Source: Aurantiochytrium sp. KH105 (taxonomy: Eukaryota; Sar; Bigyra; Thraustochytrida; Thraustochytriidae). Taken from it: DNA of 64,000 nt. Both the position numbers and the translations under genes were made by a program. The stretch is taken from assembly GCA_003116975.1 (NCBI GenBank), contig BGKB01000031.1, positions 310,001 through 374,000 of the forward strand. The letters run 5' to 3'. The notes under the pieces were generated by a model. It saw only the letters and a list, made by a program, of their open reading frames with translations. It did no database searches and had not been told where the DNA came from. Positions 1-64,000 of the stretch are shown piece by piece (positions within the stretch are counted from its first letter, which is position 1; each line of letters opens with the position of its first letter).

Positions 1-23
1 GACAGCCGCACGCACGCAGCAAG

Positions 24-872
24 ATGGTACGCGGGGGCGCGGGCGAGGCGGCGCGGCGCGGCGCGGAGGAGCGAAGCGGAGGGCGCGCCGCGCGCGGCAA
101 AGGCGAGGAGCGCGCGCGGGGGGAGGGAGGGAGGGAGGATGGCGAGATGACGAGAGGATGATGGATGCGGCGCGCGGCGAGGGAGGAAAGGCGAGGCCAC
201 GCAACGCAACGCAACGCGGAGCCTTGCTCCCGCACGTGGCGCGCTGGGATGTCTCGTGTTTGTGATTGTCTTTGTCTCCGCGCGCGTCGGGCGATGAGGA
301 GAATGGCGCGGAAGATGAACTTTGCAGGTGACTGACGTGAACCTTTTCGATGATGTGCTTTTTTTGGTCTGTAGGTGAACGTCCCCAAGGAGCGCCGCAC
401 CTTTTGCAAGGGCTCGAAGTGCCGCAAGCACACGGTCCACAAGGTGACCCAGTACAAGGCCGGCAAGGCCTCGAACTTCGCCCAGGGTAAGTCATTCTTC
501 TTCTTGACAAATCGATCTAAAAATCGAGGCTTTCTTTTTCATTCTCTCCAACCAATCGATCAACAAGCTAGTCAGCTAGCTTGTTCGGATGAGAGCAGCA
601 AGCCTTCGTGTCGACTTCGAATGAAAACCGCGGAAACTGACAAGATTCGTCTACAATGTTGCATGAAAACAGGCAAGCGACGATACGATCGCAAGCAGAA
701 GGGCTACGGTGGTCAGACCAAGCCTATCTTCCACAAGAAGGCCAAGACCACCAAGAAGGTGACCCTGCGCCTGGAGTGCAAGGAGTGCAAGACCAAGTGC
801 CAGATCGGCCTTAAGCGCTGCAAGACCTTCGAGCTCGGCCAGAAGAAGGAGGCCGGTGGCCACCAGTACTAA
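24..872 (+). CDS. RPL44: 60S ribosomal protein eL42 (L44/L36a), three exons
   Basis: Exons are 24-26, 375-486 and 673-872, giving 104 residues. Seen: the protein starts [20 protein letters not shown] and continues with [42 protein letters not shown] and ends in [14 protein letters not shown]. Family knowledge: eL42 is a zinc-binding protein of the large subunit near the E site; the CxxxxC and CxxCxxxC cysteines of the zinc knuckle are present and the length is normal (about 105). Exon 1 is only the start codon: the ATG is followed at once by GTACGC, and the acceptor TGTAG precedes GTGAACGTC. Intron 2 (487-672) has donor GTAAGT and acceptor CAG. Intron 1 (27-374) holds nothing else I can identify apart from a short CGCAA pentamer run near 197-217. 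The identification is certain; the first exon is inferred from the splice signals and the family start. Confidence 0.95.
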
Positions 873-1937
873 ATCTATTGGGTCCATTGTTATCCTTTCT
901 TCCCTCAAACTCTTTCCTTTTCTCCTTTTGTCTGTGCTTCTTGCCAGTCTCTTGATCCTTTGCAAAAGTTGTTTTTGTTTCCTTGAGGTCAGGTCTTGTT
1001 TGCGATTCGCATCTCGCGTACAAGCTATCTCAGTCTCGGTGCGCCTGCAGCTGCTAGCGTCAGATTGTGAGGATCTTGACACTTGCGGTCATGAGTCTGC
1101 AGAAGAATTTGAAGAGCAAATTGACTTGTCAAATTCTCGCCATTGATCGATTGCGTACGCCAGACACTAGATCTTTTCGCATATTACTTTTTGTTTTGGC
1201 TTCCACAGCGTGGATGACAAGGAGGACTCGGTTTTATTTTTTTGAACCTTGCGAGACCAATAGCAATCTATGTATTCGCCTACAGTGTAGCCATGTCCTT
1301 GTTTCTCCTGGTGAGTTGAGCGAAAACTTGAGCGAAAACTGTAAATAATGTCAACACGAGCCAAACTTGCACGAGGCAAATTGACAAAATATGACAAACA
1401 ACAGTGCTCTGTCCGTTTTGCAAACTGGTTTGACCGCAATTTTTAAAAGAAAAAGTTGCTTGCAAACTTGCTAGGGTCGCTCTTGCCGTCATCGCTGGCC
1501 GCTTGATTCCCCCAAATCGACTTGCAGCTACTATTCGTAGCCAGCCTAGTATACTATCTATCTATACAACTGTAGTGGCGAATCCAAACTCTCAAAGCTG
1601 TCACTTCGCGCTGCGCACGCAACAACGCGCTGCGCGCGTGCGCAGACCACGCGCAGGCAGGCGGAAAGCGCCGCGACGTGACCCCTGCCTCCGCGAGGAG
1701 ACCTTTTGCGGCGCGAGACTACTGTCTCTCCATCGGAAGGGAGTCGAGAGAGCTCGGGCAAGAAAGAGCTTGGGCGGGAGTTAGAACGCGGTGGCCAGCG
1801 GCCGTGGCACCTCGGCGCCACCCACCTCGAGCCGCTCAACGCTACGCTACGCTACGCCACGTCACGCCGCGCCGCGCAGCACTGATCCCTGCCGACGTCC
1901 GAACGAGCGCGTTTCCCGACGGACGGGAGAGAGCAGA
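873..1937. other. Intergenic, no gene seen
   Basis: About 1.06 kb between RPL44 and the next start. The first half is lower in GC, as expected for a 3' UTR and spacer. From about 1600 the GC rises and a CGCTA pentamer run lies at 1838-1860 just before the next start. Reading frames here are short and low in complexity. Confidence 0.6.
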
Positions 1938-2804
1938 ATGGCGGGCGGAAACAAGTCGCCGGCGCCTCGATCGCCTGCTAGCACAACAGCAGGATCGAAA
2001 AAGTCGTCGAGCAAGAAAGCAAGCGCAGCATCGAAAAAGAAAGCTAGCGCTCCCCGAAAAACGACCACCAAAAAGGCCACGAAAAAGCCACGCAGCGCCG
2101 AGCCCCCTCTTTTGCACCAACTTCAAGACGTGCCCGAGTTCAAAGTCCTCGAAGTTGGAGGTCGAGGCGTCATCGAGGATAATGAGAACGATGTGCTGCA
2201 CTGCACGGACGTGAACATTGACGACGAAGAACGCAAGATGGCTATTAGCACGGGTCGTACGAGCATGACCGCAGCCGAGCAAGACCTTGCATACTGGCCC
2301 AACACCCACGTTGTAGAACGCATGACCACCAAACGAGTCCTCGCAAACGCCGGATCCAAACTCACGCCGCCCATCTCTCTTCCCAAGGGCAAGGAGGCGG
2401 AAGATCAAGTCGAGTACTTGGCGCGCAGTTTTCAGGAGTTCCTTTGTTCGGTTCTCCCCGAAGTTGCAGCGATCGCTCGGCACAGAGACACGCAGCGCAG
2501 GCAACGCGAGGCCCAGCGCGCAGAACGCGAAAACGAGACCGACGGCGACGTGGAAATGAAGGAGGAACCGACCCAAGCAGTGGACGCAAAGGGCGGCGAG
2601 TCTGGCAAGTCCAATGCTGAGAAATCAAAACGCGAGGGCGCCAATGACGTCGCTTCAAAGAAAATTCTCGTGACCATGGCCGATCTCGATGCTCTGCGTC
2701 AAACCTCAAGAACGCTTCCAGCTCCCTTTGAGCGAAGAATTGTAGAGGCAATGCTCACGCCGAACCCTCCACCGCAACAAGGCGCAACGCCCGCTCAGTC
2801 ATAA
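1938..2804 (+). CDS. Lysine-rich basic protein, probably nuclear; function unknown
   Basis: 288 residues. I do not recognise the family. The N-terminal 55 residues are a Lys/Ser/Ala tail (for example SKKSSSKKASAASKKKASAP) like a histone H1 tail or a bipartite nuclear localisation signal. The middle (about 60-180) looks folded and holds EFKVLEVGGRGVIEDNEND and AYWPNTHVVERMTTKRV. It is followed by a charged Arg/Glu-rich helix around 185-215 and a short C-terminal domain with ILVTMADLDALRQTSRTL. The open frame extends to 1791, but that codon is GTG; the first ATG is 1938. An AATAAA lies about 110 bases after the stop. A chromatin role is only a guess from composition. Confidence 0.75.
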   Translation: MAGGNKSPAPRSPASTTAGSKKSSSKKASAASKKKASAPRKTTTKKATKKPRSAEPPLLHQLQDVPEFKVLEVGGRGVIEDNENDVLHCTDVNIDDEERKMAISTGRTSMTAAEQDLAYWPNTHVVERMTTKRVLANAGSKLTPPISLPKGKEAEDQVEYLARSFQEFLCSVLPEVAAIARHRDTQRRQREAQRAERENETDGDVEMKEEPTQAVDAKGGESGKSNAEKSKREGANDVASKKILVTMADLDALRQTSRTLPAPFERRIVEAMLTPNPPPQQGATPAQS

Positions 2805-2912
2805 GACATGGAACCTAGCTAGTGGTATGAGCCCAATATAGTGCGCCTCATCGCTCGGGCGTTTGTAAAAATTAGATAAATGCAGAGAGCCCATCTGAAC
2901 TGCCGGGAATAC

Positions 2913-2918
2913 AATAAA
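2913..2918 (+). terminator. Polyadenylation signal AATAAA
   Basis: A canonical AATAAA lies 109 bases after the stop of the basic protein gene, within a short convergent spacer shared with the reductase gene on the other strand. Confidence 0.55.
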
Positions 2919-3079
2919 GCACGCCCACACACGCACACGTGCACGTTGTAGACTTGCAAGTATACGTTGAAGGAACGAAACAGCATGATAAAGTATAATC
3001 TTTTTCTTCTTCTTCATCATCATCAGCAGCAGCATCTTTGTTTGTCTTCTTTCTTTGGTGTTGCTTTCATGAAATAATG

Positions 3080-3976
3080 TTACATCTTCGCACGCTCGAC
3101 GCCGCCCTTGTGCGTCTGGCGCTCCTTGTCCGAGGCTTCGGCGATCTTACGCTTGGCCAAAAGATACCGCCCACTCGCCTCGTGATACTGTCCGCCATCG
3201 ACAACGATCGTCGTCGCGTTAATGTACGAGCCAGCGTCACTTGCCAAAAAGAGAATCGTGTTGCCAATGTCATCGACAGTTCCAAAGCGGCCAATTGGCA
3301 CGAACTCGCGCAGATCCGGACCTCCATCAGCACCAAGCATCTTGCCAAAAACACGGCCGCCGGGTCCGCCAACAGTGTTCTCAATCGGACCAGGCGCCAC
3401 CGAGACTGCGCGGATACCATAGTCGGTGCCCCATTCCACACCGATATTCTTGGTCAAAACGTCAATGGCAGACTTGGCACTCGAAGCCGCCATCTGGAAG
3501 GGAAACGCCTTGTAATGCAACGTGGCACTAATGTTGACAATGAGACCCTTGCCACTCGTCTTGAGGTAAGGAAGCGCAGCCTTGGACATGTTAAAGCAGC
3601 CCATCAAATCAATCTGCATGATGGTGTTGAAGCCGTTTGGAGAAAGCTTCTCGATGGTCGTAGAAAAGTTGCCCGCCGCGTTGTTTACAAGCACGTCCAC
3701 CGTGCCGTACGCCTCAACAGCCTTCTTGATAAAGTCTTCGCAGCGCTTCGGGTCCCGCACATCGCAAGGGAAGCCCTCGATATTCTTGACGCCGTCTTTG
3801 CGTAGAGCTTCGCACGCCTCCTGCAATTTGGCTTCGCGGCGTCCACCAATCACCACCTTGGCGCCGTGCAGGCCGCACGCGCGCGCGATGCCCAGGCCGA
3901 TCCCGGACCCGCCGCCGGTGATGACAACCACCTTCCCCTCAAGGAGGTCGGGCCTAAAGTCTGACTTGAACGTCAT
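3080..3976 (-). CDS. DECR2: Peroxisomal 2,4-dienoyl-CoA reductase (SDR family)
   Basis: 298 residues. A short-chain dehydrogenase that would use NADPH to reduce 2,4-dienoyl-CoA during oxidation of unsaturated fatty acids. Seen: the Rossmann motif VVITGGGSGIGLGIARACG near residue 17, NNAAGNFS near 97, ISATLHYKAFPFQ, and SAKSAIDVLTKNIGVEWG followed by VSVAPGPI. As in the DECR subgroup, the usual SDR catalytic Tyr-x-x-x-Lys is altered: the Lys of SAK is kept and the Tyr is absent. The last three residues are AKM, which fits the PTS1 consensus (S/A/C)(K/R/H)(L/M); human DECR2 ends in AKL. The open frame runs on upstream to 4228, but that part is translated from a GCGTT repeat, and the start at 3976 gives the normal family length. 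Confidence 0.92.
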   Translation of the reverse strand: MTFKSDFRPDLLEGKVVVITGGGSGIGLGIARACGLHGAKVVIGGRREAKLQEACEALRKDGVKNIEGFPCDVRDPKRCEDFIKKAVEAYGTVDVLVNNAAGNFSTTIEKLSPNGFNTIMQIDLMGCFNMSKAALPYLKTSGKGLIVNISATLHYKAFPFQMAASSAKSAIDVLTKNIGVEWGTDYGIRAVSVAPGPIENTVGGPGGRVFGKMLGADGGPDLREFVPIGRFGTVDDIGNTILFLASDAGSYINATTIVVDGGQYHEASGRYLLAKRKIAEASDKERQTHKGGVERAKM

Positions 3977-4415
3977 CCTGCTGCGCTGCTCAACGTCGCG
4001 CTGCTCTGCCTCTGCTCTATCGTCGCGCCGCTGTCTCGTTCTCGCGCGCGGTGCGTTGCGTTGCGTTGCGTTGCGTTGCGTTGCGTTGCAAAGGTTTTTG
4101 CTTGCCTTGCGGAAACGGATCAAGGCAGCGCGCGAGTCCCAAGCCAGGCTTTCCTGAATCGGACTGACAGAAAATAATACGTACAGAATGGCAGGTCCGA
4201 CGCGCACACGTGCGCAAAGGGGGACCAAGACATGACTCGTGTACGGAGGGGCGCCTTCCGAGGAATGATCGAAATCAATTAATGTGAGAGCTTGGGCTGT
4301 TGAGAGACAGACAGAGAGACAGACGGATTCCAGAGGAGAACTGACCGAGAACTGTTATAAAAGCATTACTTTTTCATAAAATCAATGTCATGTGGAACGA
4401 AGGAAACGAAGACTA
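3977..4415. other. Intergenic promoter region with pentanucleotide array
   Basis: Upstream of the reductase and downstream of the TRMO-like gene, both on the minus strand. It holds a GCGTT array at about 4053-4089 immediately 5' of the reductase start, and no convincing gene. Confidence 0.6.
4053..4089. repeat. (GCGTT)n tandem array, about 7 copies
   Basis: A near-perfect pentanucleotide repeat starting 77 bases upstream of the reductase start codon, probably in its promoter or 5' UTR. The same motif on the other strand (CGCAA) occurs in the first RPL44 intron. Confidence 0.9.
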
Positions 4416-5687
4416 TCATGAGTGGGAGGCGAAAGGTTTTGCGCCATCCTGCTCCTGGGCACCGTTGACGTCCTCACTATTTTCACCATTGCTATCTTTA
4501 CCTTCTGCAGCTTCTTCGGTCTCACGAAAACAGATGCGCCCATCCACGAGATGCACAACGCCGATTGGATGCACATCAGTGCAATGAACAACTCCAGGCG
4601 CTGGGTACTCGAGACTAAAATCCATGCCAAGCATTTCAAAAAGCCACTCCCCATGGCCTTGGCGATCGTGCATTTGCCGAATGTGACGCTTGCGGCCATC
4701 CCACCGCAAAATCTCCGAGAGAACTTGTACGACGCCCTCTGGACTCTGATACAGGCCACCTCGTTTGACTTTGCGGGGCAAGCGACGAAGCTTTTCAAGA
4801 ACCTTGGGGTCAATCTCCACACTCGCAAAATCAGGCTCCAGCGCAGATGAGGCAGCGATCCATTCCGGTACACGCACTTCGCCCCCGGGCTGATCGTGAA
4901 TTGGAATGTATGGCTTGATGTCGAGTATAGGAGTTCCTTCCAAGATATCCACACCACTCACAAGGAGCTTGCGATTGTCGGGATCCACGTGCTCGATGCG
5001 CACAATCGAGAGTCCAATCGGATTTGGCCGATTGGGACTTCTGCAGCTGAAGACGCCAACCTTGCGTCGATCTGGCTTACGCGGGGGAAGAATTTTCGAC
5101 TTGACAAAGTCGGTTGACTCGTTGTCGTGAAAGACAAAGACAAGCCATGCATGGCTGAAAGAGTCCAAGTCTTCAAGGCAGCCCTTGTCGCAATCTCGCA
5201 AGTCGATCATAGCGCGACTTGAAGGGACGCGTGTCGGCTGATTTGGTGTGTAGTTCCTGGCAGAGTACACGGACCGCGCGTATCCAACATAACGCGTGCG
5301 CAGCCCGTTCTCGAGAAATTCAGACCATACCCGCTGTTTCTGTTGTTGCAGTTGCTGCTTGGCTTTGGCTTTGGCCCTTGCGTCATCATTATTGGACTTT
5401 GCAGGACTTACGAGACTATCGTCGCATGCATTTATAGTTGCCTTTGATGTCTGCGCTGTGGTTGTGTTTGCATGCACGGTCCGCTGCACCGTTGCTGTGG
5501 CACCGAGTGCGCGGCGTCGCAGTACGTGCGCTGTCGCCAGCGATGCGACGGCAGCACCGGTGGCCGCTGCCGTAACGCAGAGACCGACGACTACGGGTAG
5601 AGAAAAGTCTTGCGTCATCCAAGACGTGGCCCAGCCGCACCTGCGTCCCGATGTCGTGCCTGCGTCGCCGCTCCCCGATGCGCTCAT
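4416..5687 (-). CDS. TRMO: TrmO/TsaA-family tRNA (adenine-N6)-methyltransferase with N-terminal membrane segment
   Basis: 423 residues. Family knowledge: TrmO uses SAM to methylate N6 of threonylcarbamoyladenosine at tRNA position 37 (m6t6A). Seen: the family hallmark GVFSCRSPNRPNPIGLSIVR near residues 212-231, VDILEGTPILDIKPYIP about 25 residues later, and the C-terminal Q-rich and RQMHDRQGHG region of the fold. Catalytic domain about 135-350. Odd: residues 28-52 are a hydrophobic stretch (SLPVVVGLCVTAAATGAAVA) followed by RRRA, which looks like a signal anchor, and a basic Gln/Lys linker (90-120) joins it to the domain. The acidic C-terminal tail is disordered. The start is the first ATG of the frame. 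The enzyme family is sure; the membrane anchor is inferred from hydropathy. Confidence 0.9.
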   Translation of the reverse strand: MSASGSGDAGTTSGRRCGWATSWMTQDFSLPVVVGLCVTAAATGAAVASLATAHVLRRRALGATATVQRTVHANTTTAQTSKATINACDDSLVSPAKSNNDDARAKAKAKQQLQQQKQRVWSEFLENGLRTRYVGYARSVYSARNYTPNQPTRVPSSRAMIDLRDCDKGCLEDLDSFSHAWLVFVFHDNESTDFVKSKILPPRKPDRRKVGVFSCRSPNRPNPIGLSIVRIEHVDPDNRKLLVSGVDILEGTPILDIKPYIPIHDQPGGEVRVPEWIAASSALEPDFASVEIDPKVLEKLRRLPRKVKRGGLYQSPEGVVQVLSEILRWDGRKRHIRQMHDRQGHGEWLFEMLGMDFSLEYPAPGVVHCTDVHPIGVVHLVDGRICFRETEEAAEGKDSNGENSEDVNGAQEQDGAKPFASHS

Positions 5688-5820
5688 GACCAGCAGCTGA
5701 CGCTCGCCCGTCGCTGATCGCGGCGACCACCACCACCACCACTACCACCACCACGCGGATGGCAAGTCCTCGTCAGAACTGCACTAGACAGAGAGGGAGT
5801 GCGAGTGAGTAACGAGGAGT

Positions 5821-7725
5821 CTATGCGCCGCGGGGACCCTGGCACACAGCGCAGCGCGATGTCGAGGCTGCAACCTCGTCTTCGAGCGTCTCCGTTTCGT
5901 CGCGCTTGTGGATTTGGTCATGGTCCTTGTCCTTGTCCTTGTCCTTGTTCTTGTTCTCGTCTTGATCATCTTGTTTTTCTTGGTCCTCGGTGCCGCCGCT
6001 GTGGGTCCCTCCAAGCGCTTTGGCGAGGTCTGTGCCTGGCTCAAGCTTGAACAGCTTGCGTAGTCTGTACTCGTCAAAGGCGACGGCGTCCTCGCGCGCA
6101 CTCTTGCACAGATTTTTCGCGATGCTTTCGAGCCCCACGTTGCGCGTGTACAGAGTAATTTGTCGACAGCGTGAGCATGCGCCAACAAGATCAGTGTCGA
6201 CGCGGCGCAAGAGTCCCGACTCATTCTCGCAGCCAGAGTCCTCTGCTCTTTCGCCGTGCATAGCGGCTGGCTCGGGCTGCAGACTAAGCACGGGATTGGT
6301 CGGACCTGGAAGCTCAACCTCGACTGTGAGACGATGCAAAACCAGGTACGATCCGCTGGGGACCTTTGCTTCGCGCCCTTGCAGCAGACGGCGCCGCGAA
6401 AGCTTTGCAAGAGCCTTTCGCTGCTTGCTTACCTGCTTACGTAGCCGCTTCTCACTACCAAAGGTTTCGATAACCTCTGTGTTGGCTGTTTCTCCATTCG
6501 TTTCGAGTTCGTAGCGCTGTCGCTCCAGCTTGGCCACCCGCTCTTCAAGATCAGCTAGAATTGCTCGAGCGCGATGAAAACGATCTGCTTCAGCGATGGC
6601 CTTGACGACTTGCGACATGCGGTCCGAGGTATACGGGTCGTGACCGAGCCACACGAGAACGGGGGCGAAGCGAATTCTTCCTGGTGCGTCCGGGCTCTCG
6701 AGCGCCTCAAGCTCTGCATTTACGCAAGCCAATTCGCTATCGAGACGCGTGCGGAACTGCTGCCAGCATTTCCGTATGTAATCAGCCTTCTTGCGACGAA
6801 AGCGGCGGATGGGCACGGTGAACCATACGAGCAGGCCAGCACATATGCCCAAGTCAATGAGCCTCCCGCTCGCAACGTCCACAATTGTCCATCCCAGGAT
6901 CAAGTAGAGAAGTGTGGGAACCGCGCCAAGCGCTAGAACGCAAGCAAGACGCATGGCCACGAGCTTCCAAAGCTTGGGCAAATGATCTTTGCACAATGGC
7001 GTCAGTCTCTCTGTGACAATACCGGTCAGTGTTTCAGGTCGCGTCTTGTACGCAGCAGCAAGCAGCGGGTTCAAAAGCTCAACATCCAATTCGGCAAATC
7101 GTCGCTGCTTGTACAGTAGTCGGCACGAGCTTTGGCGAAAGGGTCGAGAGTTTGCTTCGAGACGAACGACGCGGAAACTCTCCGCTGGAGTCACGGGTCG
7201 TTTGCGGTATCGGTGCCAGCACCCTTGCGCTTGTTTACGATGCTGTTCTTCATCTTCAATTTCTTTCTTGCCACGCTGCACGACTGTAAAACGCCCGTAC
7301 GAGGCTTCAATCTGGACATTTGGTCTCGTCAGTGCCCAATCCTCGAAATCTCTCTCAGGAGTGAGCATTTCAGGAACAACGCTTTGCGGAGACAAAGCAA
7401 TGAGTTTTCGCTCCTCCATGAGATAGTCGATGGCTCGGGGCATGAGTGAGGCCTCAAAGTTGACCTCACTGTACGACTTTTTCGTCGTTCGCAAATTCAC
7501 CATGCGTAGGTTCTCCTCGGCCGCGGCCAAGGCTGTTACGGCTGCATCGGCAGTCTCGTCATGTTCTTGCCCCCGTGGTTTCTCTTTGGTGTTCTCATCG
7601 CGCACGAGCAGCTCGGCATATGGATCTCGCACGCCCGCTGTGTCCACCAAGACCGCCTTGGTGTAGCCCTTGGGCGGTACAGCGCGCGAGAGTCGCTTTT
7701 CTCGCGGTGCTTGCATCGTGGGCAT
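5821..7725 (-). CDS. Hypothetical two-pass membrane protein with coiled coil and CxxC pairs
   Basis: 634 residues from the first ATG; the frame extends 11 codons upstream only to a TTG. Not recognised. The N-terminal 250 residues are soluble and charged. Two adjacent hydrophobic segments at about 257-284 (with VLALGAVPTLLYLILGWTIV) and 288-306 (ICAGLLVWFTVPI) form a hairpin. A helical, coiled-coil-prone part follows at about 330-460. The C-terminal third carries two CxxC pairs, CSRC and the near-terminal CAVC, which could together bind zinc. Just before the last pair is a Lys/Asp tract (KNKDKDKDKDKDHD) encoded by a GTCCTT repeat near 5920-5960. An endomembrane location is plausible; the function is unknown. 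Confidence 0.75.
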   Translation of the reverse strand: MPTMQAPREKRLSRAVPPKGYTKAVLVDTAGVRDPYAELLVRDENTKEKPRGQEHDETADAAVTALAAAEENLRMVNLRTTKKSYSEVNFEASLMPRAIDYLMEERKLIALSPQSVVPEMLTPERDFEDWALTRPNVQIEASYGRFTVVQRGKKEIEDEEQHRKQAQGCWHRYRKRPVTPAESFRVVRLEANSRPFRQSSCRLLYKQRRFAELDVELLNPLLAAAYKTRPETLTGIVTERLTPLCKDHLPKLWKLVAMRLACVLALGAVPTLLYLILGWTIVDVASGRLIDLGICAGLLVWFTVPIRRFRRKKADYIRKCWQQFRTRLDSELACVNAELEALESPDAPGRIRFAPVLVWLGHDPYTSDRMSQVVKAIAEADRFHRARAILADLEERVAKLERQRYELETNGETANTEVIETFGSEKRLRKQVSKQRKALAKLSRRRLLQGREAKVPSGSYLVLHRLTVEVELPGPTNPVLSLQPEPAAMHGERAEDSGCENESGLLRRVDTDLVGACSRCRQITLYTRNVGLESIAKNLCKSAREDAVAFDEYRLRKLFKLEPGTDLAKALGGTHSGGTEDQEKQDDQDENKNKDKDKDKDHDQIHKRDETETLEDEVAASTSRCAVCQGPRGA

Positions 7726-8681
7726 GTTCTTTTGCTGTGCCGCGTCGAGCCAAGCCAACCCAGGCCGGGCCAGGCCAGGCCGGGCCGGACCTCGTGGCTT
7801 TGAGCAAGAGCAAGACCAAGATCAAGACCAAAAACCCAGCCGCGTCGCGTGCCTAAGGTGCGCACCGCGACTCTTGCCTCTCTTCTCTTAAAATTCACTC
7901 CAGATGATCCGTTCATCGGGAAAAAAATAAAAAAATGATAAAGCGCCAAAACGGTGTGTACTCCGTACGTGTTCCTTTTCACGTACTAATAACAGTAACC
8001 GCATAATCGTACTGACTTGATGGGATATTGCGTCGAGTGCCACGGGTATGAGCCTGGGCATAGGCATGAGCATGGGCATAGATAGACATGGCCCCATCTG
8101 TGCTGACGAATCGTTTCAACCAGAAAAGACGATCACGTGTGTGTACAGTACGTTAGTCAACGATGATCACAAAGCGTGGTATGTATGGGCCCTACACTTC
8201 TCTGCTTTGCGGGACCAACTCTAGCAAAAGGAAACCTGAGGGGCCCTTGCCGGCCGCAGGGTGCGCAGTGCGCTCAAGGGCGGCCGCGCGGACAATCTTG
8301 CCCAGTCCAGCTCTTGACCGAAGCTGCATTGTACATGGTCAATGACTCGGATCGCTGGTTTGCGACGCCAACTGGCATGGAGGGTCCGCCAGTCGACTTG
8401 CCATCGCCGTGGGCTGATGTGCATATATCTCATGACATCGGACAAACAGGGGCATTCCTTCCCACATAAGATTCCGCAAATGATATGTCATGTGTCATGT
8501 CATGTCGTGCCGTGTCATGTCATGTCATGTCATGTCATACCATGGAATATTTATACCATCCCATCCCATCCCATCCTATACCAGATCAGGTCCAACCACA
8601 CCCTACCATCGCGACGCCCAAACTTACGCATCGCACCGGCTGTTTGAAGAGGTGCGGCCCCTCCCTTTGCCTCCTTTTCTC
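7726..8681. other. Intergenic with short tandem repeats, no gene seen
   Basis: About 0.95 kb upstream of the two-pass membrane protein gene and downstream of PEX12. It starts with a GGCCAGGCCGG-like repeat (7765-7795) and is AT-richer around 7900-8160. It holds (ATGTC)n and (CCATC)n arrays at 8484-8576. Confidence 0.6.
8484..8576. repeat. (ATGTC)n and (CCATC)n pentanucleotide arrays
   Basis: Slightly degenerate ATGTC repeats run from about 8484 to 8538, followed after 17 bases by CCATC repeats at 8556-8576. They lie about 100 bases beyond the PEX12 stop codon. No CRISPR-like spacing and no coding sense. Confidence 0.85.
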
Positions 8682-10008
8682 TTAAGACTCGAAAATGCGG
8701 CGAATCTGTGACACTTGGCAAGGCGTGCCCGTCACAGGACAGGCGCCATGCTCCAGGACGTGGCGGTGAATACATATGAAACAAAAGGCGATCCCGCTCG
8801 ACGAAATGGCAGGATTCACACGCGGCTCATGACAAAGGGGGCACTGGCGCGGATGGCGCGGCAACCCAACGCCCATGGACGAGGGCCGTGGCGGCATGGG
8901 CGGCGGTGGAATAATCTGCGCATTCTTGTTTTGTTCCCGCTGACTCTGGTTTTCGGGCGAATAGTACCACTCCAAGAGCTTGAAGATGAGAGCCGAGGCT
9001 ACAAGCGCCGTTCGCAAAAATGAAATGCCCTTTGAAGCAATCTTGCCCACAATGCCACGGTGCGAGTCCCGAAGCTCTTCTGCAAGCGCTTGCGCGCGCA
9101 TGTCGTCGCCTGTGACACGAGCGAGGAAAATACCCTGCAGCCATTGAGGCGGCGAAAAGTGCTCTGTGCGCTGGAACATAAACAAAATCTTGAGGTAAAA
9201 GCCCCAAAGCTCGTAGCCGGCAAGCGTAAGCGGTACTCCCTGCAAAAACATTTGGCGCAATCGCTTGTAGAGTCTCGGACGGCGGCCTCCGGCGCCCGAG
9301 GTTCCTGATGAACCGGGTGCCACCATTGCTGCTTCATTCTGCCCATGTCCCAGATTTTCATCGTTGGAACCACTACCCTCTCGCTGCTGCCGTTGTCGTT
9401 CTTGCATCTGTTCCTGTTCTTCTTGTTGAGCCTCTACTGCGAGCACCTCATGGGCCTTGACGGTTTTCATGCGCAAGTAAGGGATCACCGTCACGAAAAA
9501 GAGACTCACGAGTTTGTCGCGAGGACTCAGCGGGACTTGTGCGCCCTGGGGGCCGGACCGTTTGACCCGTTTTAGCGCATAAAAATTCTCCGAGAAACAC
9601 GCGTCATAGACCTGCAGGTAATGCCGCTCAATGATCCCGAGCAGCAGATAGTAGAGCTCATCCTGCACAACAAAGTAAACGCATTAGTATGTCGGACTTT
9701 CCTTTGGCGGACGAAATGACGACGCTTGTGATGCGCGCATTTCACATCTCGAACTCACCTTCCAGGCGCAAAGTCGGAAAAAAGTTGCATATCGCTCGCC
9801 GAGGGTCACGAGAAGATAATCAAAGGCCGGCTGTGTCAAATTACGGAGTCGTGGGTGGTTTCATCGGAGGTGAGTCATTTTAACACCATAGAAAAGATCA
9901 TGAGTGGCATGCACGAGCACGTACCTGCAATGCAGTAGTGAGTCCCCGTGCCATCGACAGCTCGAACACCGTCGGATTAGGTGAGTTGAGCAAGTTGGAA
10001 AGAAACAT
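8682..10008 (-). CDS. PEX12: Peroxin-12, RING-type E3 of the peroxisomal import complex, three exons
   Basis: Exons in transcript order: 9925-10008, 9759-9830 and 8682-9662, all phase 0, giving 378 residues. Family knowledge: PEX12 with PEX2 and PEX10 forms the ubiquitin-ligase channel that recycles the import receptor PEX5. Seen: exon 1 encodes SPNPTVFELSMARGLTTALQ, exon 2 PAFDYLLVTLGERYATFFRL, and exon 3 starts DELYYLLLGIIERHYL; together they match the conserved PEX12 N-terminus. The C-terminal degenerate RING is at about 317-356 (CPLCHEPRVNPA, then CFICIHRHVLEHGACPVTG). Introns are 94 and 96 bases with donors GTACGT and GTGAGT. A Gln/Glu-rich disordered insert lies between the N-terminal helices and the middle of the protein. 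Identification is secure; exon ends rest on splice consensus and frame. Confidence 0.94.
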
Positions 10009-10591
10009 GGTCGCCCGCGGATGTTTTATTCGTTGCAAGCGTCTGTGCGTCCTTGTGCTTCACCCCGTTCTACGCTTTCGCCCTGTTCTGCTCTGGTCAA
10101 ACGACTGGGCGTGCCGTGGTCAAACAGGTTTGCTGCTTCTCCACCTCGTGCGAGAATGCCAGGATTCCCACCTCGCCCTCACGCTTCCCAACTCCGATTC
10201 TGCGCTTGCTGCGAGGAGCCGCGAAAAGACAAGAGAACAGCTAGTACGCAGGGCCACGCGCGCCCTCGCCAGCGCGCTCTGCGTGCAAGCGTTCGGACTG
10301 GGCCCGCTCCGGTCCTTGCTCCCGCCGCAAGATCCAGGCGGCGCGGTCGAGACGACTTCAACAAAAGGGTCTGCTGCTGCAAGGTCTACCGCCGCAGACA
10401 CGATGAGTCAAGTTGGCTGCCGGCAGAAGGCACTTGCGACGCTGCGCACGTGCGGCAGGCAGGCTCACCGCGCAGACAGGCAAACGGATAGAGGTGCCGC
10501 GAGCTAGCAAGCAAGAGCACGTACGCACAACGAAGCGAGCGGCGACGCGAAGGCTGCGAACTCGGCCAAGGTCGCGAGAGCTGGAGACACC
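10009..10591. other. Divergent promoter between PEX12 and aminotransferase
   Basis: A 583-bp spacer between two head-to-head genes, GC-rich toward the right half. Long frames in it are out of frame with both genes and low in complexity. No RNA gene seen. Confidence 0.6.
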
Positions 10592-12181
10592 ATGTCCTCA
10601 CGACCGAGCCCGGCGAACCAGCAGCAGCTGCACGTCGTAGGTCTCGTGGCATGCGGCACGATTTTGGGCGTGACGCTAGCACTGGGAGCCTCGTGGATGC
10701 GGGAGAGAAGACAGGAGAAGAGCTCCTCTTTGCTGGCGTCGAGATCAACAGTGACAGCAGAACCGGTACCCGAGAAAACCTCAAAGATTGCGAAGGAGGT
10801 CCTTGCGTTTGAAAATGAGGCAGAACACATGAGCAAGGAGGAGGTTTATGCGCTGAGAAAGCAATTCTTTTGCGATGCGCAAAGTATCTCGTACGAGAAC
10901 TCGGACCCGCTCATGATTGTCCGGGGCGAGAGCCATCACCTCATTGATGACCGAGGTTTTCGCTACCTGGACTCGCGCAATAACCCGGCGTGCGTCGGCT
11001 GGCAGCGACAAGCGGTCGTTGACGCTGTCTCGCGTCAACTTGCCAAGACCAACTCGAACACAAGATACCTCCATCCTTATCCAGTGCTCTTGGCTCGAGA
11101 GCTCATTCGCACAATGCCAGCTGGATCAAGACTGACACGCGTGTTTTTTGTCAACTCTGGCAGCGAAGCCAACGACCTCGCGCTGCGCCTTGCGCGTACG
11201 CATACTGGAGCCACAGATGTAGTGGTTGTAGAACGTGCGTACCATGGCCACACAGAGGCCGTGCTTGCTATTTCCCCGTACAAATTTCTCGGCAAGGGCG
11301 GCAAAGGTTGCCCAGAGCAAACGCATGTGGTCCCTTGCCCGGACAGCTATCGAGAACGAAGAAATCACGAATCGGAGCAGGAGTTTGCATCAAGAATGGC
11401 CGCCTACGTGGATGAAAATCTTGAATATGTAGAGGGCCAAGGTCGTCGAACCGCTGCGTTCTTTGTAGAGTCTGGAATGTCGGTCGCCGGCGTCATCATG
11501 CCGCCTCGCGGGTATTTGACCTCTGTGTACGCATCGGTGCGTGCGCAAGGGGGCGTCTGCGTGGCAGATGAGGTGCAAGTGGGTTTTGGTCGTCTTGGTG
11601 GGCATTTCTGGGGCTTTGAGCAACAGGGCGTGGATCCGGACATTGTCACAATGGCCAAACCTTTTGGCAACGGCGTTCCCCTTGCCGCGGTGGTGTGTTC
11701 TGACGCGGTTGCAAACTCGTTTACGAATGGAATGGAGTATTTCAACACATTTGGTGGCAATCCTGTTGCATGCGCTGCAGGTTTGGCGGTGCTCGAGATC
11801 ATTCAATCGGATCGTCTGCAGGCACACGCTGCAGAAACAGGTGCATACTTTTGCGAGCGTCTCCGCGCACTCATGCAAACCAGGGCGGGGCGTCTGATTG
11901 GCGACGTGCGTGGGAGCGGTCTCTTTTTGGGCATCGAGTTCGTACGTGACCGTGTCTCCAAAGAGCCTGCGAGCAAGGAGGTCTCTTTCATCATTACGCA
12001 ACTTTTACACCAGCACCGCATTCTCACAAGTTGCGATGGCAAACATAGCAACGTCCTCGTCATCAAGCCACCCTTGACTTTTGACAAGTCTAGTGTGAAC
12101 ACTTTTGTCGATGCGCTTGAGTTGGCGTTGCAAAGCGTTCACGACGCAGACTTATCCAAGGTGCAACACACTCCAACCTAG
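10592..12181 (+). CDS. Class III PLP aminotransferase-fold lyase, ethanolamine-phosphate phospho-lyase-like
   Basis: 529 residues. Seen: [18 protein letters not shown] (PLP phosphate cup), [39 protein letters not shown] with the PLP-contacting Asp, [15 protein letters not shown] with the probable Schiff-base lysine at residue 356, and [20 protein letters not shown]. The pattern of [12 protein letters not shown] and GKPxGNGxP is that of AGXT2L1/AGXT2L2 (ethanolamine-phosphate or phosphohydroxylysine phospho-lyase) rather than ornithine or GABA transaminases. Those lyases release ammonia and phosphate from the substrate. Odd: residues 14-36 form a hydrophobic stretch ([20 protein letters not shown]) followed by RERRQ, suggesting a membrane or organelle anchor. 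Which of the two lyase substrates is used cannot be told from sequence. Confidence 0.9.
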
Positions 12182-12354
12182 CCTCGACGTGGCTTTCCGA
12201 GTTACACTTGTAACATGATTGTCAAGAGCGCTCGCAGAGTGAGACAATCCGCGCTCTCGGTCAAAGCAGAGAATATGAGTGTCCTGAATGTTGAACATGT
12301 AGAGTTCCGGTTTTCTTACTATGTATTTAGGCAAAAAAAATACTATCGTGTTTG

Positions 12355-13080
12355 TCATGCCGGGTCGTTAAAGTCCCAGATTTCCGGGTCAGTGAGCGGC
12401 ACAAAGTCGCTTTCCTTTTCGAGCTTCTCGTTAATTTCTTTTTCGTATGTAGCGCGGTCAACTTCTTTGAGCTTGGAACTCGCTTCCTTGTCCTGATCCT
12501 GCACACGCCCCAAAGCGCACCGAGACACCAAGAAAGAGAGAGTCAACGAGAGACAGGTTAGATGATCGAAGGGAGAGAACATAACGGCGAGCGAGTAACC
12601 TTTAGAATCTCGCTCGCAAGCGACGTAATTTTTTTCGCTTGCAGGCAACGTACCACTTGCCCGACGAGAACAATATTGTCGGATCGCACAATAATGACTT
12701 CGTTGCAAGGCTCCTTGAAGACGCTCGTGCCGGCAAAAGCGTAATCGTATGCGTCCTCGAGCACAATGTTGGCTGCGTCAAGTAAGCGAGCAAGCAAAGG
12801 CACCATGCGTTGCGTGAGTATTGCTGATCTGTTTATTTGTCTGTCTGTCTGACTGTCTGCCCGTTTGTTGAAAAGATCCTTGTAGAAGGTCGATAAACAA
12901 CGTCTTGCGCTACTTTTCGAGACGGTCTGCGCATAATGCCAACTCACAGTACTTGTCGATGGAGCTCAGGATTCCCACGAGGTGCCTACCGTCGCGCAAG
13001 ACGACCATGACGCGTCGATCAAGCTCCTCGATGAGCGACGAGGCACCCGGCAGGTGATAGTTTTCCATGAGCTTGCTCAT
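12355..13080 (-). CDS. LSM1: LSm1, decapping-complex Sm-like protein, three exons
   Basis: Exons in transcript order: 12948-13080, 12654-12772 and 12355-12498; 131 residues (human LSm1 has 133). Family knowledge: LSm1 defines the cytoplasmic LSm1-7 ring that binds the 3' end of deadenylated mRNA with Pat1 and promotes decapping. Seen: exon 1 gives the Sm1 motif (LPGASSLIEELDRRVMVVLR, then DGRHLVGILSSIDKY). Exon 2 gives NIVLEDAYDYAFAG and the Sm2 motif EVIIVRSDNIVLVGQV. Exon 3 is the charged C-terminal helix ending EIWDFNDPA. Introns are 12773-12947 (donor GTGAGT, phase 1) and 12499-12653 (donor GTACGT, phase 0). The gene is convergent with the aminotransferase, with 173 bases between stops. 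Confidence 0.93.
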
Positions 13081-13676
13081 GTTGCCCGTGCGCTTCGTCC
13101 GTATCTATCAGCAGTGCTGCGGAGTCGAAGCGCGGCCCGGCGTTTCCTTCGGGCTACCACGCGCGTGCTCTCGCGCTCGCTCTTCTCGCCCTCAGCTTGC
13201 GCGTCTGCCCCAACGCAAACCGGTCTGCGCTGGCGCTGCCAGTGTTGCTGTCGCGCGGTACTAACAATGGAAAAGGAGAGCGCACTACTCGTAAGTTAGG
13301 CCCCAACTGTAGATGCCCATCAACCTCAGTTTTACTGCCTGAAAAAGAAGTGCAAGAGTTTGTGCGAAAAAGCGGGAAAGAAAAGATGGGATTTCGTACG
13401 AACTACTGGGACTGGCCCGGCCCATCTATACTGGTGATTGAAGCTCTTTTGTAAATAATTGAAAATGAGAAAAGATAAGATGCGAAACAACTAGCCATCA
13501 TCAGGTCGTATACCAGTGCATGTAGACAGTCTTTAAAAATACCTCCTCTCCCTACTTTTTTTACTTCTTTTGAACACCAGCAAAATTCAGAATTCATAGA
13601 TTCAAACACAGAAATCACATGATTAGATCGTACAACTCGTCGTTTAGGCGAGTTTTACTTTTTTTTGGTTCTTTTA
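13081..13676. other. Intergenic, no gene seen
   Basis: 596 bases upstream of LSM1 and downstream of the first NEL gene. GC-rich next to LSM1, then AT-rich toward the NEL gene's 3' end, with several T runs. No RNA gene or conserved frame seen. Confidence 0.6.
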
Positions 13677-16184
13677 TTAACGAAGACCGAAAAAGGAGCG
13701 CCGAGTAGAGCTCCGACGTTCCGATGCGTTGATGGGCATACCATTTTTGTAAAGTCTGCATACATTAGTGAGAAAGGACTCGCTCGAGAGCTGATTATTG
13801 GAAAAGTCAAGGCCCGTCCTGACCCAATGCACGCAAACGTCTTGATACGACCATATGTTGGCCACGTCCGGGAGAACGACGACAGGATCCGAAATTGCGT
13901 CGCCCAAGAGATCGGTGGCAGTCGCCGCATCGGCTTCGATGCGCAATTTGTGGTCTGGCACCCTGAGATCTTCGTACGCAACAACGGCCTCCCCGCGCAG
14001 CTGCTCCTGCCACGGAGCCCACGACAAGAGCCAAATGTCCAGGTCCGCATCGGTTATTGCGAGGGCCTCCGCGCGGGCAGCCTCGATATCTTCGGGGGTA
14101 ACGTCGACAAACTGCTCCCATTCCATAGCCCGAGGGGACACCGGAAGATCAAGGTCGTCCCTCAGCTCGAGCTCAAATTTTAGATATACACAAACGTCAT
14201 CGACGTCGAGGTCGCTCAAATTGAGCAGATTACTTGCATGTTGATGTACGACTCCAAGTCGCATTACACCTAGCCCGAGCTTGCGTAGCGCCGTGCGGTC
14301 GCCCCTGGCGTGAGCAAGCGCAGCCACAAGTTGCATCTGTCCAAGAGCCCAGACGGGTTTGTCCACACATGTGTCCACGGCGTCGGCCATGCGCATGAGA
14401 ATCTCTTCTCGCGCCACCTCGTCCGTTGCTGCAGTCTCGAGCACATCGCGCAGTCGTTCCAAGAGACTCTCTCGAAGGTCCGGGACGCGATTTTCTAAGC
14501 TCGAGGCGAGGAGTTTCAGGAACTCAATAATGTCGCGAACGTACGCGTTTTCAACAAATGGAGCAATCTCAATGTCCTCGGCGCCAAACAGAGCCAACGC
14601 GTCCTCTATTGTATTGATCGAGTTCAAATCGCCCACCTCGCGAAGACACTGTGTCTTTCGCCGCGGTTTGGGCACCGCTTGATCAGAATTTTTCTTGGAC
14701 GTTTTTGAGGTTGGTCGCATCGCTGTCGCCCCAAGTCTTGCCTCGTGCCCTTGCGACTGCGCCATGAGCTTGCCAGAGGCGGTGACTGAACCCGTACTTG
14801 CACTTCTCGATGTCCCTGTTGCGCTTCTCCGCGGTTCAAAGTCCGTTGTGTTTGCCCGCCGACTGTTTTCGAGCAGCGTCAGTACCGAAGCATCAAAGGA
14901 AAACTTGAGCACATCAGTCTCGATGCTTTGAAGAACCTCGTAAGAGTCAGGCTCGAGGTTTGTCGCGCGCACATCGACATGGAGCGTCTTCCTTCGCTGT
15001 TTCTCGAGAGCGACGACGGGAAGTCGGCGGAGCGAGGAGCAGCCACGAAGATCGAGCTTGGAGCCTTGAAAATTTGCAGTGACGGGAATCTTTGTCAGGG
15101 ACCACGCGTCTTGAAGCCACGTGTTTCCATGTACCGTCAACAAGTTCGGGAGCGTGGTGAGCGAGGTGCAGCTGCGCATGTCCAGATTGCCTTCGACAAT
15201 AAGGTAGTCGGGCAATTTGGACAACCGGGAACACCCTGCCAAGCAAAGTTCGCCACCGACACGTGCTAACGAGTCGGGTAAGCTCTCGAGCGACGAACAA
15301 TCCTCCAGATAAAGGCTCTCAACGTGCTCCAAATTGGAGGGAAGCTTCTTCAGCAGTCTGCACCCCCTGCAGTCCAGTGTGCCGCCGAGCTCGGCAAACT
15401 CCGGGAGCTCCGTGAGCCGATGTCCTCCCTCACGGACCGCGAGGTCTCCTCCGATGCGAATATTTGCGCCCCAGTTCTTGACGTCGACATTCAGGAGCAT
15501 GAGGCTTCCGCCGACGTGAAGCCGCTCTGGGACCTGTAGTGGTGCAGGATCGAGAAACTCGCCCTCCGCGCTAATTTCCGTCATGATGACGAGGTTGCCA
15601 TGGACATACAGCCCACTAGGTATCCTGGGTGGCGGCGAAGGCTCAGCGCGACTCGTGCTGGTGTGTCGTGATCTCTGCGCGCCCGGCACGAGAATCAAGG
15701 CATTGCCGCGGACGATCATGCGCGGGAAGTTTTCCACCAGGTCGACGACGAGAACTTCTTCAAAGGGTAGTGACACGCGCAAGGTTCCTCTGTTGGCAAG
15801 CCAATGCAGGGTCACATTGCTCGCCTCGAGGCTGCGCCGGAGGACCGAATCTGGCGGCAGTTTGCGCAGTTCGCGCGCGACCATGGCCCTTCCCGCGGGC
15901 CCAGCGCCGATAGACATCCTCCGGGTGCTCGGCCTTGCCGTCGACTGGGCGGTGATACACGCCATGGCCCTCTTGAGGGCGCGCGCGCTCGCGCCTGCGC
16001 TCTCGCGCAGCGTGCGGCCGCGCTCCCCGTGCTCGCCGGCAGCCCCGTTTGCGGCCGCGAGCGCCGGCAGCCCCGCGGCCTCGCGCGCGAGCCCCAGCAC
16101 ACGCACGACCGCCGCCTCCATGCGCGAGTCCCGCCGCACCCACGTCGAGGCCGTCACCTCGGCCACCGCCGTCGCGCTCTCCAT
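13677..16184 (-). CDS. LRR protein with NEL-type (IpaH/SspH-like) E3 ubiquitin-ligase domain, copy 1
   Basis: 835 residues, intronless, ATG start. Residues about 185-400 are leucine-rich repeats of roughly 21 residues with a C-x-S-L-x-x-L-P core, for example LEDCSSLESLPDSL and MRSCTSLTTLPNLL. Residues about 520-795 resemble the NEL domain of bacterial IpaH, SspH and SlrP effectors. MADAVDTCVDKPVWALGQMQ aligns with the IpaH catalytic loop EEATSSCEDRVTLAWNQMQ, putting the nucleophile at Cys606 (codon 14367-14369). VDDVCVYLKFELELRDDLDL aligns with VDEIEVFLAYQNKLRKALGL, and WLLSWAPWQEQL with WLLQWGPWHAVL. NEL enzymes take ubiquitin from E2 on a cysteine and pass it to substrates bound by the LRR. 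The N-terminal 180 residues are Ala/Arg-rich and unrecognised. Eukaryotic expression and activity are inferred. The domain call is from memory of the family and was not searched. Confidence 0.85.
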   Translation of the reverse strand: MESATAVAEVTASTWVRRDSRMEAAVVRVLGLAREAAGLPALAAANGAAGEHGERGRTLRESAGASARALKRAMACITAQSTARPSTRRMSIGAGPAGRAMVARELRKLPPDSVLRRSLEASNVTLHWLANRGTLRVSLPFEEVLVVDLVENFPRMIVRGNALILVPGAQRSRHTSTSRAEPSPPPRIPSGLYVHGNLVIMTEISAEGEFLDPAPLQVPERLHVGGSLMLLNVDVKNWGANIRIGGDLAVREGGHRLTELPEFAELGGTLDCRGCRLLKKLPSNLEHVESLYLEDCSSLESLPDSLARVGGELCLAGCSRLSKLPDYLIVEGNLDMRSCTSLTTLPNLLTVHGNTWLQDAWSLTKIPVTANFQGSKLDLRGCSSLRRLPVVALEKQRRKTLHVDVRATNLEPDSYEVLQSIETDVLKFSFDASVLTLLENSRRANTTDFEPRRSATGTSRSASTGSVTASGKLMAQSQGHEARLGATAMRPTSKTSKKNSDQAVPKPRRKTQCLREVGDLNSINTIEDALALFGAEDIEIAPFVENAYVRDIIEFLKLLASSLENRVPDLRESLLERLRDVLETAATDEVAREEILMRMADAVDTCVDKPVWALGQMQLVAALAHARGDRTALRKLGLGVMRLGVVHQHASNLLNLSDLDVDDVCVYLKFELELRDDLDLPVSPRAMEWEQFVDVTPEDIEAARAEALAITDADLDIWLLSWAPWQEQLRGEAVVAYEDLRVPDHKLRIEADAATATDLLGDAISDPVVVLPDVANIWSYQDVCVHWVRTGLDFSNNQLSSESFLTNVCRLYKNGMPINASERRSSTRRSFFGLR

Positions 16185-16950
16185 CCCGCCCGTGCCGCGC
16201 GCGTTCGCGCTATCCGCGCGTGCACAACGCGAGCGAGCAATTGCCTCTGCCCAGCTTTGCGGGCTCGCTCACGATCTCCTAGTACCTCACGTAGTAGCAG
16301 CGCGTGCACGAGGCTCCACGAATGTGCCATTTAATGTGGGGCCGCGCAGCGCGTGCGGCACGTGCCGCCGCGTCTCCTCGTTTTGCTCTCTCCCGCACGC
16401 TCGCCGCACTGCAGCAGCAGCTCGCAGCCACGTGGCGGTACCCGCTTCCCCCGGCCCGCACGCACGCTCGCTCGCTCGCTCGCTCGCTCTCCCGCCCGCC
16501 CGCCCGTGGCAGCTGGGGCCTGCGGCCCTGGGCACCGGTCGATGCCTAGGGCCCGCCGCCGCTGGCTCGTGTCGCCCTTCCAAGCCTCTGCTCTTCTCGC
16601 TTGTGTCGCGCGCTGCTTCGCGTGCGGGCTTGCTCGCGTGCTTGCTTGCTTGCTTGCTTGCTTGCCGCTTGCCTCTCTGGGCAGTTAGTTACCTCTGCCA
16701 GTGCCTGCGACGCGAGCGCGGCCGTGTGTGCGCGAGGCCTCAGCGGCCAGCACGGGCAGCTGAGCTGCGGCGAGCGGGGGAGAACGGCCGAGGCCGCAGA
16801 CTCTGACAAACGCGCAGCCTGCTGACTGCGCTGCGCGCAGGCGGGCGAGGCGAGGCGCGGGAGGCAGGCGCGGCGCGTAGTGGGCACGCGCGGTCGCAAG
16901 CGAGGGGAGGAAAGAGGGCAAGCGAGCTCGCGTGTGGTCGCGAAGGCAAG
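16185..16950. promoter_or_regulatory. Shared divergent promoter region of the two NEL genes
   Basis: 766 bases between two head-to-head paralogs. It holds a GCTC tetramer array (about 16465-16489) running into CCCG repeats, and a CTTG array (16641-16664). Very GC-rich with no conserved gene. Promoter function is inferred from position. Confidence 0.55.
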
Positions 16951-19803
16951 ATGGACCTTGACAACCTGCTGCGCGAACTGGTGACGCGCGCCCTCGCCGC
17001 GGGTGACCCGTTTGCTGGGACGTGGATGGCCGCGGACCAAAGACGCGATGGGTTTGCGACGGAGACGCGGCGACTTCTGGCGGCCTCGTCGCCAACACCA
17101 GAAGGAGCGGATGAGGAGGTCTGCTTCTGCTGCCACCCCAGCAAGTGGGAGCCCTATGTCACCACAGACGAAGACGAGCCCGTGTCGCTGAGTTTGACTC
17201 CCGTCTGGTGCTACAATCTCGATAACCGCTTCAAATGCCGACTCGACACCGTTTGGGTCCGAAGCATGGATTGTCTCGTCTACCTGGGTGCCTGCGCGAT
17301 TGTGACCCCGATTGCACTTGTCACAACGCCTTTCTGCATCCCTTCCATTCCGGATGATGACGAAGAAGCCTGCGCCATTTATTGCCGGAGCGGCCAGGAG
17401 ATCCACTTTTCCTCCGCTATGGCGGACTGCGCGGCCTCGACCACGGCGCTCATGTTGACGCTTCCAATCTGCCCAATCCTTTGCGTAACACCCATTGGTC
17501 TCGGTGTCTTGCGCGCCATCCAAGGCACGAGCGGACTTGCTTTGCACACAGGACGAAAGGCCTTCGAGGCACTCACGTGCAGCAAATACGGTTCAGTAGG
17601 AGAGGCGCTTGCGCCGCTCTCCGAAACCTCGCAAGTGCGCGAAGAGCTCGCAAAGGCCGTGATCCACTGGGATCCGCGGCACCATGCCATCAGCGTTTCC
17701 CATCCGCGCAGAGGCTACGTAAAGCTTGCAATTCTGGATAATTTGCCCCCTCTTCGCGTACATTCGAGTCTTCTTCTCATGGTTACGGAACTCGATCCAG
17801 GCGAGATTCAAGATGGTCTTTACGTCCGGAACGACCTCGTGATTATCCCTGAACCGCGCTCGACGACTCCCGAGGACAACCTCGCGCTTCCCGACGGTCT
17901 CTGCGTCGATGGCAATACCCTCGTTGCTCGGCTTACGGTGTCCTCCTTTGGCCGCAAAATGCGCTTCAAAAAGGACCTTGTACTACGCCTGGAGAACACA
18001 GAGCCTTTTCATCTCCCCGATGACATGATTGTGGAAGGCAACCTCAATTGCTCCACGTGCAGCGCTCTGGCAGGGCTCCCGTCGTCATGGACCTCGACCA
18101 AATCTCTCAACCTGTCCGGCTGCAACGCGCTCGAGACGCTGCCACCTGGCCTGAGTCTTGTGGAAGGACACTTAGTCCTCATCGAATGCGTCTCTCTGAC
18201 AAGTCTTCCAGAGGGGCTCACCGTCAAGGGCAACCTCGTGCTCCACGGTTGCACGGCACTCGAGGCCCTCCCCGAGGACCTTACAGTTACCGGCGACATT
18301 TTGGCAATAAATTGCAGGTCATTGCGGACGGTTCCTGCTTCAGTGCGCTGCTTGGGATTCGAATTCAATCTTTCCGGCTGCACGGCGCTCTTCTCACTTC
18401 CACTCGAGCCTTTTCAGCAGCCTCGTAGCAATTATCTCATGGTCAACGTGGCTGACACTAGTATTGTCGGCAGCGAGCTCGAGCAGCTGCAAAACGTCGA
18501 GAACGCGGATGTGCGTTTCTTTGTGGGCCATTTTGCTAGCGAAGAAGGCTCCAACGCAATTGAGCTCAGCACGCTCTACGACGTCGCCCGCGAATTCGAC
18601 GTTCAGGCCATCGACCTCGAAAAGTACATTGATGCTGCATACGTGTATGGCGTGCTCAAATTCCTCGGCATGCTGCTCTCGTCGAGCGAGTTTAAAAATG
18701 AAGATTATCGGGACGATCTCAAAGCGCGCGTCAAGGAGATTCTGGAGACCATCATCGCAGACCCAATTTCCCGCGATGAAATCGTCATCCGTATGCTTGA
18801 TGCCACGGACGCCTGTGCGGATAAGCCCATTTGGGCACTTGGGCAGATGCAGCTGGTCGTTGCAATTTCTCACGCCCGCGGGGACCGTGCAAAGCTTCGC
18901 GAGCTTGGTCGGTCCATCATGCGTCTCAATATTGTGCATGAGCACGTGGAAAGCTACATCAATTCGCAGAACAGGGCTGTGGACGACGTTTGCGTGTACC
19001 TGCGTTTCGAAATCGCCTTGCGGGAACCACTAGGACTTCCTGTGTCTTCCAAGGAAATGTTGTATGCCAACCACGTGCAAGTGAGCGACGCAGATATCGA
19101 CAAGGCCAAAAAGGCTGCGCTTGCAATCCCAGAGGAAAAGTTCGAGGCTTGGCTCGCGGCGTGGCCCGAGTGGCAGCGTCAGGGGCGTCTCGAAAAGATC
19201 GTGCCATACCTGGAGCTGCCCCGTTTCGCGTCCGAAGTCGACCCGCAGGCCATCACGGACGCAACGAACCTTCTTGGCGACGTCATTACAGATCCAATCT
19301 ATGTCCTTCCGGATACTTCTAACGTTTGGTCGTACAATGACTTTTGTGCTCACTGGGTTCGCACGGGTCTCGACTTTTCCAATGCCTCCACAGATTTTGC
19401 CGCTGCGCAGCGACTTCAGGATACGGAACCTACGACCGCGGAGAGTCCTCGCCGAGCCTCCTTGGCTCCGCGCCGCGTGTCTCTACGTGCGGGCGCAGAC
19501 GCTTCGGCAGCTCGTCGCCGTAGCTCGCGCATGAGCGAGATTGTTGACGACACCTTATCTACGGTCCTGATGCGGGCCATGTCCACTTGGCTTCCTTCGT
19601 CGGCGTCATCGGTCATCGGGTCAAGTGCTGCTCCAACGCCAGAAGCTACTTTTTCGCGCGATGCGGACGCTCAATTGTCGGTGAGACGCGGCATGGACAG
19701 CGACTCAGAAGAGCATGGCGGCGACTCAGAAGAAGAGGACGACGACGGCGACAAGAGGAGACTCGATTTTCCAGATTATGACAACCTTGAAAGCAAGCCG
19801 TAA
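16951..19803 (+). CDS. LRR protein with NEL-type E3 ubiquitin-ligase domain and N-terminal hydrophobic segments, copy 2
   Basis: 950 residues, intronless, paralog of the divergent neighbour. Order: a cysteine-rich N-terminal region with two hydrophobic segments (about 105-132 with YLGACAIVTPIALVTTPFC, and 161-190 with TALMLTLPICPILCVTPIG) that may enter a membrane. The shared pre-LRR region follows, then about nine leucine-rich repeats (300-495; for example LSGCNALETLPPGL and LHGCTALEALPEDL). The NEL-like domain is about 543-810. MLDATDACADKPIWALGQMQ puts the predicted catalytic cysteine at residue 622 (codon 18814-18816). VDDVCVYLRFEIALREPLGL and WLAAWPEWQRQ match the other NEL landmarks. 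The tail (811-950) is Ser/Arg-rich, then acidic. The membrane segments are absent from copy 1, so the two proteins probably work in different places. E3 activity is inferred. Confidence 0.85.
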   Translation: MDLDNLLRELVTRALAAGDPFAGTWMAADQRRDGFATETRRLLAASSPTPEGADEEVCFCCHPSKWEPYVTTDEDEPVSLSLTPVWCYNLDNRFKCRLDTVWVRSMDCLVYLGACAIVTPIALVTTPFCIPSIPDDDEEACAIYCRSGQEIHFSSAMADCAASTTALMLTLPICPILCVTPIGLGVLRAIQGTSGLALHTGRKAFEALTCSKYGSVGEALAPLSETSQVREELAKAVIHWDPRHHAISVSHPRRGYVKLAILDNLPPLRVHSSLLLMVTELDPGEIQDGLYVRNDLVIIPEPRSTTPEDNLALPDGLCVDGNTLVARLTVSSFGRKMRFKKDLVLRLENTEPFHLPDDMIVEGNLNCSTCSALAGLPSSWTSTKSLNLSGCNALETLPPGLSLVEGHLVLIECVSLTSLPEGLTVKGNLVLHGCTALEALPEDLTVTGDILAINCRSLRTVPASVRCLGFEFNLSGCTALFSLPLEPFQQPRSNYLMVNVADTSIVGSELEQLQNVENADVRFFVGHFASEEGSNAIELSTLYDVAREFDVQAIDLEKYIDAAYVYGVLKFLGMLLSSSEFKNEDYRDDLKARVKEILETIIADPISRDEIVIRMLDATDACADKPIWALGQMQLVVAISHARGDRAKLRELGRSIMRLNIVHEHVESYINSQNRAVDDVCVYLRFEIALREPLGLPVSSKEMLYANHVQVSDADIDKAKKAALAIPEEKFEAWLAAWPEWQRQGRLEKIVPYLELPRFASEVDPQAITDATNLLGDVITDPIYVLPDTSNVWSYNDFCAHWVRTGLDFSNASTDFAAAQRLQDTEPTTAESPRRASLAPRRVSLRAGADASAARRRSSRMSEIVDDTLSTVLMRAMSTWLPSSASSVIGSSAAPTPEATFSRDADAQLSVRRGMDSDSEEHGGDSEEEDDDGDKRRLDFPDYDNLESKP

Positions 19804-20096
19804 CCGCAGGGTCCGACAAAGCAGGCGTCGCATTGCAACACAAATTTGAACATCATCTGATCTTTCCGATTTCCCTCTCTGTCTCTCTCTCTCTTTCTTT
19901 CTCTTTCCACACATGAGCTTTGCCAAGACCACCGTTCATTGCATGCTGGCGGCCGAGTCCTGTCTGGGTGAAAAGTTGGGCCTCGTTTTCTCAGCGTCCT
20001 CAAACTCCTGTTTCTCGAATGCAAAGGAGCGAAGGCGGCACCTCGACAAGTGTCTAGCTTGTTCGCAGCAGGACTTGACAGTGACTTCGATTTCTG

Positions 20097-20102
20097 AATA
20101 AA
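20097..20102 (+). terminator. Polyadenylation signal AATAAA
   Basis: A canonical AATAAA about 295 bases after the stop of NEL copy 2 and 177 bases before the delta-tubulin start. Confidence 0.45.
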
Positions 20103-20175
20103 GACAAAAAATTCAAAAAGTCAATCCAAGAAGGAGAGAAACCCGTTTGCCTGTCTCTTGAGGCGAGCGCGGGCA

Positions 20176-20178
<3 letters not shown>

Positions 20179-20221
<43 letters not shown>
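20179..20221. repeat. (TC)16 followed by (GC)n
   Basis: A perfect dinucleotide run about 60 bases upstream of the delta-tubulin ATG, probably in its 5' UTR. It keeps the frame open upstream, so the real start is taken downstream of it. Confidence 0.9.
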
Positions 20222-20274
20222 TTCACTTTCTGCCCCTTGGCGTAGACCAGGACAGCCTGCACGTGCGTTGCGCG

Positions 20275-21759
20275 ATGGCCGCAGTCGTCTCGGTGCAGAT
20301 CGGTCAGTGCGGCAATCAGCTTGGCGAAGCTGTTCTCGACGCCCTCCACGCGACCTGCATCAAGGGCAACGTCCAGGACTCCACTCCTCCACAAAACGAG
20401 TCATCATCATCTTCTTCTTCGTTGTCTTCGTCTGCCTTCTCAAATGCTCGAGGCGAACGCAGCGGCGCACATGCTGATACAGGCTTGCAACACGCAACTG
20501 ACGCGGCACTACAACGTCGATCAGATGCTCAGATTCGCGCCTTTATAAGCGCAAGACGTCGTCGCGAGGTCTTCTTTCACGCCAACTCTAAACTCGACGA
20601 ACAAGAAGAGATCGTGCTCGAGGAGCTCCGTCGAGACACTGACGCGAGCTCTCGAAAACCACCCCGACTGCCAGACCGCCGCGTTGCTCGTGCAGTCCTG
20701 GTCGACATGGAGCCTCGCGTTGTTGATTCTTGCGTCGCGCGACGAGGACTTTGGCGCTACGCGCCCGGGCGAAGACTCACATTTGAGGGCGGCTCCGGAA
20801 ACAATTGGGCGCAAGGTTTTGTGCAAAATGGCCCGCTCGTCGCCTCGCGCTGTGTAGAAATGCTGAGACGCGAAGCCGAGGCCGCCGATAGTCTGAGTGG
20901 CTTCCTCCTTATGCAGAGCGTTGCGGGTGGGACAGGGTCTGGCGTTGGATCTCATGTGACGCAAGTCCTTCGCGACGAGTTTCCTGGCGCTTCGGTGGCA
21001 AACGTTGTAGTTTGGCCACACAAATTGGGCGAGGTTGTCGTTCAAAACTATAACGCCATTCTCACACTTGCAGAACTTCAGCACACCTCGCATGGCATCA
21101 TTAATTTGTTTAATGACGAGGCACGGGCAGTCTGTCAGCGAGCCCTACGAGTCGAGCGCCCTGAGATGCAGCATCTCAACCGGGTTCTTGCGCGCGATCT
21201 CTGCGCGAGCGCTCTTATTCCGTCGCGAAGTACCGATTCGAGCTGTCGCTGGCGCGACGATGACATTCTTGATGCCTCTGTGCGTGAGCTGTGCGTTCGC
21301 CCGGCGCTCAATTGTTTACGCGCGGCAATTGTACCACAATTATCCGAGGAAGCTGTCTCCTTTTCGTCGTTTTCCTGGGCTGCGCTTGGGAAAGAGGCCG
21401 CGACGAACGCACGAAAAAACTTTCGTGGAACTATTGCTGCAACCTTTACATACCGAGGCAAGGGCGCGAGACTAGCAGCAACAGAGGCCGGGCCTTATTA
21501 TGAGCAAAGAACTCGCTACGACGAGTCGAGCTCGCCGTTGCAAGGAATTGAAAAGACGATCGCATGCTTGAGCAACTCGGCGAGTATTGCGGACCCTGTG
21601 CACGCGGCTCTCGCGCGTGCGAATCGGATGTTTGCCGTGGATGCCTACATGCACGAGTACGCGCGAGCGGGCCTCGAGCGCGATAGCATTCGCGAATCTC
21701 TCATCCGTGTGCAGCAGCTCGCTCAGGACTATGACGCAGCGGTCGGTCCAGACACTTGA
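20275..21759 (+). CDS. TUBD1: Delta-tubulin
   Basis: 494 residues from the ATG at 20275. Seen: the N-terminal VSVQIGQCGNQLGEAVLDAL, GSGNNWAQGF where alpha- and beta-tubulins have a different G-rich turn, the tubulin signature MQSVAGGTGSGVGSHVTQVL, and HTSHGIINLFNDEA. GNNWA and the GGTGSG motif with LRDEFPG point to the delta class. Family knowledge: delta-tubulin is needed for triplet microtubules of centrioles and basal bodies and is kept only in lineages with such flagella. A Ser-rich insert (about residues 44-60) and another low-complexity stretch make it a little longer than the human protein (about 453). The frame runs upstream through the TC repeat, which I treat as untranslated. Confidence 0.92.
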   Translation: MAAVVSVQIGQCGNQLGEAVLDALHATCIKGNVQDSTPPQNESSSSSSSLSSSAFSNARGERSGAHADTGLQHATDAALQRRSDAQIRAFISARRRREVFFHANSKLDEQEEIVLEELRRDTDASSRKPPRLPDRRVARAVLVDMEPRVVDSCVARRGLWRYAPGRRLTFEGGSGNNWAQGFVQNGPLVASRCVEMLRREAEAADSLSGFLLMQSVAGGTGSGVGSHVTQVLRDEFPGASVANVVVWPHKLGEVVVQNYNAILTLAELQHTSHGIINLFNDEARAVCQRALRVERPEMQHLNRVLARDLCASALIPSRSTDSSCRWRDDDILDASVRELCVRPALNCLRAAIVPQLSEEAVSFSSFSWAALGKEAATNARKNFRGTIAATFTYRGKGARLAATEAGPYYEQRTRYDESSSPLQGIEKTIACLSNSASIADPVHAALARANRMFAVDAYMHEYARAGLERDSIRESLIRVQQLAQDYDAAVGPDT

Positions 21760-22107
21760 GCAAAAAAGGTCAGGACAACTTGTAAAATATGAAAATTACG
21801 TGTGCACGCATGCACGCACCCAAGAAAGCACGCACCCAAGCAAGCACGCCACCACCAAAGCGCGCAAAAGTTTCTCCTTCCCTGCCTTGCTTTGAAAGTC
21901 GTGTGCGCCAACTGTGGGGTCTGTGTGGGGGGGCGCGGAGTCCATCACTCGAGGTCACACCCTTCTCAGGCCCTTTCTTCCCCGGGCCCAACCCTCCCAT
22001 AGAAATCGATGGGAATCACCCGTCGTTCCCCAGGCAAAACGCAAAGCCTTCATGGCCCGGTGGATGTGCGCGCATGAAGCAGCGAGAGAACGAGTGACAT
22101 TGTGCGA
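21760..22107. other. Intergenic, no gene seen
   Basis: 348 bases with imperfect GCACGCACCCAAGAAA-like repeats (about 21800-21860) and a small perfect hairpin (TCCCAT, 8-base loop, ATGGGA) at 21996-22015 upstream of the next start. Confidence 0.55.
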
Positions 22108-23655
22108 ATGGGTGCGTCCGCATCCGTTGCCGATGGCGATGAGGCTCTTGTGGAGATCGCACAGCATCTGACGCCTGAAGCTATCCAAGAGCGCCCCTTT
22201 TACGTTCTGCTCTGTCCCGATGAAGTCGAGCGAGACCGGGTTTGGGCGCAGGCACATGCCCTCAAGTACGATTGCCATGTTGACGGGAGCGTCTCCGAGG
22301 AAGAAGGCGCGTCATGCGCTCGTGCGACCGCCGTGACCCAGGCGCTTCTCGACGGTCAGAGCAACATGGAAACTCTACAGACGCTGTATAACGATTTCGG
22401 AAGTACAAACTTGGCTGATATCTTCATTGGAGCAGTCGTTTCTGGAACTTTGAAAGGTGCTTTCGACGTGAACGAGGTGACGGCCAGTCGAGCAGCTCTT
22501 GCTGCTGACCTAGCAATGCAAATGGGCTTGGCGTTTGCGGCCGGGGGCGGCCCTCCGGGCATTGCAGTCGCTGCTGGAGCTGTTGCATTCAACGTGGCAG
22601 CTGGCGTTGCACTCAACGGCATGTTTGGCTCCGAAGGCAATTGCGCCGAAGTCCTCATTTACGACTCTTGCGTGACATGCCGAGCATACAAAGGTTCTGA
22701 CACACTAAAGTTCATTCCCTATTGGAAAGAACGTCTCGGCTCCTGCGATGGCTCGCTCTTGATAAGTGCCGGACAGCGTTGCTCAGAGAGCTTTCAGGTA
22801 GACCTTTCTGTAAAGGGTGCCGATGGCGTGCTTCGTCTCGACTCAGTGCATTGCCATGATCTCATCTTTGTTGCGACAGTGCAAGACGACTGCACGCACG
22901 TAGTTTGGTGCAAAGGCTCCTTCTCCGAGCCGGCACAGCGAGGAAAGACTGCAATTTATAAACTCAAGCATGGTCTTTCGAAGCGAGACATGTTGAGCTC
23001 GAGTTTGTCTCATGGCCAAGAAACAATGGAAACTTTGTCAAAGCGTATTGCAGAGGACTTGGGGGCTCCCGCGCAGCGCGCATTCTACAGCGCGTTACGC
23101 AGCGTCGATGCCAAAGTTGCCATGCTCACTCCTCAAACGATTTGCAGCTCAAAAAGTTCCGCTGTCGCAAAAGAACTCGGAGATCTCATTGAAACCATCG
23201 GAAACACGAGCGATGTAGCGGGAAAGGCTGAGACCGTCATCGAGCAAGCTGCTTTGGTCGGGAAGAAGATTGCGAATGGGGACCTTACTCAAGCCAGAGG
23301 CATCATCACAGGTATCTGCGCAGAGAGTCAAGAGGCCGTCAGCGCAGGCATGACGGCCGCCAAGGCTCAGGCAGCAGCAATTCCTGTCACGGAAGTGGTG
23401 CAAGCCCAAAGTGCAAACGTGTCGGGCCTTGCGGTACGAACAGAGGGAGCGCTGCAAAGCACAATTGAGGATTGTAAACAGAATTTCGATGCGGCCATCC
23501 AGAGCGCGACCGCCACTGCAGACCATATCGAGAAAGACATAATCCCTGACGCGCTGGCGAAGGGCGAAAAGATGGCCAACAATCTGCGCGATCGAATCTC
23601 GGACGTGTCCAAGACTCAAGCCGAGAAATTGTTCAACAGGATACCTAAATTATAG
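22108..23655 (+). CDS. Hypothetical protein with predicted N-myristoylation site
   Basis: 515 residues. The first ATG is 22108 (the frame opens with a GTG two codons earlier) and gives MGASASVADG, a good N-myristoylation signal (Gly2, Ser6). I do not recognise the family. Residues about 137-172 are Gly/Ala-rich and hydrophobic (FAAGGGPPGIAVAAGAVAFN) and could insert in a membrane. The middle has beta-rich sequence with several cysteines. The C-terminal 180 residues are Ala/Lys/Glu helices without strict heptads (for example KAQAAAIPVTEVVQAQSAN), similar in feel to apolipoprotein or LEA-type amphipathic helices. It is convergent with the ankyrin gene, with 81 bases between stops. A peripheral membrane role is inferred only from the N-terminus and helices. 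Confidence 0.75.
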   Translation: MGASASVADGDEALVEIAQHLTPEAIQERPFYVLLCPDEVERDRVWAQAHALKYDCHVDGSVSEEEGASCARATAVTQALLDGQSNMETLQTLYNDFGSTNLADIFIGAVVSGTLKGAFDVNEVTASRAALAADLAMQMGLAFAAGGGPPGIAVAAGAVAFNVAAGVALNGMFGSEGNCAEVLIYDSCVTCRAYKGSDTLKFIPYWKERLGSCDGSLLISAGQRCSESFQVDLSVKGADGVLRLDSVHCHDLIFVATVQDDCTHVVWCKGSFSEPAQRGKTAIYKLKHGLSKRDMLSSSLSHGQETMETLSKRIAEDLGAPAQRAFYSALRSVDAKVAMLTPQTICSSKSSAVAKELGDLIETIGNTSDVAGKAETVIEQAALVGKKIANGDLTQARGIITGICAESQEAVSAGMTAAKAQAAAIPVTEVVQAQSANVSGLAVRTEGALQSTIEDCKQNFDAAIQSATATADHIEKDIIPDALAKGEKMANNLRDRISDVSKTQAEKLFNRIPKL

Positions 23656-23736
23656 CATAGCTGACACACATCGTCAACCTGAGTCAGGTCATACAGTTTC
23701 AGTTTCATGGAAAGAAAAAATGTAAAGTTGCTCCTC

Positions 23737-26700
23737 TCAGGAATCATCTTCTTGCGCGGGCACTTCGGTGCCTCCCTCCGGAGTAGCGTCCTCTGAAACG
23801 TCCTCGTGGGCAACGAAGTAGGTCACAACCTCGTCAGAGGCAAGCTCGAGTGCGGACGCGCCACTCTCGTCGCGCGCATTCTTGTCTGCGCCCAAACCTA
23901 CGAGGATCTCGATGCAGGGAATGCAACCACCCGCGCAGGCGATATGCAACAAAGATGTCGTCTTGGACTCATCGGTTTCGTCTACCTTCAGCGCGGTAGC
24001 TGTCGGCAGATTCCGGTCGACTTCGCAGAGGAAACTAAGACACTCTGCCTTGCCTGCCTTGGTTGCAAGAACTGCCAGATGTCGCACGAGACTTGCGTCA
24101 GCACTTTCAATGCCCAAGACCGCAAGGATCTCGGGCACGTCGAGCGTTTCAGCAGAGCAGGCAATGGTTGCCAAGGAGTCGACATCGATCTCGCGAGGTG
24201 CTCCGGTTTCTGCATCGTGTTCACTTTTCGCGATTCGGAGAAACGCTGCGAGAACTGGAGCGCTTCCGCTCTGGGCGGCTAGCTCGAGATCGCGATCGAA
24301 GTCTAGCACCTCGGGGCGAGCCCTGAGGAGGGCGTCAACAATACCAATGCAACCCACGGCAATGGCCTCTTCAAATATCTTGCGGAATCCCAACTGGCGC
24401 ACAATTGTTTTCTCGTCGGGATTATCGTTCTTGGCATCACCATCCTGATTTTCGGATTCCTCCCCATCAGCTTCTGCTTGCACATCACCATCTCTGCTCT
24501 CGTGATTTTGCGATGCTTTGTTTGCGTTGCGAATCAGCTCAAGAGACGAATCCAGAAGGAGGTCAAATCCCACATCGAACTCCTTGGCCACGGCCACGAG
24601 CGCAAGCCCGTGTAAATCTTCTGCAGTGCACTGGCAGCGCCTCAACAAAAGTTCGAGACAGGCTTCATGCGAATTGGCTGTAGCGAGATGAAGAGAGGAC
24701 CGTCCTTTGGCGTCAGGAAGTCGAGCGTTGGCTTTGCTTTCCTTATCCGTCTTTAGAATACATTTGAGAATTGCAGCCGACCCGCTTGCTGCTGCGACGT
24801 GGACGGGAAGCTGGCCCTCTTTGTTTGCAAGGGTCAAACATGCAACGAGATGAGCGAGGAGATCGGAAGCTCCAGCAGCAATGGACGGATTGCTGCAAGC
24901 CACGTGCAGAGGAGAGTCACCTGCATAGTTGAGTACTGTAGGTTCCAGACCCAGCTGTAGCAGCCGCGGAATTGATCGAAGGGCGCAGGTGTGGGCAGCG
25001 CTGTGGAGCAATGTATTGCCTTCTTTATCGCGAACAGCGCCTAGCACAAGATTGGAGGACTGCAGGGTGCGAAGCAGATTGCCGGTGAGACAGTCCTTGG
25101 CACAAAGCTCGTGAAGCGCCGTAACACCGGCTCCGTCAGGCTCGGAGAGACAGTCTCCAAGATCTGCCTTGGCTCGCTTGAGTAGCAGCTCGAGAACCTT
25201 TTCGCTATGGGCAGCGTAATGAAAGACGTTTTTGCCAAAGGAATCGTGCTGGTTGGCAATGAGATCTGGGTTTGCGACGAGGCGGATAATGTCGACAGCA
25301 CCAGCGCTTGCTGCTGCCATGAGAACAGATAGGCCCGATTCAGGATCCTGGTACTCGACGGGGAAGCCAGCTTCAACGGCGGCACGAGTTTTGAGAAAAG
25401 CGCGATCCCCTCGCGTGCGGATAACGTGCACAAGCTTTTCCGGTCCGTCAAGAATGCGTTTGAGCTCGTCGTCAGTGACCGCATCATTCTCAATATCAAT
25501 TTGCCATCCACTTGCGAGAAGCTCGGCACACTCATCCTCGTCGACTTGAACGGCAACCTTCCACGGTGTGCGGCCTCGAAGGTCTTGCTTGTGCACATCG
25601 GCTTTTGCAACGTCCACGAGATAACGCACAATGTCAGTCAGGCCGCGAGCAGCCGCCATGTGAAGTGGCGTGGCGCCGTGGCGGTCCGCAAGATTGACGT
25701 CGGCGTGGCCAGCCTCTACGAGACTCTGAACGAGCTCGATGCTTGGGGCGCTCCCGGCGATGGCAAGGTGGAGCGGGGCGCGATTATCTGGGTCTTCGGG
25801 TGCCACTTGGTTGGCGTCCTGCTCGCAAAGAAGCAGCGGGAGGATGAGCGCCACAAGACCTGCTTCACATGCATCGTGCAGAATAGTCCTGCCCTCGGAA
25901 GAAACCTTGCAGCGTTTGGAGAGAAGTAGTTCCGCAATTTCGACGTGGCCGCCTCGAGTGGCAAGCATGACTCCTGTTTCTCTCGCGTCATTCTCGTGAT
26001 CGATGTCGAGGCCCCACTTGATGGCTTTGCGCACGAGCTTACGGTATCCGAATCGACAGGCAATGGTGAGCACCGAGTCTCCGTTGATATCCTCCATGTC
26101 GACGCAGCTTTCAAGCTCGTGGAGGTCTTCCACCTCTTGCCGACGTCCAAGCCGGGCCTGAAAGAAGATATCTGTAAGCTTTTCGTCAAGAGCAGCAGCC
26201 GTGCGTTTCCGCGCCAAGCGGCCACGCACGATGCGTTGAATGTCAATTGCGGCCCAGAATTGACACGTACAAAGCCTTCGAGCCCGAATGAAACGAACGC
26301 GTGCGCGGCCATACAACCATCCTCTGCACACGCGCTGGATGCTCAGCGCCATGGCTTCTCGGACAAGCTCCTCATGCTCGTTCTGGATTTTGCCAATGCG
26401 CATCCTACAAGCCACGCCACGCGCGATTCCCTGCATTAGGACTGCTGCACGAACCTGATCACGTTGCAAGACGCGATTTTGCATGCGGATACGTTGAGCA
26501 TACGCCGAGACGCATCGCCAGGCACATTGTATACGCACTGCGCTCATTCGTGCTCTGCGATGCTGAAGCGCTCTTGCCTTTTGCTTGCCGAGATGCCACA
26601 TGCGGTAAGAAGCTTGAATGGTGACAGTTGCGCGCAGGATGCGCTCTGCATTTTGACGGTCACGCAAGGCAGCCACCGTGCGCGCAGAGATGACTCGACG

Positions 26701-27540
26701 CACAAATGCGCAGAGTTTGGTCGCAGCCTCGTTCAAAAGCTCAACGAAGCGGGTGCGTCGCTCTTTTTCGACTGCTCGAGCCGCCAAGAACATACGTGTG
26801 GCGGCCTGAATTTTGATGCTCGAACGCTCGCGGTACTCCTCGGCGCGCTTGGCACTTTCTGCAAGCTCGAGTTTCAATCGGATTTGACGCGCGATGACCT
26901 GGTACGACCGCTTCATCTTGCGTTGCAGGCGAAGACGACCAGCGTTTCGTTTTAGCCATCTTCGCATGAGAAAGCCTCGAGCGGTACGTTGAAGGACAAC
27001 GGCTGCCGAATTTTCGAGCGAAGATCGCTTTTCTCTCCGGATCCCTAGCTTGGTCAGAAAATGCGCCTCTTCGCAGCGTAGGTCTTTTTGCACCTGCAGA
27101 GACGCAGTGAGGTCCTTGGCTCGAGGTCGCCTTGACTCAAAGGGCGACTTGAGACTGCCAAGCCTCGTCACGTCTGCCGTGCTTGCGCGACGCCCTCGCA
27201 CGCTTTCGTCGGAGGAGAGCGCATTTTGCCACTTTGCGTTGGCCGTGGTGCGTATTGTGCAAATGACGGAGACAACGTTGCTCTGCGTAGTGCGTCTGGT
27301 AGTGAACCAGAGCTTGCGATCGGGCGTGACAATCTTCTGCTGTTTAATCTGTTTATCTGCATCTCCGGAAAGCAACTCGTCGAGCTGAAAGTCGTCGAGG
27401 ACGCTCCGGAACAAGCTTTGGTTCGCGTCGTCTTCTTCTTCGTTGATACCCATCGCTGCAACCTCTGCAGCGGCTCGTGGCGTCAGCGGCGCTTCGGCAA
27501 GGACTCTCATGGCCATCTTGGCTGGGTCCGTCGCCGCCAT
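23737..27540 (-). CDS. Large protein with IQ motifs and ankyrin repeats
   Basis: 1267 residues from the first ATG; the frame extends further only to a TTG. Residues 1-175 are mostly disordered and basic. Residues about 180-445 hold at least seven IQ calmodulin-binding motifs, for example VVLQRTARGFLMRRW, IKIQAATRMFLAARA, VTIQASYRMW, VRIQCAWRCVSAYAQR and IDIQRIVRGRLARKR. From about 470 to the end is a long array of ankyrin repeats, for example NRAPLHLAIAGSAPSIELVQ and HGATPLHMAAARGLTDIVRY. An acidic linker (with EADGEESENQDGDAKND) splits the array. IQ plus ankyrin proteins are usually scaffolds bound by calmodulin, often at cilia or the cytoskeleton. The precise partner is unknown. Confidence 0.88.
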   Translation of the reverse strand: MAATDPAKMAMRVLAEAPLTPRAAAEVAAMGINEEEDDANQSLFRSVLDDFQLDELLSGDADKQIKQQKIVTPDRKLWFTTRRTTQSNVVSVICTIRTTANAKWQNALSSDESVRGRRASTADVTRLGSLKSPFESRRPRAKDLTASLQVQKDLRCEEAHFLTKLGIRREKRSSLENSAAVVLQRTARGFLMRRWLKRNAGRLRLQRKMKRSYQVIARQIRLKLELAESAKRAEEYRERSSIKIQAATRMFLAARAVEKERRTRFVELLNEAATKLCAFVRRVISARTVAALRDRQNAERILRATVTIQASYRMWHLGKQKARALQHRRARMSAVRIQCAWRCVSAYAQRIRMQNRVLQRDQVRAAVLMQGIARGVACRMRIGKIQNEHEELVREAMALSIQRVCRGWLYGRARVRFIRARRLCTCQFWAAIDIQRIVRGRLARKRTAAALDEKLTDIFFQARLGRRQEVEDLHELESCVDMEDINGDSVLTIACRFGYRKLVRKAIKWGLDIDHENDARETGVMLATRGGHVEIAELLLSKRCKVSSEGRTILHDACEAGLVALILPLLLCEQDANQVAPEDPDNRAPLHLAIAGSAPSIELVQSLVEAGHADVNLADRHGATPLHMAAARGLTDIVRYLVDVAKADVHKQDLRGRTPWKVAVQVDEDECAELLASGWQIDIENDAVTDDELKRILDGPEKLVHVIRTRGDRAFLKTRAAVEAGFPVEYQDPESGLSVLMAAASAGAVDIIRLVANPDLIANQHDSFGKNVFHYAAHSEKVLELLLKRAKADLGDCLSEPDGAGVTALHELCAKDCLTGNLLRTLQSSNLVLGAVRDKEGNTLLHSAAHTCALRSIPRLLQLGLEPTVLNYAGDSPLHVACSNPSIAAGASDLLAHLVACLTLANKEGQLPVHVAAASGSAAILKCILKTDKESKANARLPDAKGRSSLHLATANSHEACLELLLRRCQCTAEDLHGLALVAVAKEFDVGFDLLLDSSLELIRNANKASQNHESRDGDVQAEADGEESENQDGDAKNDNPDEKTIVRQLGFRKIFEEAIAVGCIGIVDALLRARPEVLDFDRDLELAAQSGSAPVLAAFLRIAKSEHDAETGAPREIDVDSLATIACSAETLDVPEILAVLGIESADASLVRHLAVLATKAGKAECLSFLCEVDRNLPTATALKVDETDESKTTSLLHIACAGGCIPCIEILVGLGADKNARDESGASALELASDEVVTYFVAHEDVSEDATPEGGTEVPAQEDDS

Positions 27541-28989
27541 CGTGGCCTTGCTTTGATGTGCGTCCGCGCGCGACCTCGCAAGCAACCTCGCAAGCAAGCA
27601 ACCAAGCAAGCCAAAGAAGACTAAGCCTTGATCTAGAGAGGAGACGGCACTACTTTTTCGCCAGCGCCCTTACTTTTTCGCCAGCGCCCTTGGCTCTTCT
27701 TATTCGTATGAGCCGTGATCTGGCCAGACAGACACGCAAGAAAGAACCAAGCAAGGTCAACGCTAGCTACCTCAAGCATATGCGCGCCGCTATTCTCCCC
27801 TATTATCTATCTTGCCTGCCTTGCCTGTCTTGCCTGCCTGCCTTCTTGCCTACCTGCTCCCAGCACCATCGCAGTGCCTACCACCACCGTCTTCATCGTC
27901 CTATCATCAGGGACTCCCCCTCTGAACGGATACCTGCAAAGAACCAGCTCGGAACCTCTGCAGAACCGAGCTGGACGCCTGGCCGCTCGGCCCGACTCTT
28001 TTCCCTTTTTTTAAGGCGGCATGCCGGCCGCACGGTCGCGAGGATGCCTGACCGTGAGGCCTCGCCCCGGATCTCGCTTGCCGCCTCTCCGCGCCGCGCC
28101 GTGCTGTGCTGAGCTGCGGTGCCGGTGCCGGCCGAGCCGACGCCGCCGTGGCGAGCTCGAGCCGTGGCTGCGGGGCCGCAATTGGACTCGAGAGAGCAGA
28201 ATCTCGGAATGAAAGGCACGCGGCACGCCACGATGCCTCATGTGCAGAGCAGACGTCACGCCGCCTTGGGTACCAGAAGGGGCCGCTCGCGAGCCAGGTG
28301 ACTCGCAACGTCAGCGGCACGGCGAGCTGCGACGTCGGTTGCGATGGATCGTGAGCAGTGCTCGCTGCGACGTCGACTGCGATGGGTCGTGAGCAGCGCT
28401 CGCTGCGCTCGTCATCTCCGTCGTCGACGGCGAGGCGATGGACGTCGTCGATCCAGTCGTGAACGTAGGCGGCGGCAGCTGCTGCAGAAACATAAGAGAA
28501 ATAGACCCACGTCGGCCTCACACCAAGCCGGCGTCGGTGCCAGCGGCCACGGCAGCGGCGGCAGCAGCAGCAAGCGAGCGAGCGAGCGAGCCCACAAGTT
28601 GTCCAGGAGCTTCCTGAGGTATGAAGAAGTAGACCGGAGGAAGAGCCTGTCATGTAAGGCTGGAAAAAAAGGGCCGGCCCCGGCTCAGCGATCGATCACC
28701 GTGATCGACCCACCTACCACCTTACCTGCCATACGATGCGTGCATACCACCGCACATCGTCCTTGGCCAGTGAGGTGAGGCGTCATGCATGGAGAAGCCA
28801 GGCAGCTTTTTCTTCATCTTCATTTGTTCTTGATCGTGCTTGCGATTGAGACTATGGACTCTCTCTCGTCACTTGCAGGCGAGCAAACGAGCATGCAAGA
28901 TTGCAAAGCAAATCGCAAACGGCCTTGGGTCTAGAGAACGTTGGCGATCTGGGACAGCGGAGGAGGAAGCAAAGGCGGCGAGGGGAACG
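27541..28989. other. Divergent intergenic region with tandem duplications
   Basis: 1.45 kb between the ankyrin gene and the first permease. It holds a CAAG/CAAGC-rich run beside the ankyrin start (27577-27616), a 20-bp direct duplication (27651-27691), a 38-bp tandem duplication (28329-28405) and GAGC repeats (28575-28592). A pyrimidine tract ending in TTGCAG at 28874-28879 could be the acceptor of a 5' UTR intron of the permease. No coding gene is supported. Confidence 0.6.
28329..28405. repeat. 38-bp tandem duplication, two copies
   Basis: Two adjacent copies of a 38-base unit beginning TGCGACGTCG and containing GTGAGCAG and GCTCGC, differing at a few positions. Each carries the palindrome GACGTC, a CRE-like element. 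It lies 0.6 kb upstream of the permease start. Confidence 0.8.
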
Positions 28990-31908
28990 ATGGCGGTCCC
29001 CTTTGGTTGGGAAGGATGGTTCACGCTGGGTTGCCTCGCGGTCATGTTCATCGTCCTCGTGCGTGACTGGATGCCCGCCGACTTTGCGCTCGTCGCCACA
29101 CTCGGCGTGCTCATGGCAGCGCAGATTGTCACAACATCGGAAGGTCTCGAGGGATTCTCAAGCTCGAGCGTCCTCACTGTCGCGATCCTCTACGTGGTTG
29201 CCGCAGGCATCAACTCCACTGGTGCGCTTGACCACATCTTTGGCAAGGTGCTCGGAAACCCCAAGTCGCTCACGGTAGCGCAGCTACGTCTCATGGTGCC
29301 CATCGTGCTGGCATCAGCCTTTCTCAACAACACGCCTCTTTGCGCGATCATGATTCCGCTCGTGCAACGCTGGGCCCGACGCATCAAGCAACCCGTCTCG
29401 CAGCTCATGATTCCTCTGTCGTTCGCGTCCATTCTTGGTGGCACAATTACGCTCATTGGCACGAGCACCAACCTGGTGGTCGCAGGCAAGTTCTCTGCTC
29501 AGTTTCCTGGTCAAAGTATTGGTCTCTTTGACATCGGTGCTGTCGGCGTTCCTGCTGCAATGACTGGCATGGTTTACATTCTGCTTTTTGCGCCAATGTT
29601 GCTTCCAGGGTTCGAGGAGTTGGAGCGCCGGTCTCGCAAAGCTCTTGGACTCGGCGTAAGCGAGACCTCGAGCAACCCGTCGTTCGCAAACACAGGCGAA
29701 GAGAGTGCGCCGCGCGTTCCTGGCCAGCGCAGCAATTTCACCGTCTCGTGCATTGTCACGCCATACTCACCTGCAGTCGGCAAGGCTGTCGATGAAGCTG
29801 GTCTACGTGGTCTCAACGGCCTCTTCCTTGTCAGCGTCCAGCGCGGCCAGCGCATGCACAATGCTGTCGGTCCCGAGTTTGTCATCAACGAGGACGACGT
29901 TCTGTTTTTTACAGGCATCGTCGACCACTTTGGTGAATTCTGCATCAGACACGCCTTTGAGCTGGTTACGACAGACCTCGAAGACGATGATGATGTGGTA
30001 TCGCTTGACAGCAGCAGCAGTGAGCACATGAGCCCGTCACGTCCCTCGCAGCAACACCTTCGCGACCGACTGCTGGAGCCCCAGTCAGTGAGACTGGAGC
30101 CGCTGGGATGGGATATTGAGAGCGGCGCAACAGTGGCATCCGTAGCAAGTGTTCGCGCAGCGGAAGCAGACGCTGCAAAGAAGGGAGTTCCCACTCGAGA
30201 GCGAGTCGTGTCCGACCGTCGGTACACTTTCCGCGAGCGCATCACGCAAGTCGTTGTTCGCAGCGGCAGCACGCTCGAGGGAAAGACGGCCAAGGAGTGC
30301 AGGTTCCGCAAACGCTACGACGCCGCCATTCTATCCCTCTATCGTGCTGGCGAGCAGCTTAGCGTCCGCGGAAATCTTGGTCGCATTCCGCTCAAGGTTG
30401 GCGACGTTCTCTTACTCGTCACCGGTAACGACTTTGATTGGAGTGTACCAGAAATCGAACGCGATCTCAAGCCTTTTCTGGCAGAGGAAGCAGCGCTCAT
30501 AGAAGCTTCTCCGGTGCGTCAGCTTCAGGCTGTCTCACAACAAGAGCTCGAACGCGAGTTTCTCATTCCCATGCGCGTCAACGAAAACACACAGCTTCGC
30601 GGTGCCCGCAGTCTCGTTGGCCAGACCGTCGAGAGCGCGGGTCTGCGTGGTCTGCCCGGGCTCTTTCTTGTCGCTGTGGAGCACGATGACGGCACTGTCG
30701 AGCACGTCGTTGGCCCCGAGATGATCCTCGCTGCCAACGACATGCTCTGGTTCGCTGGCGAGCGCGAGGCTGTCGCCACCTTGCGTCGCATTCCTGGTCT
30801 TCACCCACCCGATACGCAAGCGCAAAAGCTCAAGGTCCAGCCCGTACAGCGACGCCTGGTAGAGTGCGTGGTGAGCATGCGCTCGCATTTGGTGGGCAAG
30901 ACGGTGCGCGAGTCCAAGTTTCGCACCCAGTACGAAGCGGCGATTATTGCTGTGCATCGTCAGGGTCGGCGCGTGCTGTCCAAGATTGGCGATATCGAGC
31001 TCCGTGCAGGCGACGTGCTGATTTTGGATACGGGTCCCAACTTTGTGCAGCGCTACCGCGACAACCCGAACTTTCTACTCGTGACAGAGATTGACGACTC
31101 GTCGCCGCCGCATTTTGACAAGTTTTACATTGCGCTCGTCTCGGTGATCATCATGCTCGTCATGTATGTCGTCTTTTCTGATTACATCAGTCTGATTGTG
31201 CCTGCGATCTTTGTTTCGGGGATCATGCTTATCAAGGGAATCCTGACGCCAGAGCGTGCGCGTAGGGCTGTTTCGTGGGACGTGATTGTGACAATTGCCG
31301 CCGCCTTTGGCCTGAGCAATGCTCTTTCCAAGTCGGGCGTTGCAAGCGCAATTGGCAACGCGCTTGTAGACCTCGCCGCTCTGACGGGAACAGGCTACGT
31401 GGGCGTGCTGACGGCCGTGTACTTTGCGACCTTTTTGCTTTCGATGGTTCTCTCCAACAACAGTGCGGCCGTGCTCATGTTCGACATTGCCATTACGGCC
31501 GCGCAGAACAGTTGCGCGGATGGCAACGATGGGCAGTCGCTCTGTGTGCAGCAAATGGTCTTTACGCTGATGCTTGCCGCCTCGTCATCCTTTTCCACAT
31601 CGTACGGTTACCAAACGAACATGATGGTTCTGAACGTGGGTAACTACGTATTCTTGGACTTTTTGCGGTTCGGCTTTCCGATGCAATTTTGGCAGATGAT
31701 CTTCTCTCTTATCTTTGTCTACTTTATGGAGCAGTGGTACTTTACATTGGTCATCACGCTGGCCGCTTTCGTCGGTGTTGTGACTTTACGTGTAGCTTTC
31801 AGCAATGGTCGCCGTCTTCCATCGTGGACGCGCTGCAAACGAACTTTGCAAGAAGAAGGTGGTAATTCTCCTGAGCTATCTTCAGATTTGGAGCTTACAC
31901 AGGTTTGA
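28990..31908 (+). CDS. SLC13/DASS-type anion permease with four RCK_C domains, copy 1
   Basis: 972 residues from the ATG that matches the start of its paralog (MAVPFGWEGWFTLGCLAVMF). Two membrane blocks (about 1-225 and 709-940) flank a cytosolic part. Seen in block 1: SAFLNNTPLCAIMIPLVQRW and GGTITLIGTSTNLVVAG, the Asn-Thr-Pro and Thr-Ser-Thr-Asn ion/substrate motifs of the DASS family. Block 2 has VLSNNSAAVLMFDIAITAA and a matching SFSTSYGYQTNMMV. Between them are four RCK_C (TrkA-C) repeats at about 250-315, 410-485, 515-595 and 615-690. Similar proteins include bacterial SLC13 permeases with two RCK_C domains and the algal SAC1/SLT sulfate transporters. Sulfate or a dicarboxylate is the likely substrate, but sequence alone does not decide. 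A 626-bp stretch is identical to copy 2. Confidence 0.9.
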   Translation: MAVPFGWEGWFTLGCLAVMFIVLVRDWMPADFALVATLGVLMAAQIVTTSEGLEGFSSSSVLTVAILYVVAAGINSTGALDHIFGKVLGNPKSLTVAQLRLMVPIVLASAFLNNTPLCAIMIPLVQRWARRIKQPVSQLMIPLSFASILGGTITLIGTSTNLVVAGKFSAQFPGQSIGLFDIGAVGVPAAMTGMVYILLFAPMLLPGFEELERRSRKALGLGVSETSSNPSFANTGEESAPRVPGQRSNFTVSCIVTPYSPAVGKAVDEAGLRGLNGLFLVSVQRGQRMHNAVGPEFVINEDDVLFFTGIVDHFGEFCIRHAFELVTTDLEDDDDVVSLDSSSSEHMSPSRPSQQHLRDRLLEPQSVRLEPLGWDIESGATVASVASVRAAEADAAKKGVPTRERVVSDRRYTFRERITQVVVRSGSTLEGKTAKECRFRKRYDAAILSLYRAGEQLSVRGNLGRIPLKVGDVLLLVTGNDFDWSVPEIERDLKPFLAEEAALIEASPVRQLQAVSQQELEREFLIPMRVNENTQLRGARSLVGQTVESAGLRGLPGLFLVAVEHDDGTVEHVVGPEMILAANDMLWFAGEREAVATLRRIPGLHPPDTQAQKLKVQPVQRRLVECVVSMRSHLVGKTVRESKFRTQYEAAIIAVHRQGRRVLSKIGDIELRAGDVLILDTGPNFVQRYRDNPNFLLVTEIDDSSPPHFDKFYIALVSVIIMLVMYVVFSDYISLIVPAIFVSGIMLIKGILTPERARRAVSWDVIVTIAAAFGLSNALSKSGVASAIGNALVDLAALTGTGYVGVLTAVYFATFLLSMVLSNNSAAVLMFDIAITAAQNSCADGNDGQSLCVQQMVFTLMLAASSSFSTSYGYQTNMMVLNVGNYVFLDFLRFGFPMQFWQMIFSLIFVYFMEQWYFTLVITLAAFVGVVTLRVAFSNGRRLPSWTRCKRTLQEEGGNSPELSSDLELTQV

Positions 31909-32384
31909 TCGATCGATCGATCAAGAAACTACTACTCAAATCTCTCAAGAGTGGGATAATAGGTTTGACACACTTTTCTTGACACAAGCTTTTTTTTTTG
32001 TAAAAATATCTGGCACATGCATCAGTAGGCGATGAGAGTCGACATTGCACATTATCAAATTCCTCGGCGAAAACTCAACATTCAGAAAAAGAAAAGCCAT
32101 TGAAAGCGAAACGTAAGAAGTCACATTTTTTTCCCTCCCTTTTTTTATATTTTTTTATTTTGCACAACCCAAATTCGAGGAGTACGAGAGAACAAGGTTG
32201 CCAGTGGTTGGTGGCGAGAGAAGGAGACCCAGACCAGCCCGACAGACCAGTTGGATAGGTTGCTCTCGCGCGCTGCGCTGGGCGTGGGCGACGATCAGCG
32301 TCGACTGCAGGCAAAGAGACGCGCGAAGGTCTCTGAGAAGAGTACAAGCAGAGCAGCGGAGCTTGCGTCGGCGAAGTAGCCACC
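31909..32384. other. 3' UTR of permease 1 and promoter of UTP6
   Basis: 476 bases, AT-rich until about 32160 with T runs, then GC-rich up to the UTP6 start. A short GATC run (31908-31923) overlaps the permease stop. No extra gene seen. Confidence 0.6.
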
Positions 32385-34316
32385 ATGGCGGACAATGTGC
32401 AGCGCATCCTGGAGGGCATGGTCCCGGAGCTGGAGGACCTCCAGGAGCGCGGGCTTTACGAGGCAGACGAGATCAGGGAGATTGTCAAACGACGCAGAGA
32501 CTTTGAGTACAAGCTGCAACGTCGTGCTCCTCGCAAGGAAGACTTTCTTCGCTATGCTGAGTACGAGATTGCGCTGGACAAGCTCCGTAAGAAGCGCAGG
32601 AAGCGGCGTGGCATTCGCAAGTCTGGACCGGGAGACTCCAGTGGACACCGACGCGTGAACTTTGTATTTGAACGTGCGGTGCGCAGATTCAAGGGAGACA
32701 TTATGATTTGGCATCGCGCTATTGATTATTGTCTTGAGAGCAAGGACTTTGGCGTTGCGACCAAGCGTCTCGGCGAGGTCCTCAAGCTGCATCCCCGGGA
32801 GGTCGATTTTTGGATCAAGGCGGCGCGTTTCCACTTTGAAGCCAACGGAGACACGGCAACCGCTCGTTCCCTTTTGCAGACAGGCCTGCGCCTGAACAAG
32901 GATCGTCCCACGCTCTGGGCCGAGTACCTGCGGCTCGAGGCCCTGCACGCATACCAGATTCGCCAAAGACGTCTCGTCCTGGGAATTGATGAAGAGACGG
33001 ACGAGAACGACCAAGACGACTCGGGCGCCGACGTCGAAGATGCTGATGACGAAGAAAAACAGGCAATTCGCGCAAGGGAGGCGGCCCGACGCGAACTCTT
33101 GTTCAAGGGCAAGGTGCTCGAGATTGTGTACAAACAGGCCGTGAGGGCATTGCCAGGGTCATCCGAGTTGCGCGAAGCACTTGCAAAAGCGCTGCAGCCT
33201 TTTCTCGATGATTCTCTCTTGCATGAAGCGGCGGCGAACCTTACACACAAAATCTGGGAAGAGGCTACGAGTGGACCCACCGCCTTGGAGGATCCGCGCG
33301 CCCGTGCCAAGTGTTGGGCCAACCGCATCGAGTTTGAGCTGCGTCAAGACCCAAACCCAGATGTTTGGGCTCACGCGAAACGCCTCAAGGCTGAGCTGGA
33401 GGAGACACCTGGGCCCGAGATGGCGGACGCCTATGTGAATTTTCTGATTGAGCATCGCGAAGAGCTCGAGGACCATGCCCCTCCTCCGACCAAGAGGCGA
33501 GCGCGAGGTGCTGGAAAGGCTTCGTCTGCAGCTTCAGTGAGTGCAGCTGCTCGTGAGGTGCTGGATATGCAAGCACTTGACTTGTCAGAGGAGACCCTTG
33601 TGCGGATCGCCGACATTGATCCCAGCGACAAGGAATTGCTTGCGCAATGCATGAAGCGGCTACCTGCGGAGAGCTTGCCCCTAATTCGGAGACAGATGCG
33701 CGGAGTGCCGGCAGAGGACTTGAAATCGCAGTGGGCCCTTGTGCAACGTGCGTGCGACCACTTTGTCAGCAAACGTCTGAAGATGGGTGACGCAACGCTG
33801 CGAGACGAGGTGCAAGAAATTTACTTGACTTTCCTGAACAGCTGCGTAGCGAGCAAGTCCATGTCGACGCTCGAGGCAATTAAGGCATTCGAGCGGGCTA
33901 TTCGTTGGTTTTATGAGCACGGACGCATTGAGGGCGGCGATGCATACATGCGCGTATCACGCCTCATTTCCGGCCTGTTGGATTGGGTGGCTACAAGTCA
34001 ACGTCTCGACCTTGTGGAGCAGGTTGTTCAGCGCCTGCACAAAGCAGCTGTGCCTCCTGTGCTCCCCGTTGCGGTCCACGAGCGCATTCTTTCTCTTTAT
34101 GATGAACTGGGCGCGACGCCGACGGCGATGCGCAAAATTCTGACGCAGGCAACATTGGAGCACTCGGACTGCGAGGATCTTTGGGTCCGCTTTGTCGAAT
34201 TCGAGCGGGAGCACGGCGACCTGGCATCAGAGCGTGCGGCAATCATTCGTGCTTCGGGACATGTCCCGGACTTGGCGTCTGTGCTCGACTCGCGCACTGA
34301 TAGGAAAAATAAGTAG
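32385..34316 (+). CDS. UTP6: UTP6, U3 snoRNP / SSU processome subunit
   Basis: 643 residues; the ATG sits in a strong CACCATGG context. Family knowledge: UTP6 is a HAT-repeat subunit of the UTP-B module of the small-subunit processome and is needed for 18S rRNA maturation in the nucleolus. Seen: the conserved N-terminus (ADNVQRILEGMVPELEDLQE, EIREIVKRRRDFEYKLQRR, DFLRYAEYEIALDKLRKKR) followed by HAT units such as DIMIWHRAIDYCLESKD and VDFWIKAARFHFEANGD. Further HAT-like helices run to the C-terminus (CEDLWVRFVEFEREHGD). An acidic insert lies at about 203-225. The gene sits between the two inverted permease paralogs. Confidence 0.92.
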   Translation: MADNVQRILEGMVPELEDLQERGLYEADEIREIVKRRRDFEYKLQRRAPRKEDFLRYAEYEIALDKLRKKRRKRRGIRKSGPGDSSGHRRVNFVFERAVRRFKGDIMIWHRAIDYCLESKDFGVATKRLGEVLKLHPREVDFWIKAARFHFEANGDTATARSLLQTGLRLNKDRPTLWAEYLRLEALHAYQIRQRRLVLGIDEETDENDQDDSGADVEDADDEEKQAIRAREAARRELLFKGKVLEIVYKQAVRALPGSSELREALAKALQPFLDDSLLHEAAANLTHKIWEEATSGPTALEDPRARAKCWANRIEFELRQDPNPDVWAHAKRLKAELEETPGPEMADAYVNFLIEHREELEDHAPPPTKRRARGAGKASSAASVSAAAREVLDMQALDLSEETLVRIADIDPSDKELLAQCMKRLPAESLPLIRRQMRGVPAEDLKSQWALVQRACDHFVSKRLKMGDATLRDEVQEIYLTFLNSCVASKSMSTLEAIKAFERAIRWFYEHGRIEGGDAYMRVSRLISGLLDWVATSQRLDLVEQVVQRLHKAAVPPVLPVAVHERILSLYDELGATPTAMRKILTQATLEHSDCEDLWVRFVEFEREHGDLASERAAIIRASGHVPDLASVLDSRTDRKNK

Positions 34317-34466
34317 AGTGAGAGAGTGGTCTGCCAAAGGAACTTTTTTTTTTTTTCCCTAGATAGAAGAAGACATGTAGCAAGAGAAAGAAAAAGGTGA
34401 AAAGGCTAACTTTATACATGAATTGTGAGTCAGACATTTCAAAATGTCGTCAGAGGCAAATCTTCG

Positions 34467-37400
34467 TTAGACTTGAGCCATTTCAAGATCCTTGTTTGCG
34501 CGCTGCGCACTTGGCGAGCCAAAGCTCGAAGCGTCCCCTACCTGCTCACCGGCAGTGGGGCTCTGAACAGGTTCCACGGCTAACTCGACGTCGTCGTTAC
34601 TATTATGGCTCGTGCGAGTCATTCCGAGCGATCCATCGCCGGGCTGTGAAGGCGAGCCAGGTGTCTTTGAAGTTGATTCGTGGCCAGCATCTGAGTCTGC
34701 AGAAGATGAGGAAGCGTTGGAAGATGCCGCGGCGGCTTCCTCACGCATCTCAATCTCTGGATCCGCTACGTCGCGCTTGCAACGCATCCAAGCAGGAAGA
34801 CGCTTGCTGAGCGTCGAGTCCTTGCTGAGGAGCACGCGGACAAAGATCGTTCCAATAAAAGCGGCCAGCGTGATGACCAAACTGAGGTACCACTGCTCCA
34901 AAAAGTAGACAAAGATGAGAGAGAAGATCATCTGCCAAAATTGCATCGGAAAGCCGAACCGCAAAAAGTCCAAGAATACGTAGTTACCCACGTTCAGAAC
35001 CATCATGTTCGTTTGGTAACCGTACGATGTGGAAAAGGACGATGATGCAGAGAGCATCAGCGTAAAGACCATTTGCTGCACACAGAGTGACTGACCATCG
35101 TCGCCATCCGCGCAACTGTTCTGCGCGGCCGTAATGGCAATGTCGAACATGAGCACGGCCGCACTGTTGTTGGAGAGAACCATCGAAAGCAAAAAGGTCG
35201 CAAAGTACACGGCCGTCAGCACGCCCACGTAGCCTGTACCGGTAATTTCGGCGAGGTCGACGAGCGCGTTGCCAACTGTTGTAGCCACTCCGGTATTCGA
35301 CAAAGCGTTACTCAGTCCGAAGGCGGCAGCAATCGTGACAATCACGTCCCACGAGACGGCGGCGCGGGCACTTTCTGGAGTCAGAATACCAGTCACGAGC
35401 ATGATGCCCGAGACAAAGATCGCAGGTTCGATAAGCGTGATGTAGTCCGAGAAGACGACGTACATGACGAGCATGATGATCACCGAGACGAGCGCAATGT
35501 AAAACTTGTCAAAATGCGGCGGCGACGAGTCGTCAATCTCTGTCACGAGTAGAAAGTTCGGGTTGTCGCGGTAGCGCTGCACAAAGTTGGGACCCGTATC
35601 CAAAATCAGCACGTCGCCTGCACGGAGCTCGATATCGCCAATCTTGGACAGCACGCGCCGACCCTGACGATGCACAGCAATAATCGCCGCTTCGTACTGG
35701 GTGCGAAACTTGGACTCGCGCACCGTCTTGCCCACCAAATGCGAGCGCATGCTCACCACGCACTCTACCAGGCGTCGCTGTACGGGCTGGACCTTGAGCT
35801 TTTGCGCTTGCGTATCGGGTGGGTGAAGACCAGGAATGCGACGCAAGGTGGCGACAGCCTCGCGCTCGCCAGCGAACCAGAGCATGTCGTTGGCAGCGAG
35901 GATCATCTCGGGGCCAACGACGTGCTCGACAGTGCCGTCATCGTGCTCCACAGCGACAAGAAAGAGCCCGGGCAGACCACGCAGACCCGCGCTCTCGACG
36001 GTCTGGCCAACGAGACTGCGGGCACCGCGAAGCTGTGTGTTTTCGTTGACGCGCATGGGAATGAGAAACTCGCGTTCGAGCTCTTGCTGGCTTGCGTGAT
36101 TGAGATGATCAATGGCGGACTCTATCCTTGAGCCGTCGCGCGCCTGCTCTGCGATGACCGCTTCAGAGATGAGAGGTTTGAGATCTTGTTGAATGACCTC
36201 GTTGCCCCAGTCAAAGTCGTTACCGGTGACGAGCAAAAGGACGTCACCGACCTCGAGAGGAATGCGGCCAAGGTTACCGCGAATGCTGACTTGCTCGCCA
36301 GCACGATAGAGGGATAGAATGGCGGCGTCGTAGCGTTTGCGGAACTTGCATTCTTTGGCCGTCTTTCCCTCGAGCGTGCTGCCGCTGCGCACGACGACCT
36401 TGATGATGCGTTCCTCAAAGGTATTTTTGCGCTCCATGCGGGATTTTGCGCCCTTTGGCTTTTGTTTCTTTACGGATGCTACCGAGGCGGACGCTCCGGC
36501 CTCGCCCCAGCCAATAGGTTCCAGGGACTGCTGACTGTGTCTGAGATGGCTCTGCACGCTCGCGACGGACTCGGCATCGCTCTCTTCGTCCTCGGAGCTG
36601 AGAACGGACGCGCGAGCCAGATCGGGGTGTTGAAGGTGCTGGTCCTCGTTCGCATCTGTAACAAGCTCAAAGCCGTGGGTGAGGCAGAATTCGTGGAAAT
36701 GGTCAACGAGGCCGGTGAAGAAGAGAATGTCGTTCTCGTTGATGACAAACTCTGGGCCGACGGCATTGTGCATGCGCTGGCCACGCTGAACGCTGGTAAG
36801 GTAGAGGCCATTGAGACCACGCAGACCGGCCTCGTCGACAGCCTTGCCAACGATAGTGGAATAGGCTGTGACGATGCATGCGACGGTGAAATCGCCGCCA
36901 ATGCCCCCGGACCCGCCGCTCGGCGCGCTAACGTCGGCTTGTGGGTCCTGGTTGCTGATGATCGACTTGCCACCAGCGCCGTCGAGGCCCAGCGCCTTGC
37001 GCGAGCGGCGCTCGAGCTCCTCAAATCCAGGGAGAAGCAAGGGCGAAAAGAGAATAATGTAAATGAGACCTGTCATGGCGGCGGAGACGCCGACTGCGCC
37101 AACGTCAAAGAGTCCAATGCTTTGACCGGGAAATTGATCCTCGAACTTGCCGGCGATGACAAGGTTCGTGCTGGTACCGATAAGTGTAATGGTGCCGCCG
37201 AGAATGGAAGAGAAGGAGAGTGGGATCATGAGCTGTGAGACGGGTTGCTTGATGCGACGCGCCCAGCGCTGCACAAGCGGGATCATGACCGCGCAGAGAG
37301 GTGTGTTGTTAAGAAAGGCCGAGGCGATGGCCACGGGGACCATGAGGCGCAATTGCGCAATGGCGAGCGACTTGGGGTTGCCCAGGACCTTGCCAAAGAC

Positions 37401-37646
37401 ATGATCAAGCGCGCCTGTAGAGTTGATGCCTGCGGCAACGACGTAGAGGATGGCGACGGTGAGGACCGCCGAGCTTGAGAATCCCTCGAGGCCTTCAGAG
37501 GTGGTGACAATCTGCGCTGCCATGAGCACGCCGAGCGTGGCGACGAGCGCGAAGTCGGCGGGCATCCAGTCGCGCACGAGGACGATGAACATGACCGCGA
37601 GGCATCCCAGCGTGAACCATCCTTCCCAGCCGAAGGGGACCGCCAT
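34467..37646 (-). CDS. SLC13/DASS-type anion permease with four RCK_C domains, copy 2
   Basis: 1059 residues, tail-to-tail paralog of the permease at 28990. Same architecture: membrane block 1 with AFLNNTPLCAVMIPLVQRW and TLIGTSTNLVIAGKF, four RCK_C repeats, and membrane block 2 with VLSNNSAAVLMFDIAITAA. It differs by a longer Ser/Glu-rich linker after the first RCK_C pair and an 85-residue disordered C-terminal tail. Silent sites differ through most of the gene, but 35461-36086 is base-for-base identical to 30541-31166 of copy 1, and 34918-35039 is identical to 31588-31709. The substrate is unknown (sulfate or another divalent anion is likely). The start is the ATG conserved in both copies. 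Confidence 0.9.
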   Translation of the reverse strand: MAVPFGWEGWFTLGCLAVMFIVLVRDWMPADFALVATLGVLMAAQIVTTSEGLEGFSSSAVLTVAILYVVAAGINSTGALDHVFGKVLGNPKSLAIAQLRLMVPVAIASAFLNNTPLCAVMIPLVQRWARRIKQPVSQLMIPLSFSSILGGTITLIGTSTNLVIAGKFEDQFPGQSIGLFDVGAVGVSAAMTGLIYIILFSPLLLPGFEELERRSRKALGLDGAGGKSIISNQDPQADVSAPSGGSGGIGGDFTVACIVTAYSTIVGKAVDEAGLRGLNGLYLTSVQRGQRMHNAVGPEFVINENDILFFTGLVDHFHEFCLTHGFELVTDANEDQHLQHPDLARASVLSSEDEESDAESVASVQSHLRHSQQSLEPIGWGEAGASASVASVKKQKPKGAKSRMERKNTFEERIIKVVVRSGSTLEGKTAKECKFRKRYDAAILSLYRAGEQVSIRGNLGRIPLEVGDVLLLVTGNDFDWGNEVIQQDLKPLISEAVIAEQARDGSRIESAIDHLNHASQQELEREFLIPMRVNENTQLRGARSLVGQTVESAGLRGLPGLFLVAVEHDDGTVEHVVGPEMILAANDMLWFAGEREAVATLRRIPGLHPPDTQAQKLKVQPVQRRLVECVVSMRSHLVGKTVRESKFRTQYEAAIIAVHRQGRRVLSKIGDIELRAGDVLILDTGPNFVQRYRDNPNFLLVTEIDDSSPPHFDKFYIALVSVIIMLVMYVVFSDYITLIEPAIFVSGIMLVTGILTPESARAAVSWDVIVTIAAAFGLSNALSNTGVATTVGNALVDLAEITGTGYVGVLTAVYFATFLLSMVLSNNSAAVLMFDIAITAAQNSCADGDDGQSLCVQQMVFTLMLSASSSFSTSYGYQTNMMVLNVGNYVFLDFLRFGFPMQFWQMIFSLIFVYFLEQWYLSLVITLAAFIGTIFVRVLLSKDSTLSKRLPAWMRCKRDVADPEIEMREEAAAASSNASSSSADSDAGHESTSKTPGSPSQPGDGSLGMTRTSHNSNDDVELAVEPVQSPTAGEQVGDASSFGSPSAQRANKDLEMAQV

Positions 37647-39504
37647 CTTTCTCTCCGAGTCTGACGGATTGACGGACTGGCTGACTGACGGCCGGAGGAG
37701 GGGCAGCTCACAAGGAACAGTGCGACACGGAGTTTAGTCTGCTCAGCTCGCTCGCCTTGTGTCTTGCGCTCCCTCGAGGTACGGCCGGCGTCCGCTGCTG
37801 CCGTCCGTCCCCCCGGCGCGGCGTCCGCGTTCTGCCTCGCTCGCCGGCCGATCTCTCGCAGCTCGGGGGCGTCGACGTCGGCGCCGCCGCCGTCAAGCAA
37901 GCCCGCGCGCCCTTTCCTCTCGCCCGCCCGGCTCAGCGCGCAGGCGCGGCCGGCTCGACGCCGCGGCGTGCTCGCCGGTCGGCCTCGCGCTCTCTTCCCC
38001 CGCCTCGCCTTGCGCGCTCTCTGCCTCGCCGGCCGCCGCTCGGCTCCGCGCGCGAGGGCGGGGCGGCGCGGAGCCCGTCGCCTTCGTCGCCTTCGCTCGC
38101 GCGCTCCCTCCTCAGAGCGAGCGCGGCGTCGCGGCTCGCGAGCGGGGTCTGCTGCCGGGCTGCTGCTGCTGCTGCTGCTTGCGGCGCTCCTTGTTCGCAC
38201 TAGAGCAGCACTAGCGCCGGAGTCGGCGCAGCCCTGGGAAACGTCACCGCGATGATGGAGTGAGAGCGGCTTCCCGCAATCAGGGGCCTCGAGGGGCGGG
38301 CACCTGAAAAGTCGAGCAGCGCAGGTGCCGGGAGGACCTTGATTGCGGGATTGGGTTGTCCAGCTGACCGCGGGTGTTTCGGGGGCCCTGGGCGGCCGGG
38401 GCACCAATTTGGAATAGAAAAGGTTTGCTGTTGGCCTGGAGTGCGACGGCCGTGCGTGCAGGCCCCCGATTCGGCGGCAGCAGCAGCGGACGACCTTTGC
38501 TCGATGAATCGAGCAAGAAAGAGGTCCTCTGACAACCTAGACCTTTTCAGAGAGCGAGGTGGGGCCCAGAAAGCACGTTTCTCTGAACGCAGAGAGCTAG
38601 CTAGCTCACTCTGCCGTGGTGGCGCTGGCGGGCTGAATTGTGCCGCTGCACCGTGACGATCTCGATTCGATCGAAACGATGCCGCGATGGCCATGGGTAG
38701 ATGGTATACATTTCGTCATCATCCACCTGAAGCGTATCTGCGAGTTCCTCCTCCTCCTCCTCCTCCTCGGTGCGTGAGGCAACGAACGATTCAGCCTCAC
38801 GAGGCGAAGCTAGACCACTGGTCGCGGTCGCAATAGTTGCTGCTGCTGCTGCTGCTGCTGCGATGCGCTTCTTTGGATGCGCTCGGCCCTTTCTTCGATC
38901 GCCGCGCCGCGGGTCTGGCCACAGCGGCGACGGGCGGGCAGGCCAGAGTCGCTGTCGCCAACGGTCGCGGTCTCTGTCGCCAGCACTGCAAGCTGTGCTG
39001 CAACTGAGCCTTCTTCCTAAGCAAGCGAACTTTGCGACCTTGGCTCAGCCAGAGCCTCGTTGGACCGTGGTCGACTCCGCCCGCAGTGGTGTGGCGGGTG
39101 CAGTCGCGACCGGTGCGAACGACTGCAACTCCGACTCGCAGCGGCAGCGGCAGCGGTGCGGCCAGCGCACGGAAGAAGCATGAACGAATTCAAGTCGCAG
39201 CACCAGCCTGGGCTGTCGCGCCGCGCCGGCCCTGCGACCATCCGTCCCTCTCTGCTCCCATCTATCCCATCCATCCAAGCAGCGATGACGCGAAGCCGCA
39301 GCCAACGGCAGCCGCAAGCGTGCACGTCCAAAGTGCTGCAGCAGTAACTTGGACGCCGAGGATGGATGCACAGTGAGCGGGGCGGGCGGGTTGAATCCAC
39401 AGCCACCCTTCATCCTGGACTGGACTGCCCGTGCCGAGCCCGAGCTAGCCACCAGCGACAGCGACCACGCCGTTCCCCGCCCCGCCCTCCCCGATCGATC
39501 GCAC

Positions 39505-39540
39505 GAGCGAGCGAGCGAGCGAGCGAGCGAACGAACGACG
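39505..39540. repeat. (GAGC)n / (GAAC)n tetranucleotide array
   Basis: About seven GAGC units running into GAAC units, inside the gene-free interval. Confidence 0.85.
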
Positions 39541-40910
39541 CAGCCTCGCCCTCGCCTGCGCCGGCGCTGCAGTCTCGCGCGCGGGGCTGAATGAACCGCG
39601 CGCGGTCTCGTGGGCCGCCGCGGAGCCGAGTGACCTCCTGCCCTCTCTGCACCACTGCCGTTCTCTGCCTCGGCAGCTGCATTGCACCGACGGGGGCAGC
39701 AACAGCAGCAGCAGCAGCTGCAGTTGCAGCTACGTCGCAGCGCAGCGTGGGCCCCTGGCGGCTGGACCAATCGGATTGACGGACGCGTCGATGGACTCGT
39801 GAGCGATAAGCAAAAACTCACTCACCGTCAGTGAGTGCAGCGACCGAGTGAGCCCGCCGCCGAGAATCAGCCTGCAGCTGCTTTCTGAAAGTGGACGACG
39901 ATGGGTATACCACTCCGTCAATCCCCTGGCTGGCTGCAGCGGCTGCGGATGACATGGTTTTCTGGCGTTCGTTGGTGGTGTGGATGGCATGTGGACAGCT
40001 CGCTGGCTGGCCGCTGCCGACAGCGACGGACGATTTGTCTGTCATCGCTAGATCGAGCAATCCATCGGTGGATTGATTGACTGATTGACCGCTAAGGTAG
40101 AGAGAGTGTGAACCGCACCCCGGCCAGCGGCTGAACCGCCAAGCCCAGTCGTGCGCCCAAGGTGGGTGGTTGCCGTGGAGACAGAGAGAGGGAGCGTCTC
40201 TCTCCCGCACTGCGTCCCTCGCTCTCGTTTCCCGCCTCCGCCTCGCCGCCGTTGCGCCTGCGCCGCGCGCGCGGCCTCTCTCCGCCTTCCTTTCCTTTGC
40301 ACCGCAGTGGCCGAGGCCGGGGTCGCGTCTGCGCTGAGCGGGGGCGCGCCTGAGCTGAGCCGCGCCGCGCCGCGCTGAGCTGCGGTGCGCGCGCGGGAAG
40401 AAAGCGCTCCGGAGGAACACTTGCGTGTGCGTTAGGATGATGTTGACTGACATTGATGTGAGAGACTGTGCGCGAAAGAAAATCGAAAATCAATACCTAC
40501 ACTGCGAAAAGCCTGACGGATGCCGGTCGCAAGCATGTCGAAGACCCAAGTTCAAGCTGCTGCATGAAAGCAAGCAAGCAAGCGAGCAAGCCCGCCCGCC
40601 TCCACGTCCATCTCCGCTCCTTGCCGCCTGCACTGGCCGCCACGTCCCCGCCGCGCCGCGTTCGGCGCCGCCTCGCGCAAGCCGCTGCCGAGCCCGCCGT
40701 CCCGCCAGCCAGGCGAAGAGACAGACGGAGCAGCACAGGCGCAGCTCTCGCAGCCCGCCTCCTCCGCCTTCCTTCCCTGCCGTGTTCCCGGCCGGCCGAC
40801 CAGGACCTCGCGCACCTCCCTCCCTCCCTCCCTCCCGAGCTGCACCGCCGGGGCGCGAGAGGAGCCGAGAGACAGCGAGCGCTGCGCCGCGCCGCGAGCC
40901 AGACAGTCAG

Positions 40911-40936
40911 TCAGTCAGTCAGACAGACAGACAGAC
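40911..40936. repeat. (GTCA)n followed by (GACA)n array
   Basis: Tetranucleotide units GTCA x4 then GACA x4 inside the gene-free interval, 0.8 kb upstream of the CxxC protein gene. Confidence 0.85.
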
Positions 40937-41491
40937 GCGCAACGAGGAAACGCAACTGCGAGCGCGAGCAGACAGCTGCAGACAGCACGGCGTCGTGCAC
41001 GCCGCGGCACGCTCGGTGCAGGCGGCGCTGCCTCGCTGCCTCGCTGGCTGACTGCCTGGCTGGCTGACTGACTCACCGCCCGGCGGCCGACCGCCCTTCG
41101 AAGCAGCGCCGCGGCGGGTGAGGAAGAAGGCGCGGAAGGCAAGGGAGGGAGGAAGCACGCGGGCGAGCGGGCGCGCGAGGCGGGAACAAAGCCCCAACGG
41201 CGACGCCTCGAAGCGACGCCGCGACGCCTCGCGCACGGGCTGGGCGCGGCTCGCCAGCCAGCCAGCTAGCTGCCACGGTTCGGTGCGGGCCCGCGTGCGT
41301 GCACCGGCGGCCGGCCGGTCAGCTGTCTCGCGGAGACGGAGTAGTAGTCCGGAATCGCGACCTCGTTCTTGCTTGCTTGCGTTCTTTGGGCTAGTTAGCT
41401 GGCTGGCTGGCTTGTCTGGCGCGCGAGAGAGCGGGCGAGAGCGGGTCGAGCTCGCGCAGCACAGCGCAACGCAGCGCGGCCGCGTTGCTCA

Positions 41492-41565
41492 GCAGCACAG
41501 CTGAGCACAGCAGCACAGCAGAGCACAGCAGCAGAGCGCAGCAGCAGAGCGCAGCAGAGCCGCGC
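41492..41565. repeat. CAG-rich imperfect array
   Basis: A CAGCACAG / CAGCAGAGCG mixed array about 165 bases upstream of the start of the small CxxC protein gene, probably in its 5' UTR. Confidence 0.75.
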
Positions 41566-41728
41566 GCAAGGTGCCAAACGCCTTTCGCGAGCTCGGAGTC
41601 GCGAGGACTGAACAGCCGGGAGGGACCAAGTCTGGCTGGAGCAGAAAGGAAGCAACGAAAGCGAGCGAGCGAGCAAGCAGACGGCCAACGGGCCTACCTC
41701 GCGCGCTCTCGCTCGCTAGCGCGCAACG

Positions 41729-42346
41729 ATGGGCGAGATGGAGCTGCAGCTGCTGCCGGTCAAGAAGCGCAGGCTCGCGGAGCTGCGCCTGGAGGCGGAG
41801 GCCAGCGGCGCCGGAACCGGCGCGGCCTGCACTCGGAACAAACGCCGCGACCCGCGCTTCCTGCCGCAGGACGACCCGGAAAACACAGACCCTGTTGTCG
41901 CCGCCGCCGCCGCCGCCGCGCCCATGGGCGAGGACCTGCGCGAGCGCGCCATCAACCTCGAGGCCGCGCTGCGCGTCTCCAACAAACACTTTTCACGAGC
42001 ATGCGAAGACATGAAAAACTGCAGCGTCTGCGAGATCGAGTTCGAGTCCCAGGATGCGAGAATACAGAGCGTTACGAGCATTGCCAAGCGCGTCGACGAC
42101 ATCAAACGCAGGCGACGCGCCCATTCCCCGTTGCCCCACTTTGTCAGCCAGCGCGAGCACAATTTGCGCCTCCGTCAAGGGGTCAGCGTCTACATGCGCC
42201 AGATGAAAGCAGCCATCCTCACCCGGAAACGCTGCCCCGCCTGTCGCAGAGACTTTACCTTTGACGAACTTGCCGGTGTCCTCAAGATGATGGACCGCAA
42301 GACAAATCCGCTCTTCCTATCCTTGACCTCGTCGCTTGTACATTGA
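41729..42346 (+). CDS. Small hypothetical protein with two CxxC pairs
   Basis: 205 residues, not recognised. The N-terminus has a basic patch (VKKRRLAELRLEAEA) and an Ala run (residues 58-64). The C-terminal half holds CSVCEIEF and, about 75 residues later, CPACRRDFTFDEL, two CxxC pairs that could coordinate one zinc ion in a split knuckle or degenerate RING-like fold. The stretch between them is very basic (DDIKRRRRAHSP). Complexity here is normal, unlike the translations of the flanking DNA, and the frame ends cleanly at TGA. It is convergent with the PRP38-like gene. A nucleic-acid-binding or ubiquitin role is possible but not shown. Confidence 0.7.
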   Translation: MGEMELQLLPVKKRRLAELRLEAEASGAGTGAACTRNKRRDPRFLPQDDPENTDPVVAAAAAAAPMGEDLRERAINLEAALRVSNKHFSRACEDMKNCSVCEIEFESQDARIQSVTSIAKRVDDIKRRRRAHSPLPHFVSQREHNLRLRQGVSVYMRQMKAAILTRKRCPACRRDFTFDELAGVLKMMDRKTNPLFLSLTSSLVH

Positions 42347-42683
42347 CCCTCTTCATTCCTCCTTACCCATGTGTTTTATGTAACCCCAAACTGTCTTTCC
42401 TCCCCTTTTCTCTTTGGATCTTTTGAATTGTATGGCTTTGATCATTTGGTTGAAGTGTATGGCTTTTACTTTTTTTTCTTGGGTGAACGCAAGTAGGCGA
42501 TCCAGTTTGCTTTTGACAGCTCTCTCGAACAAAAGTGCTTTCCCACCCACAGAATTGTTCGAGTCGACAGGGCGCAAGATAAGCACGCATGCTCTTCAAC
42601 GAAATCTTTTTCCTTCTTTTTTCTTTCTATCTTTCTCCTGGCATCAAAGAAAATTACAGATCCATCATGTTTTGCAAGTCTAT
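42347..42683. other. Convergent 3' spacer, no gene seen
   Basis: 337 bases between two stops, low in GC with T-rich runs, consistent with overlapping 3' UTRs. Confidence 0.6.
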
Positions 42684-43952
42684 TCACGCTCCGTGCCGTT
42701 GACGCAGTCGGCGAGCCACCTCTTCGTCATCACTATCAATACTATCTCCGCGTTGTCGACGTCGGTGCGAACGCTCCCGATCCCTTCTCCGATACCTGTC
42801 ACGACTACGACTGCGGCTACGACTACGATGTGAACGCCGTTCTCGCCCACCACGATCACGACTGCGCTCTCGATCACGATCTCGATCACGATCACGACTG
42901 CGATCACGATAGTCTCGCTCTCTGCGATCATCAACGCGCGAGTCGCGATACCTACGACCATCGTCATCGCGGTTTCTGACGTCTCTGCCATCGCGACTAC
43001 GCCTGTCACGGCCAGTACTGCGACTACGGGCACGTACATGTTCCCGGCCATTATCGAGGTCCGCAGCGCCAGGCTGCCGCATCGCACCAAGAGAAACCTC
43101 CTCTTCATTTCCGTAAGCCGTGTATCGAACAAGAAAGGAGGTTGGTGTTTGCCCAGGTCCCATCACTTCAGCATCGTACCATTTGCCATCCTCCGCATAG
43201 AGCGCTTCAATCTTGGCGCCGACCACAAAGCGATCACGCTCAATAAGATTTCGAGCAAAGCGCGCTCGCTCAGCGCGCAAGCCGCCAACGCGCACGCGCA
43301 GATCCTCGTCCACGGTGTAAGGGAAGCGAGGCAGAACAATGCCTGCAAACTTGTGCTCTACCAGCAAACTCTCCAGCCAGAGGCCCATCGTCCACGGTTT
43401 GTCCGCTTCCATGAGGGGGCGGAACTGCTCGTCGTCCATGAAAAACGGTCGCATCCAATCCCACACTTGATCCGGAGGGCAAACAAAGCGCACAAAGAGA
43501 AATCCAAGCGCGCGCACAAAGGGAGCGCCCTGCTGCGTTAGCATGCCCGAAAGCTGCTTTCGAGTGGGGCGCAGCTCGCAGAGTCTGTAAAGCGCGCAAA
43601 ACGCGGTCCCGGCACCCCCGCTCGAGGTCTTGAGCCAAGGATCCAAGGACCGAACATTGTGTCTTACCTCGTCAACAAGCTGCGGCACCGTCGTCGTCAG
43701 TTGTCTCAGCGACCTGTAATACTCGCTGGCTTGGACTTTGCGCGCGAGCATCGGGCCAAGGTTGAAATTACCATCCATTTTCACCGGAACGAGATTCTTG
43801 ACGGCCACCTGCGGTTGCGTTTGCAGCGTATCACGCGCCTCACTCGCGCCATCCTCCCCTCGCCCAAATCTCCCTGTCGCCGCGGCCTGTCCTTGCTGCT
43901 GCGCCTGCCGCACCTCTTTGCGCAGCTTGAAGGCCTCCGCGGCGCGGCTCAT
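42684..43952 (-). CDS. PRP38-family splicing factor fused to a Tudor domain and RS tail
   Basis: 422 residues. Family knowledge: PRP38 joins the spliceosome with the tri-snRNP B complex. Seen: the PRP38 domain at about 50-215 (NLGPMLARKVQASEYYRSLR, then TAFCALYRLCELRPTRKQL and FLFVRFVCPPDQVWDWMRPF, typical of the PRPF38B type). It is followed at about 240-295 by an SMN/SPF30-like Tudor domain (VVGAKIEALYAEDGKWYDAE, VRYTAYGNEEEVSL), whose EDG, Tyr and YGNxEE positions fit an aromatic cage for dimethyl-arginine. The tail (305-422) is a long Arg/Ser/Asp-rich RS region. The frame continues upstream to 44264, but that part is CCTG-repeat DNA; the start at 43952 gives an acceptable N-terminus. The Tudor fusion is unusual compared with human PRPF38A/B as I know them. 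Confidence 0.9.
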   Translation of the reverse strand: MSRAAEAFKLRKEVRQAQQQGQAAATGRFGRGEDGASEARDTLQTQPQVAVKNLVPVKMDGNFNLGPMLARKVQASEYYRSLRQLTTTVPQLVDEVRHNVRSLDPWLKTSSGGAGTAFCALYRLCELRPTRKQLSGMLTQQGAPFVRALGFLFVRFVCPPDQVWDWMRPFFMDDEQFRPLMEADKPWTMGLWLESLLVEHKFAGIVLPRFPYTVDEDLRVRVGGLRAERARFARNLIERDRFVVGAKIEALYAEDGKWYDAEVMGPGQTPTSFLVRYTAYGNEEEVSLGAMRQPGAADLDNGREHVRARSRSTGRDRRSRDGRDVRNRDDDGRRYRDSRVDDRRERDYRDRSRDRDRDRDRERSRDRGGRERRSHRSRSRSRSRDRYRRRDRERSHRRRQRGDSIDSDDEEVARRLRQRHGA

Positions 43953-44365
43953 CTCCCCTTCGTCGCAGCAGCTAGCTAGCTCTCCCTCCTTTCCACGCGC
44001 CCGCCCGAAGGAGCAACGCGACCAGGCCCAGAAAACACGACGGCGGGCTTCCGCCCAGCCGCGCACGGGCGTCTCGGTCTGCCTGCCTGCCCGCCTGCCC
44101 GCCTGCCTGCCTGCGCGCGGCGCGGCGTGCACGTTCTCGTTTTGTCGCTCGCGTTGTCGCTCTGCGAAAAAGGAAAAAGGGAATCGAGGCGCGCCCCGCG
44201 CGCGGTCCGGTGCACATCCGCACTCGCCGGGCGCGGTGCGCACGCACCGGACCCCGTGCGCCAATTCTCCTTCGACCAGCCAGCCAGTTCCGGGTGGTGG
44301 CCACTGGCCCAGAGCCCAAGCCAGCGAGGTCGAGCGAGCGAGCGAGCGAGCGAGAAGGAGGGGCC
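43953..44365. promoter_or_regulatory. Divergent promoter of PRP38-like and ESF1 genes
   Basis: 413 bases between two head-to-head RNA-biology genes. It holds a CCTG/CCCG array (44081-44117) on the PRP38 side and a GAGC array (44331-44353) 13 bases before the ESF1 ATG. Co-regulation is inferred from arrangement. Confidence 0.55.
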
Positions 44366-46738
44366 ATGGCGCGCGAGGGCGCGCAGGGGCAGACGCCCGC
44401 GACGGCGAAGAAGAAGAAGATGACGACGTCGTCCTCGACCGCGAAGAAGAAGAGCGCCAAGAAGCAGACGCCGAGGGACGCCCGCGAGCAGAACGTCATG
44501 GACGAGATCAACGACGACCGCTTCAAGGAGGTCCAGTACAGCGCCAAGTTCGCCAGAAACGCAAAGGATAGCAGCAAGGTCCGTATCGATTCGAGGTTCA
44601 AGCAAATCTTTGAAGACGAAGACTTTGTCAGTGGCGCTGGCCCTCGTGTCGACAAGTACGGCCGCAAGCTCAGCAAGAAGGACCGGGCTCCGGGCGCCGA
44701 CCTCAAACGATACTACAAGCTCGAAAGCGACGACGAAGAAGACCAAGACGATGCAGAGGAGAGCGGCCAGGATGAAGACGCCACAACTGCCAAGGCAAAG
44801 CCTTCCAAGAAGACGCCGTCCAAGACCAAGTCCAAGTCCAACGCCGCCGCCGCCGAGACCGACGATGCGAGCGATGACCGCCTCGCGTACTTGAACAAGC
44901 TCGCGCGCGGTGAGGTTGAGGGCGCTGACTCTGATTCAGATTCGGATTCGGACTCGAGCATTTCCTCATTCGAGGACCTTGAAAATGCTGAAGAAGAGGA
45001 GGAAGAGGAAGAGGACATTCCCGTCGGAGACTCGACCTCGCGAATTGCCGTGCAGAATCTCGACTGGTCTCGTCTGCGCGCCCAGGACATTCTCGTAGCG
45101 CTGCAGTCTTTCTTGCCGGTTGGCGGTGTCATCCGCTCCGTCACAGTGTACCAGAGCGAATTTGGCGAAAAGCGTCTGCAGGAGGAGGAAATGCATGGCC
45201 CTCGTGTCGAGGGCATTGAACGCCGCACGGTCGCCCTCAATGATCCAACAGATTTTGAGCTTGCTGGAGAGCAGGAAGCGAATGAGGGCGCAGACTTTGA
45301 TATGGAAAAACTTCGCAAGTACGAGTTGGACAAGCTCAAGTATTATTTCGCAATTGTCGAGTTCAACTCTGTCGAGGCCGCTGACCACGTGTACAAGGAG
45401 TGCGACGGCGTCGAGTTCGAGCGTTCTTCCATCACATTCGACTTGCGCTTTGTCCCTGACGGTCTCGAGATTGAGCGTCCCGTTCGCGATCGCGTCACCG
45501 ACGTTTCGGAAGACTACCGCGCCCCTGATTTTATCACCAAGGCTTTGCAAAGCACGAAAGTGCAGCTCACGTGGGACGAAGAGGATCACGACCGACTCAA
45601 GCTGCGCAAGTGGCGTGCCAAATCCCAAAAGGGCAAGGAGGAAACTGTAATTGGTGAGCGCGAGCTTGAAGCATTTATTGCGTCTTCCTCGGATGAGGAC
45701 GAAGAGGACGAAGAAGAAGAAGAAGAGGAGGACGAAGAGGATGAGCATGATGTCAGTGCTCGAGCTGGTGGCAGCAAGAAAATGAGAAAGAAAGCGGCCG
45801 CAAGTCGCGGCGATGCCATGGCGTACCGCGCCAGTCTGCGCGCGGCTCTTCTGGCTTCCGACTCGGAAGACGATGACGAGGATGATGACAATGCTGACGA
45901 AGTGCCAAAGAAGAAGAAGAGCGGCGCTACGGCAAGTGACGAGGACTTTGACCACGAATATGTGTTTGTCCCCGAGGACGAAGAAACGAGCGCGACCAAG
46001 AAGAATGCCAAAAAGAACAAGAAACAGCAGCAGCAGGAGCGGCGGCAACAACAAGAAGAGAAGCAGCACGACGTGGAGGCGAGCGCGAACGATGGCTTCA
46101 ATGACACCTTTTTCGCGAGCGAGAGCAAAAAGTCAAAGCGTAAATCAAAGGCGCAAAAACAAAAGGAAGAACAAGAGCGCGAGGACGATAACGACAGCGA
46201 AAACGAAGACATTGACGAGGACGCACGGCGCAAGCGCGAGCAGGCCGAGCTTGAGCTCTTGCTACTTAGTGAGCAGGATCGCAAAAAGGGCAAGGGCTTG
46301 GAAGGTTTTGACTACAAGGCGATTGTTGAAGGCGAGCGTTTGATCAAGAAGAAATCAAAGCTGCGTGGCAAGAAGCGCGAGCGCAAGGAAGAGGCGGTCA
46401 AGGCCGCTCGCGAGGACGACTTTCAGGTGGATACTTCGGACGCTCGGTTTAATACTCTGTACGATGACCCTGACTTTGCCGTCGATCGTACAAACTCCCA
46501 GTACAAGGACACTCGCGGCATGCGTGCCTTCGAGGAAGAGCAGCTGCGCAAACGCGGAGCCAAAAAGGCGCTTCAGCGCCGGGGCGGCGATACCGGGCCT
46601 GGTGCTTCGGGTGCTGGTGCTGGTGCCGACAACACTTCTGATCGCTTACAGACCACGGTGGAGTCTATTAAGCGGAGAGCCAAGGCGCTCGAACAAGCCA
46701 AGGCGTCCAAGAAGAAGAAGTTTGCCGCATCGAAATAG
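44366..46738 (+). CDS. ESF1: ESF1 homolog, nucleolar pre-rRNA processing factor
   Basis: 790 residues; the ATG is in a GCCATGG context. Family knowledge: ESF1 is an essential nucleolar protein that works with the SSU processome in 18S rRNA production. Seen: the N-terminal DDRFKEVQYSAKFA and VRIDSRFKQIFEDEDF motif, acidic Ser/Asp/Glu tracts (for example 190-225), and a diverged RRM-like core at about 225-390 (RIAVQNLDWSRLRAQDILVA, YYFAIVEFNSVEAADHVYKE, GVEFERSSITFDLRFVPDGL). Further Lys/Glu stretches follow, and near 686-720 the C-terminal NUC153 motif (VDTSDARFNTLYDDPDFAVD). Full length, no introns seen. An AATAAA lies 27 bases after the stop. Confidence 0.93.
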   Translation: MAREGAQGQTPATAKKKKMTTSSSTAKKKSAKKQTPRDAREQNVMDEINDDRFKEVQYSAKFARNAKDSSKVRIDSRFKQIFEDEDFVSGAGPRVDKYGRKLSKKDRAPGADLKRYYKLESDDEEDQDDAEESGQDEDATTAKAKPSKKTPSKTKSKSNAAAAETDDASDDRLAYLNKLARGEVEGADSDSDSDSDSSISSFEDLENAEEEEEEEEDIPVGDSTSRIAVQNLDWSRLRAQDILVALQSFLPVGGVIRSVTVYQSEFGEKRLQEEEMHGPRVEGIERRTVALNDPTDFELAGEQEANEGADFDMEKLRKYELDKLKYYFAIVEFNSVEAADHVYKECDGVEFERSSITFDLRFVPDGLEIERPVRDRVTDVSEDYRAPDFITKALQSTKVQLTWDEEDHDRLKLRKWRAKSQKGKEETVIGERELEAFIASSSDEDEEDEEEEEEEDEEDEHDVSARAGGSKKMRKKAAASRGDAMAYRASLRAALLASDSEDDDEDDDNADEVPKKKKSGATASDEDFDHEYVFVPEDEETSATKKNAKKNKKQQQQERRQQQEEKQHDVEASANDGFNDTFFASESKKSKRKSKAQKQKEEQEREDDNDSENEDIDEDARRKREQAELELLLLSEQDRKKGKGLEGFDYKAIVEGERLIKKKSKLRGKKRERKEEAVKAAREDDFQVDTSDARFNTLYDDPDFAVDRTNSQYKDTRGMRAFEEEQLRKRGAKKALQRRGGDTGPGASGAGAGADNTSDRLQTTVESIKRRAKALEQAKASKKKKFAASK

Positions 46739-47326
46739 AATGTTGTAGTCACGATGAAGAGAACAATAAAATAATAACAAGCTCAAGCGTTTGGAGAACA
46801 AGAAGGCAATGAGAAGGTTTACATTTTTATTTACTCTATTCCTCTTTCACTTGTAGTATTTGTTCCGTGCGACCGCGGGTATGGAACACCATGCGTAAGC
46901 GAACTCACAGCCGGTTGTTTCTCTGCCGCTCTGTGTTTCATTCTGCGAATAATGCTTTCTTGACCTCGTGGCTGTTCTTTTGTGATATGGATGCGATACT
47001 TTATCACGTAAAGCAAGGGGAGGAGCGACGTGTGGGGTTCCGAAAACGGGATTCACAGGTTGCAAAGTTGTGAATCACACACCAACAAAATAATGAAAGG
47101 TTGTTATAAAACTATGGTCCTGCAGAGAGCGAGCGAGTGAGAGAGAGAAAAAAGGCGCGCCTGCATCGCCGCGCACATCTGTGAAAAAAGTGAGCGACTG
47201 CGTGCGGCAAGCAAAGAGTCTGTCTGTTTGTCTTTCTCTCTCTCTCTCTCTCTAGTCTTCATACAGGAATGGTAGATGTAGGTTACGTTTTGTTTTGAGT
47301 TTCAGCAGGGGTTGATCTACGGATGT
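46739..47326. other. Convergent 3' spacer, no gene seen
   Basis: 588 bases between the stops of ESF1 and the PX-AGC kinase. It holds the ESF1 AATAAA (46765-46770), AT-rich sequence and a (CT)n run at 47233-47255. No RNA gene recognised. Confidence 0.6.
46765..46770 (+). terminator. Polyadenylation signal AATAAA
   Basis: A canonical AATAAA beginning 27 bases after the ESF1 stop, followed by further A/T-rich sequence. Confidence 0.65.
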
Positions 47327-50300
47327 CTAGTTTTCCGAAAGCGCATGGGGCGCATAGGAGAATCCAGACCAGACGCCCTCCGCTTGCGCAGAGGCGACAA
47401 GAGCCTCGTCCTTGACGCGTGTCTTTGAATCCTTGTAGGCTGGCACACGAGCAGGGAGCGAGGTAAAATTGTAGTCAAAGCATGAGGTGTCGAGCGGCGA
47501 GGAACGCGCGCTCGGGACAAAGGGGGGTTTGATGCGCTTGGCGGCGAGTTTGACAAAGTCGAGCGGAGCAAAGTAAGGATGCTCGCTGATTTCTTTGACG
47601 CCAGCGGCAGAACCGAGTCGCTTGCGCGGGTCCTTGATGAGGAGACTGCGGATGAGCGAACGCGCGTTGCGGCTGACCTCGTTTGCGGGAAATTCAACGT
47701 GGCCCTCGCAGATACCGCGCGTGACGGCTTTTTTATCGTCCGAGTACCAGGGTGGGAGACCGGTGAGCATCTCGTAGAGGACCATGCCGAGGGCCCAGTA
47801 GTCGACGGCAAAGCCGTGACCGGTCTTTTTCAGCATTTCGGGCGACAGGTACTCGGTGGTGCCGACAAAGGAGATGGCACCTTGGTGGGGTTTAGAAATG
47901 CCAATGCGGGCCAACCCGAAGTCAACGAGCTTGACATGGCCCTCGGCGTCGATCATGATGTTTTCGGGTTTGAGGTCGCGGTAGACGCATCCACGTTCGT
48001 GCAAATGGGCAAGAGCCAGAGCACACTCGCCGGCAATAAAGCGTGCGAGTCTGCTGGAGAACTTGCCGTGAACGTCCAAGTGGAAGTACAACTCGCCACC
48101 GGAACAGAATTCTTGGATAAAGAAGAGGTGCGAGTCGGACATGAGAGCGGCCTCGAGGTTGACGATAAAGGGGCATCCGCGCCCCTCAATCATGCATCGC
48201 CGTTCGGTCTCGATGCGGCGCGTTTGTTTGCGACGCACCGTCTCTGCTTTGCCGAGCGCCTTGACGGCAAAGGTCTTGATGGCGGAGGTGGCCTTGTTTG
48301 CCCGAGATGGCGAGGCCGGGCTGTCGACGGCAGCGGGGCCATTCTTGCGGGTGGCCAGAAAGACCTCTCCAAAAGAGCCCTTGCCGATGACCTTGCGCAG
48401 AACGTACTCGTCGGAGACTTCACATGCGGCTGCGGGGCAGGGCGAGGAAGACTCGGGGGTGGGCGTCGAGGTGGGTTCGGGGCGGTGTTCGGCGGGGCAG
48501 CAGATGGGCTTACACGCGGCGGCGTCGCCGCAGTCGGCGCCCTTGGTGGAGGGCGCGCGGCTGTTGACGTCGCAGCACATCATGCCATCGTAGTCAGCGT
48601 CCGAGGTGGCATTTGTTGCGGTGGACATGGCGTTGCTGTTGTTATGCTCGCTGTTGTTGTTGTTGTTGTTGGATCTCGCGGGTGAGGAGGCTGCGGTGGC
48701 TGCGTCGGCTTGGGCGTTGGACCCGGTTTTCTTTTCGCCTTCCTCGTCCGAAGTAAGGTCTGCGTCGGAGCAGAGGGTGCCAGGGCTCGGGCAGCGGCGA
48801 TCGAGGTCGAGAGTGACGATGCGGTCGCCGGGGCAGAGCGGGGAGTGGCCGGCCTTTCCAGAGAGAAAGCTGACGATGGTGTTGCAGAGAAAGTCGCTGC
48901 AGCGTGCGCGGGAGTGCGGGCCGAGCGAGGGGATGCGTGCCCAAAGATCGGCGACGCTGCGCAGCCAAAAGTTGAGTCCCGCGGCGCGCTCGCGCAGGAG
49001 TTGGTCCGACAGTTCGTAGCTGAGCCGCTGGGGCAGCGCGGGCAGGCACTCGACAAAGTCGCGCTGGATCTGGCCCAGGCTGTGCTCGAGCGTGAGGAAG
49101 GCCGAGAAGCGGCGAAAGACCTGCCAGCGCACCTCGCCTCCGCAGTGGACCTCGATGCGGTACACGACGAAGCGCTTGGGCGCCGAGACGGCCGCGAAGC
49201 CGCTGATCGTGAGGCGCGCGTCCCTGACGCGCTTGCGCAGAAGCGCGGCGAGGTCCGCGTCGCTTGCGGCCTGCGACACGACGCGCTTGGGCCCGACCCC
49301 TGCTCCGCCCACCTCTCTCCCGAGCGGCCCGAGGCGCGCAACGGCGCCGCCGGTTGGCCCCTCCTCCTTCTCCTCCTCTCTGCGCCTATTGTTGCCGCTG
49401 CTGTCTCCGGCTTGATGAAGGGGCCCGTCACCGGTCGCCGGCGACGCCGCCGGCGACGTCGCGAGCCCCTGCTTGCTGCCGCCGCCTGCCGCCGCCGCGC
49501 GCTCGTGCGCGGCGCCGGTCTCCGCCGTCGGCATCATCGCCGCCGCCTGCCGCTGCTGCTCCTCGCGCGCGCGCGGGGCGTGCTGCTGCCGCTGCTGCTG
49601 GCCGCGGCCGGTGGTGGTTGGCGCCGCGGTGGTTGGGTTTCTGCCGCTGCTGGTATCGCTGTTACCGCCGCCGCCTCTCGTTTTTCCCCCTTGCTCCCCG
49701 CCTTCTCCCGCTCCCGCCTCTGCCTCTGCCTCTGCCCCTGCCCCTGCCTCGTCTTTTCCTGTTCCCGGAGGGCCACGGGTGGCGGCGGCCTCGCACGAGA
49801 GCGCGGGCGCCACGGACTCCGGCTCAGCCGCTGGTGCCGCGGCGTGCCCTGGGCGCTCGGAGGCCTCGGAGGGCGGCGCCATCGCTGGGAATGCCGGGGC
49901 CGGCGAGCGAGGCCTCGGAGGGGACGCGGATGGAGATGGAGAGGGCGGGGAGAGGCGTGACGAGGCGTCTCTTTGTTGGTCCTGTGTGGCTCGAGCGGCG
50001 TCGCTGTCGCGTGCGGAGGAGTCCTGTGAAGGGGGACAGGCAGAAGCAGGCGACGCCACGGACGATGGCGCCGCGCGAGGAGGAGAACATGGGCACGGGC
50101 CCGTGCTCGACGGCGATGACGATGCAGGTGGTGCCTCGCTCTCGCTCGCTGGGGCAGACATTGTCGCTGGGGCAGACATTGTCGCTGCAGCAGCAGCAGC
50201 AGCAGCCGCCGCATCCGCCGGGCACGCGGGCTGCCGCGCGCTGCTGGCGTGGCTGCTCTGCATGCCGATGCCCGCGAAGAAGAAGTTCTTGCCCGGCAGC

Positions 50301-50893
50301 ACGCGCTTGGCGCCGAGCCCCGACAAGACGCCTCCGCGCTTCATCTGCGGCTGCTGCTGCGCCGCGCGCCTCGGGCGCCTCGCGCCGCCGCGCGCCGCCT
50401 CGTCACGCGCCCCGCGCGCGACCGCCTCCTGCCGGCCCGCCGCGCCCCTGCGCAGCGCGCCCTCTGCGCCTCGCCGCTGCCGCTTGCGCCGCCGCTCCGC
50501 ACGGAGCTCCCGCCGCGCAGCCGCCGCGGCCATGCGCGGTCGCGACGCGGCTCTGGTTGGCTGGCTGCCTGCCTGGCTTGGGGTTTGCTTGCCTCGCCTC
50601 GCCTCGCCTCGCCTCGCCTCGCCTTGCTTTCCTGGCTTCGCCTCGCTCGGGCGGCACGGGCGAGGCACGGGCGCTCGCGCTGCGGATTTCAAAAATGCGA
50701 CGACGATTGCGGCGATGGAGGCGATCGATGGAGGCCGCGCCAGCCAGCCAGCCAGGTCGAAGCGCTCAGGCGGGCCAGGAACTCGCTCGCGAGGGGAGGC
50801 GCGCGCGAGACACGGGCGACTCCACTGCGCTGCGCTGCCTGCTGCGCTGCCTGCTGCGCTGCCTGCTGCGAGCGCGGCGAGGAGTTGGCTCAT
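47327..50893 (-). CDS. PX-domain AGC-family protein kinase
   Basis: 1188 residues if the first in-frame ATG (50893) is used. Other possible starts are ATGs at 50533 and 50344; the frame opens further upstream only with a TTG. PX domain at about 555-680 (KRFVVYRIEVHCGGEVRWQV, then FRRFSAFLTLEHSL). Kinase domain at about 825-1110: glycine loop VIGKGSFGEVFLA, VKAL lysine, YRDLKPENIMID catalytic loop, DFGL, and activation loop FVGTTEYLSPEML. A 20-residue insert separates the glycine loop from the lysine. The AGC tail ends with a hydrophobic motif (WSGFSYAP). PX plus AGC recalls SGK3 and S6K-related kinases, which are recruited to 3-phosphoinositide membranes and activated by PDK1 and TORC2. The N-terminal 550 residues are low-complexity Pro/Ser/Ala/Glu sequence, partly from repeats, so the true N-terminus is uncertain. 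Confidence 0.85.
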   Translation of the reverse strand: MSQLLAALAAGSAAGSAAGSAAQWSRPCLARASPRERVPGPPERFDLAGWLARPPSIASIAAIVVAFLKSAARAPVPRPCRPSEAKPGKQGEARRGEARRGKQTPSQAGSQPTRAASRPRMAAAAARRELRAERRRKRQRRGAEGALRRGAAGRQEAVARGARDEAARGGARRPRRAAQQQPQMKRGGVLSGLGAKRVLPGKNFFFAGIGMQSSHASSARQPACPADAAAAAAAAAATMSAPATMSAPASESEAPPASSSPSSTGPCPCSPPRAAPSSVASPASACPPSQDSSARDSDAARATQDQQRDASSRLSPPSPSPSASPPRPRSPAPAFPAMAPPSEASERPGHAAAPAAEPESVAPALSCEAAATRGPPGTGKDEAGAGAEAEAEAGAGEGGEQGGKTRGGGGNSDTSSGRNPTTAAPTTTGRGQQQRQQHAPRAREEQQRQAAAMMPTAETGAAHERAAAAGGGSKQGLATSPAASPATGDGPLHQAGDSSGNNRRREEEKEEGPTGGAVARLGPLGREVGGAGVGPKRVVSQAASDADLAALLRKRVRDARLTISGFAAVSAPKRFVVYRIEVHCGGEVRWQVFRRFSAFLTLEHSLGQIQRDFVECLPALPQRLSYELSDQLLRERAAGLNFWLRSVADLWARIPSLGPHSRARCSDFLCNTIVSFLSGKAGHSPLCPGDRIVTLDLDRRCPSPGTLCSDADLTSDEEGEKKTGSNAQADAATAASSPARSNNNNNNSEHNNSNAMSTATNATSDADYDGMMCCDVNSRAPSTKGADCGDAAACKPICCPAEHRPEPTSTPTPESSSPCPAAACEVSDEYVLRKVIGKGSFGEVFLATRKNGPAAVDSPASPSRANKATSAIKTFAVKALGKAETVRRKQTRRIETERRCMIEGRGCPFIVNLEAALMSDSHLFFIQEFCSGGELYFHLDVHGKFSSRLARFIAGECALALAHLHERGCVYRDLKPENIMIDAEGHVKLVDFGLARIGISKPHQGAISFVGTTEYLSPEMLKKTGHGFAVDYWALGMVLYEMLTGLPPWYSDDKKAVTRGICEGHVEFPANEVSRNARSLIRSLLIKDPRKRLGSAAGVKEISEHPYFAPLDFVKLAAKRIKPPFVPSARSSPLDTSCFDYNFTSLPARVPAYKDSKTRVKDEALVASAQAEGVWSGFSYAPHALSEN
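50591..50625. repeat. (CCTCG)n pentanucleotide array
   Basis: About six to seven CCTCG units. Inside the longest possible reading of the PX-AGC kinase they would encode an EARRG repeat, which argues that this part may be untranslated and that a downstream ATG is the real start. Confidence 0.8.
50831..50870. repeat. 12-bp GCTGCCTGCTGC tandem repeat, three copies
   Basis: Three near-perfect copies just inside the first in-frame ATG of the PX-AGC kinase gene; translated they give AAGS repeats. Confidence 0.8.
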
Positions 50894-52776
50894 TGCCTGG
50901 CTGGGATGGAGCGTGCATCCGACAGCGACGAACCTGAAGACGAGGGGCCACGACGGAGGGCGCTGCGTCGCCGCGGCCAAAGGAGAAGGAGAGAAGGAGA
51001 GGGAGGGTGGCCCAGCTAGCTCAGGCAGTCAGCGCGGCGCTGAGCCGGCAGAGGGAGGGAGGGAGGCAGGCAGGGAGGGGCAGTGCGGGACTTTCGCGGC
51101 ACCCGGGAAAACATGGCGAAGCGAAACAAGAGAGCGAGGAAGAGAGAGAGAGAGCGAGCAGCCAGCGCGACCAACCCAAGAAAGAAAGAAAGAAAGAAAA
51201 AAGAAAGAAAGGAGGACAGCGAGGAGACAGGGCGGCCGGGCTGGATGCGGATGGCGGATGCGGCGGCCACGGATGGGGCCGGGAGCATGGACTCGCGGCG
51301 GCTGGCCGGCCGGTGCCATGCTTGCGCCTTCTCGACGGACCGGTCGTTTGCTTGGTTGGGGTGGCCCCGCGAGCCTGCGAGCCCGCGAACGTGGACCTCG
51401 CAAACAGAGGACAAACGGACAGACGGCAGCAGCAGCAGACAAACGAACCGTACACAGTAACACAAGGCCACAGATAGTCGGCCGCCGACCGGCCGGTCAG
51501 CCAGGACGGACAGCCAACCAGCCGGACGTCCGGCCGTCCGGCCAGCACAGCCAGCAGACCACTGCTCTGGGCGGGCTCCGGAGACCAGGGAATGGCGAGA
51601 GAACTCGGTCGTGATACCGAGGAGACCGTCTCGATCGCCCCCGCCTCGCATCAAACACTTGATTGACTACCGCTACCAAGCTGCTTCAGCAGCAGCAGCA
51701 CAAGCAGGGCCTCGCCTGGGCCTCCACCGCTCCACACGGTCAGCACATTCGAACTCCCGCGTTGCCCCCTCCCACTCTGCCTCCCTCTTTTCCCACAGCA
51801 TTCCCACAGCTTCCGGCGGCTGCTTCCTCTTCCTTCCTCCCTCTCCTCCTTTTCCCTCTCCCTTTTCTTCTTTCTGTCTCTCTCTCCATCCCTAGTCAAG
51901 AGTCCTGCCCGCTAGGGCGGCCTAAGGTTCCGGTTACGCGGGCGTGGCCTGCGGCTGTGACAAAACAAGCAAGCTTCGAAGGCAAGCGAGTCTGGAGCAG
52001 CCGCCAAGAGCCATTGCAATCCATGGGAGCCAAAGCTAGCGGCTTCCCGGCGCCGCGCTTTCAGCGGCCTCCCTCCGTGCCCTGTCTGCCTGAGGCCAGG
52101 GGTGGATAACGATCGATCGAGCGAGCGAGCGAGCGAGCGGCCGCCGTGCTCGATAACTTCAACAACAACTGCAACAATCTGTGGCTGCTGCTGGTTCGTT
52201 CTCCGACGAAGGCAAGCTCGGCAGGATGGATGGATGGATTTGCAAATGAAGGCACGAATTCGAGCTTTTCCCGCGTTCGCGTTCGCGTTCGCGCTGCAGC
52301 CAGCCAGGCAGATGCTGCAATGCTGCGCCGGGGAAGCGATGTGACGCGATTCGAGATGCGCCTGCCGCCGAGGCGAGACCGCTTGACCGGCCAACCGACC
52401 GACGGAGCAGAGGCACGGGCAACGCGGGCGACTGCGACGCGCACGCGCGTGCAGGGCGACGCAGGCACGGCGGTCGGCCACTGCGGCCGGCATCATGAGG
52501 AGGATGACACAACTTGGCAACGCAAGGCAAGGAAGGAAGATAGTGACGACAGAGCTAGCTAGCGTGCACCCGAATTTGCCAGGCAAGCCAGCAAGCAAGT
52601 CACGTAGTAGTAGTAGTATACTAGGCAACGAACGTGGGCGAGGAAGGAAAGAAGGAAAGGAAAGCAAAGGAAAGATTGCAGAGGAAGGAAAACAATGAAA
52701 GAAGAGCGATCTTCTTTTCCCGTGTCGGTCTGGCCGGTCCGCGGCGCGCAGGTGCAGAGCGACCTCGTGCGCACGA

Positions 52777-52804
52777 ATGGATGGATGGATGGATGGATGG
52801 ATGG
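52777..52804. repeat. (ATGG)n array
   Basis: About seven ATGG units in the gene-free interval. Confidence 0.85.
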
Positions 52805-52980
52805 CCATGGTGGATGTTGAATAGACGGATGGATAATGGGAGGCGAGCGCGAGCTCTCTTCCGGCAAAGCGGAGCCTGACTCGACGCAGACAGGGCGGGC
52901 GACACGCGCGCACACGCACACGCACATGCACACGCACAAGATCGAAAGTTGAATTCACCGCTCCAGCCTCCGCCCCGTCC

Positions 52981-53012
52981 CGACTTGACTCGACTCGACT
53001 CGACTCGACTCG
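52981..53012. repeat. (GACTC)n pentanucleotide array
   Basis: About six GACTC units. The same unit forms the array at 60419-60450. Confidence 0.85.
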
Positions 53013-53084
53013 CGAGGTCGGCCGCGTCGACGGAGACGCAGCATGGGTGGATCCGCCCCAAGCAAAACTGCTCTGGACTACGCG

Positions 53085-53117
<33 letters not shown>
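53085..53117. repeat. (GCAA)n array
   Basis: About eight GCAA units in the gene-free interval. The complementary TTGC unit recurs at 16641-16664 and 63139-63160. Confidence 0.85.
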
Positions 53118-53948
53118 TAGTACAAGCAACTGCGACAACGTGGCAAGCAACAAGCAGCACAAGCACCGCGAGCAGTGCACCTCGGTCGGCCGCGTCGCCT
53201 CGCGTCGGCTTTGCTCTCTGTGCTGCTGCTGCTGCTGCAACTTCGCCAAGAACGAAGCAGGTGGCGGGCGACGGGCCTTCTTTCTCGCGCCGTGTTTTCC
53301 GGTCCGAAGCTGGCCGAGGCCAGCCGCCGTGGCCGGTGGCCGAGGCCTGCACAGCCGCCCCGGCCTCGGTGGCCTGCTGCTGCTCGCTGTCGCTTGCGCC
53401 GCCAGGTGGCTTGCGCCGGGACAGGCAGGGACAGGGAGAGCGAGTCGCGGCCCACCCCGAAATCCGGATCCGCCGGCGACCCGCGAAGTGCTCGCGGCTG
53501 CGGCCGCCAAAGTCCCGGGAGAGGCGCACGGAGGAGGCAGGGGCGGAAAGCAGGAAAAAGCGCGGAAAGCAGGAAAAAGCGCGGAAGTCCAGGAAGAAAG
53601 AAGGAGGCGGAGGGAGATCGAGCGATCTTGGGGAGCGGGCGACATTGGGAGAAAGAAGAGCTTGAGAAGGAGAAGAGCGGCGGGAAGGAGGAGAACGGCG
53701 CCATCGTGAGGCCCGGCGACGACGGGGACGAGGATCGAGGGAGGGAGGGAAGTGGCGGACAGCGATCGCATCGCATCGGCGAGAGCGAAAGCGAAAGCAA
53801 GAGCAGCCAAGCAAGAGAGGCGACGGGCCAGAAGTTGATTGATTGCCATGGCAAATGAATGGATCGATTGTCGAGTGCGAGGCTTGCAGCAGCGAGATGC
53901 ACGCAGACGTGGCACGCTTGTGCAATCGATCGACGGCGATTCATCGAC

Positions 53949-53987
53949 CGTCCGTTCGTCCGTTCGTCCGTTCGTCCGTTCATCCGG
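53949..53987. repeat. (CGTTCGTC)n octamer array
   Basis: Four to five copies of an 8-base CGTTCGTC-type unit. Confidence 0.8.
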
Positions 53988-54724
53988 CGCGCCGCGAGAG
54001 CAGCTGCGAGCAAACATGGGCGGCAGGGCAGGGCAAGATGCTTTTGCGACGCGCGAGCATCGTCGGGCTAGACGGAACGAGAAAAGCACGCTCTGGCAGC
54101 CTCTTGCGGCTCGCGAGGTCCAGACGTGGAGAACGGGCGGGACAAATCGAGGTGATTGATCCCCAACTGCGCCATTCCCCACACTCTTGATGTGAATCAT
54201 CAAGAGCTCGAACGCTGTCTTGCGCTCTTGTCTCTGGCCGCCGCCGACGCGTATACTTGCATGGACGAGGGAGAACTGGCAATTCCTTGCTTGGAGACGA
54301 AGCTGCCGTAGTTACAATCGTTACAGAGGATGGGAAATCTCCATGTGCCTTGCGTTTCCTACCCCTTGTCGCTCTTTCGACTTGCGACCACCGGCTTGGT
54401 GGCTTACTACTTTACTTTGCTACTTGCTTGCTTGGCAGCGAAATGTAGTGTATACATCGATGAACCAGCCGGTGAACTTTCAAAAAGCAACAAAAAAGAT
54501 GGGTCAAAGATCAGATTTCATACAGAGCAAAATTTTAGAAAGGGTGGGTATTGCAGCCCCTCGAAAACAGACAGGCAAAAAAGATAAAGAGGTAGACGAA
54601 AGGTATGCTCCAAAGCCGCGCGCACGAGGTTACAGACAACGCCCCGCGTAGCGAGTAAGCCACTACCGCAAAGAGAAGAAAAAAGAGAGGATTTGTCGTC
54701 GTCCTCGTCGTCAATTATTCATCC

Positions 54725-56680
54725 TCAGAGCAACGCGCACGAGGCCATAAAGTTGCAAGGCGCCTCGACAGTGTCCCGCGTGGCCCACTGCCGCAAAAAG
54801 GAGTCCTCCTCCTCATCGTCGTCGTCATCAGAGCCAAAGCCGCCATCATTATGACGGCGACGATGCTTCTTGCGAGCAAAAGGGTTGCTCGCAAGATACT
54901 TGCGCAAAGCCGGCGACTCCTCGTAGTAATGAGGCTCCTTAAAGTGGTGCTTGTTGATGCGCGTCGCGGGCATGAACGGCAGCGCAGGCATCGTGCCGTC
55001 CAAATCATTGTAATTGGGGTTCACAGGCGGGAGCTTCAAGTACCTGCATATCTGATTGCACCGGTGCGTCGACAAAAACTTGTCAAAGCCCCGTATGCCC
55101 AAATTCCCCTTGCCAAAGTCTCGCCCGTTCAGCGTGTGGATCTGTGGGTCCGTGTACAAGTCGCCCACACCTTGAATATCCACAACCAACATGGTGCGAG
55201 CCGAGGCCTCATAAGTAAAGTGCGAAAACGCCTGCGGCGTATTGCGCTCGTCTTCGCTCACGTAGCCGTAGTTGTTGTTGAACTTGCGGTAGTCGCCCGC
55301 CACAAAGCGCTCCACCGCACACAATGGCGCGCCCTCGCGTTCCGTCAGCTCCAGAATCCAGGCCTTGCAAAACTCGACCAGCCGCGGCGGGTTGTACGAA
55401 TTGAACAGTCTTGCGTAATGCGCGCAGTGCGCCTGCATCTCCACATCCCGGAAGTACGTCGACGGATCCTCGCTCGGGTTAATTGCAATCTTGGCGACGT
55501 AGCTCGACCGCTTCGCGTTGGCCGCGTTGCTGTTGATGCGGGCCACCGTGTCCTGGGCGCTCTGCTCGGCTGCGCTCTGTTCAGCGCTCGAAGTCTTGGC
55601 CGAAACCGCAGCCGCAGCCGCAGCTGCAGCCGCGGCCGACGCTGCTGCAGCCATACCGGCCTGCCGATGTGCCGCCAAGAGATCCTCTGGCGTAAACGTC
55701 ATGAGCGGAGGCGGCTGCTCGCGCCCATCGGGACCCACCTCTTGCAAATGGTACACGAGACGAAGCCCGCCACGGGCAAATGGGGTATCGTCGAGACGAA
55801 CAGTCACCGGTTCGCTCTTCCATGAGCGCGACTCCAGACTAAAGTAGTGCTTCACGGCTTCCTCGGTCGGAATCTGCCCAAAATCCGGCGGCGGCCGCGG
55901 CACCACAATCGAACTCGACACGCGCGACTTGCGTCGTTTTGCGCGTGGCTTCGAACGCGCTGCTGCGTTGCTCGTTGATGTTGTAGAGTACGACGACGAC
56001 GTTGTGCCCGTCAGCTCGTCAATGAGCTGTGACCGTCGTTCACGATACTCCTCCTCCAGAATGAATCCTTGTTCATACAGCGCAGCCAAGTTGTGAAGCT
56101 TGCTCCATTTGTCCTCGCCACTCCCGCCCCCGCCGCCTGCGCCTGCGCCTGCGCCTGCGATTGATGCATTATTTGTGTGAATATTGTTGCTGCGAGGGGG
56201 GACCTCTTCTGCTGCCAGAGATGACGTCACAGCGTCTCCGTCTGCAGCTGGTGATCCGTACGCGTGGTGCCCATGCTCGTCTTCGCCAGCGGCAGCGCCA
56301 GCGACAGCATTATTCTGGATCCGAGCTCCTTGCTGGAACGCAGCAGGCTCGCCGCCCGTCTGCCTCGGTCCTTCCTTGCGGACAAGGAGCGGGGCCGCCG
56401 GCGTCTTCATGTTGGGCGTCGTATTTTCTACACCCGCGCCCACGTCATGACGCAGCCGCGGTCGCTGCTGCTCCTCGCCATCGCGGTCCTCCTGCTCGCG
56501 CCGACGGCCGTGGCCGCCGTGCTCGCCGTGTTCGTGTCCCGGCGCAGCCGCGGCCTTGTCCTCGCGGCTCGCGCTCTTGGGCGCCGTCGAGGCCGGCGTC
56601 GAGGCCGCCGTGCGGAAGCTGCCGTCCTCCTCGACCTCCTCCGCGATGGGCCCCACGGGCAGCCGCAGCAGGCCGTCCAT
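54725..56680 (-). CDS. Alpha-kinase (eEF2K/MHCK-type atypical protein kinase)
   Basis: 651 residues from the ATG at 56680. The frame is open up to an ATG at 57202, but the extra 174 codons are Arg/Ala-rich and look untranslated. The alpha-kinase domain is about 290-550. SSYVAKIAINPSEDPSTYFR holds the ATP-binding lysine, LCAVERFVAGDYRKFNNNYG the hinge Glu, and LVVDIQGVGDLYTDPQIHT the catalytic Asp and first zinc His. GKGNLGIRGFDKFL then THRCNQIC give the G-rich loop and the His-x-Cys-x-x-x-Cys zinc ligands. An Ala-rich run of about 24 residues interrupts the N-lobe. Upstream, at about 190-225, is a SHOCT-like helical motif (LAALYEQGFILEEEYRERRS). The target is unknown; Dictyostelium relatives phosphorylate myosin heavy chains and animal ones eEF2. 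Confidence 0.88.
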   Translation of the reverse strand: MDGLLRLPVGPIAEEVEEDGSFRTAASTPASTAPKSASREDKAAAAPGHEHGEHGGHGRRREQEDRDGEEQQRPRLRHDVGAGVENTTPNMKTPAAPLLVRKEGPRQTGGEPAAFQQGARIQNNAVAGAAAGEDEHGHHAYGSPAADGDAVTSSLAAEEVPPRSNNIHTNNASIAGAGAGAGGGGGSGEDKWSKLHNLAALYEQGFILEEEYRERRSQLIDELTGTTSSSYSTTSTSNAAARSKPRAKRRKSRVSSSIVVPRPPPDFGQIPTEEAVKHYFSLESRSWKSEPVTVRLDDTPFARGGLRLVYHLQEVGPDGREQPPPLMTFTPEDLLAAHRQAGMAAAASAAAAAAAAAAVSAKTSSAEQSAAEQSAQDTVARINSNAANAKRSSYVAKIAINPSEDPSTYFRDVEMQAHCAHYARLFNSYNPPRLVEFCKAWILELTEREGAPLCAVERFVAGDYRKFNNNYGYVSEDERNTPQAFSHFTYEASARTMLVVDIQGVGDLYTDPQIHTLNGRDFGKGNLGIRGFDKFLSTHRCNQICRYLKLPPVNPNYNDLDGTMPALPFMPATRINKHHFKEPHYYEESPALRKYLASNPFARKKHRRRHNDGGFGSDDDDDEEEDSFLRQWATRDTVEAPCNFMASCALL

Positions 56681-57493
56681 GGCGTCCACGTCCGCGCGCG
56701 AGGCGCACCCCGTTGGGCTCCTGATCTGCCGCTCTGTTCCGCCTTCCTTCGCGCCTGCGCCGCCGGGGCGCCTGCCGCGGGCGCGCGCGCGGCCCGCACC
56801 GCGCGCGCGGGCCCTCGCGCCAACGTGCCCAGGCGCCCTGCGCGCGGCTGCGCGCGGACCTCGCTCGCGGCGCCTCGCCTGCGCTGCGCTGCGCTGCGCG
56901 CGGGGTCGGCTCGCGCCTGTTTCTCGTTTGTTTGCGATCGTCTGTTTGTTTTTGTTTGGGCTCAGCAGTTCCTGCCTGCCTGCGAGAGAGAGCCGCCAGG
57001 GGAGAAACGAGCAAGAGCGAGCAACAAGACCAAGCTCGGAGAGCTTTGCACGGCAGCCAAGAGAATGATGCCGCCGCTGCAGGCCGGGCGTCTCCGCACC
57101 GCGTCTGGGGTCGGCCAAGCAATGGATGCCAAGGTGGCTGACGCAGCCGCATGCAAAGAGAACCACTTGGACCTCCGATAAGCGAGCCAAGCGCCGAAGC
57201 ATAGTCTATCAATCAATCATCACTGATACGTAAGAACGTTGGTGGCTGTGGTTTGGTCATCAGGAAAACGGGGGGGAGAGCGGGGGGGGAAGGGGGGGGT
57301 GTTATGGTGGAATGTTTCAATGAGACGAAACGGCACAAGGCCGATAGCGATAGCTTGCTTGCATGAAGTGGGTCGATTCGTCTCGAAGGAGGAGCTCTGC
57401 TGAGGGTGTAGGTAGCTGGACAAAATATTGGCATGCATAAAGTATAAAAAGTTTCTTTCATCATAGTTTAACGCCAATCACAGGCCCTTCTTC
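56681..57493. other. Promoter and 5' UTR of the alpha-kinase; 3' UTR of TRM5
   Basis: The left part (56681-57202) is GC-rich and in frame with the kinase; it could be an N-terminal extension. The right part (57203-57493) is spacer with G runs at about 57270-57300. No other gene seen. Confidence 0.5.
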
Positions 57494-59068
57494 TTACTCA
57501 GACTTGGCAAAAGCCGCGGCGGCGGGAACGCGGAAGTGCAAGCAATACATCATTTTGCGCGGGGCAACATCTCGCACTTGACGCACCTCCACGGCATCGC
57601 GATCAAGTGAGCACCCCAAACTTTGCTCCGCGCGAGCCACAATGTCCTCCTTGTAATCTTCAGCGCTCGAAAAACAATAACAATGCACCAGAGGCAAAAG
57701 AGGCTTGGCATCATCGGATCGCTTGGCACGTTTGGCCACAGGCTCATTGTCCGCATCATTCATGGCGACACCCGTTGCAGTGCCATCAAAGACATCCGGA
57801 TTAAAGGCTCCACGAAAGGCATCGAGAAATTCCAGACCTGAAGCGGGGAGATTCATGACCACGTGATCAGGAACGACACCTGTTGATACAATGCGCGGAA
57901 TAAAGGCTCGCGCGTCCTCATTGCTCGCCGTCACGAGCTTGTCAACCTTGTTCGCGGCAATATTGCCCACAAGCGCAGCGTAGCTCTTGGGATTCAGGTC
58001 ACTTGCGTATACTTTGAGTCCCTTGCGCGCGGCAGGAATAGCAAATGGCCCCACGCCGCAAAAGGCATCCACCAGAACCTCGTTCGCGTTGAAGCGGTTC
58101 ACCAGGCGCCAGTGCTCTTCATGGAGCCGTGAATTCCAATACACATCGGCAAAGTCGAAGCGAAAGATGCAGCCGTACTCCTTCACTTCAACCTCCGTGC
58201 TATTCTCCCCAGCAATTACCTCCATCGGAAAGGTGCGAAACTGATTCTCGATCGAGCCAACCTTGGTCACGACAGTGCGCAGCACCGGGTTCTTGTCAAG
58301 AATGACCTGCCCCACCTCGTATCGCCAGGGCAAGACCTCCTCGCGCAAATTTAGATGCGCAAGATGGCCCACCGTCTCAAATGAAGACGGCAACTCTTTG
58401 ATGTCCTCGGGAATCAGGCGACGCAAGACCTGCTCCACTGTCAAGTGCTCATACCCATTGCGCACTTCCCAATCAATGAGCTCCGCTCCAGCCTTTTCCC
58501 GCGAGGCCGGATCGACAATTTTATCCAAATCTTCAACACTTGGTACCAACGCAGGGTCGAGCACAATGACCTTGGTCGTCTTACTGTCGCCGTCCTTCTC
58601 GTCCACCACGGAGCGTCGTCCACGACCCCTGACGGTGAACTTTTTCAATTTCGTCATGAGTCCTCCGACCTCACGCGGAGCGACGCGAAGCGCCAAGGTC
58701 GCTTGTTTTTCCTCAAACATCTCCCGGTCTATTTTAGCCTTGTTGCAAGAGCTCATCTTGGCCTTGTCCGTGCTCATGGTCCTCCGCGTCGTCCTCGACG
58801 TGGTCCTCCAGCCCGAGGACTGCCCTGCACCGGCTCGAGCTCTCTCGAGGACCGCGCAAACGACGGGCAGGCCACGCGCCACGCGTGCGCCTACGAGCAT
58901 GCACGCCCCGGGTCCTCCTCCTCCTCCTCGGCAAGCCGCCCGCCCCTCACGCGCGCACGTCTTTGGACGTTCTTGCTCGGGTTTGCCTGGGCCACAGACT
59001 CCGCCTCGTTGTCTCGCTGCCGAGATCACCCGCCGCGTGGCCGCCAGGCGCACTGTGCATGTGCGCAT
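57494..59068 (-). CDS. TRM5: tRNA (guanine37-N1)-methyltransferase Trm5
   Basis: 524 residues from the ATG at 59068. Family knowledge: Trm5 uses SAM to make m1G37 next to the anticodon, which prevents +1 frameshifting, and acts in cytosol/nucleus and mitochondria. Seen: DFADVYWNSRLHEEHWRLVN, VLVDAFCGVGPFAIPAARKG (SAM motif I), VYASDLNPKSYAALVGNI, and VVMNLPASGLEFLDAFRGAF, the NLPxSxxEFLD catalytic motif. The D1-like N-terminal region lies at about 105-220. The first about 100 residues are Arg/Ala/Gly-rich without acidic residues near the start (RTCTVRLAATRRVISAARQR) and look like a mitochondrial presequence. A second ATG at 58777 (MSTDKAKMSS) would give a form without it, so dual targeting by alternative starts is possible. 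Confidence 0.94.
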   Translation of the reverse strand: MRTCTVRLAATRRVISAARQRGGVCGPGKPEQERPKTCAREGRAACRGGGGGPGACMLVGARVARGLPVVCAVLERARAGAGQSSGWRTTSRTTRRTMSTDKAKMSSCNKAKIDREMFEEKQATLALRVAPREVGGLMTKLKKFTVRGRGRRSVVDEKDGDSKTTKVIVLDPALVPSVEDLDKIVDPASREKAGAELIDWEVRNGYEHLTVEQVLRRLIPEDIKELPSSFETVGHLAHLNLREEVLPWRYEVGQVILDKNPVLRTVVTKVGSIENQFRTFPMEVIAGENSTEVEVKEYGCIFRFDFADVYWNSRLHEEHWRLVNRFNANEVLVDAFCGVGPFAIPAARKGLKVYASDLNPKSYAALVGNIAANKVDKLVTASNEDARAFIPRIVSTGVVPDHVVMNLPASGLEFLDAFRGAFNPDVFDGTATGVAMNDADNEPVAKRAKRSDDAKPLLPLVHCYCFSSAEDYKEDIVARAEQSLGCSLDRDAVEVRQVRDVAPRKMMYCLHFRVPAAAAFAKSE

Positions 59069-59542
59069 TCTTCACTTGCGCGCGAGCTTGTCCCACTTGC
59101 ATTCCCGACTTTGATCCGCCCACCCTGGCGCTGACGCGCAAAATTCGCGACAATACTTGTCATTTTTATTTTTATTTTTTTTCTCGTTGGAAGGTTTTCC
59201 ACGCGGCTTCGAGGCGGCGAAATTTAACAGACCCAGTGCGCTTGCCGGGGGGGGTAGCATGGAGAGGAGGGGGGTAGGAAAAAATGGGCGCACAGCGAGG
59301 CACAGCATGAAAAAAACGACCAAGTACACCCTCTGTAGCAAGGGTGAAAAATGAGTCGATCATCAAAAATATGACGAAGGCCGCCCTCTGTGGCAAGAGT
59401 GTAGAATGGCTCCAATCCCTGCAGTAAAGGGGTGGAGAGGAAAATGAGCCCAAAATTCGACAAAGTCCAACTGATGTAGTGAAGGGTCGTACAAAGACAC
59501 TGCAAATGCAAGAAGGAAACGTTTGTACACAAATGATTTCGT

Positions 59543-59876
59543 TTAAGCAGTTTCGGAAGTGGTAGCACGGCTCATAAGAACTACCTTTACGGGTCTTGAA
59601 AAGCGTTCTCGCCATCCTTGCGTCTTCTGCTTGAGATGCTCGTACGATCTGTAAACGGTGTCTTCCACACTGTATAAGGAGTCTCCGAAACCAATCTTGT
59701 TGCGAATTGTATCATCGGTGATGGGATCCTTACGTGTCACACGCATCTCTTGATCAAGACAGTCGAAGAACTCCTTAAAGTTGACGGTCAGTGCCATTTG
59801 TCTGCCTGCATACTCGAGCCCAAAGCCAACATTCGTCTGCAGGTTCTGGTCAAGATGGGGATGAAAGGACTTCCCC
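59543..59876 (-). CDS. Orphan reading frame, possible 3' exon of an unknown gene
   Basis: About 110 codons with balanced composition (for example NLQTNVGFGLEYAGRQMALT and NFKEFFDCLDQEMRVTRKD), unlike the low-complexity frames around it. No ATG opens it. At its 5' edge is a TTCNCAG that would be a good splice acceptor just where the ambiguous base lies, so it may be the last exon of a gene whose first exon sits upstream (a short ATG frame starts near 60195 on this strand). I do not recognise the family. It could also be the remnant of an inserted element, because local GC is lower than in neighbouring genes. Low confidence. Confidence 0.3.
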
Positions 59877-60418
59877 TGNGAATGCGCGCGGGTAAGGGCA
59901 CGAGCACGAGCACGTAGATAGTCTTCTCCGCAGAGGTGAAGCACTTGCTTGCTTTCGCGACGACAACGATAGCGAAGCGTGGAAAGGAGGTCGAAGCGAC
60001 GATGACCAATACAAACGGCTGCTGGGGATGCAGTTGCTCACAAAGGCAACGCGCGGAAACGCAGAAATATGCAACTTTAGGGAGTCTCGCGCACCCCTCT
60101 CCCGTCCAGTGAAGCTGCCGTCGCCACGCGCGCCGACGTGCGCGGCAACGCACAGACGGCTCCAAGCCACGTCGGGGCCATCGCTATCTGCTATCTCTTA
60201 CCCGCCCGCTGCCGCATGCTGCAGCCTCTGGCCGACCGCAACCCACCTGACGATACGGGGTCTCGAAATAGAAAACCCTCCTCAATGGGGAGGCCCGATC
60301 AGAACCAAACGGAACGAGCAAGCTGTTTATTGTCGCGAATGATCAGATCCACCCTGGCGCGACGTGGGTGACCTAATCCCGAGGAAGGCCAAGCAGAAGA
60401 AGAAGCCCGTTGGCTTGG

Positions 60419-60450
60419 CTCGACTCGACTCGACTCGACTCGACTCGACT
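60419..60450. repeat. (GACTC)n pentanucleotide array
   Basis: About six units, 140 bases upstream of the start of the coiled-coil membrane protein gene, probably in its promoter or 5' UTR. Confidence 0.85.
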
Positions 60451-60591
60451 TGGACGCGGCCGCGGCCGCGAGCGCTGCGCTCCGGCCTCCGAGGCCTCGC
60501 GCGCCCACTCGCTGGCTCGCTGGGGGCTCGTCGGCCGGCAGGCTCGCTGGCTCGCCGCTGGCAGCGGGGAGGGAGGTGAAGAGGAAAGCCA

Positions 60592-62691
60592 ATGGCGTCG
60601 CAGGTTCGACCACGGTCAACAGGGCCAGGGACGACGACGACAAGGAGACGGCTGCCGAGGAGAGCCACTGCGGCGCTATGGTGCGCGGCAGCCTTGGCGT
60701 GCGTTCTCGCAGGGCCGACGGCGGCAAGAGCACAGGACTCTGAAGTCTCGGATGAGGTTGTTCTTCTGCAAAGCTCGCTGCAACAGTGCAAGGCACTTGT
60801 CGGACCCCTGCGAGAAGGCGCCATGGCGCTCGAGGCCAAGCTTAAGACCTGCGGCGCAGAGACGCAGGCGAGCGAGAAAAGATACAATGCGCTCCAAGAG
60901 CAAATCCGACTCGACATGAACGAGCTCAAGGATCTTCGCGAGCGCGCGCGCCACGCAGAAGACAGCTTCTCTGATAAAGAGACGGACCTCGCCAAGCTCA
61001 AGCGCCAACTGAGAGATCTGCGGGCAAACAACACCAAACTCGTTCAGCTGGGTAAGCATCTCCGCGCGCAGAACAAAAAAGTCGCAGACGAACTCGACGA
61101 CGCCCTTGCCCTCCTCGAAATCGAAAAGTCCAGCTCCAACGACGCCAAGTCCGCGCACGACGAAGCCCTCGCCAAAGTAGATACCTTGGAAAAGCAGGTC
61201 CAAAACCTTCTCTCGTCCGAGACCCAAAAACAGGTCGCACGACTCACTCGCGAGGTCGAAGACCTCAAGCAAAAGCTTGAGGGCGCCGAGTCCGCGCGGG
61301 ACGATCTCGAACGCGAGCGCAACACCGCGCAGACCTCGCTCGCTGACACCGAGCGCGATCTTCGCAAGACCAAGTCCGATCTCGAGGACGCCAACGAGCG
61401 CGCAAAGGAACTCATCGGCGATCTATCGTCGCTCAAGACAGAAAAGAGTCGCATCGAGGCCGACCTGAATGACAAGGCTTCAAAACTCGACGCGGCCCAG
61501 TCCAGCGTCAGTGAGCTCGCGTCCCAAAAGGACAGCGCCGAGAGTCGCGCCGCTGAGCTCAGCAAAAAGCAAGAGGCTGCCGCCGCCGAGTCAGAGCGTC
61601 TCAAGTCTGAATTCCTCAAATACAAGGAAAAGGTCGACGACCCTGCACTCGTGGACTACTTTGTGAAAAAGGCAGAGTGGCTCAAGAATCCTCACGTCGA
61701 AGGCGTCGACCGTGCTTACGAGAAGACGCTCAAGATGCTGGGCCCGCGTCTCGATCCGGCACAGGAAACGCTGCTCGAAATGCAGAGCATGCTGCAAGCC
61801 TCGCGTGAAAAGCTTTCCTCTGCCGTTGGCGAGACGGACGACTCACCCTTCATCAGCGGTCTTCTCACCTACGGCATCTTGCTCATTCCTTTCGGACTCA
61901 GTCTCTGCCTCCTCGTGCGTCTCAAGCGCTGCATCTCTCTCACAAAGGCCACCATGTTCATGAGCATGTACAATCTCATCTTCTCCGCGCTCGTCTTTGC
62001 CACCTCCTTCGCTACGGACGGCGAAGAACCCATGGCTGTCTTTCGCGAGCGCAACGAGACCGCCTTTGAGTCTTTGCAAATCATGCTCCCCATCTACTAC
62101 AGCATCTACCTCTTCTTCTCGCTTCTCCTCTTTGTCAAGGCGCAGATTAATATGCGTTGCCGTTGTTCGCTGCGCGCACCGCTCCTCCTTGTGGTACCCC
62201 TGTCCGTCCTGATCCACTATTATCGTGCCGTGTGGCTTCCATCGATGCGCGACGAGAAGCCGAAAATGGAGTCCGTGTACTGGGCGGCCTACGCAGGTGC
62301 CTTTTTGCTACAATTTGGACTCATCACCTGCTGCGCCAAGGCTCCCGGGAAAAAGGAGGATGATCTCGAACTTCCCCTCCTCTCCGCCAAGACTGCAGGA
62401 CGTGCCCACGGTCACCGCGTCGCGGAAGCCCAAGAGTCCCAGGAAGGCCACGTCATTAATGTCTCTGCCGACGTCCTCGGTCCCGAAGATGTCACTGAAT
62501 CCCTCACCGAAGGCGCGGAGCGCGTGCGCGACAAAGCGAGCGCTATTGCAGAATCCTTCAAGACAGGCCGCTCCGTAAAGGATATTGAGTCTGACCAGCG
62601 CAAGTCTAAAAAGTCCACCAAGAAGAAGAAAAAGAAGAAACAGCCCTCGACTGACGATCTTGAGTCTCTGGAGGACCGCAAGGTTGACTAA
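60592..62691 (+). CDS. Coiled-coil protein with signal sequence and about five transmembrane segments
   Basis: 699 residues, family not recognised. Residues about 25-48 look like a signal peptide or anchor (ALWCAAALACVLAGPTAARA, cleavage likely after ARA). Residues about 50-350 are a long Glu/Lys/Leu coiled coil (for example DLKQKLEGAESARDDLERER). A short conserved-looking region follows (DYFVKKAEWLKNPHVEGVDR). Five hydrophobic segments lie at about 419-443, 450-473, 497-519, 529-547 and 562-581. The C-terminal tail ends in a Lys run (residues near 680) and an acidic finish. If the signal is cleaved, the coiled coil lies in the ER lumen or outside the cell and the Lys-rich tail in the cytosol, depending on the exact number of crossings. 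An ER or Golgi tether is one possibility. Confidence 0.78.
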   Translation: MASQVRPRSTGPGTTTTRRRLPRRATAALWCAAALACVLAGPTAARAQDSEVSDEVVLLQSSLQQCKALVGPLREGAMALEAKLKTCGAETQASEKRYNALQEQIRLDMNELKDLRERARHAEDSFSDKETDLAKLKRQLRDLRANNTKLVQLGKHLRAQNKKVADELDDALALLEIEKSSSNDAKSAHDEALAKVDTLEKQVQNLLSSETQKQVARLTREVEDLKQKLEGAESARDDLERERNTAQTSLADTERDLRKTKSDLEDANERAKELIGDLSSLKTEKSRIEADLNDKASKLDAAQSSVSELASQKDSAESRAAELSKKQEAAAAESERLKSEFLKYKEKVDDPALVDYFVKKAEWLKNPHVEGVDRAYEKTLKMLGPRLDPAQETLLEMQSMLQASREKLSSAVGETDDSPFISGLLTYGILLIPFGLSLCLLVRLKRCISLTKATMFMSMYNLIFSALVFATSFATDGEEPMAVFRERNETAFESLQIMLPIYYSIYLFFSLLLFVKAQINMRCRCSLRAPLLLVVPLSVLIHYYRAVWLPSMRDEKPKMESVYWAAYAGAFLLQFGLITCCAKAPGKKEDDLELPLLSAKTAGRAHGHRVAEAQESQEGHVINVSADVLGPEDVTESLTEGAERVRDKASAIAESFKTGRSVKDIESDQRKSKKSTKKKKKKKQPSTDDLESLEDRKVD

Positions 62692-63938
62692 AAGGTTGAT
62701 AGGGACCGTGCTGATCTCTGTAGCGAGAGCGATCAGTGGTCGACGGCTAGTCTGTCCAAACCTGAACCACTCCGAATCCCCAGGCTACTCATTCATCATC
62801 TCGAAAATAAAACATGATAGAGACGTTTCTGTGTTCTTTCGCTTCTCTTGTTTTAGTGAAGAGCATGCCGATGAGATCAACATCATCGGAGTCTCTTCCT
62901 TGCTACCTCTCTTCTTTCTTTTCGCGTATCATTGCTGGGCGTACTTGTTCACCATGGCCGAAATTTGTAGGTCGCTTTCTTTTCATTTCTTGTTGACTTC
63001 CGTGCCACGTAGCCATCCGCGTCGCGTCCGACTAGTCCTTATCTCAACTTTTTGCTCATCTGGTACTATATAGTATACCAAGAAGATCACCATCAAATTG
63101 CATGCTTTGCTTACTTTACTCACTTTGCTCATTCTTTTCTTGCTTGCTTGCTTGCTTGCTCACTTGCCTTTGAAAAGGGGGGGAAATCCATCTTTGCTGC
63201 TGTCACATCCATCTCGCACGAAGAAAAGTCCTGGCTGGGACCATTCCAATCGGCGGCACGTCCCCCTGCCGCAGCCGTGTCAATCAATTAAGTCTGCCCG
63301 GAAAGGAAAAAGATCCGCAAATCGAACGAAGGACCGAATGGAAATGCTCTGCGCCCCCGCGCAACCACCCACTCGCCAGACAGCTCTAGTTCCTATTGAA
63401 TGTCAACTGTCAGTCCTGCAGCTCTTCTCGGCGCTCTCGCGCGCCGTCTCGCGTACCGCGCACTTCGGCCTTTCTTCGAGGCACCCAATGGCGGTACCTT
63501 TGGAAGAAATTTTACCCGAGACATCTCGGTCCCCTAAATCTACTAGGTCAAACTTCGGGACGACTCGTTTCCTACTCCCAGTATGCTCCCCCGGGAAAAC
63601 AAGAAGCGGACCCGCGAGCGCCGGCCGGGTCCAGATCTTCCAACTTTCAAAACACGATCAATCTGCAAATCGCCAACTCGAGACCACGGAGCTGCCGCGC
63701 GCAGAGCTCTGCTTGCCTGCGTGTCTGCGTGCTCGCTCGCTCGCTCGCTCGCTTGCTTGCGCTGCCCGCCCGCGCTGCTCGCAGACGCTAGGGGCGCTGC
63801 CTGCTCCGCGCGACCCCGCCGGCCTCCGGCGCGGCGTCCGTCCCTGTTCTCTTGCTCGCCAGGAGGGCGATCACAGCAGATTGCCGGCACCATTCCCCGC
63901 CGGGCAGCCCCAGACGCGAAGCCTGCGAGAAAACCACG
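62692..63938. other. Intergenic, no gene seen
   Basis: 1.25 kb. It starts with a 3' UTR carrying AATAAA at 62807-62812 and then AT-richer sequence to about 63170, with a TTGC array at 63139-63160. GC rises toward the right-hand gene, with a GCTC/GCTT array at 63731-63760. No conserved frame seen. Confidence 0.55.
62807..62812 (+). terminator. Polyadenylation signal AATAAA
   Basis: A canonical AATAAA 116 bases after the stop of the coiled-coil membrane protein gene. Confidence 0.6.
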
Positions 63939-64000
63939 ATGCCGAACAGGAGCGGCGGCGGCGCCACCGGCGCCACCGTCGCCAAGCTGAACGCCCTCGC
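63939..64000 (+). CDS. Probable start of a gene cut by the window edge
   Basis: An ATG at 63939 in a CACGATGCC context opens a frame (MPNRSGGGATGATVAKLNAL) that runs off the window. It lies about 180 bases after a GCTC/GCTT array of the kind seen before other starts in this window. Only about 20 codons are visible, so no function can be given. Confidence 0.35.
   Translation, partial: MPNRSGGGATGATVAKLNAL

Follow-up and report, generated by a model that had tools for sequence, protein, structure and literature searches.

The window analysed here, a stretch of 64,000 nucleotides from Aurantiochytrium sp. KH105 (contig BGKB01000031.1), carries two genes, A and B, whose products join leucine-rich repeats (LRR) to a NEL ubiquitin-ligase domain of the IpaH/SspH type. 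The genes are arranged head-to-head on opposite strands (Table 1); gene B, the second LRR-NEL gene, was absent from the initial annotation of the locus. The 766-base stretch that separates them is gap-rich in the allele alignment and may act as a common promoter region. Neighbouring genes identified with Pfam belong to the tubulin, Pex2/Pex12, U3-associated Utp6-type, PRP38 and TRM5/TYW2 families, and three of the ten frames scanned gave no match. Gene A had originally been placed between LSM1 and delta-tubulin. A neighbour of the tubulin/FtsZ family is indeed present, but gene B intervenes, and the two putative LSM1 ORFs (12355-12708 and 12558-12947) had no Pfam match, perhaps because an intron splits the gene. 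Beside the tubulin gene there is a 517-aa open frame (22102-23655, plus strand) that likewise gave no Pfam match. Further along, two very similar long transporter genes are found in convergent orientation at 28840-31908 (plus) and 34467-37646 (minus), the first encoding a CitMHS protein with TrkA-C domains; long stretches of the two proteins look identical by eye, suggesting a recent duplication or gene conversion.

Table 1. Features of the divergent LRR-NEL gene pair, in positions of the window.
Feature	Positions	Strand	Basis
Gene A, LRR-NEL protein, 835 aa	13677..16184	minus	open frame; Pfam NEL
85-residue slice after NEL, gene A, motif G..DPV..W...HWV.TG.D	13755..14009	minus	alignment of 16 genes
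NEL domain, gene A, aa 548-731	13992..14543	minus	Pfam PF14496, E 2e-24
Codon of predicted catalytic Cys606, gene A (CxD motif TCVDK)	14367..14369	minus	Cys, Asp in 32/32 NEL domains
Regular LPx leucine-rich repeats, gene A, aa 260-408, unit 21-22 aa	14961..15407	minus	LP spacing
Divergent intergenic stretch A/B, 766 bases	16185..16950	.	coordinates of the two first ATGs
Gene B, LRR-NEL protein, 950 aa	16951..19803	plus	open frame; Pfam NEL
Two hydrophobic N-terminal segments, gene B (possible membrane hairpin)	17263..17484	plus	hydropathy scan, from aa 105 and aa 160
Regular LPx leucine-rich repeats, gene B, aa 355-503	18013..18459	plus	repeat spacing; beta-solenoid in predicted model
NEL domain, gene B, aa 568-743	18652..19179	plus	Pfam PF14496
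Codon of predicted catalytic Cys622, gene B (ACADK)	18814..18816	plus	NEL domain comparison
85-residue slice after NEL, gene B, same motif	19174..19428	plus	alignment of 16 genes

The frame of gene A contains one stop, at its end, and NEL is its sole Pfam domain at E values up to 1. The initial annotation had recognised the domain from C-terminal landmarks (TCVDK, WALGQMQ and WLLSWAPW), all of which are present, and the assignment held, with a PF14496 match of 86.7 bits against a cut-off of 24 (E 2e-24). Cys606, proposed as a residue of the catalytic loop, was correctly numbered and sits in the CxD motif TCVDK; in the PDB sequence search it aligned opposite the Cys of the TCEDR loop of SspH1, the top match of gene A (E 8.7e-10). 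Among the 20 matches listed for each of genes A and B, this search returned 12 distinct NEL-enzyme sequences, and the LRR part of gene A also matched plant NADase-type LRR proteins (E 1e-8). The LP pairs of gene A are spaced by 21, 21, 22, 21 and then 43 residues. With the NCBIfam profiles, the NEL stretch of gene A matched SlrP, IpaH and SspH2 weakly, far under the cut-offs of these narrow models, and the LRR part showed a likeness to XopL and XopAE that was also weak and far under cut-off (best XopL stretch, aa 269-327). Such scores are as expected of a distant relative. Unlike XopL, whose ligase domain is of another kind, both A and B carry NEL.

Gene B gave a stronger NEL match than gene A (105.6 bits, E 3.3e-30, cut-off 24), and its LRR and NEL jointly matched SlrP at 8.3e-16 in the PDB sequence search. 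The two proteins are 33% identical over 678 alignment columns. The comparison of predicted folds that the initial annotation had proposed for gene A was made with an AlphaFold model of its neighbour, gene B, in which gene A was a row of the alignment; in this model the NEL of gene B adopts the all-helical NEL fold. For each model, the nine top-ranking structural matches were all NEL enzymes, and the two-domain TM-scores were low. AlphaFold is trained on PDB structures and the input alignments contained bacterial NELs, so that fold and homology are not separate lines of evidence. Taken together, the Pfam score, the PDB sequence matches to NEL enzymes and the predicted fold exclude a chance match for gene A. 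Since gene B has two hydrophobic segments towards its N-terminus, its product may sit on a membrane or be tethered to one; the close paralogue of gene B on contig C4 likewise has two such segments.

Searching the assembly (76.03 Mb, 367 contigs) with the NEL profile, without regard to introns, revealed at least 32 NEL domains, all of them over the Pfam cut-off and free of internal stops, in open frames of 635 to 3,546 codons. No NEL match was found in 14 control genomes. The 32 domains form exactly 16 pairs, 96.5-100% identical within a pair, and the next highest identity is only 65.7%, from which we infer 16 genes present on two haplotypes. Whole or nearly whole frames of 12 of these genes were scanned with Pfam (the frame of L015 being cut at its start), and four were read only around NEL (C13:204265, C367, C87 and C17). 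Among the 12 scanned genes, SPRY domains occur in two (E 1.3e-15 and 2.2e-12) and a SAM domain in one (E 4e-17), each time in both alleles. One gene showed an Arm repeat that stayed below the cut-off (18.5 bits vs 20.6) and was absent from its allele at E 0.01. N-terminal LRR are present in A and B; LRR profile matches are uneven elsewhere, several scanned frames having none. HECT or RBR domains gave no match in the scans of these 12 genes. The SAM-bearing gene (L015/L020), which was read in part, is unusually long, with 3,539 and 3,546 stop-free codons in the two haplotypes.

Both the Cys of the CxD loop, which we take to be the catalytic residue, and the Asp two residues on are kept in all 32 domains, and their columns are invariant in a 12-row alignment that includes three bacterial NELs. 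The residues that follow are Lys-Pro in 30 of the 32 and Met-Ile in the two alleles of one gene (C40/C64, CxDMI); the host pattern is thus CxDKP in 30/32 domains, whereas most of 30 bacterial rows have CxDR. A Trp near the loop is kept in 30/32 domains and missing in one gene (C87/C30).

The alignment of the 16 genes also uncovered a conserved region after the NEL (G..DPV..W...LL.HWV.TG.D; Table 1), whose motif resembled a U-box at first sight. One Trp and one Gly of its HWV.TG motif are invariant in all 16 slices; the DPV half is absent in one gene and altered in others. Pfam scans of ten of the 16 slices gave just two unrelated matches (E 0.15 and 0.21) and no U-box at E up to 10, a setting at which the HMMER filters drop most weak matches. 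Nor did a profile of the region find a U-box among PDB sequences: its best matches, neither significant, were a DNA polymerase iota construct (E 0.74), in a stretch that is presumably a ubiquitin-binding motif, and viral VP2 (0.92). In gene B the slice was modelled with low confidence (block mean pLDDT 39-61). With no family assigned to it, the region is possibly a new module that only the eukaryotic branch of the family possesses.

The NEL genes are spread over many contigs, of up to 1.14 Mb. In codon use, nine NEL genes correlate at 0.83-0.94 with nine other open frames of the window, compared with 0.84-0.92 for those frames among themselves. The allele of gene A, on contig C93, differs from it with a dN/dS of 0.10 over 783 codons, and even in the first 100 codons seven of the ten allele differences fall at third codon positions, which fits the first ATG as the start of the gene. 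For gene B the allele dN/dS is 0.22 over the aligned frames. Across the last 350 aligned codons, measured in 11 of the 16 pairs (the second alleles of the other five having been read only around NEL), values range from 0.03 to 0.42, the highest being that of the pair C367/C222. The alleles are under purifying selection.

We then compared the family with prokaryotic sequences. A mixed eukaryotic-rhizobial alignment found 114 relatives in the prokaryote scan, of which 80 were kept; they come mainly from Bradyrhizobium, and also from Pseudomonas, Paraburkholderia, other Pseudomonadota and one record labelled Mycobacterium sp. By title, 79 of the 80 are Pseudomonadota. Identities were 24-33% in this search and 19-33% to bacterial NELs overall, in both cases apart from a 40% match over 57 residues. 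With the eukaryotic-only NEL alignment, 84,980 prokaryote species (one genome each) yielded 17 stretches and no relatives, a limited negative that relies on one 9-residue pattern. The plasmid search returned 156 records, with identities below 30% among the 20 matches listed.

Each of the 16 genes entered the tree with one allele, alongside 33 bacterial rows, namely 30 of the 80 kept loci, hand-picked for spread, and the plasmid loci L035-L037. The 50 loci dropped were mostly further Bradyrhizobium, with some Pseudomonas and others, and deliberately included L049 (Salmonella), L052 (Citrobacter), L064 (Klebsiella) and L076 (Pandoraea). The 16 eukaryotic genes make up one side of a branch (support 100/100) whose stem measures 2.02 changes per column, and none of the 33 bacterial rows falls inside the eukaryotic set; the end branches of two bacterial rows, L095 and L037, are long. 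Being unrooted, the tree is silent on which side is older. A NEL gene from a record labelled Mycobacterium sp. KBS0706 (L058) groups among the rhizobial NELs, and this record is likely to be mislabelled or mixed.

No relatives were confirmed in viral contigs with gene B (4 pattern matches) or with the eukaryotic NEL alignment (34), and on this ground a viral origin of the NEL family was rejected. The mixed alignment matched 28 viral contigs at 25-27% identity; we take them to be prophages of enteric bacteria, and all 28 were left out. One record of the phage collection matched at 30.2% identity, and in PHROGs genes A and B each matched three families of unknown function (best E 2.9e-12).

In our view genes A and B very probably belong to an endogenous 16-gene family of NEL-class E3 ligases, an old eukaryotic branch that was either resident from the start or captured long ago, and that then expanded. 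The initial annotation had left the choice between a captured effector and an eukaryotic branch; the 16 genes on two haplotypes, the depth of the group in the tree, the SPRY and SAM fusions and the host-like codon use favour the branch, leaving room for an ancient capture followed by expansion. As the host is the only eukaryote compared, the age and spread of the family are judged from its divergence.

An effector capture, in which an ancestor acquired a single NEL gene from a bacterial symbiont, pathogen or prey, with later duplication and the gain of eukaryotic domains, overlaps with this conclusion, and we rate it as a strong contender that falls just short of an even chance. Every one of the 80 relatives retained in the prokaryote scan comes from a bacterium, nearly all being Pseudomonadota by title, the single stem of the tree is compatible with one transfer, and LPx repeats with units of 21-22 residues resemble those of bacterial effectors. 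The length of that stem and the lack of bacterial rows inside the eukaryotic set speak against it, as does, within the limits of its pattern, the scan with the eukaryotic-only alignment. Any capture was probably old.

The organism could also export the family as effectors that act in its prey or hosts, and not in its own cells. We think this improbable, even though the characterised NEL enzymes are exported effectors, and an expansion to 16 genes, with no two paralogues above 65.7% identity, would suit an arms race. Among 11 frames scanned, hydrophobic 19-residue segments were found only in gene B and its paralogue on C4, and none in gene A or the eight other frames, which argues against classical signal peptides as far as the uncertain N-termini allow. 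Moreover, SPRY and SAM are mostly intracellular modules, and the alleles of the 11 pairs measured are under purifying and not diversifying selection. It is more doubtful still that these are degenerate enzymes which kept the fold and lost the activity: two genes deviate near the catalytic loop, but Cys and Asp persist in every domain, across paralogues down to 33% identity (nine genes). Finally, although NEL is otherwise known from bacteria, contamination or bacterial symbiont DNA in the assembly can practically be dismissed, since the eukaryotic neighbours in the window, the host-like codon use and the allele dN/dS strongly disfavour both contamination and pseudogenes, and the genes occur on many contigs and two haplotypes with SPRY and SAM fusions.

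For the endogenous family, a mode of action can be proposed by analogy. In bacterial NEL enzymes an E2 hands ubiquitin to the Cys, the CxD Asp aids its transfer, and the LRR both binds the substrate and holds the NEL in check. We infer that, in the same way, ubiquitin delivered by an E2 would form a thioester with Cys606 of A or Cys622 of B, with the CxD Asp assisting its transfer to a lysine. The LRR solenoid would bind the substrate and, by autoinhibition, keep the NEL off until the substrate is bound. SPRY or SAM could serve as further binding modules in other members, and the product of gene B would possibly work tethered to a membrane.

The host proteins share with IpaH, SspH, SlrP and NopM (PF14496) the order of LRR and then NEL, the CxD loop, the predicted all-helical NEL fold and the LPx repeat units. 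They differ in their residence in an eukaryotic genome, their identity of 19-33%, their 16 paralogues, the SPRY and SAM fusions and the motif region after the NEL. Unlike type III secreted effectors, genes A and B are not encoded by a bacterium; their context is eukaryotic and their codon use that of the host. The proposed ubiquitin thioester on the E3 itself would be a feature in common with HECT and RBR ligases, from which the host genes are set apart by the predicted NEL fold and by the lack of HECT or RBR matches in the 12 genes scanned.

NEL ligases are usually presented as a bacterial invention with no eukaryotic counterpart, although papers or database entries on eukaryotic ones may exist. 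Our results suggest that a branch of the enzyme class resides in eukaryotes as well. One could go further and regard NEL as an ancient eukaryotic class of thioester-forming E3 beside HECT and RBR, with IpaH, SspH, SlrP and NopM descended from an LRR-NEL gene that a bacterium acquired from a protist; we consider this rather unlikely. A 16-gene NEL family resident in a eukaryote would widen the set of E3 classes at work in eukaryotic ubiquitin biology. Phylogeny could then be used to test where this major effector family came from, and enzymes from outside pathogens would become available for studying how LRRs control NEL activity.
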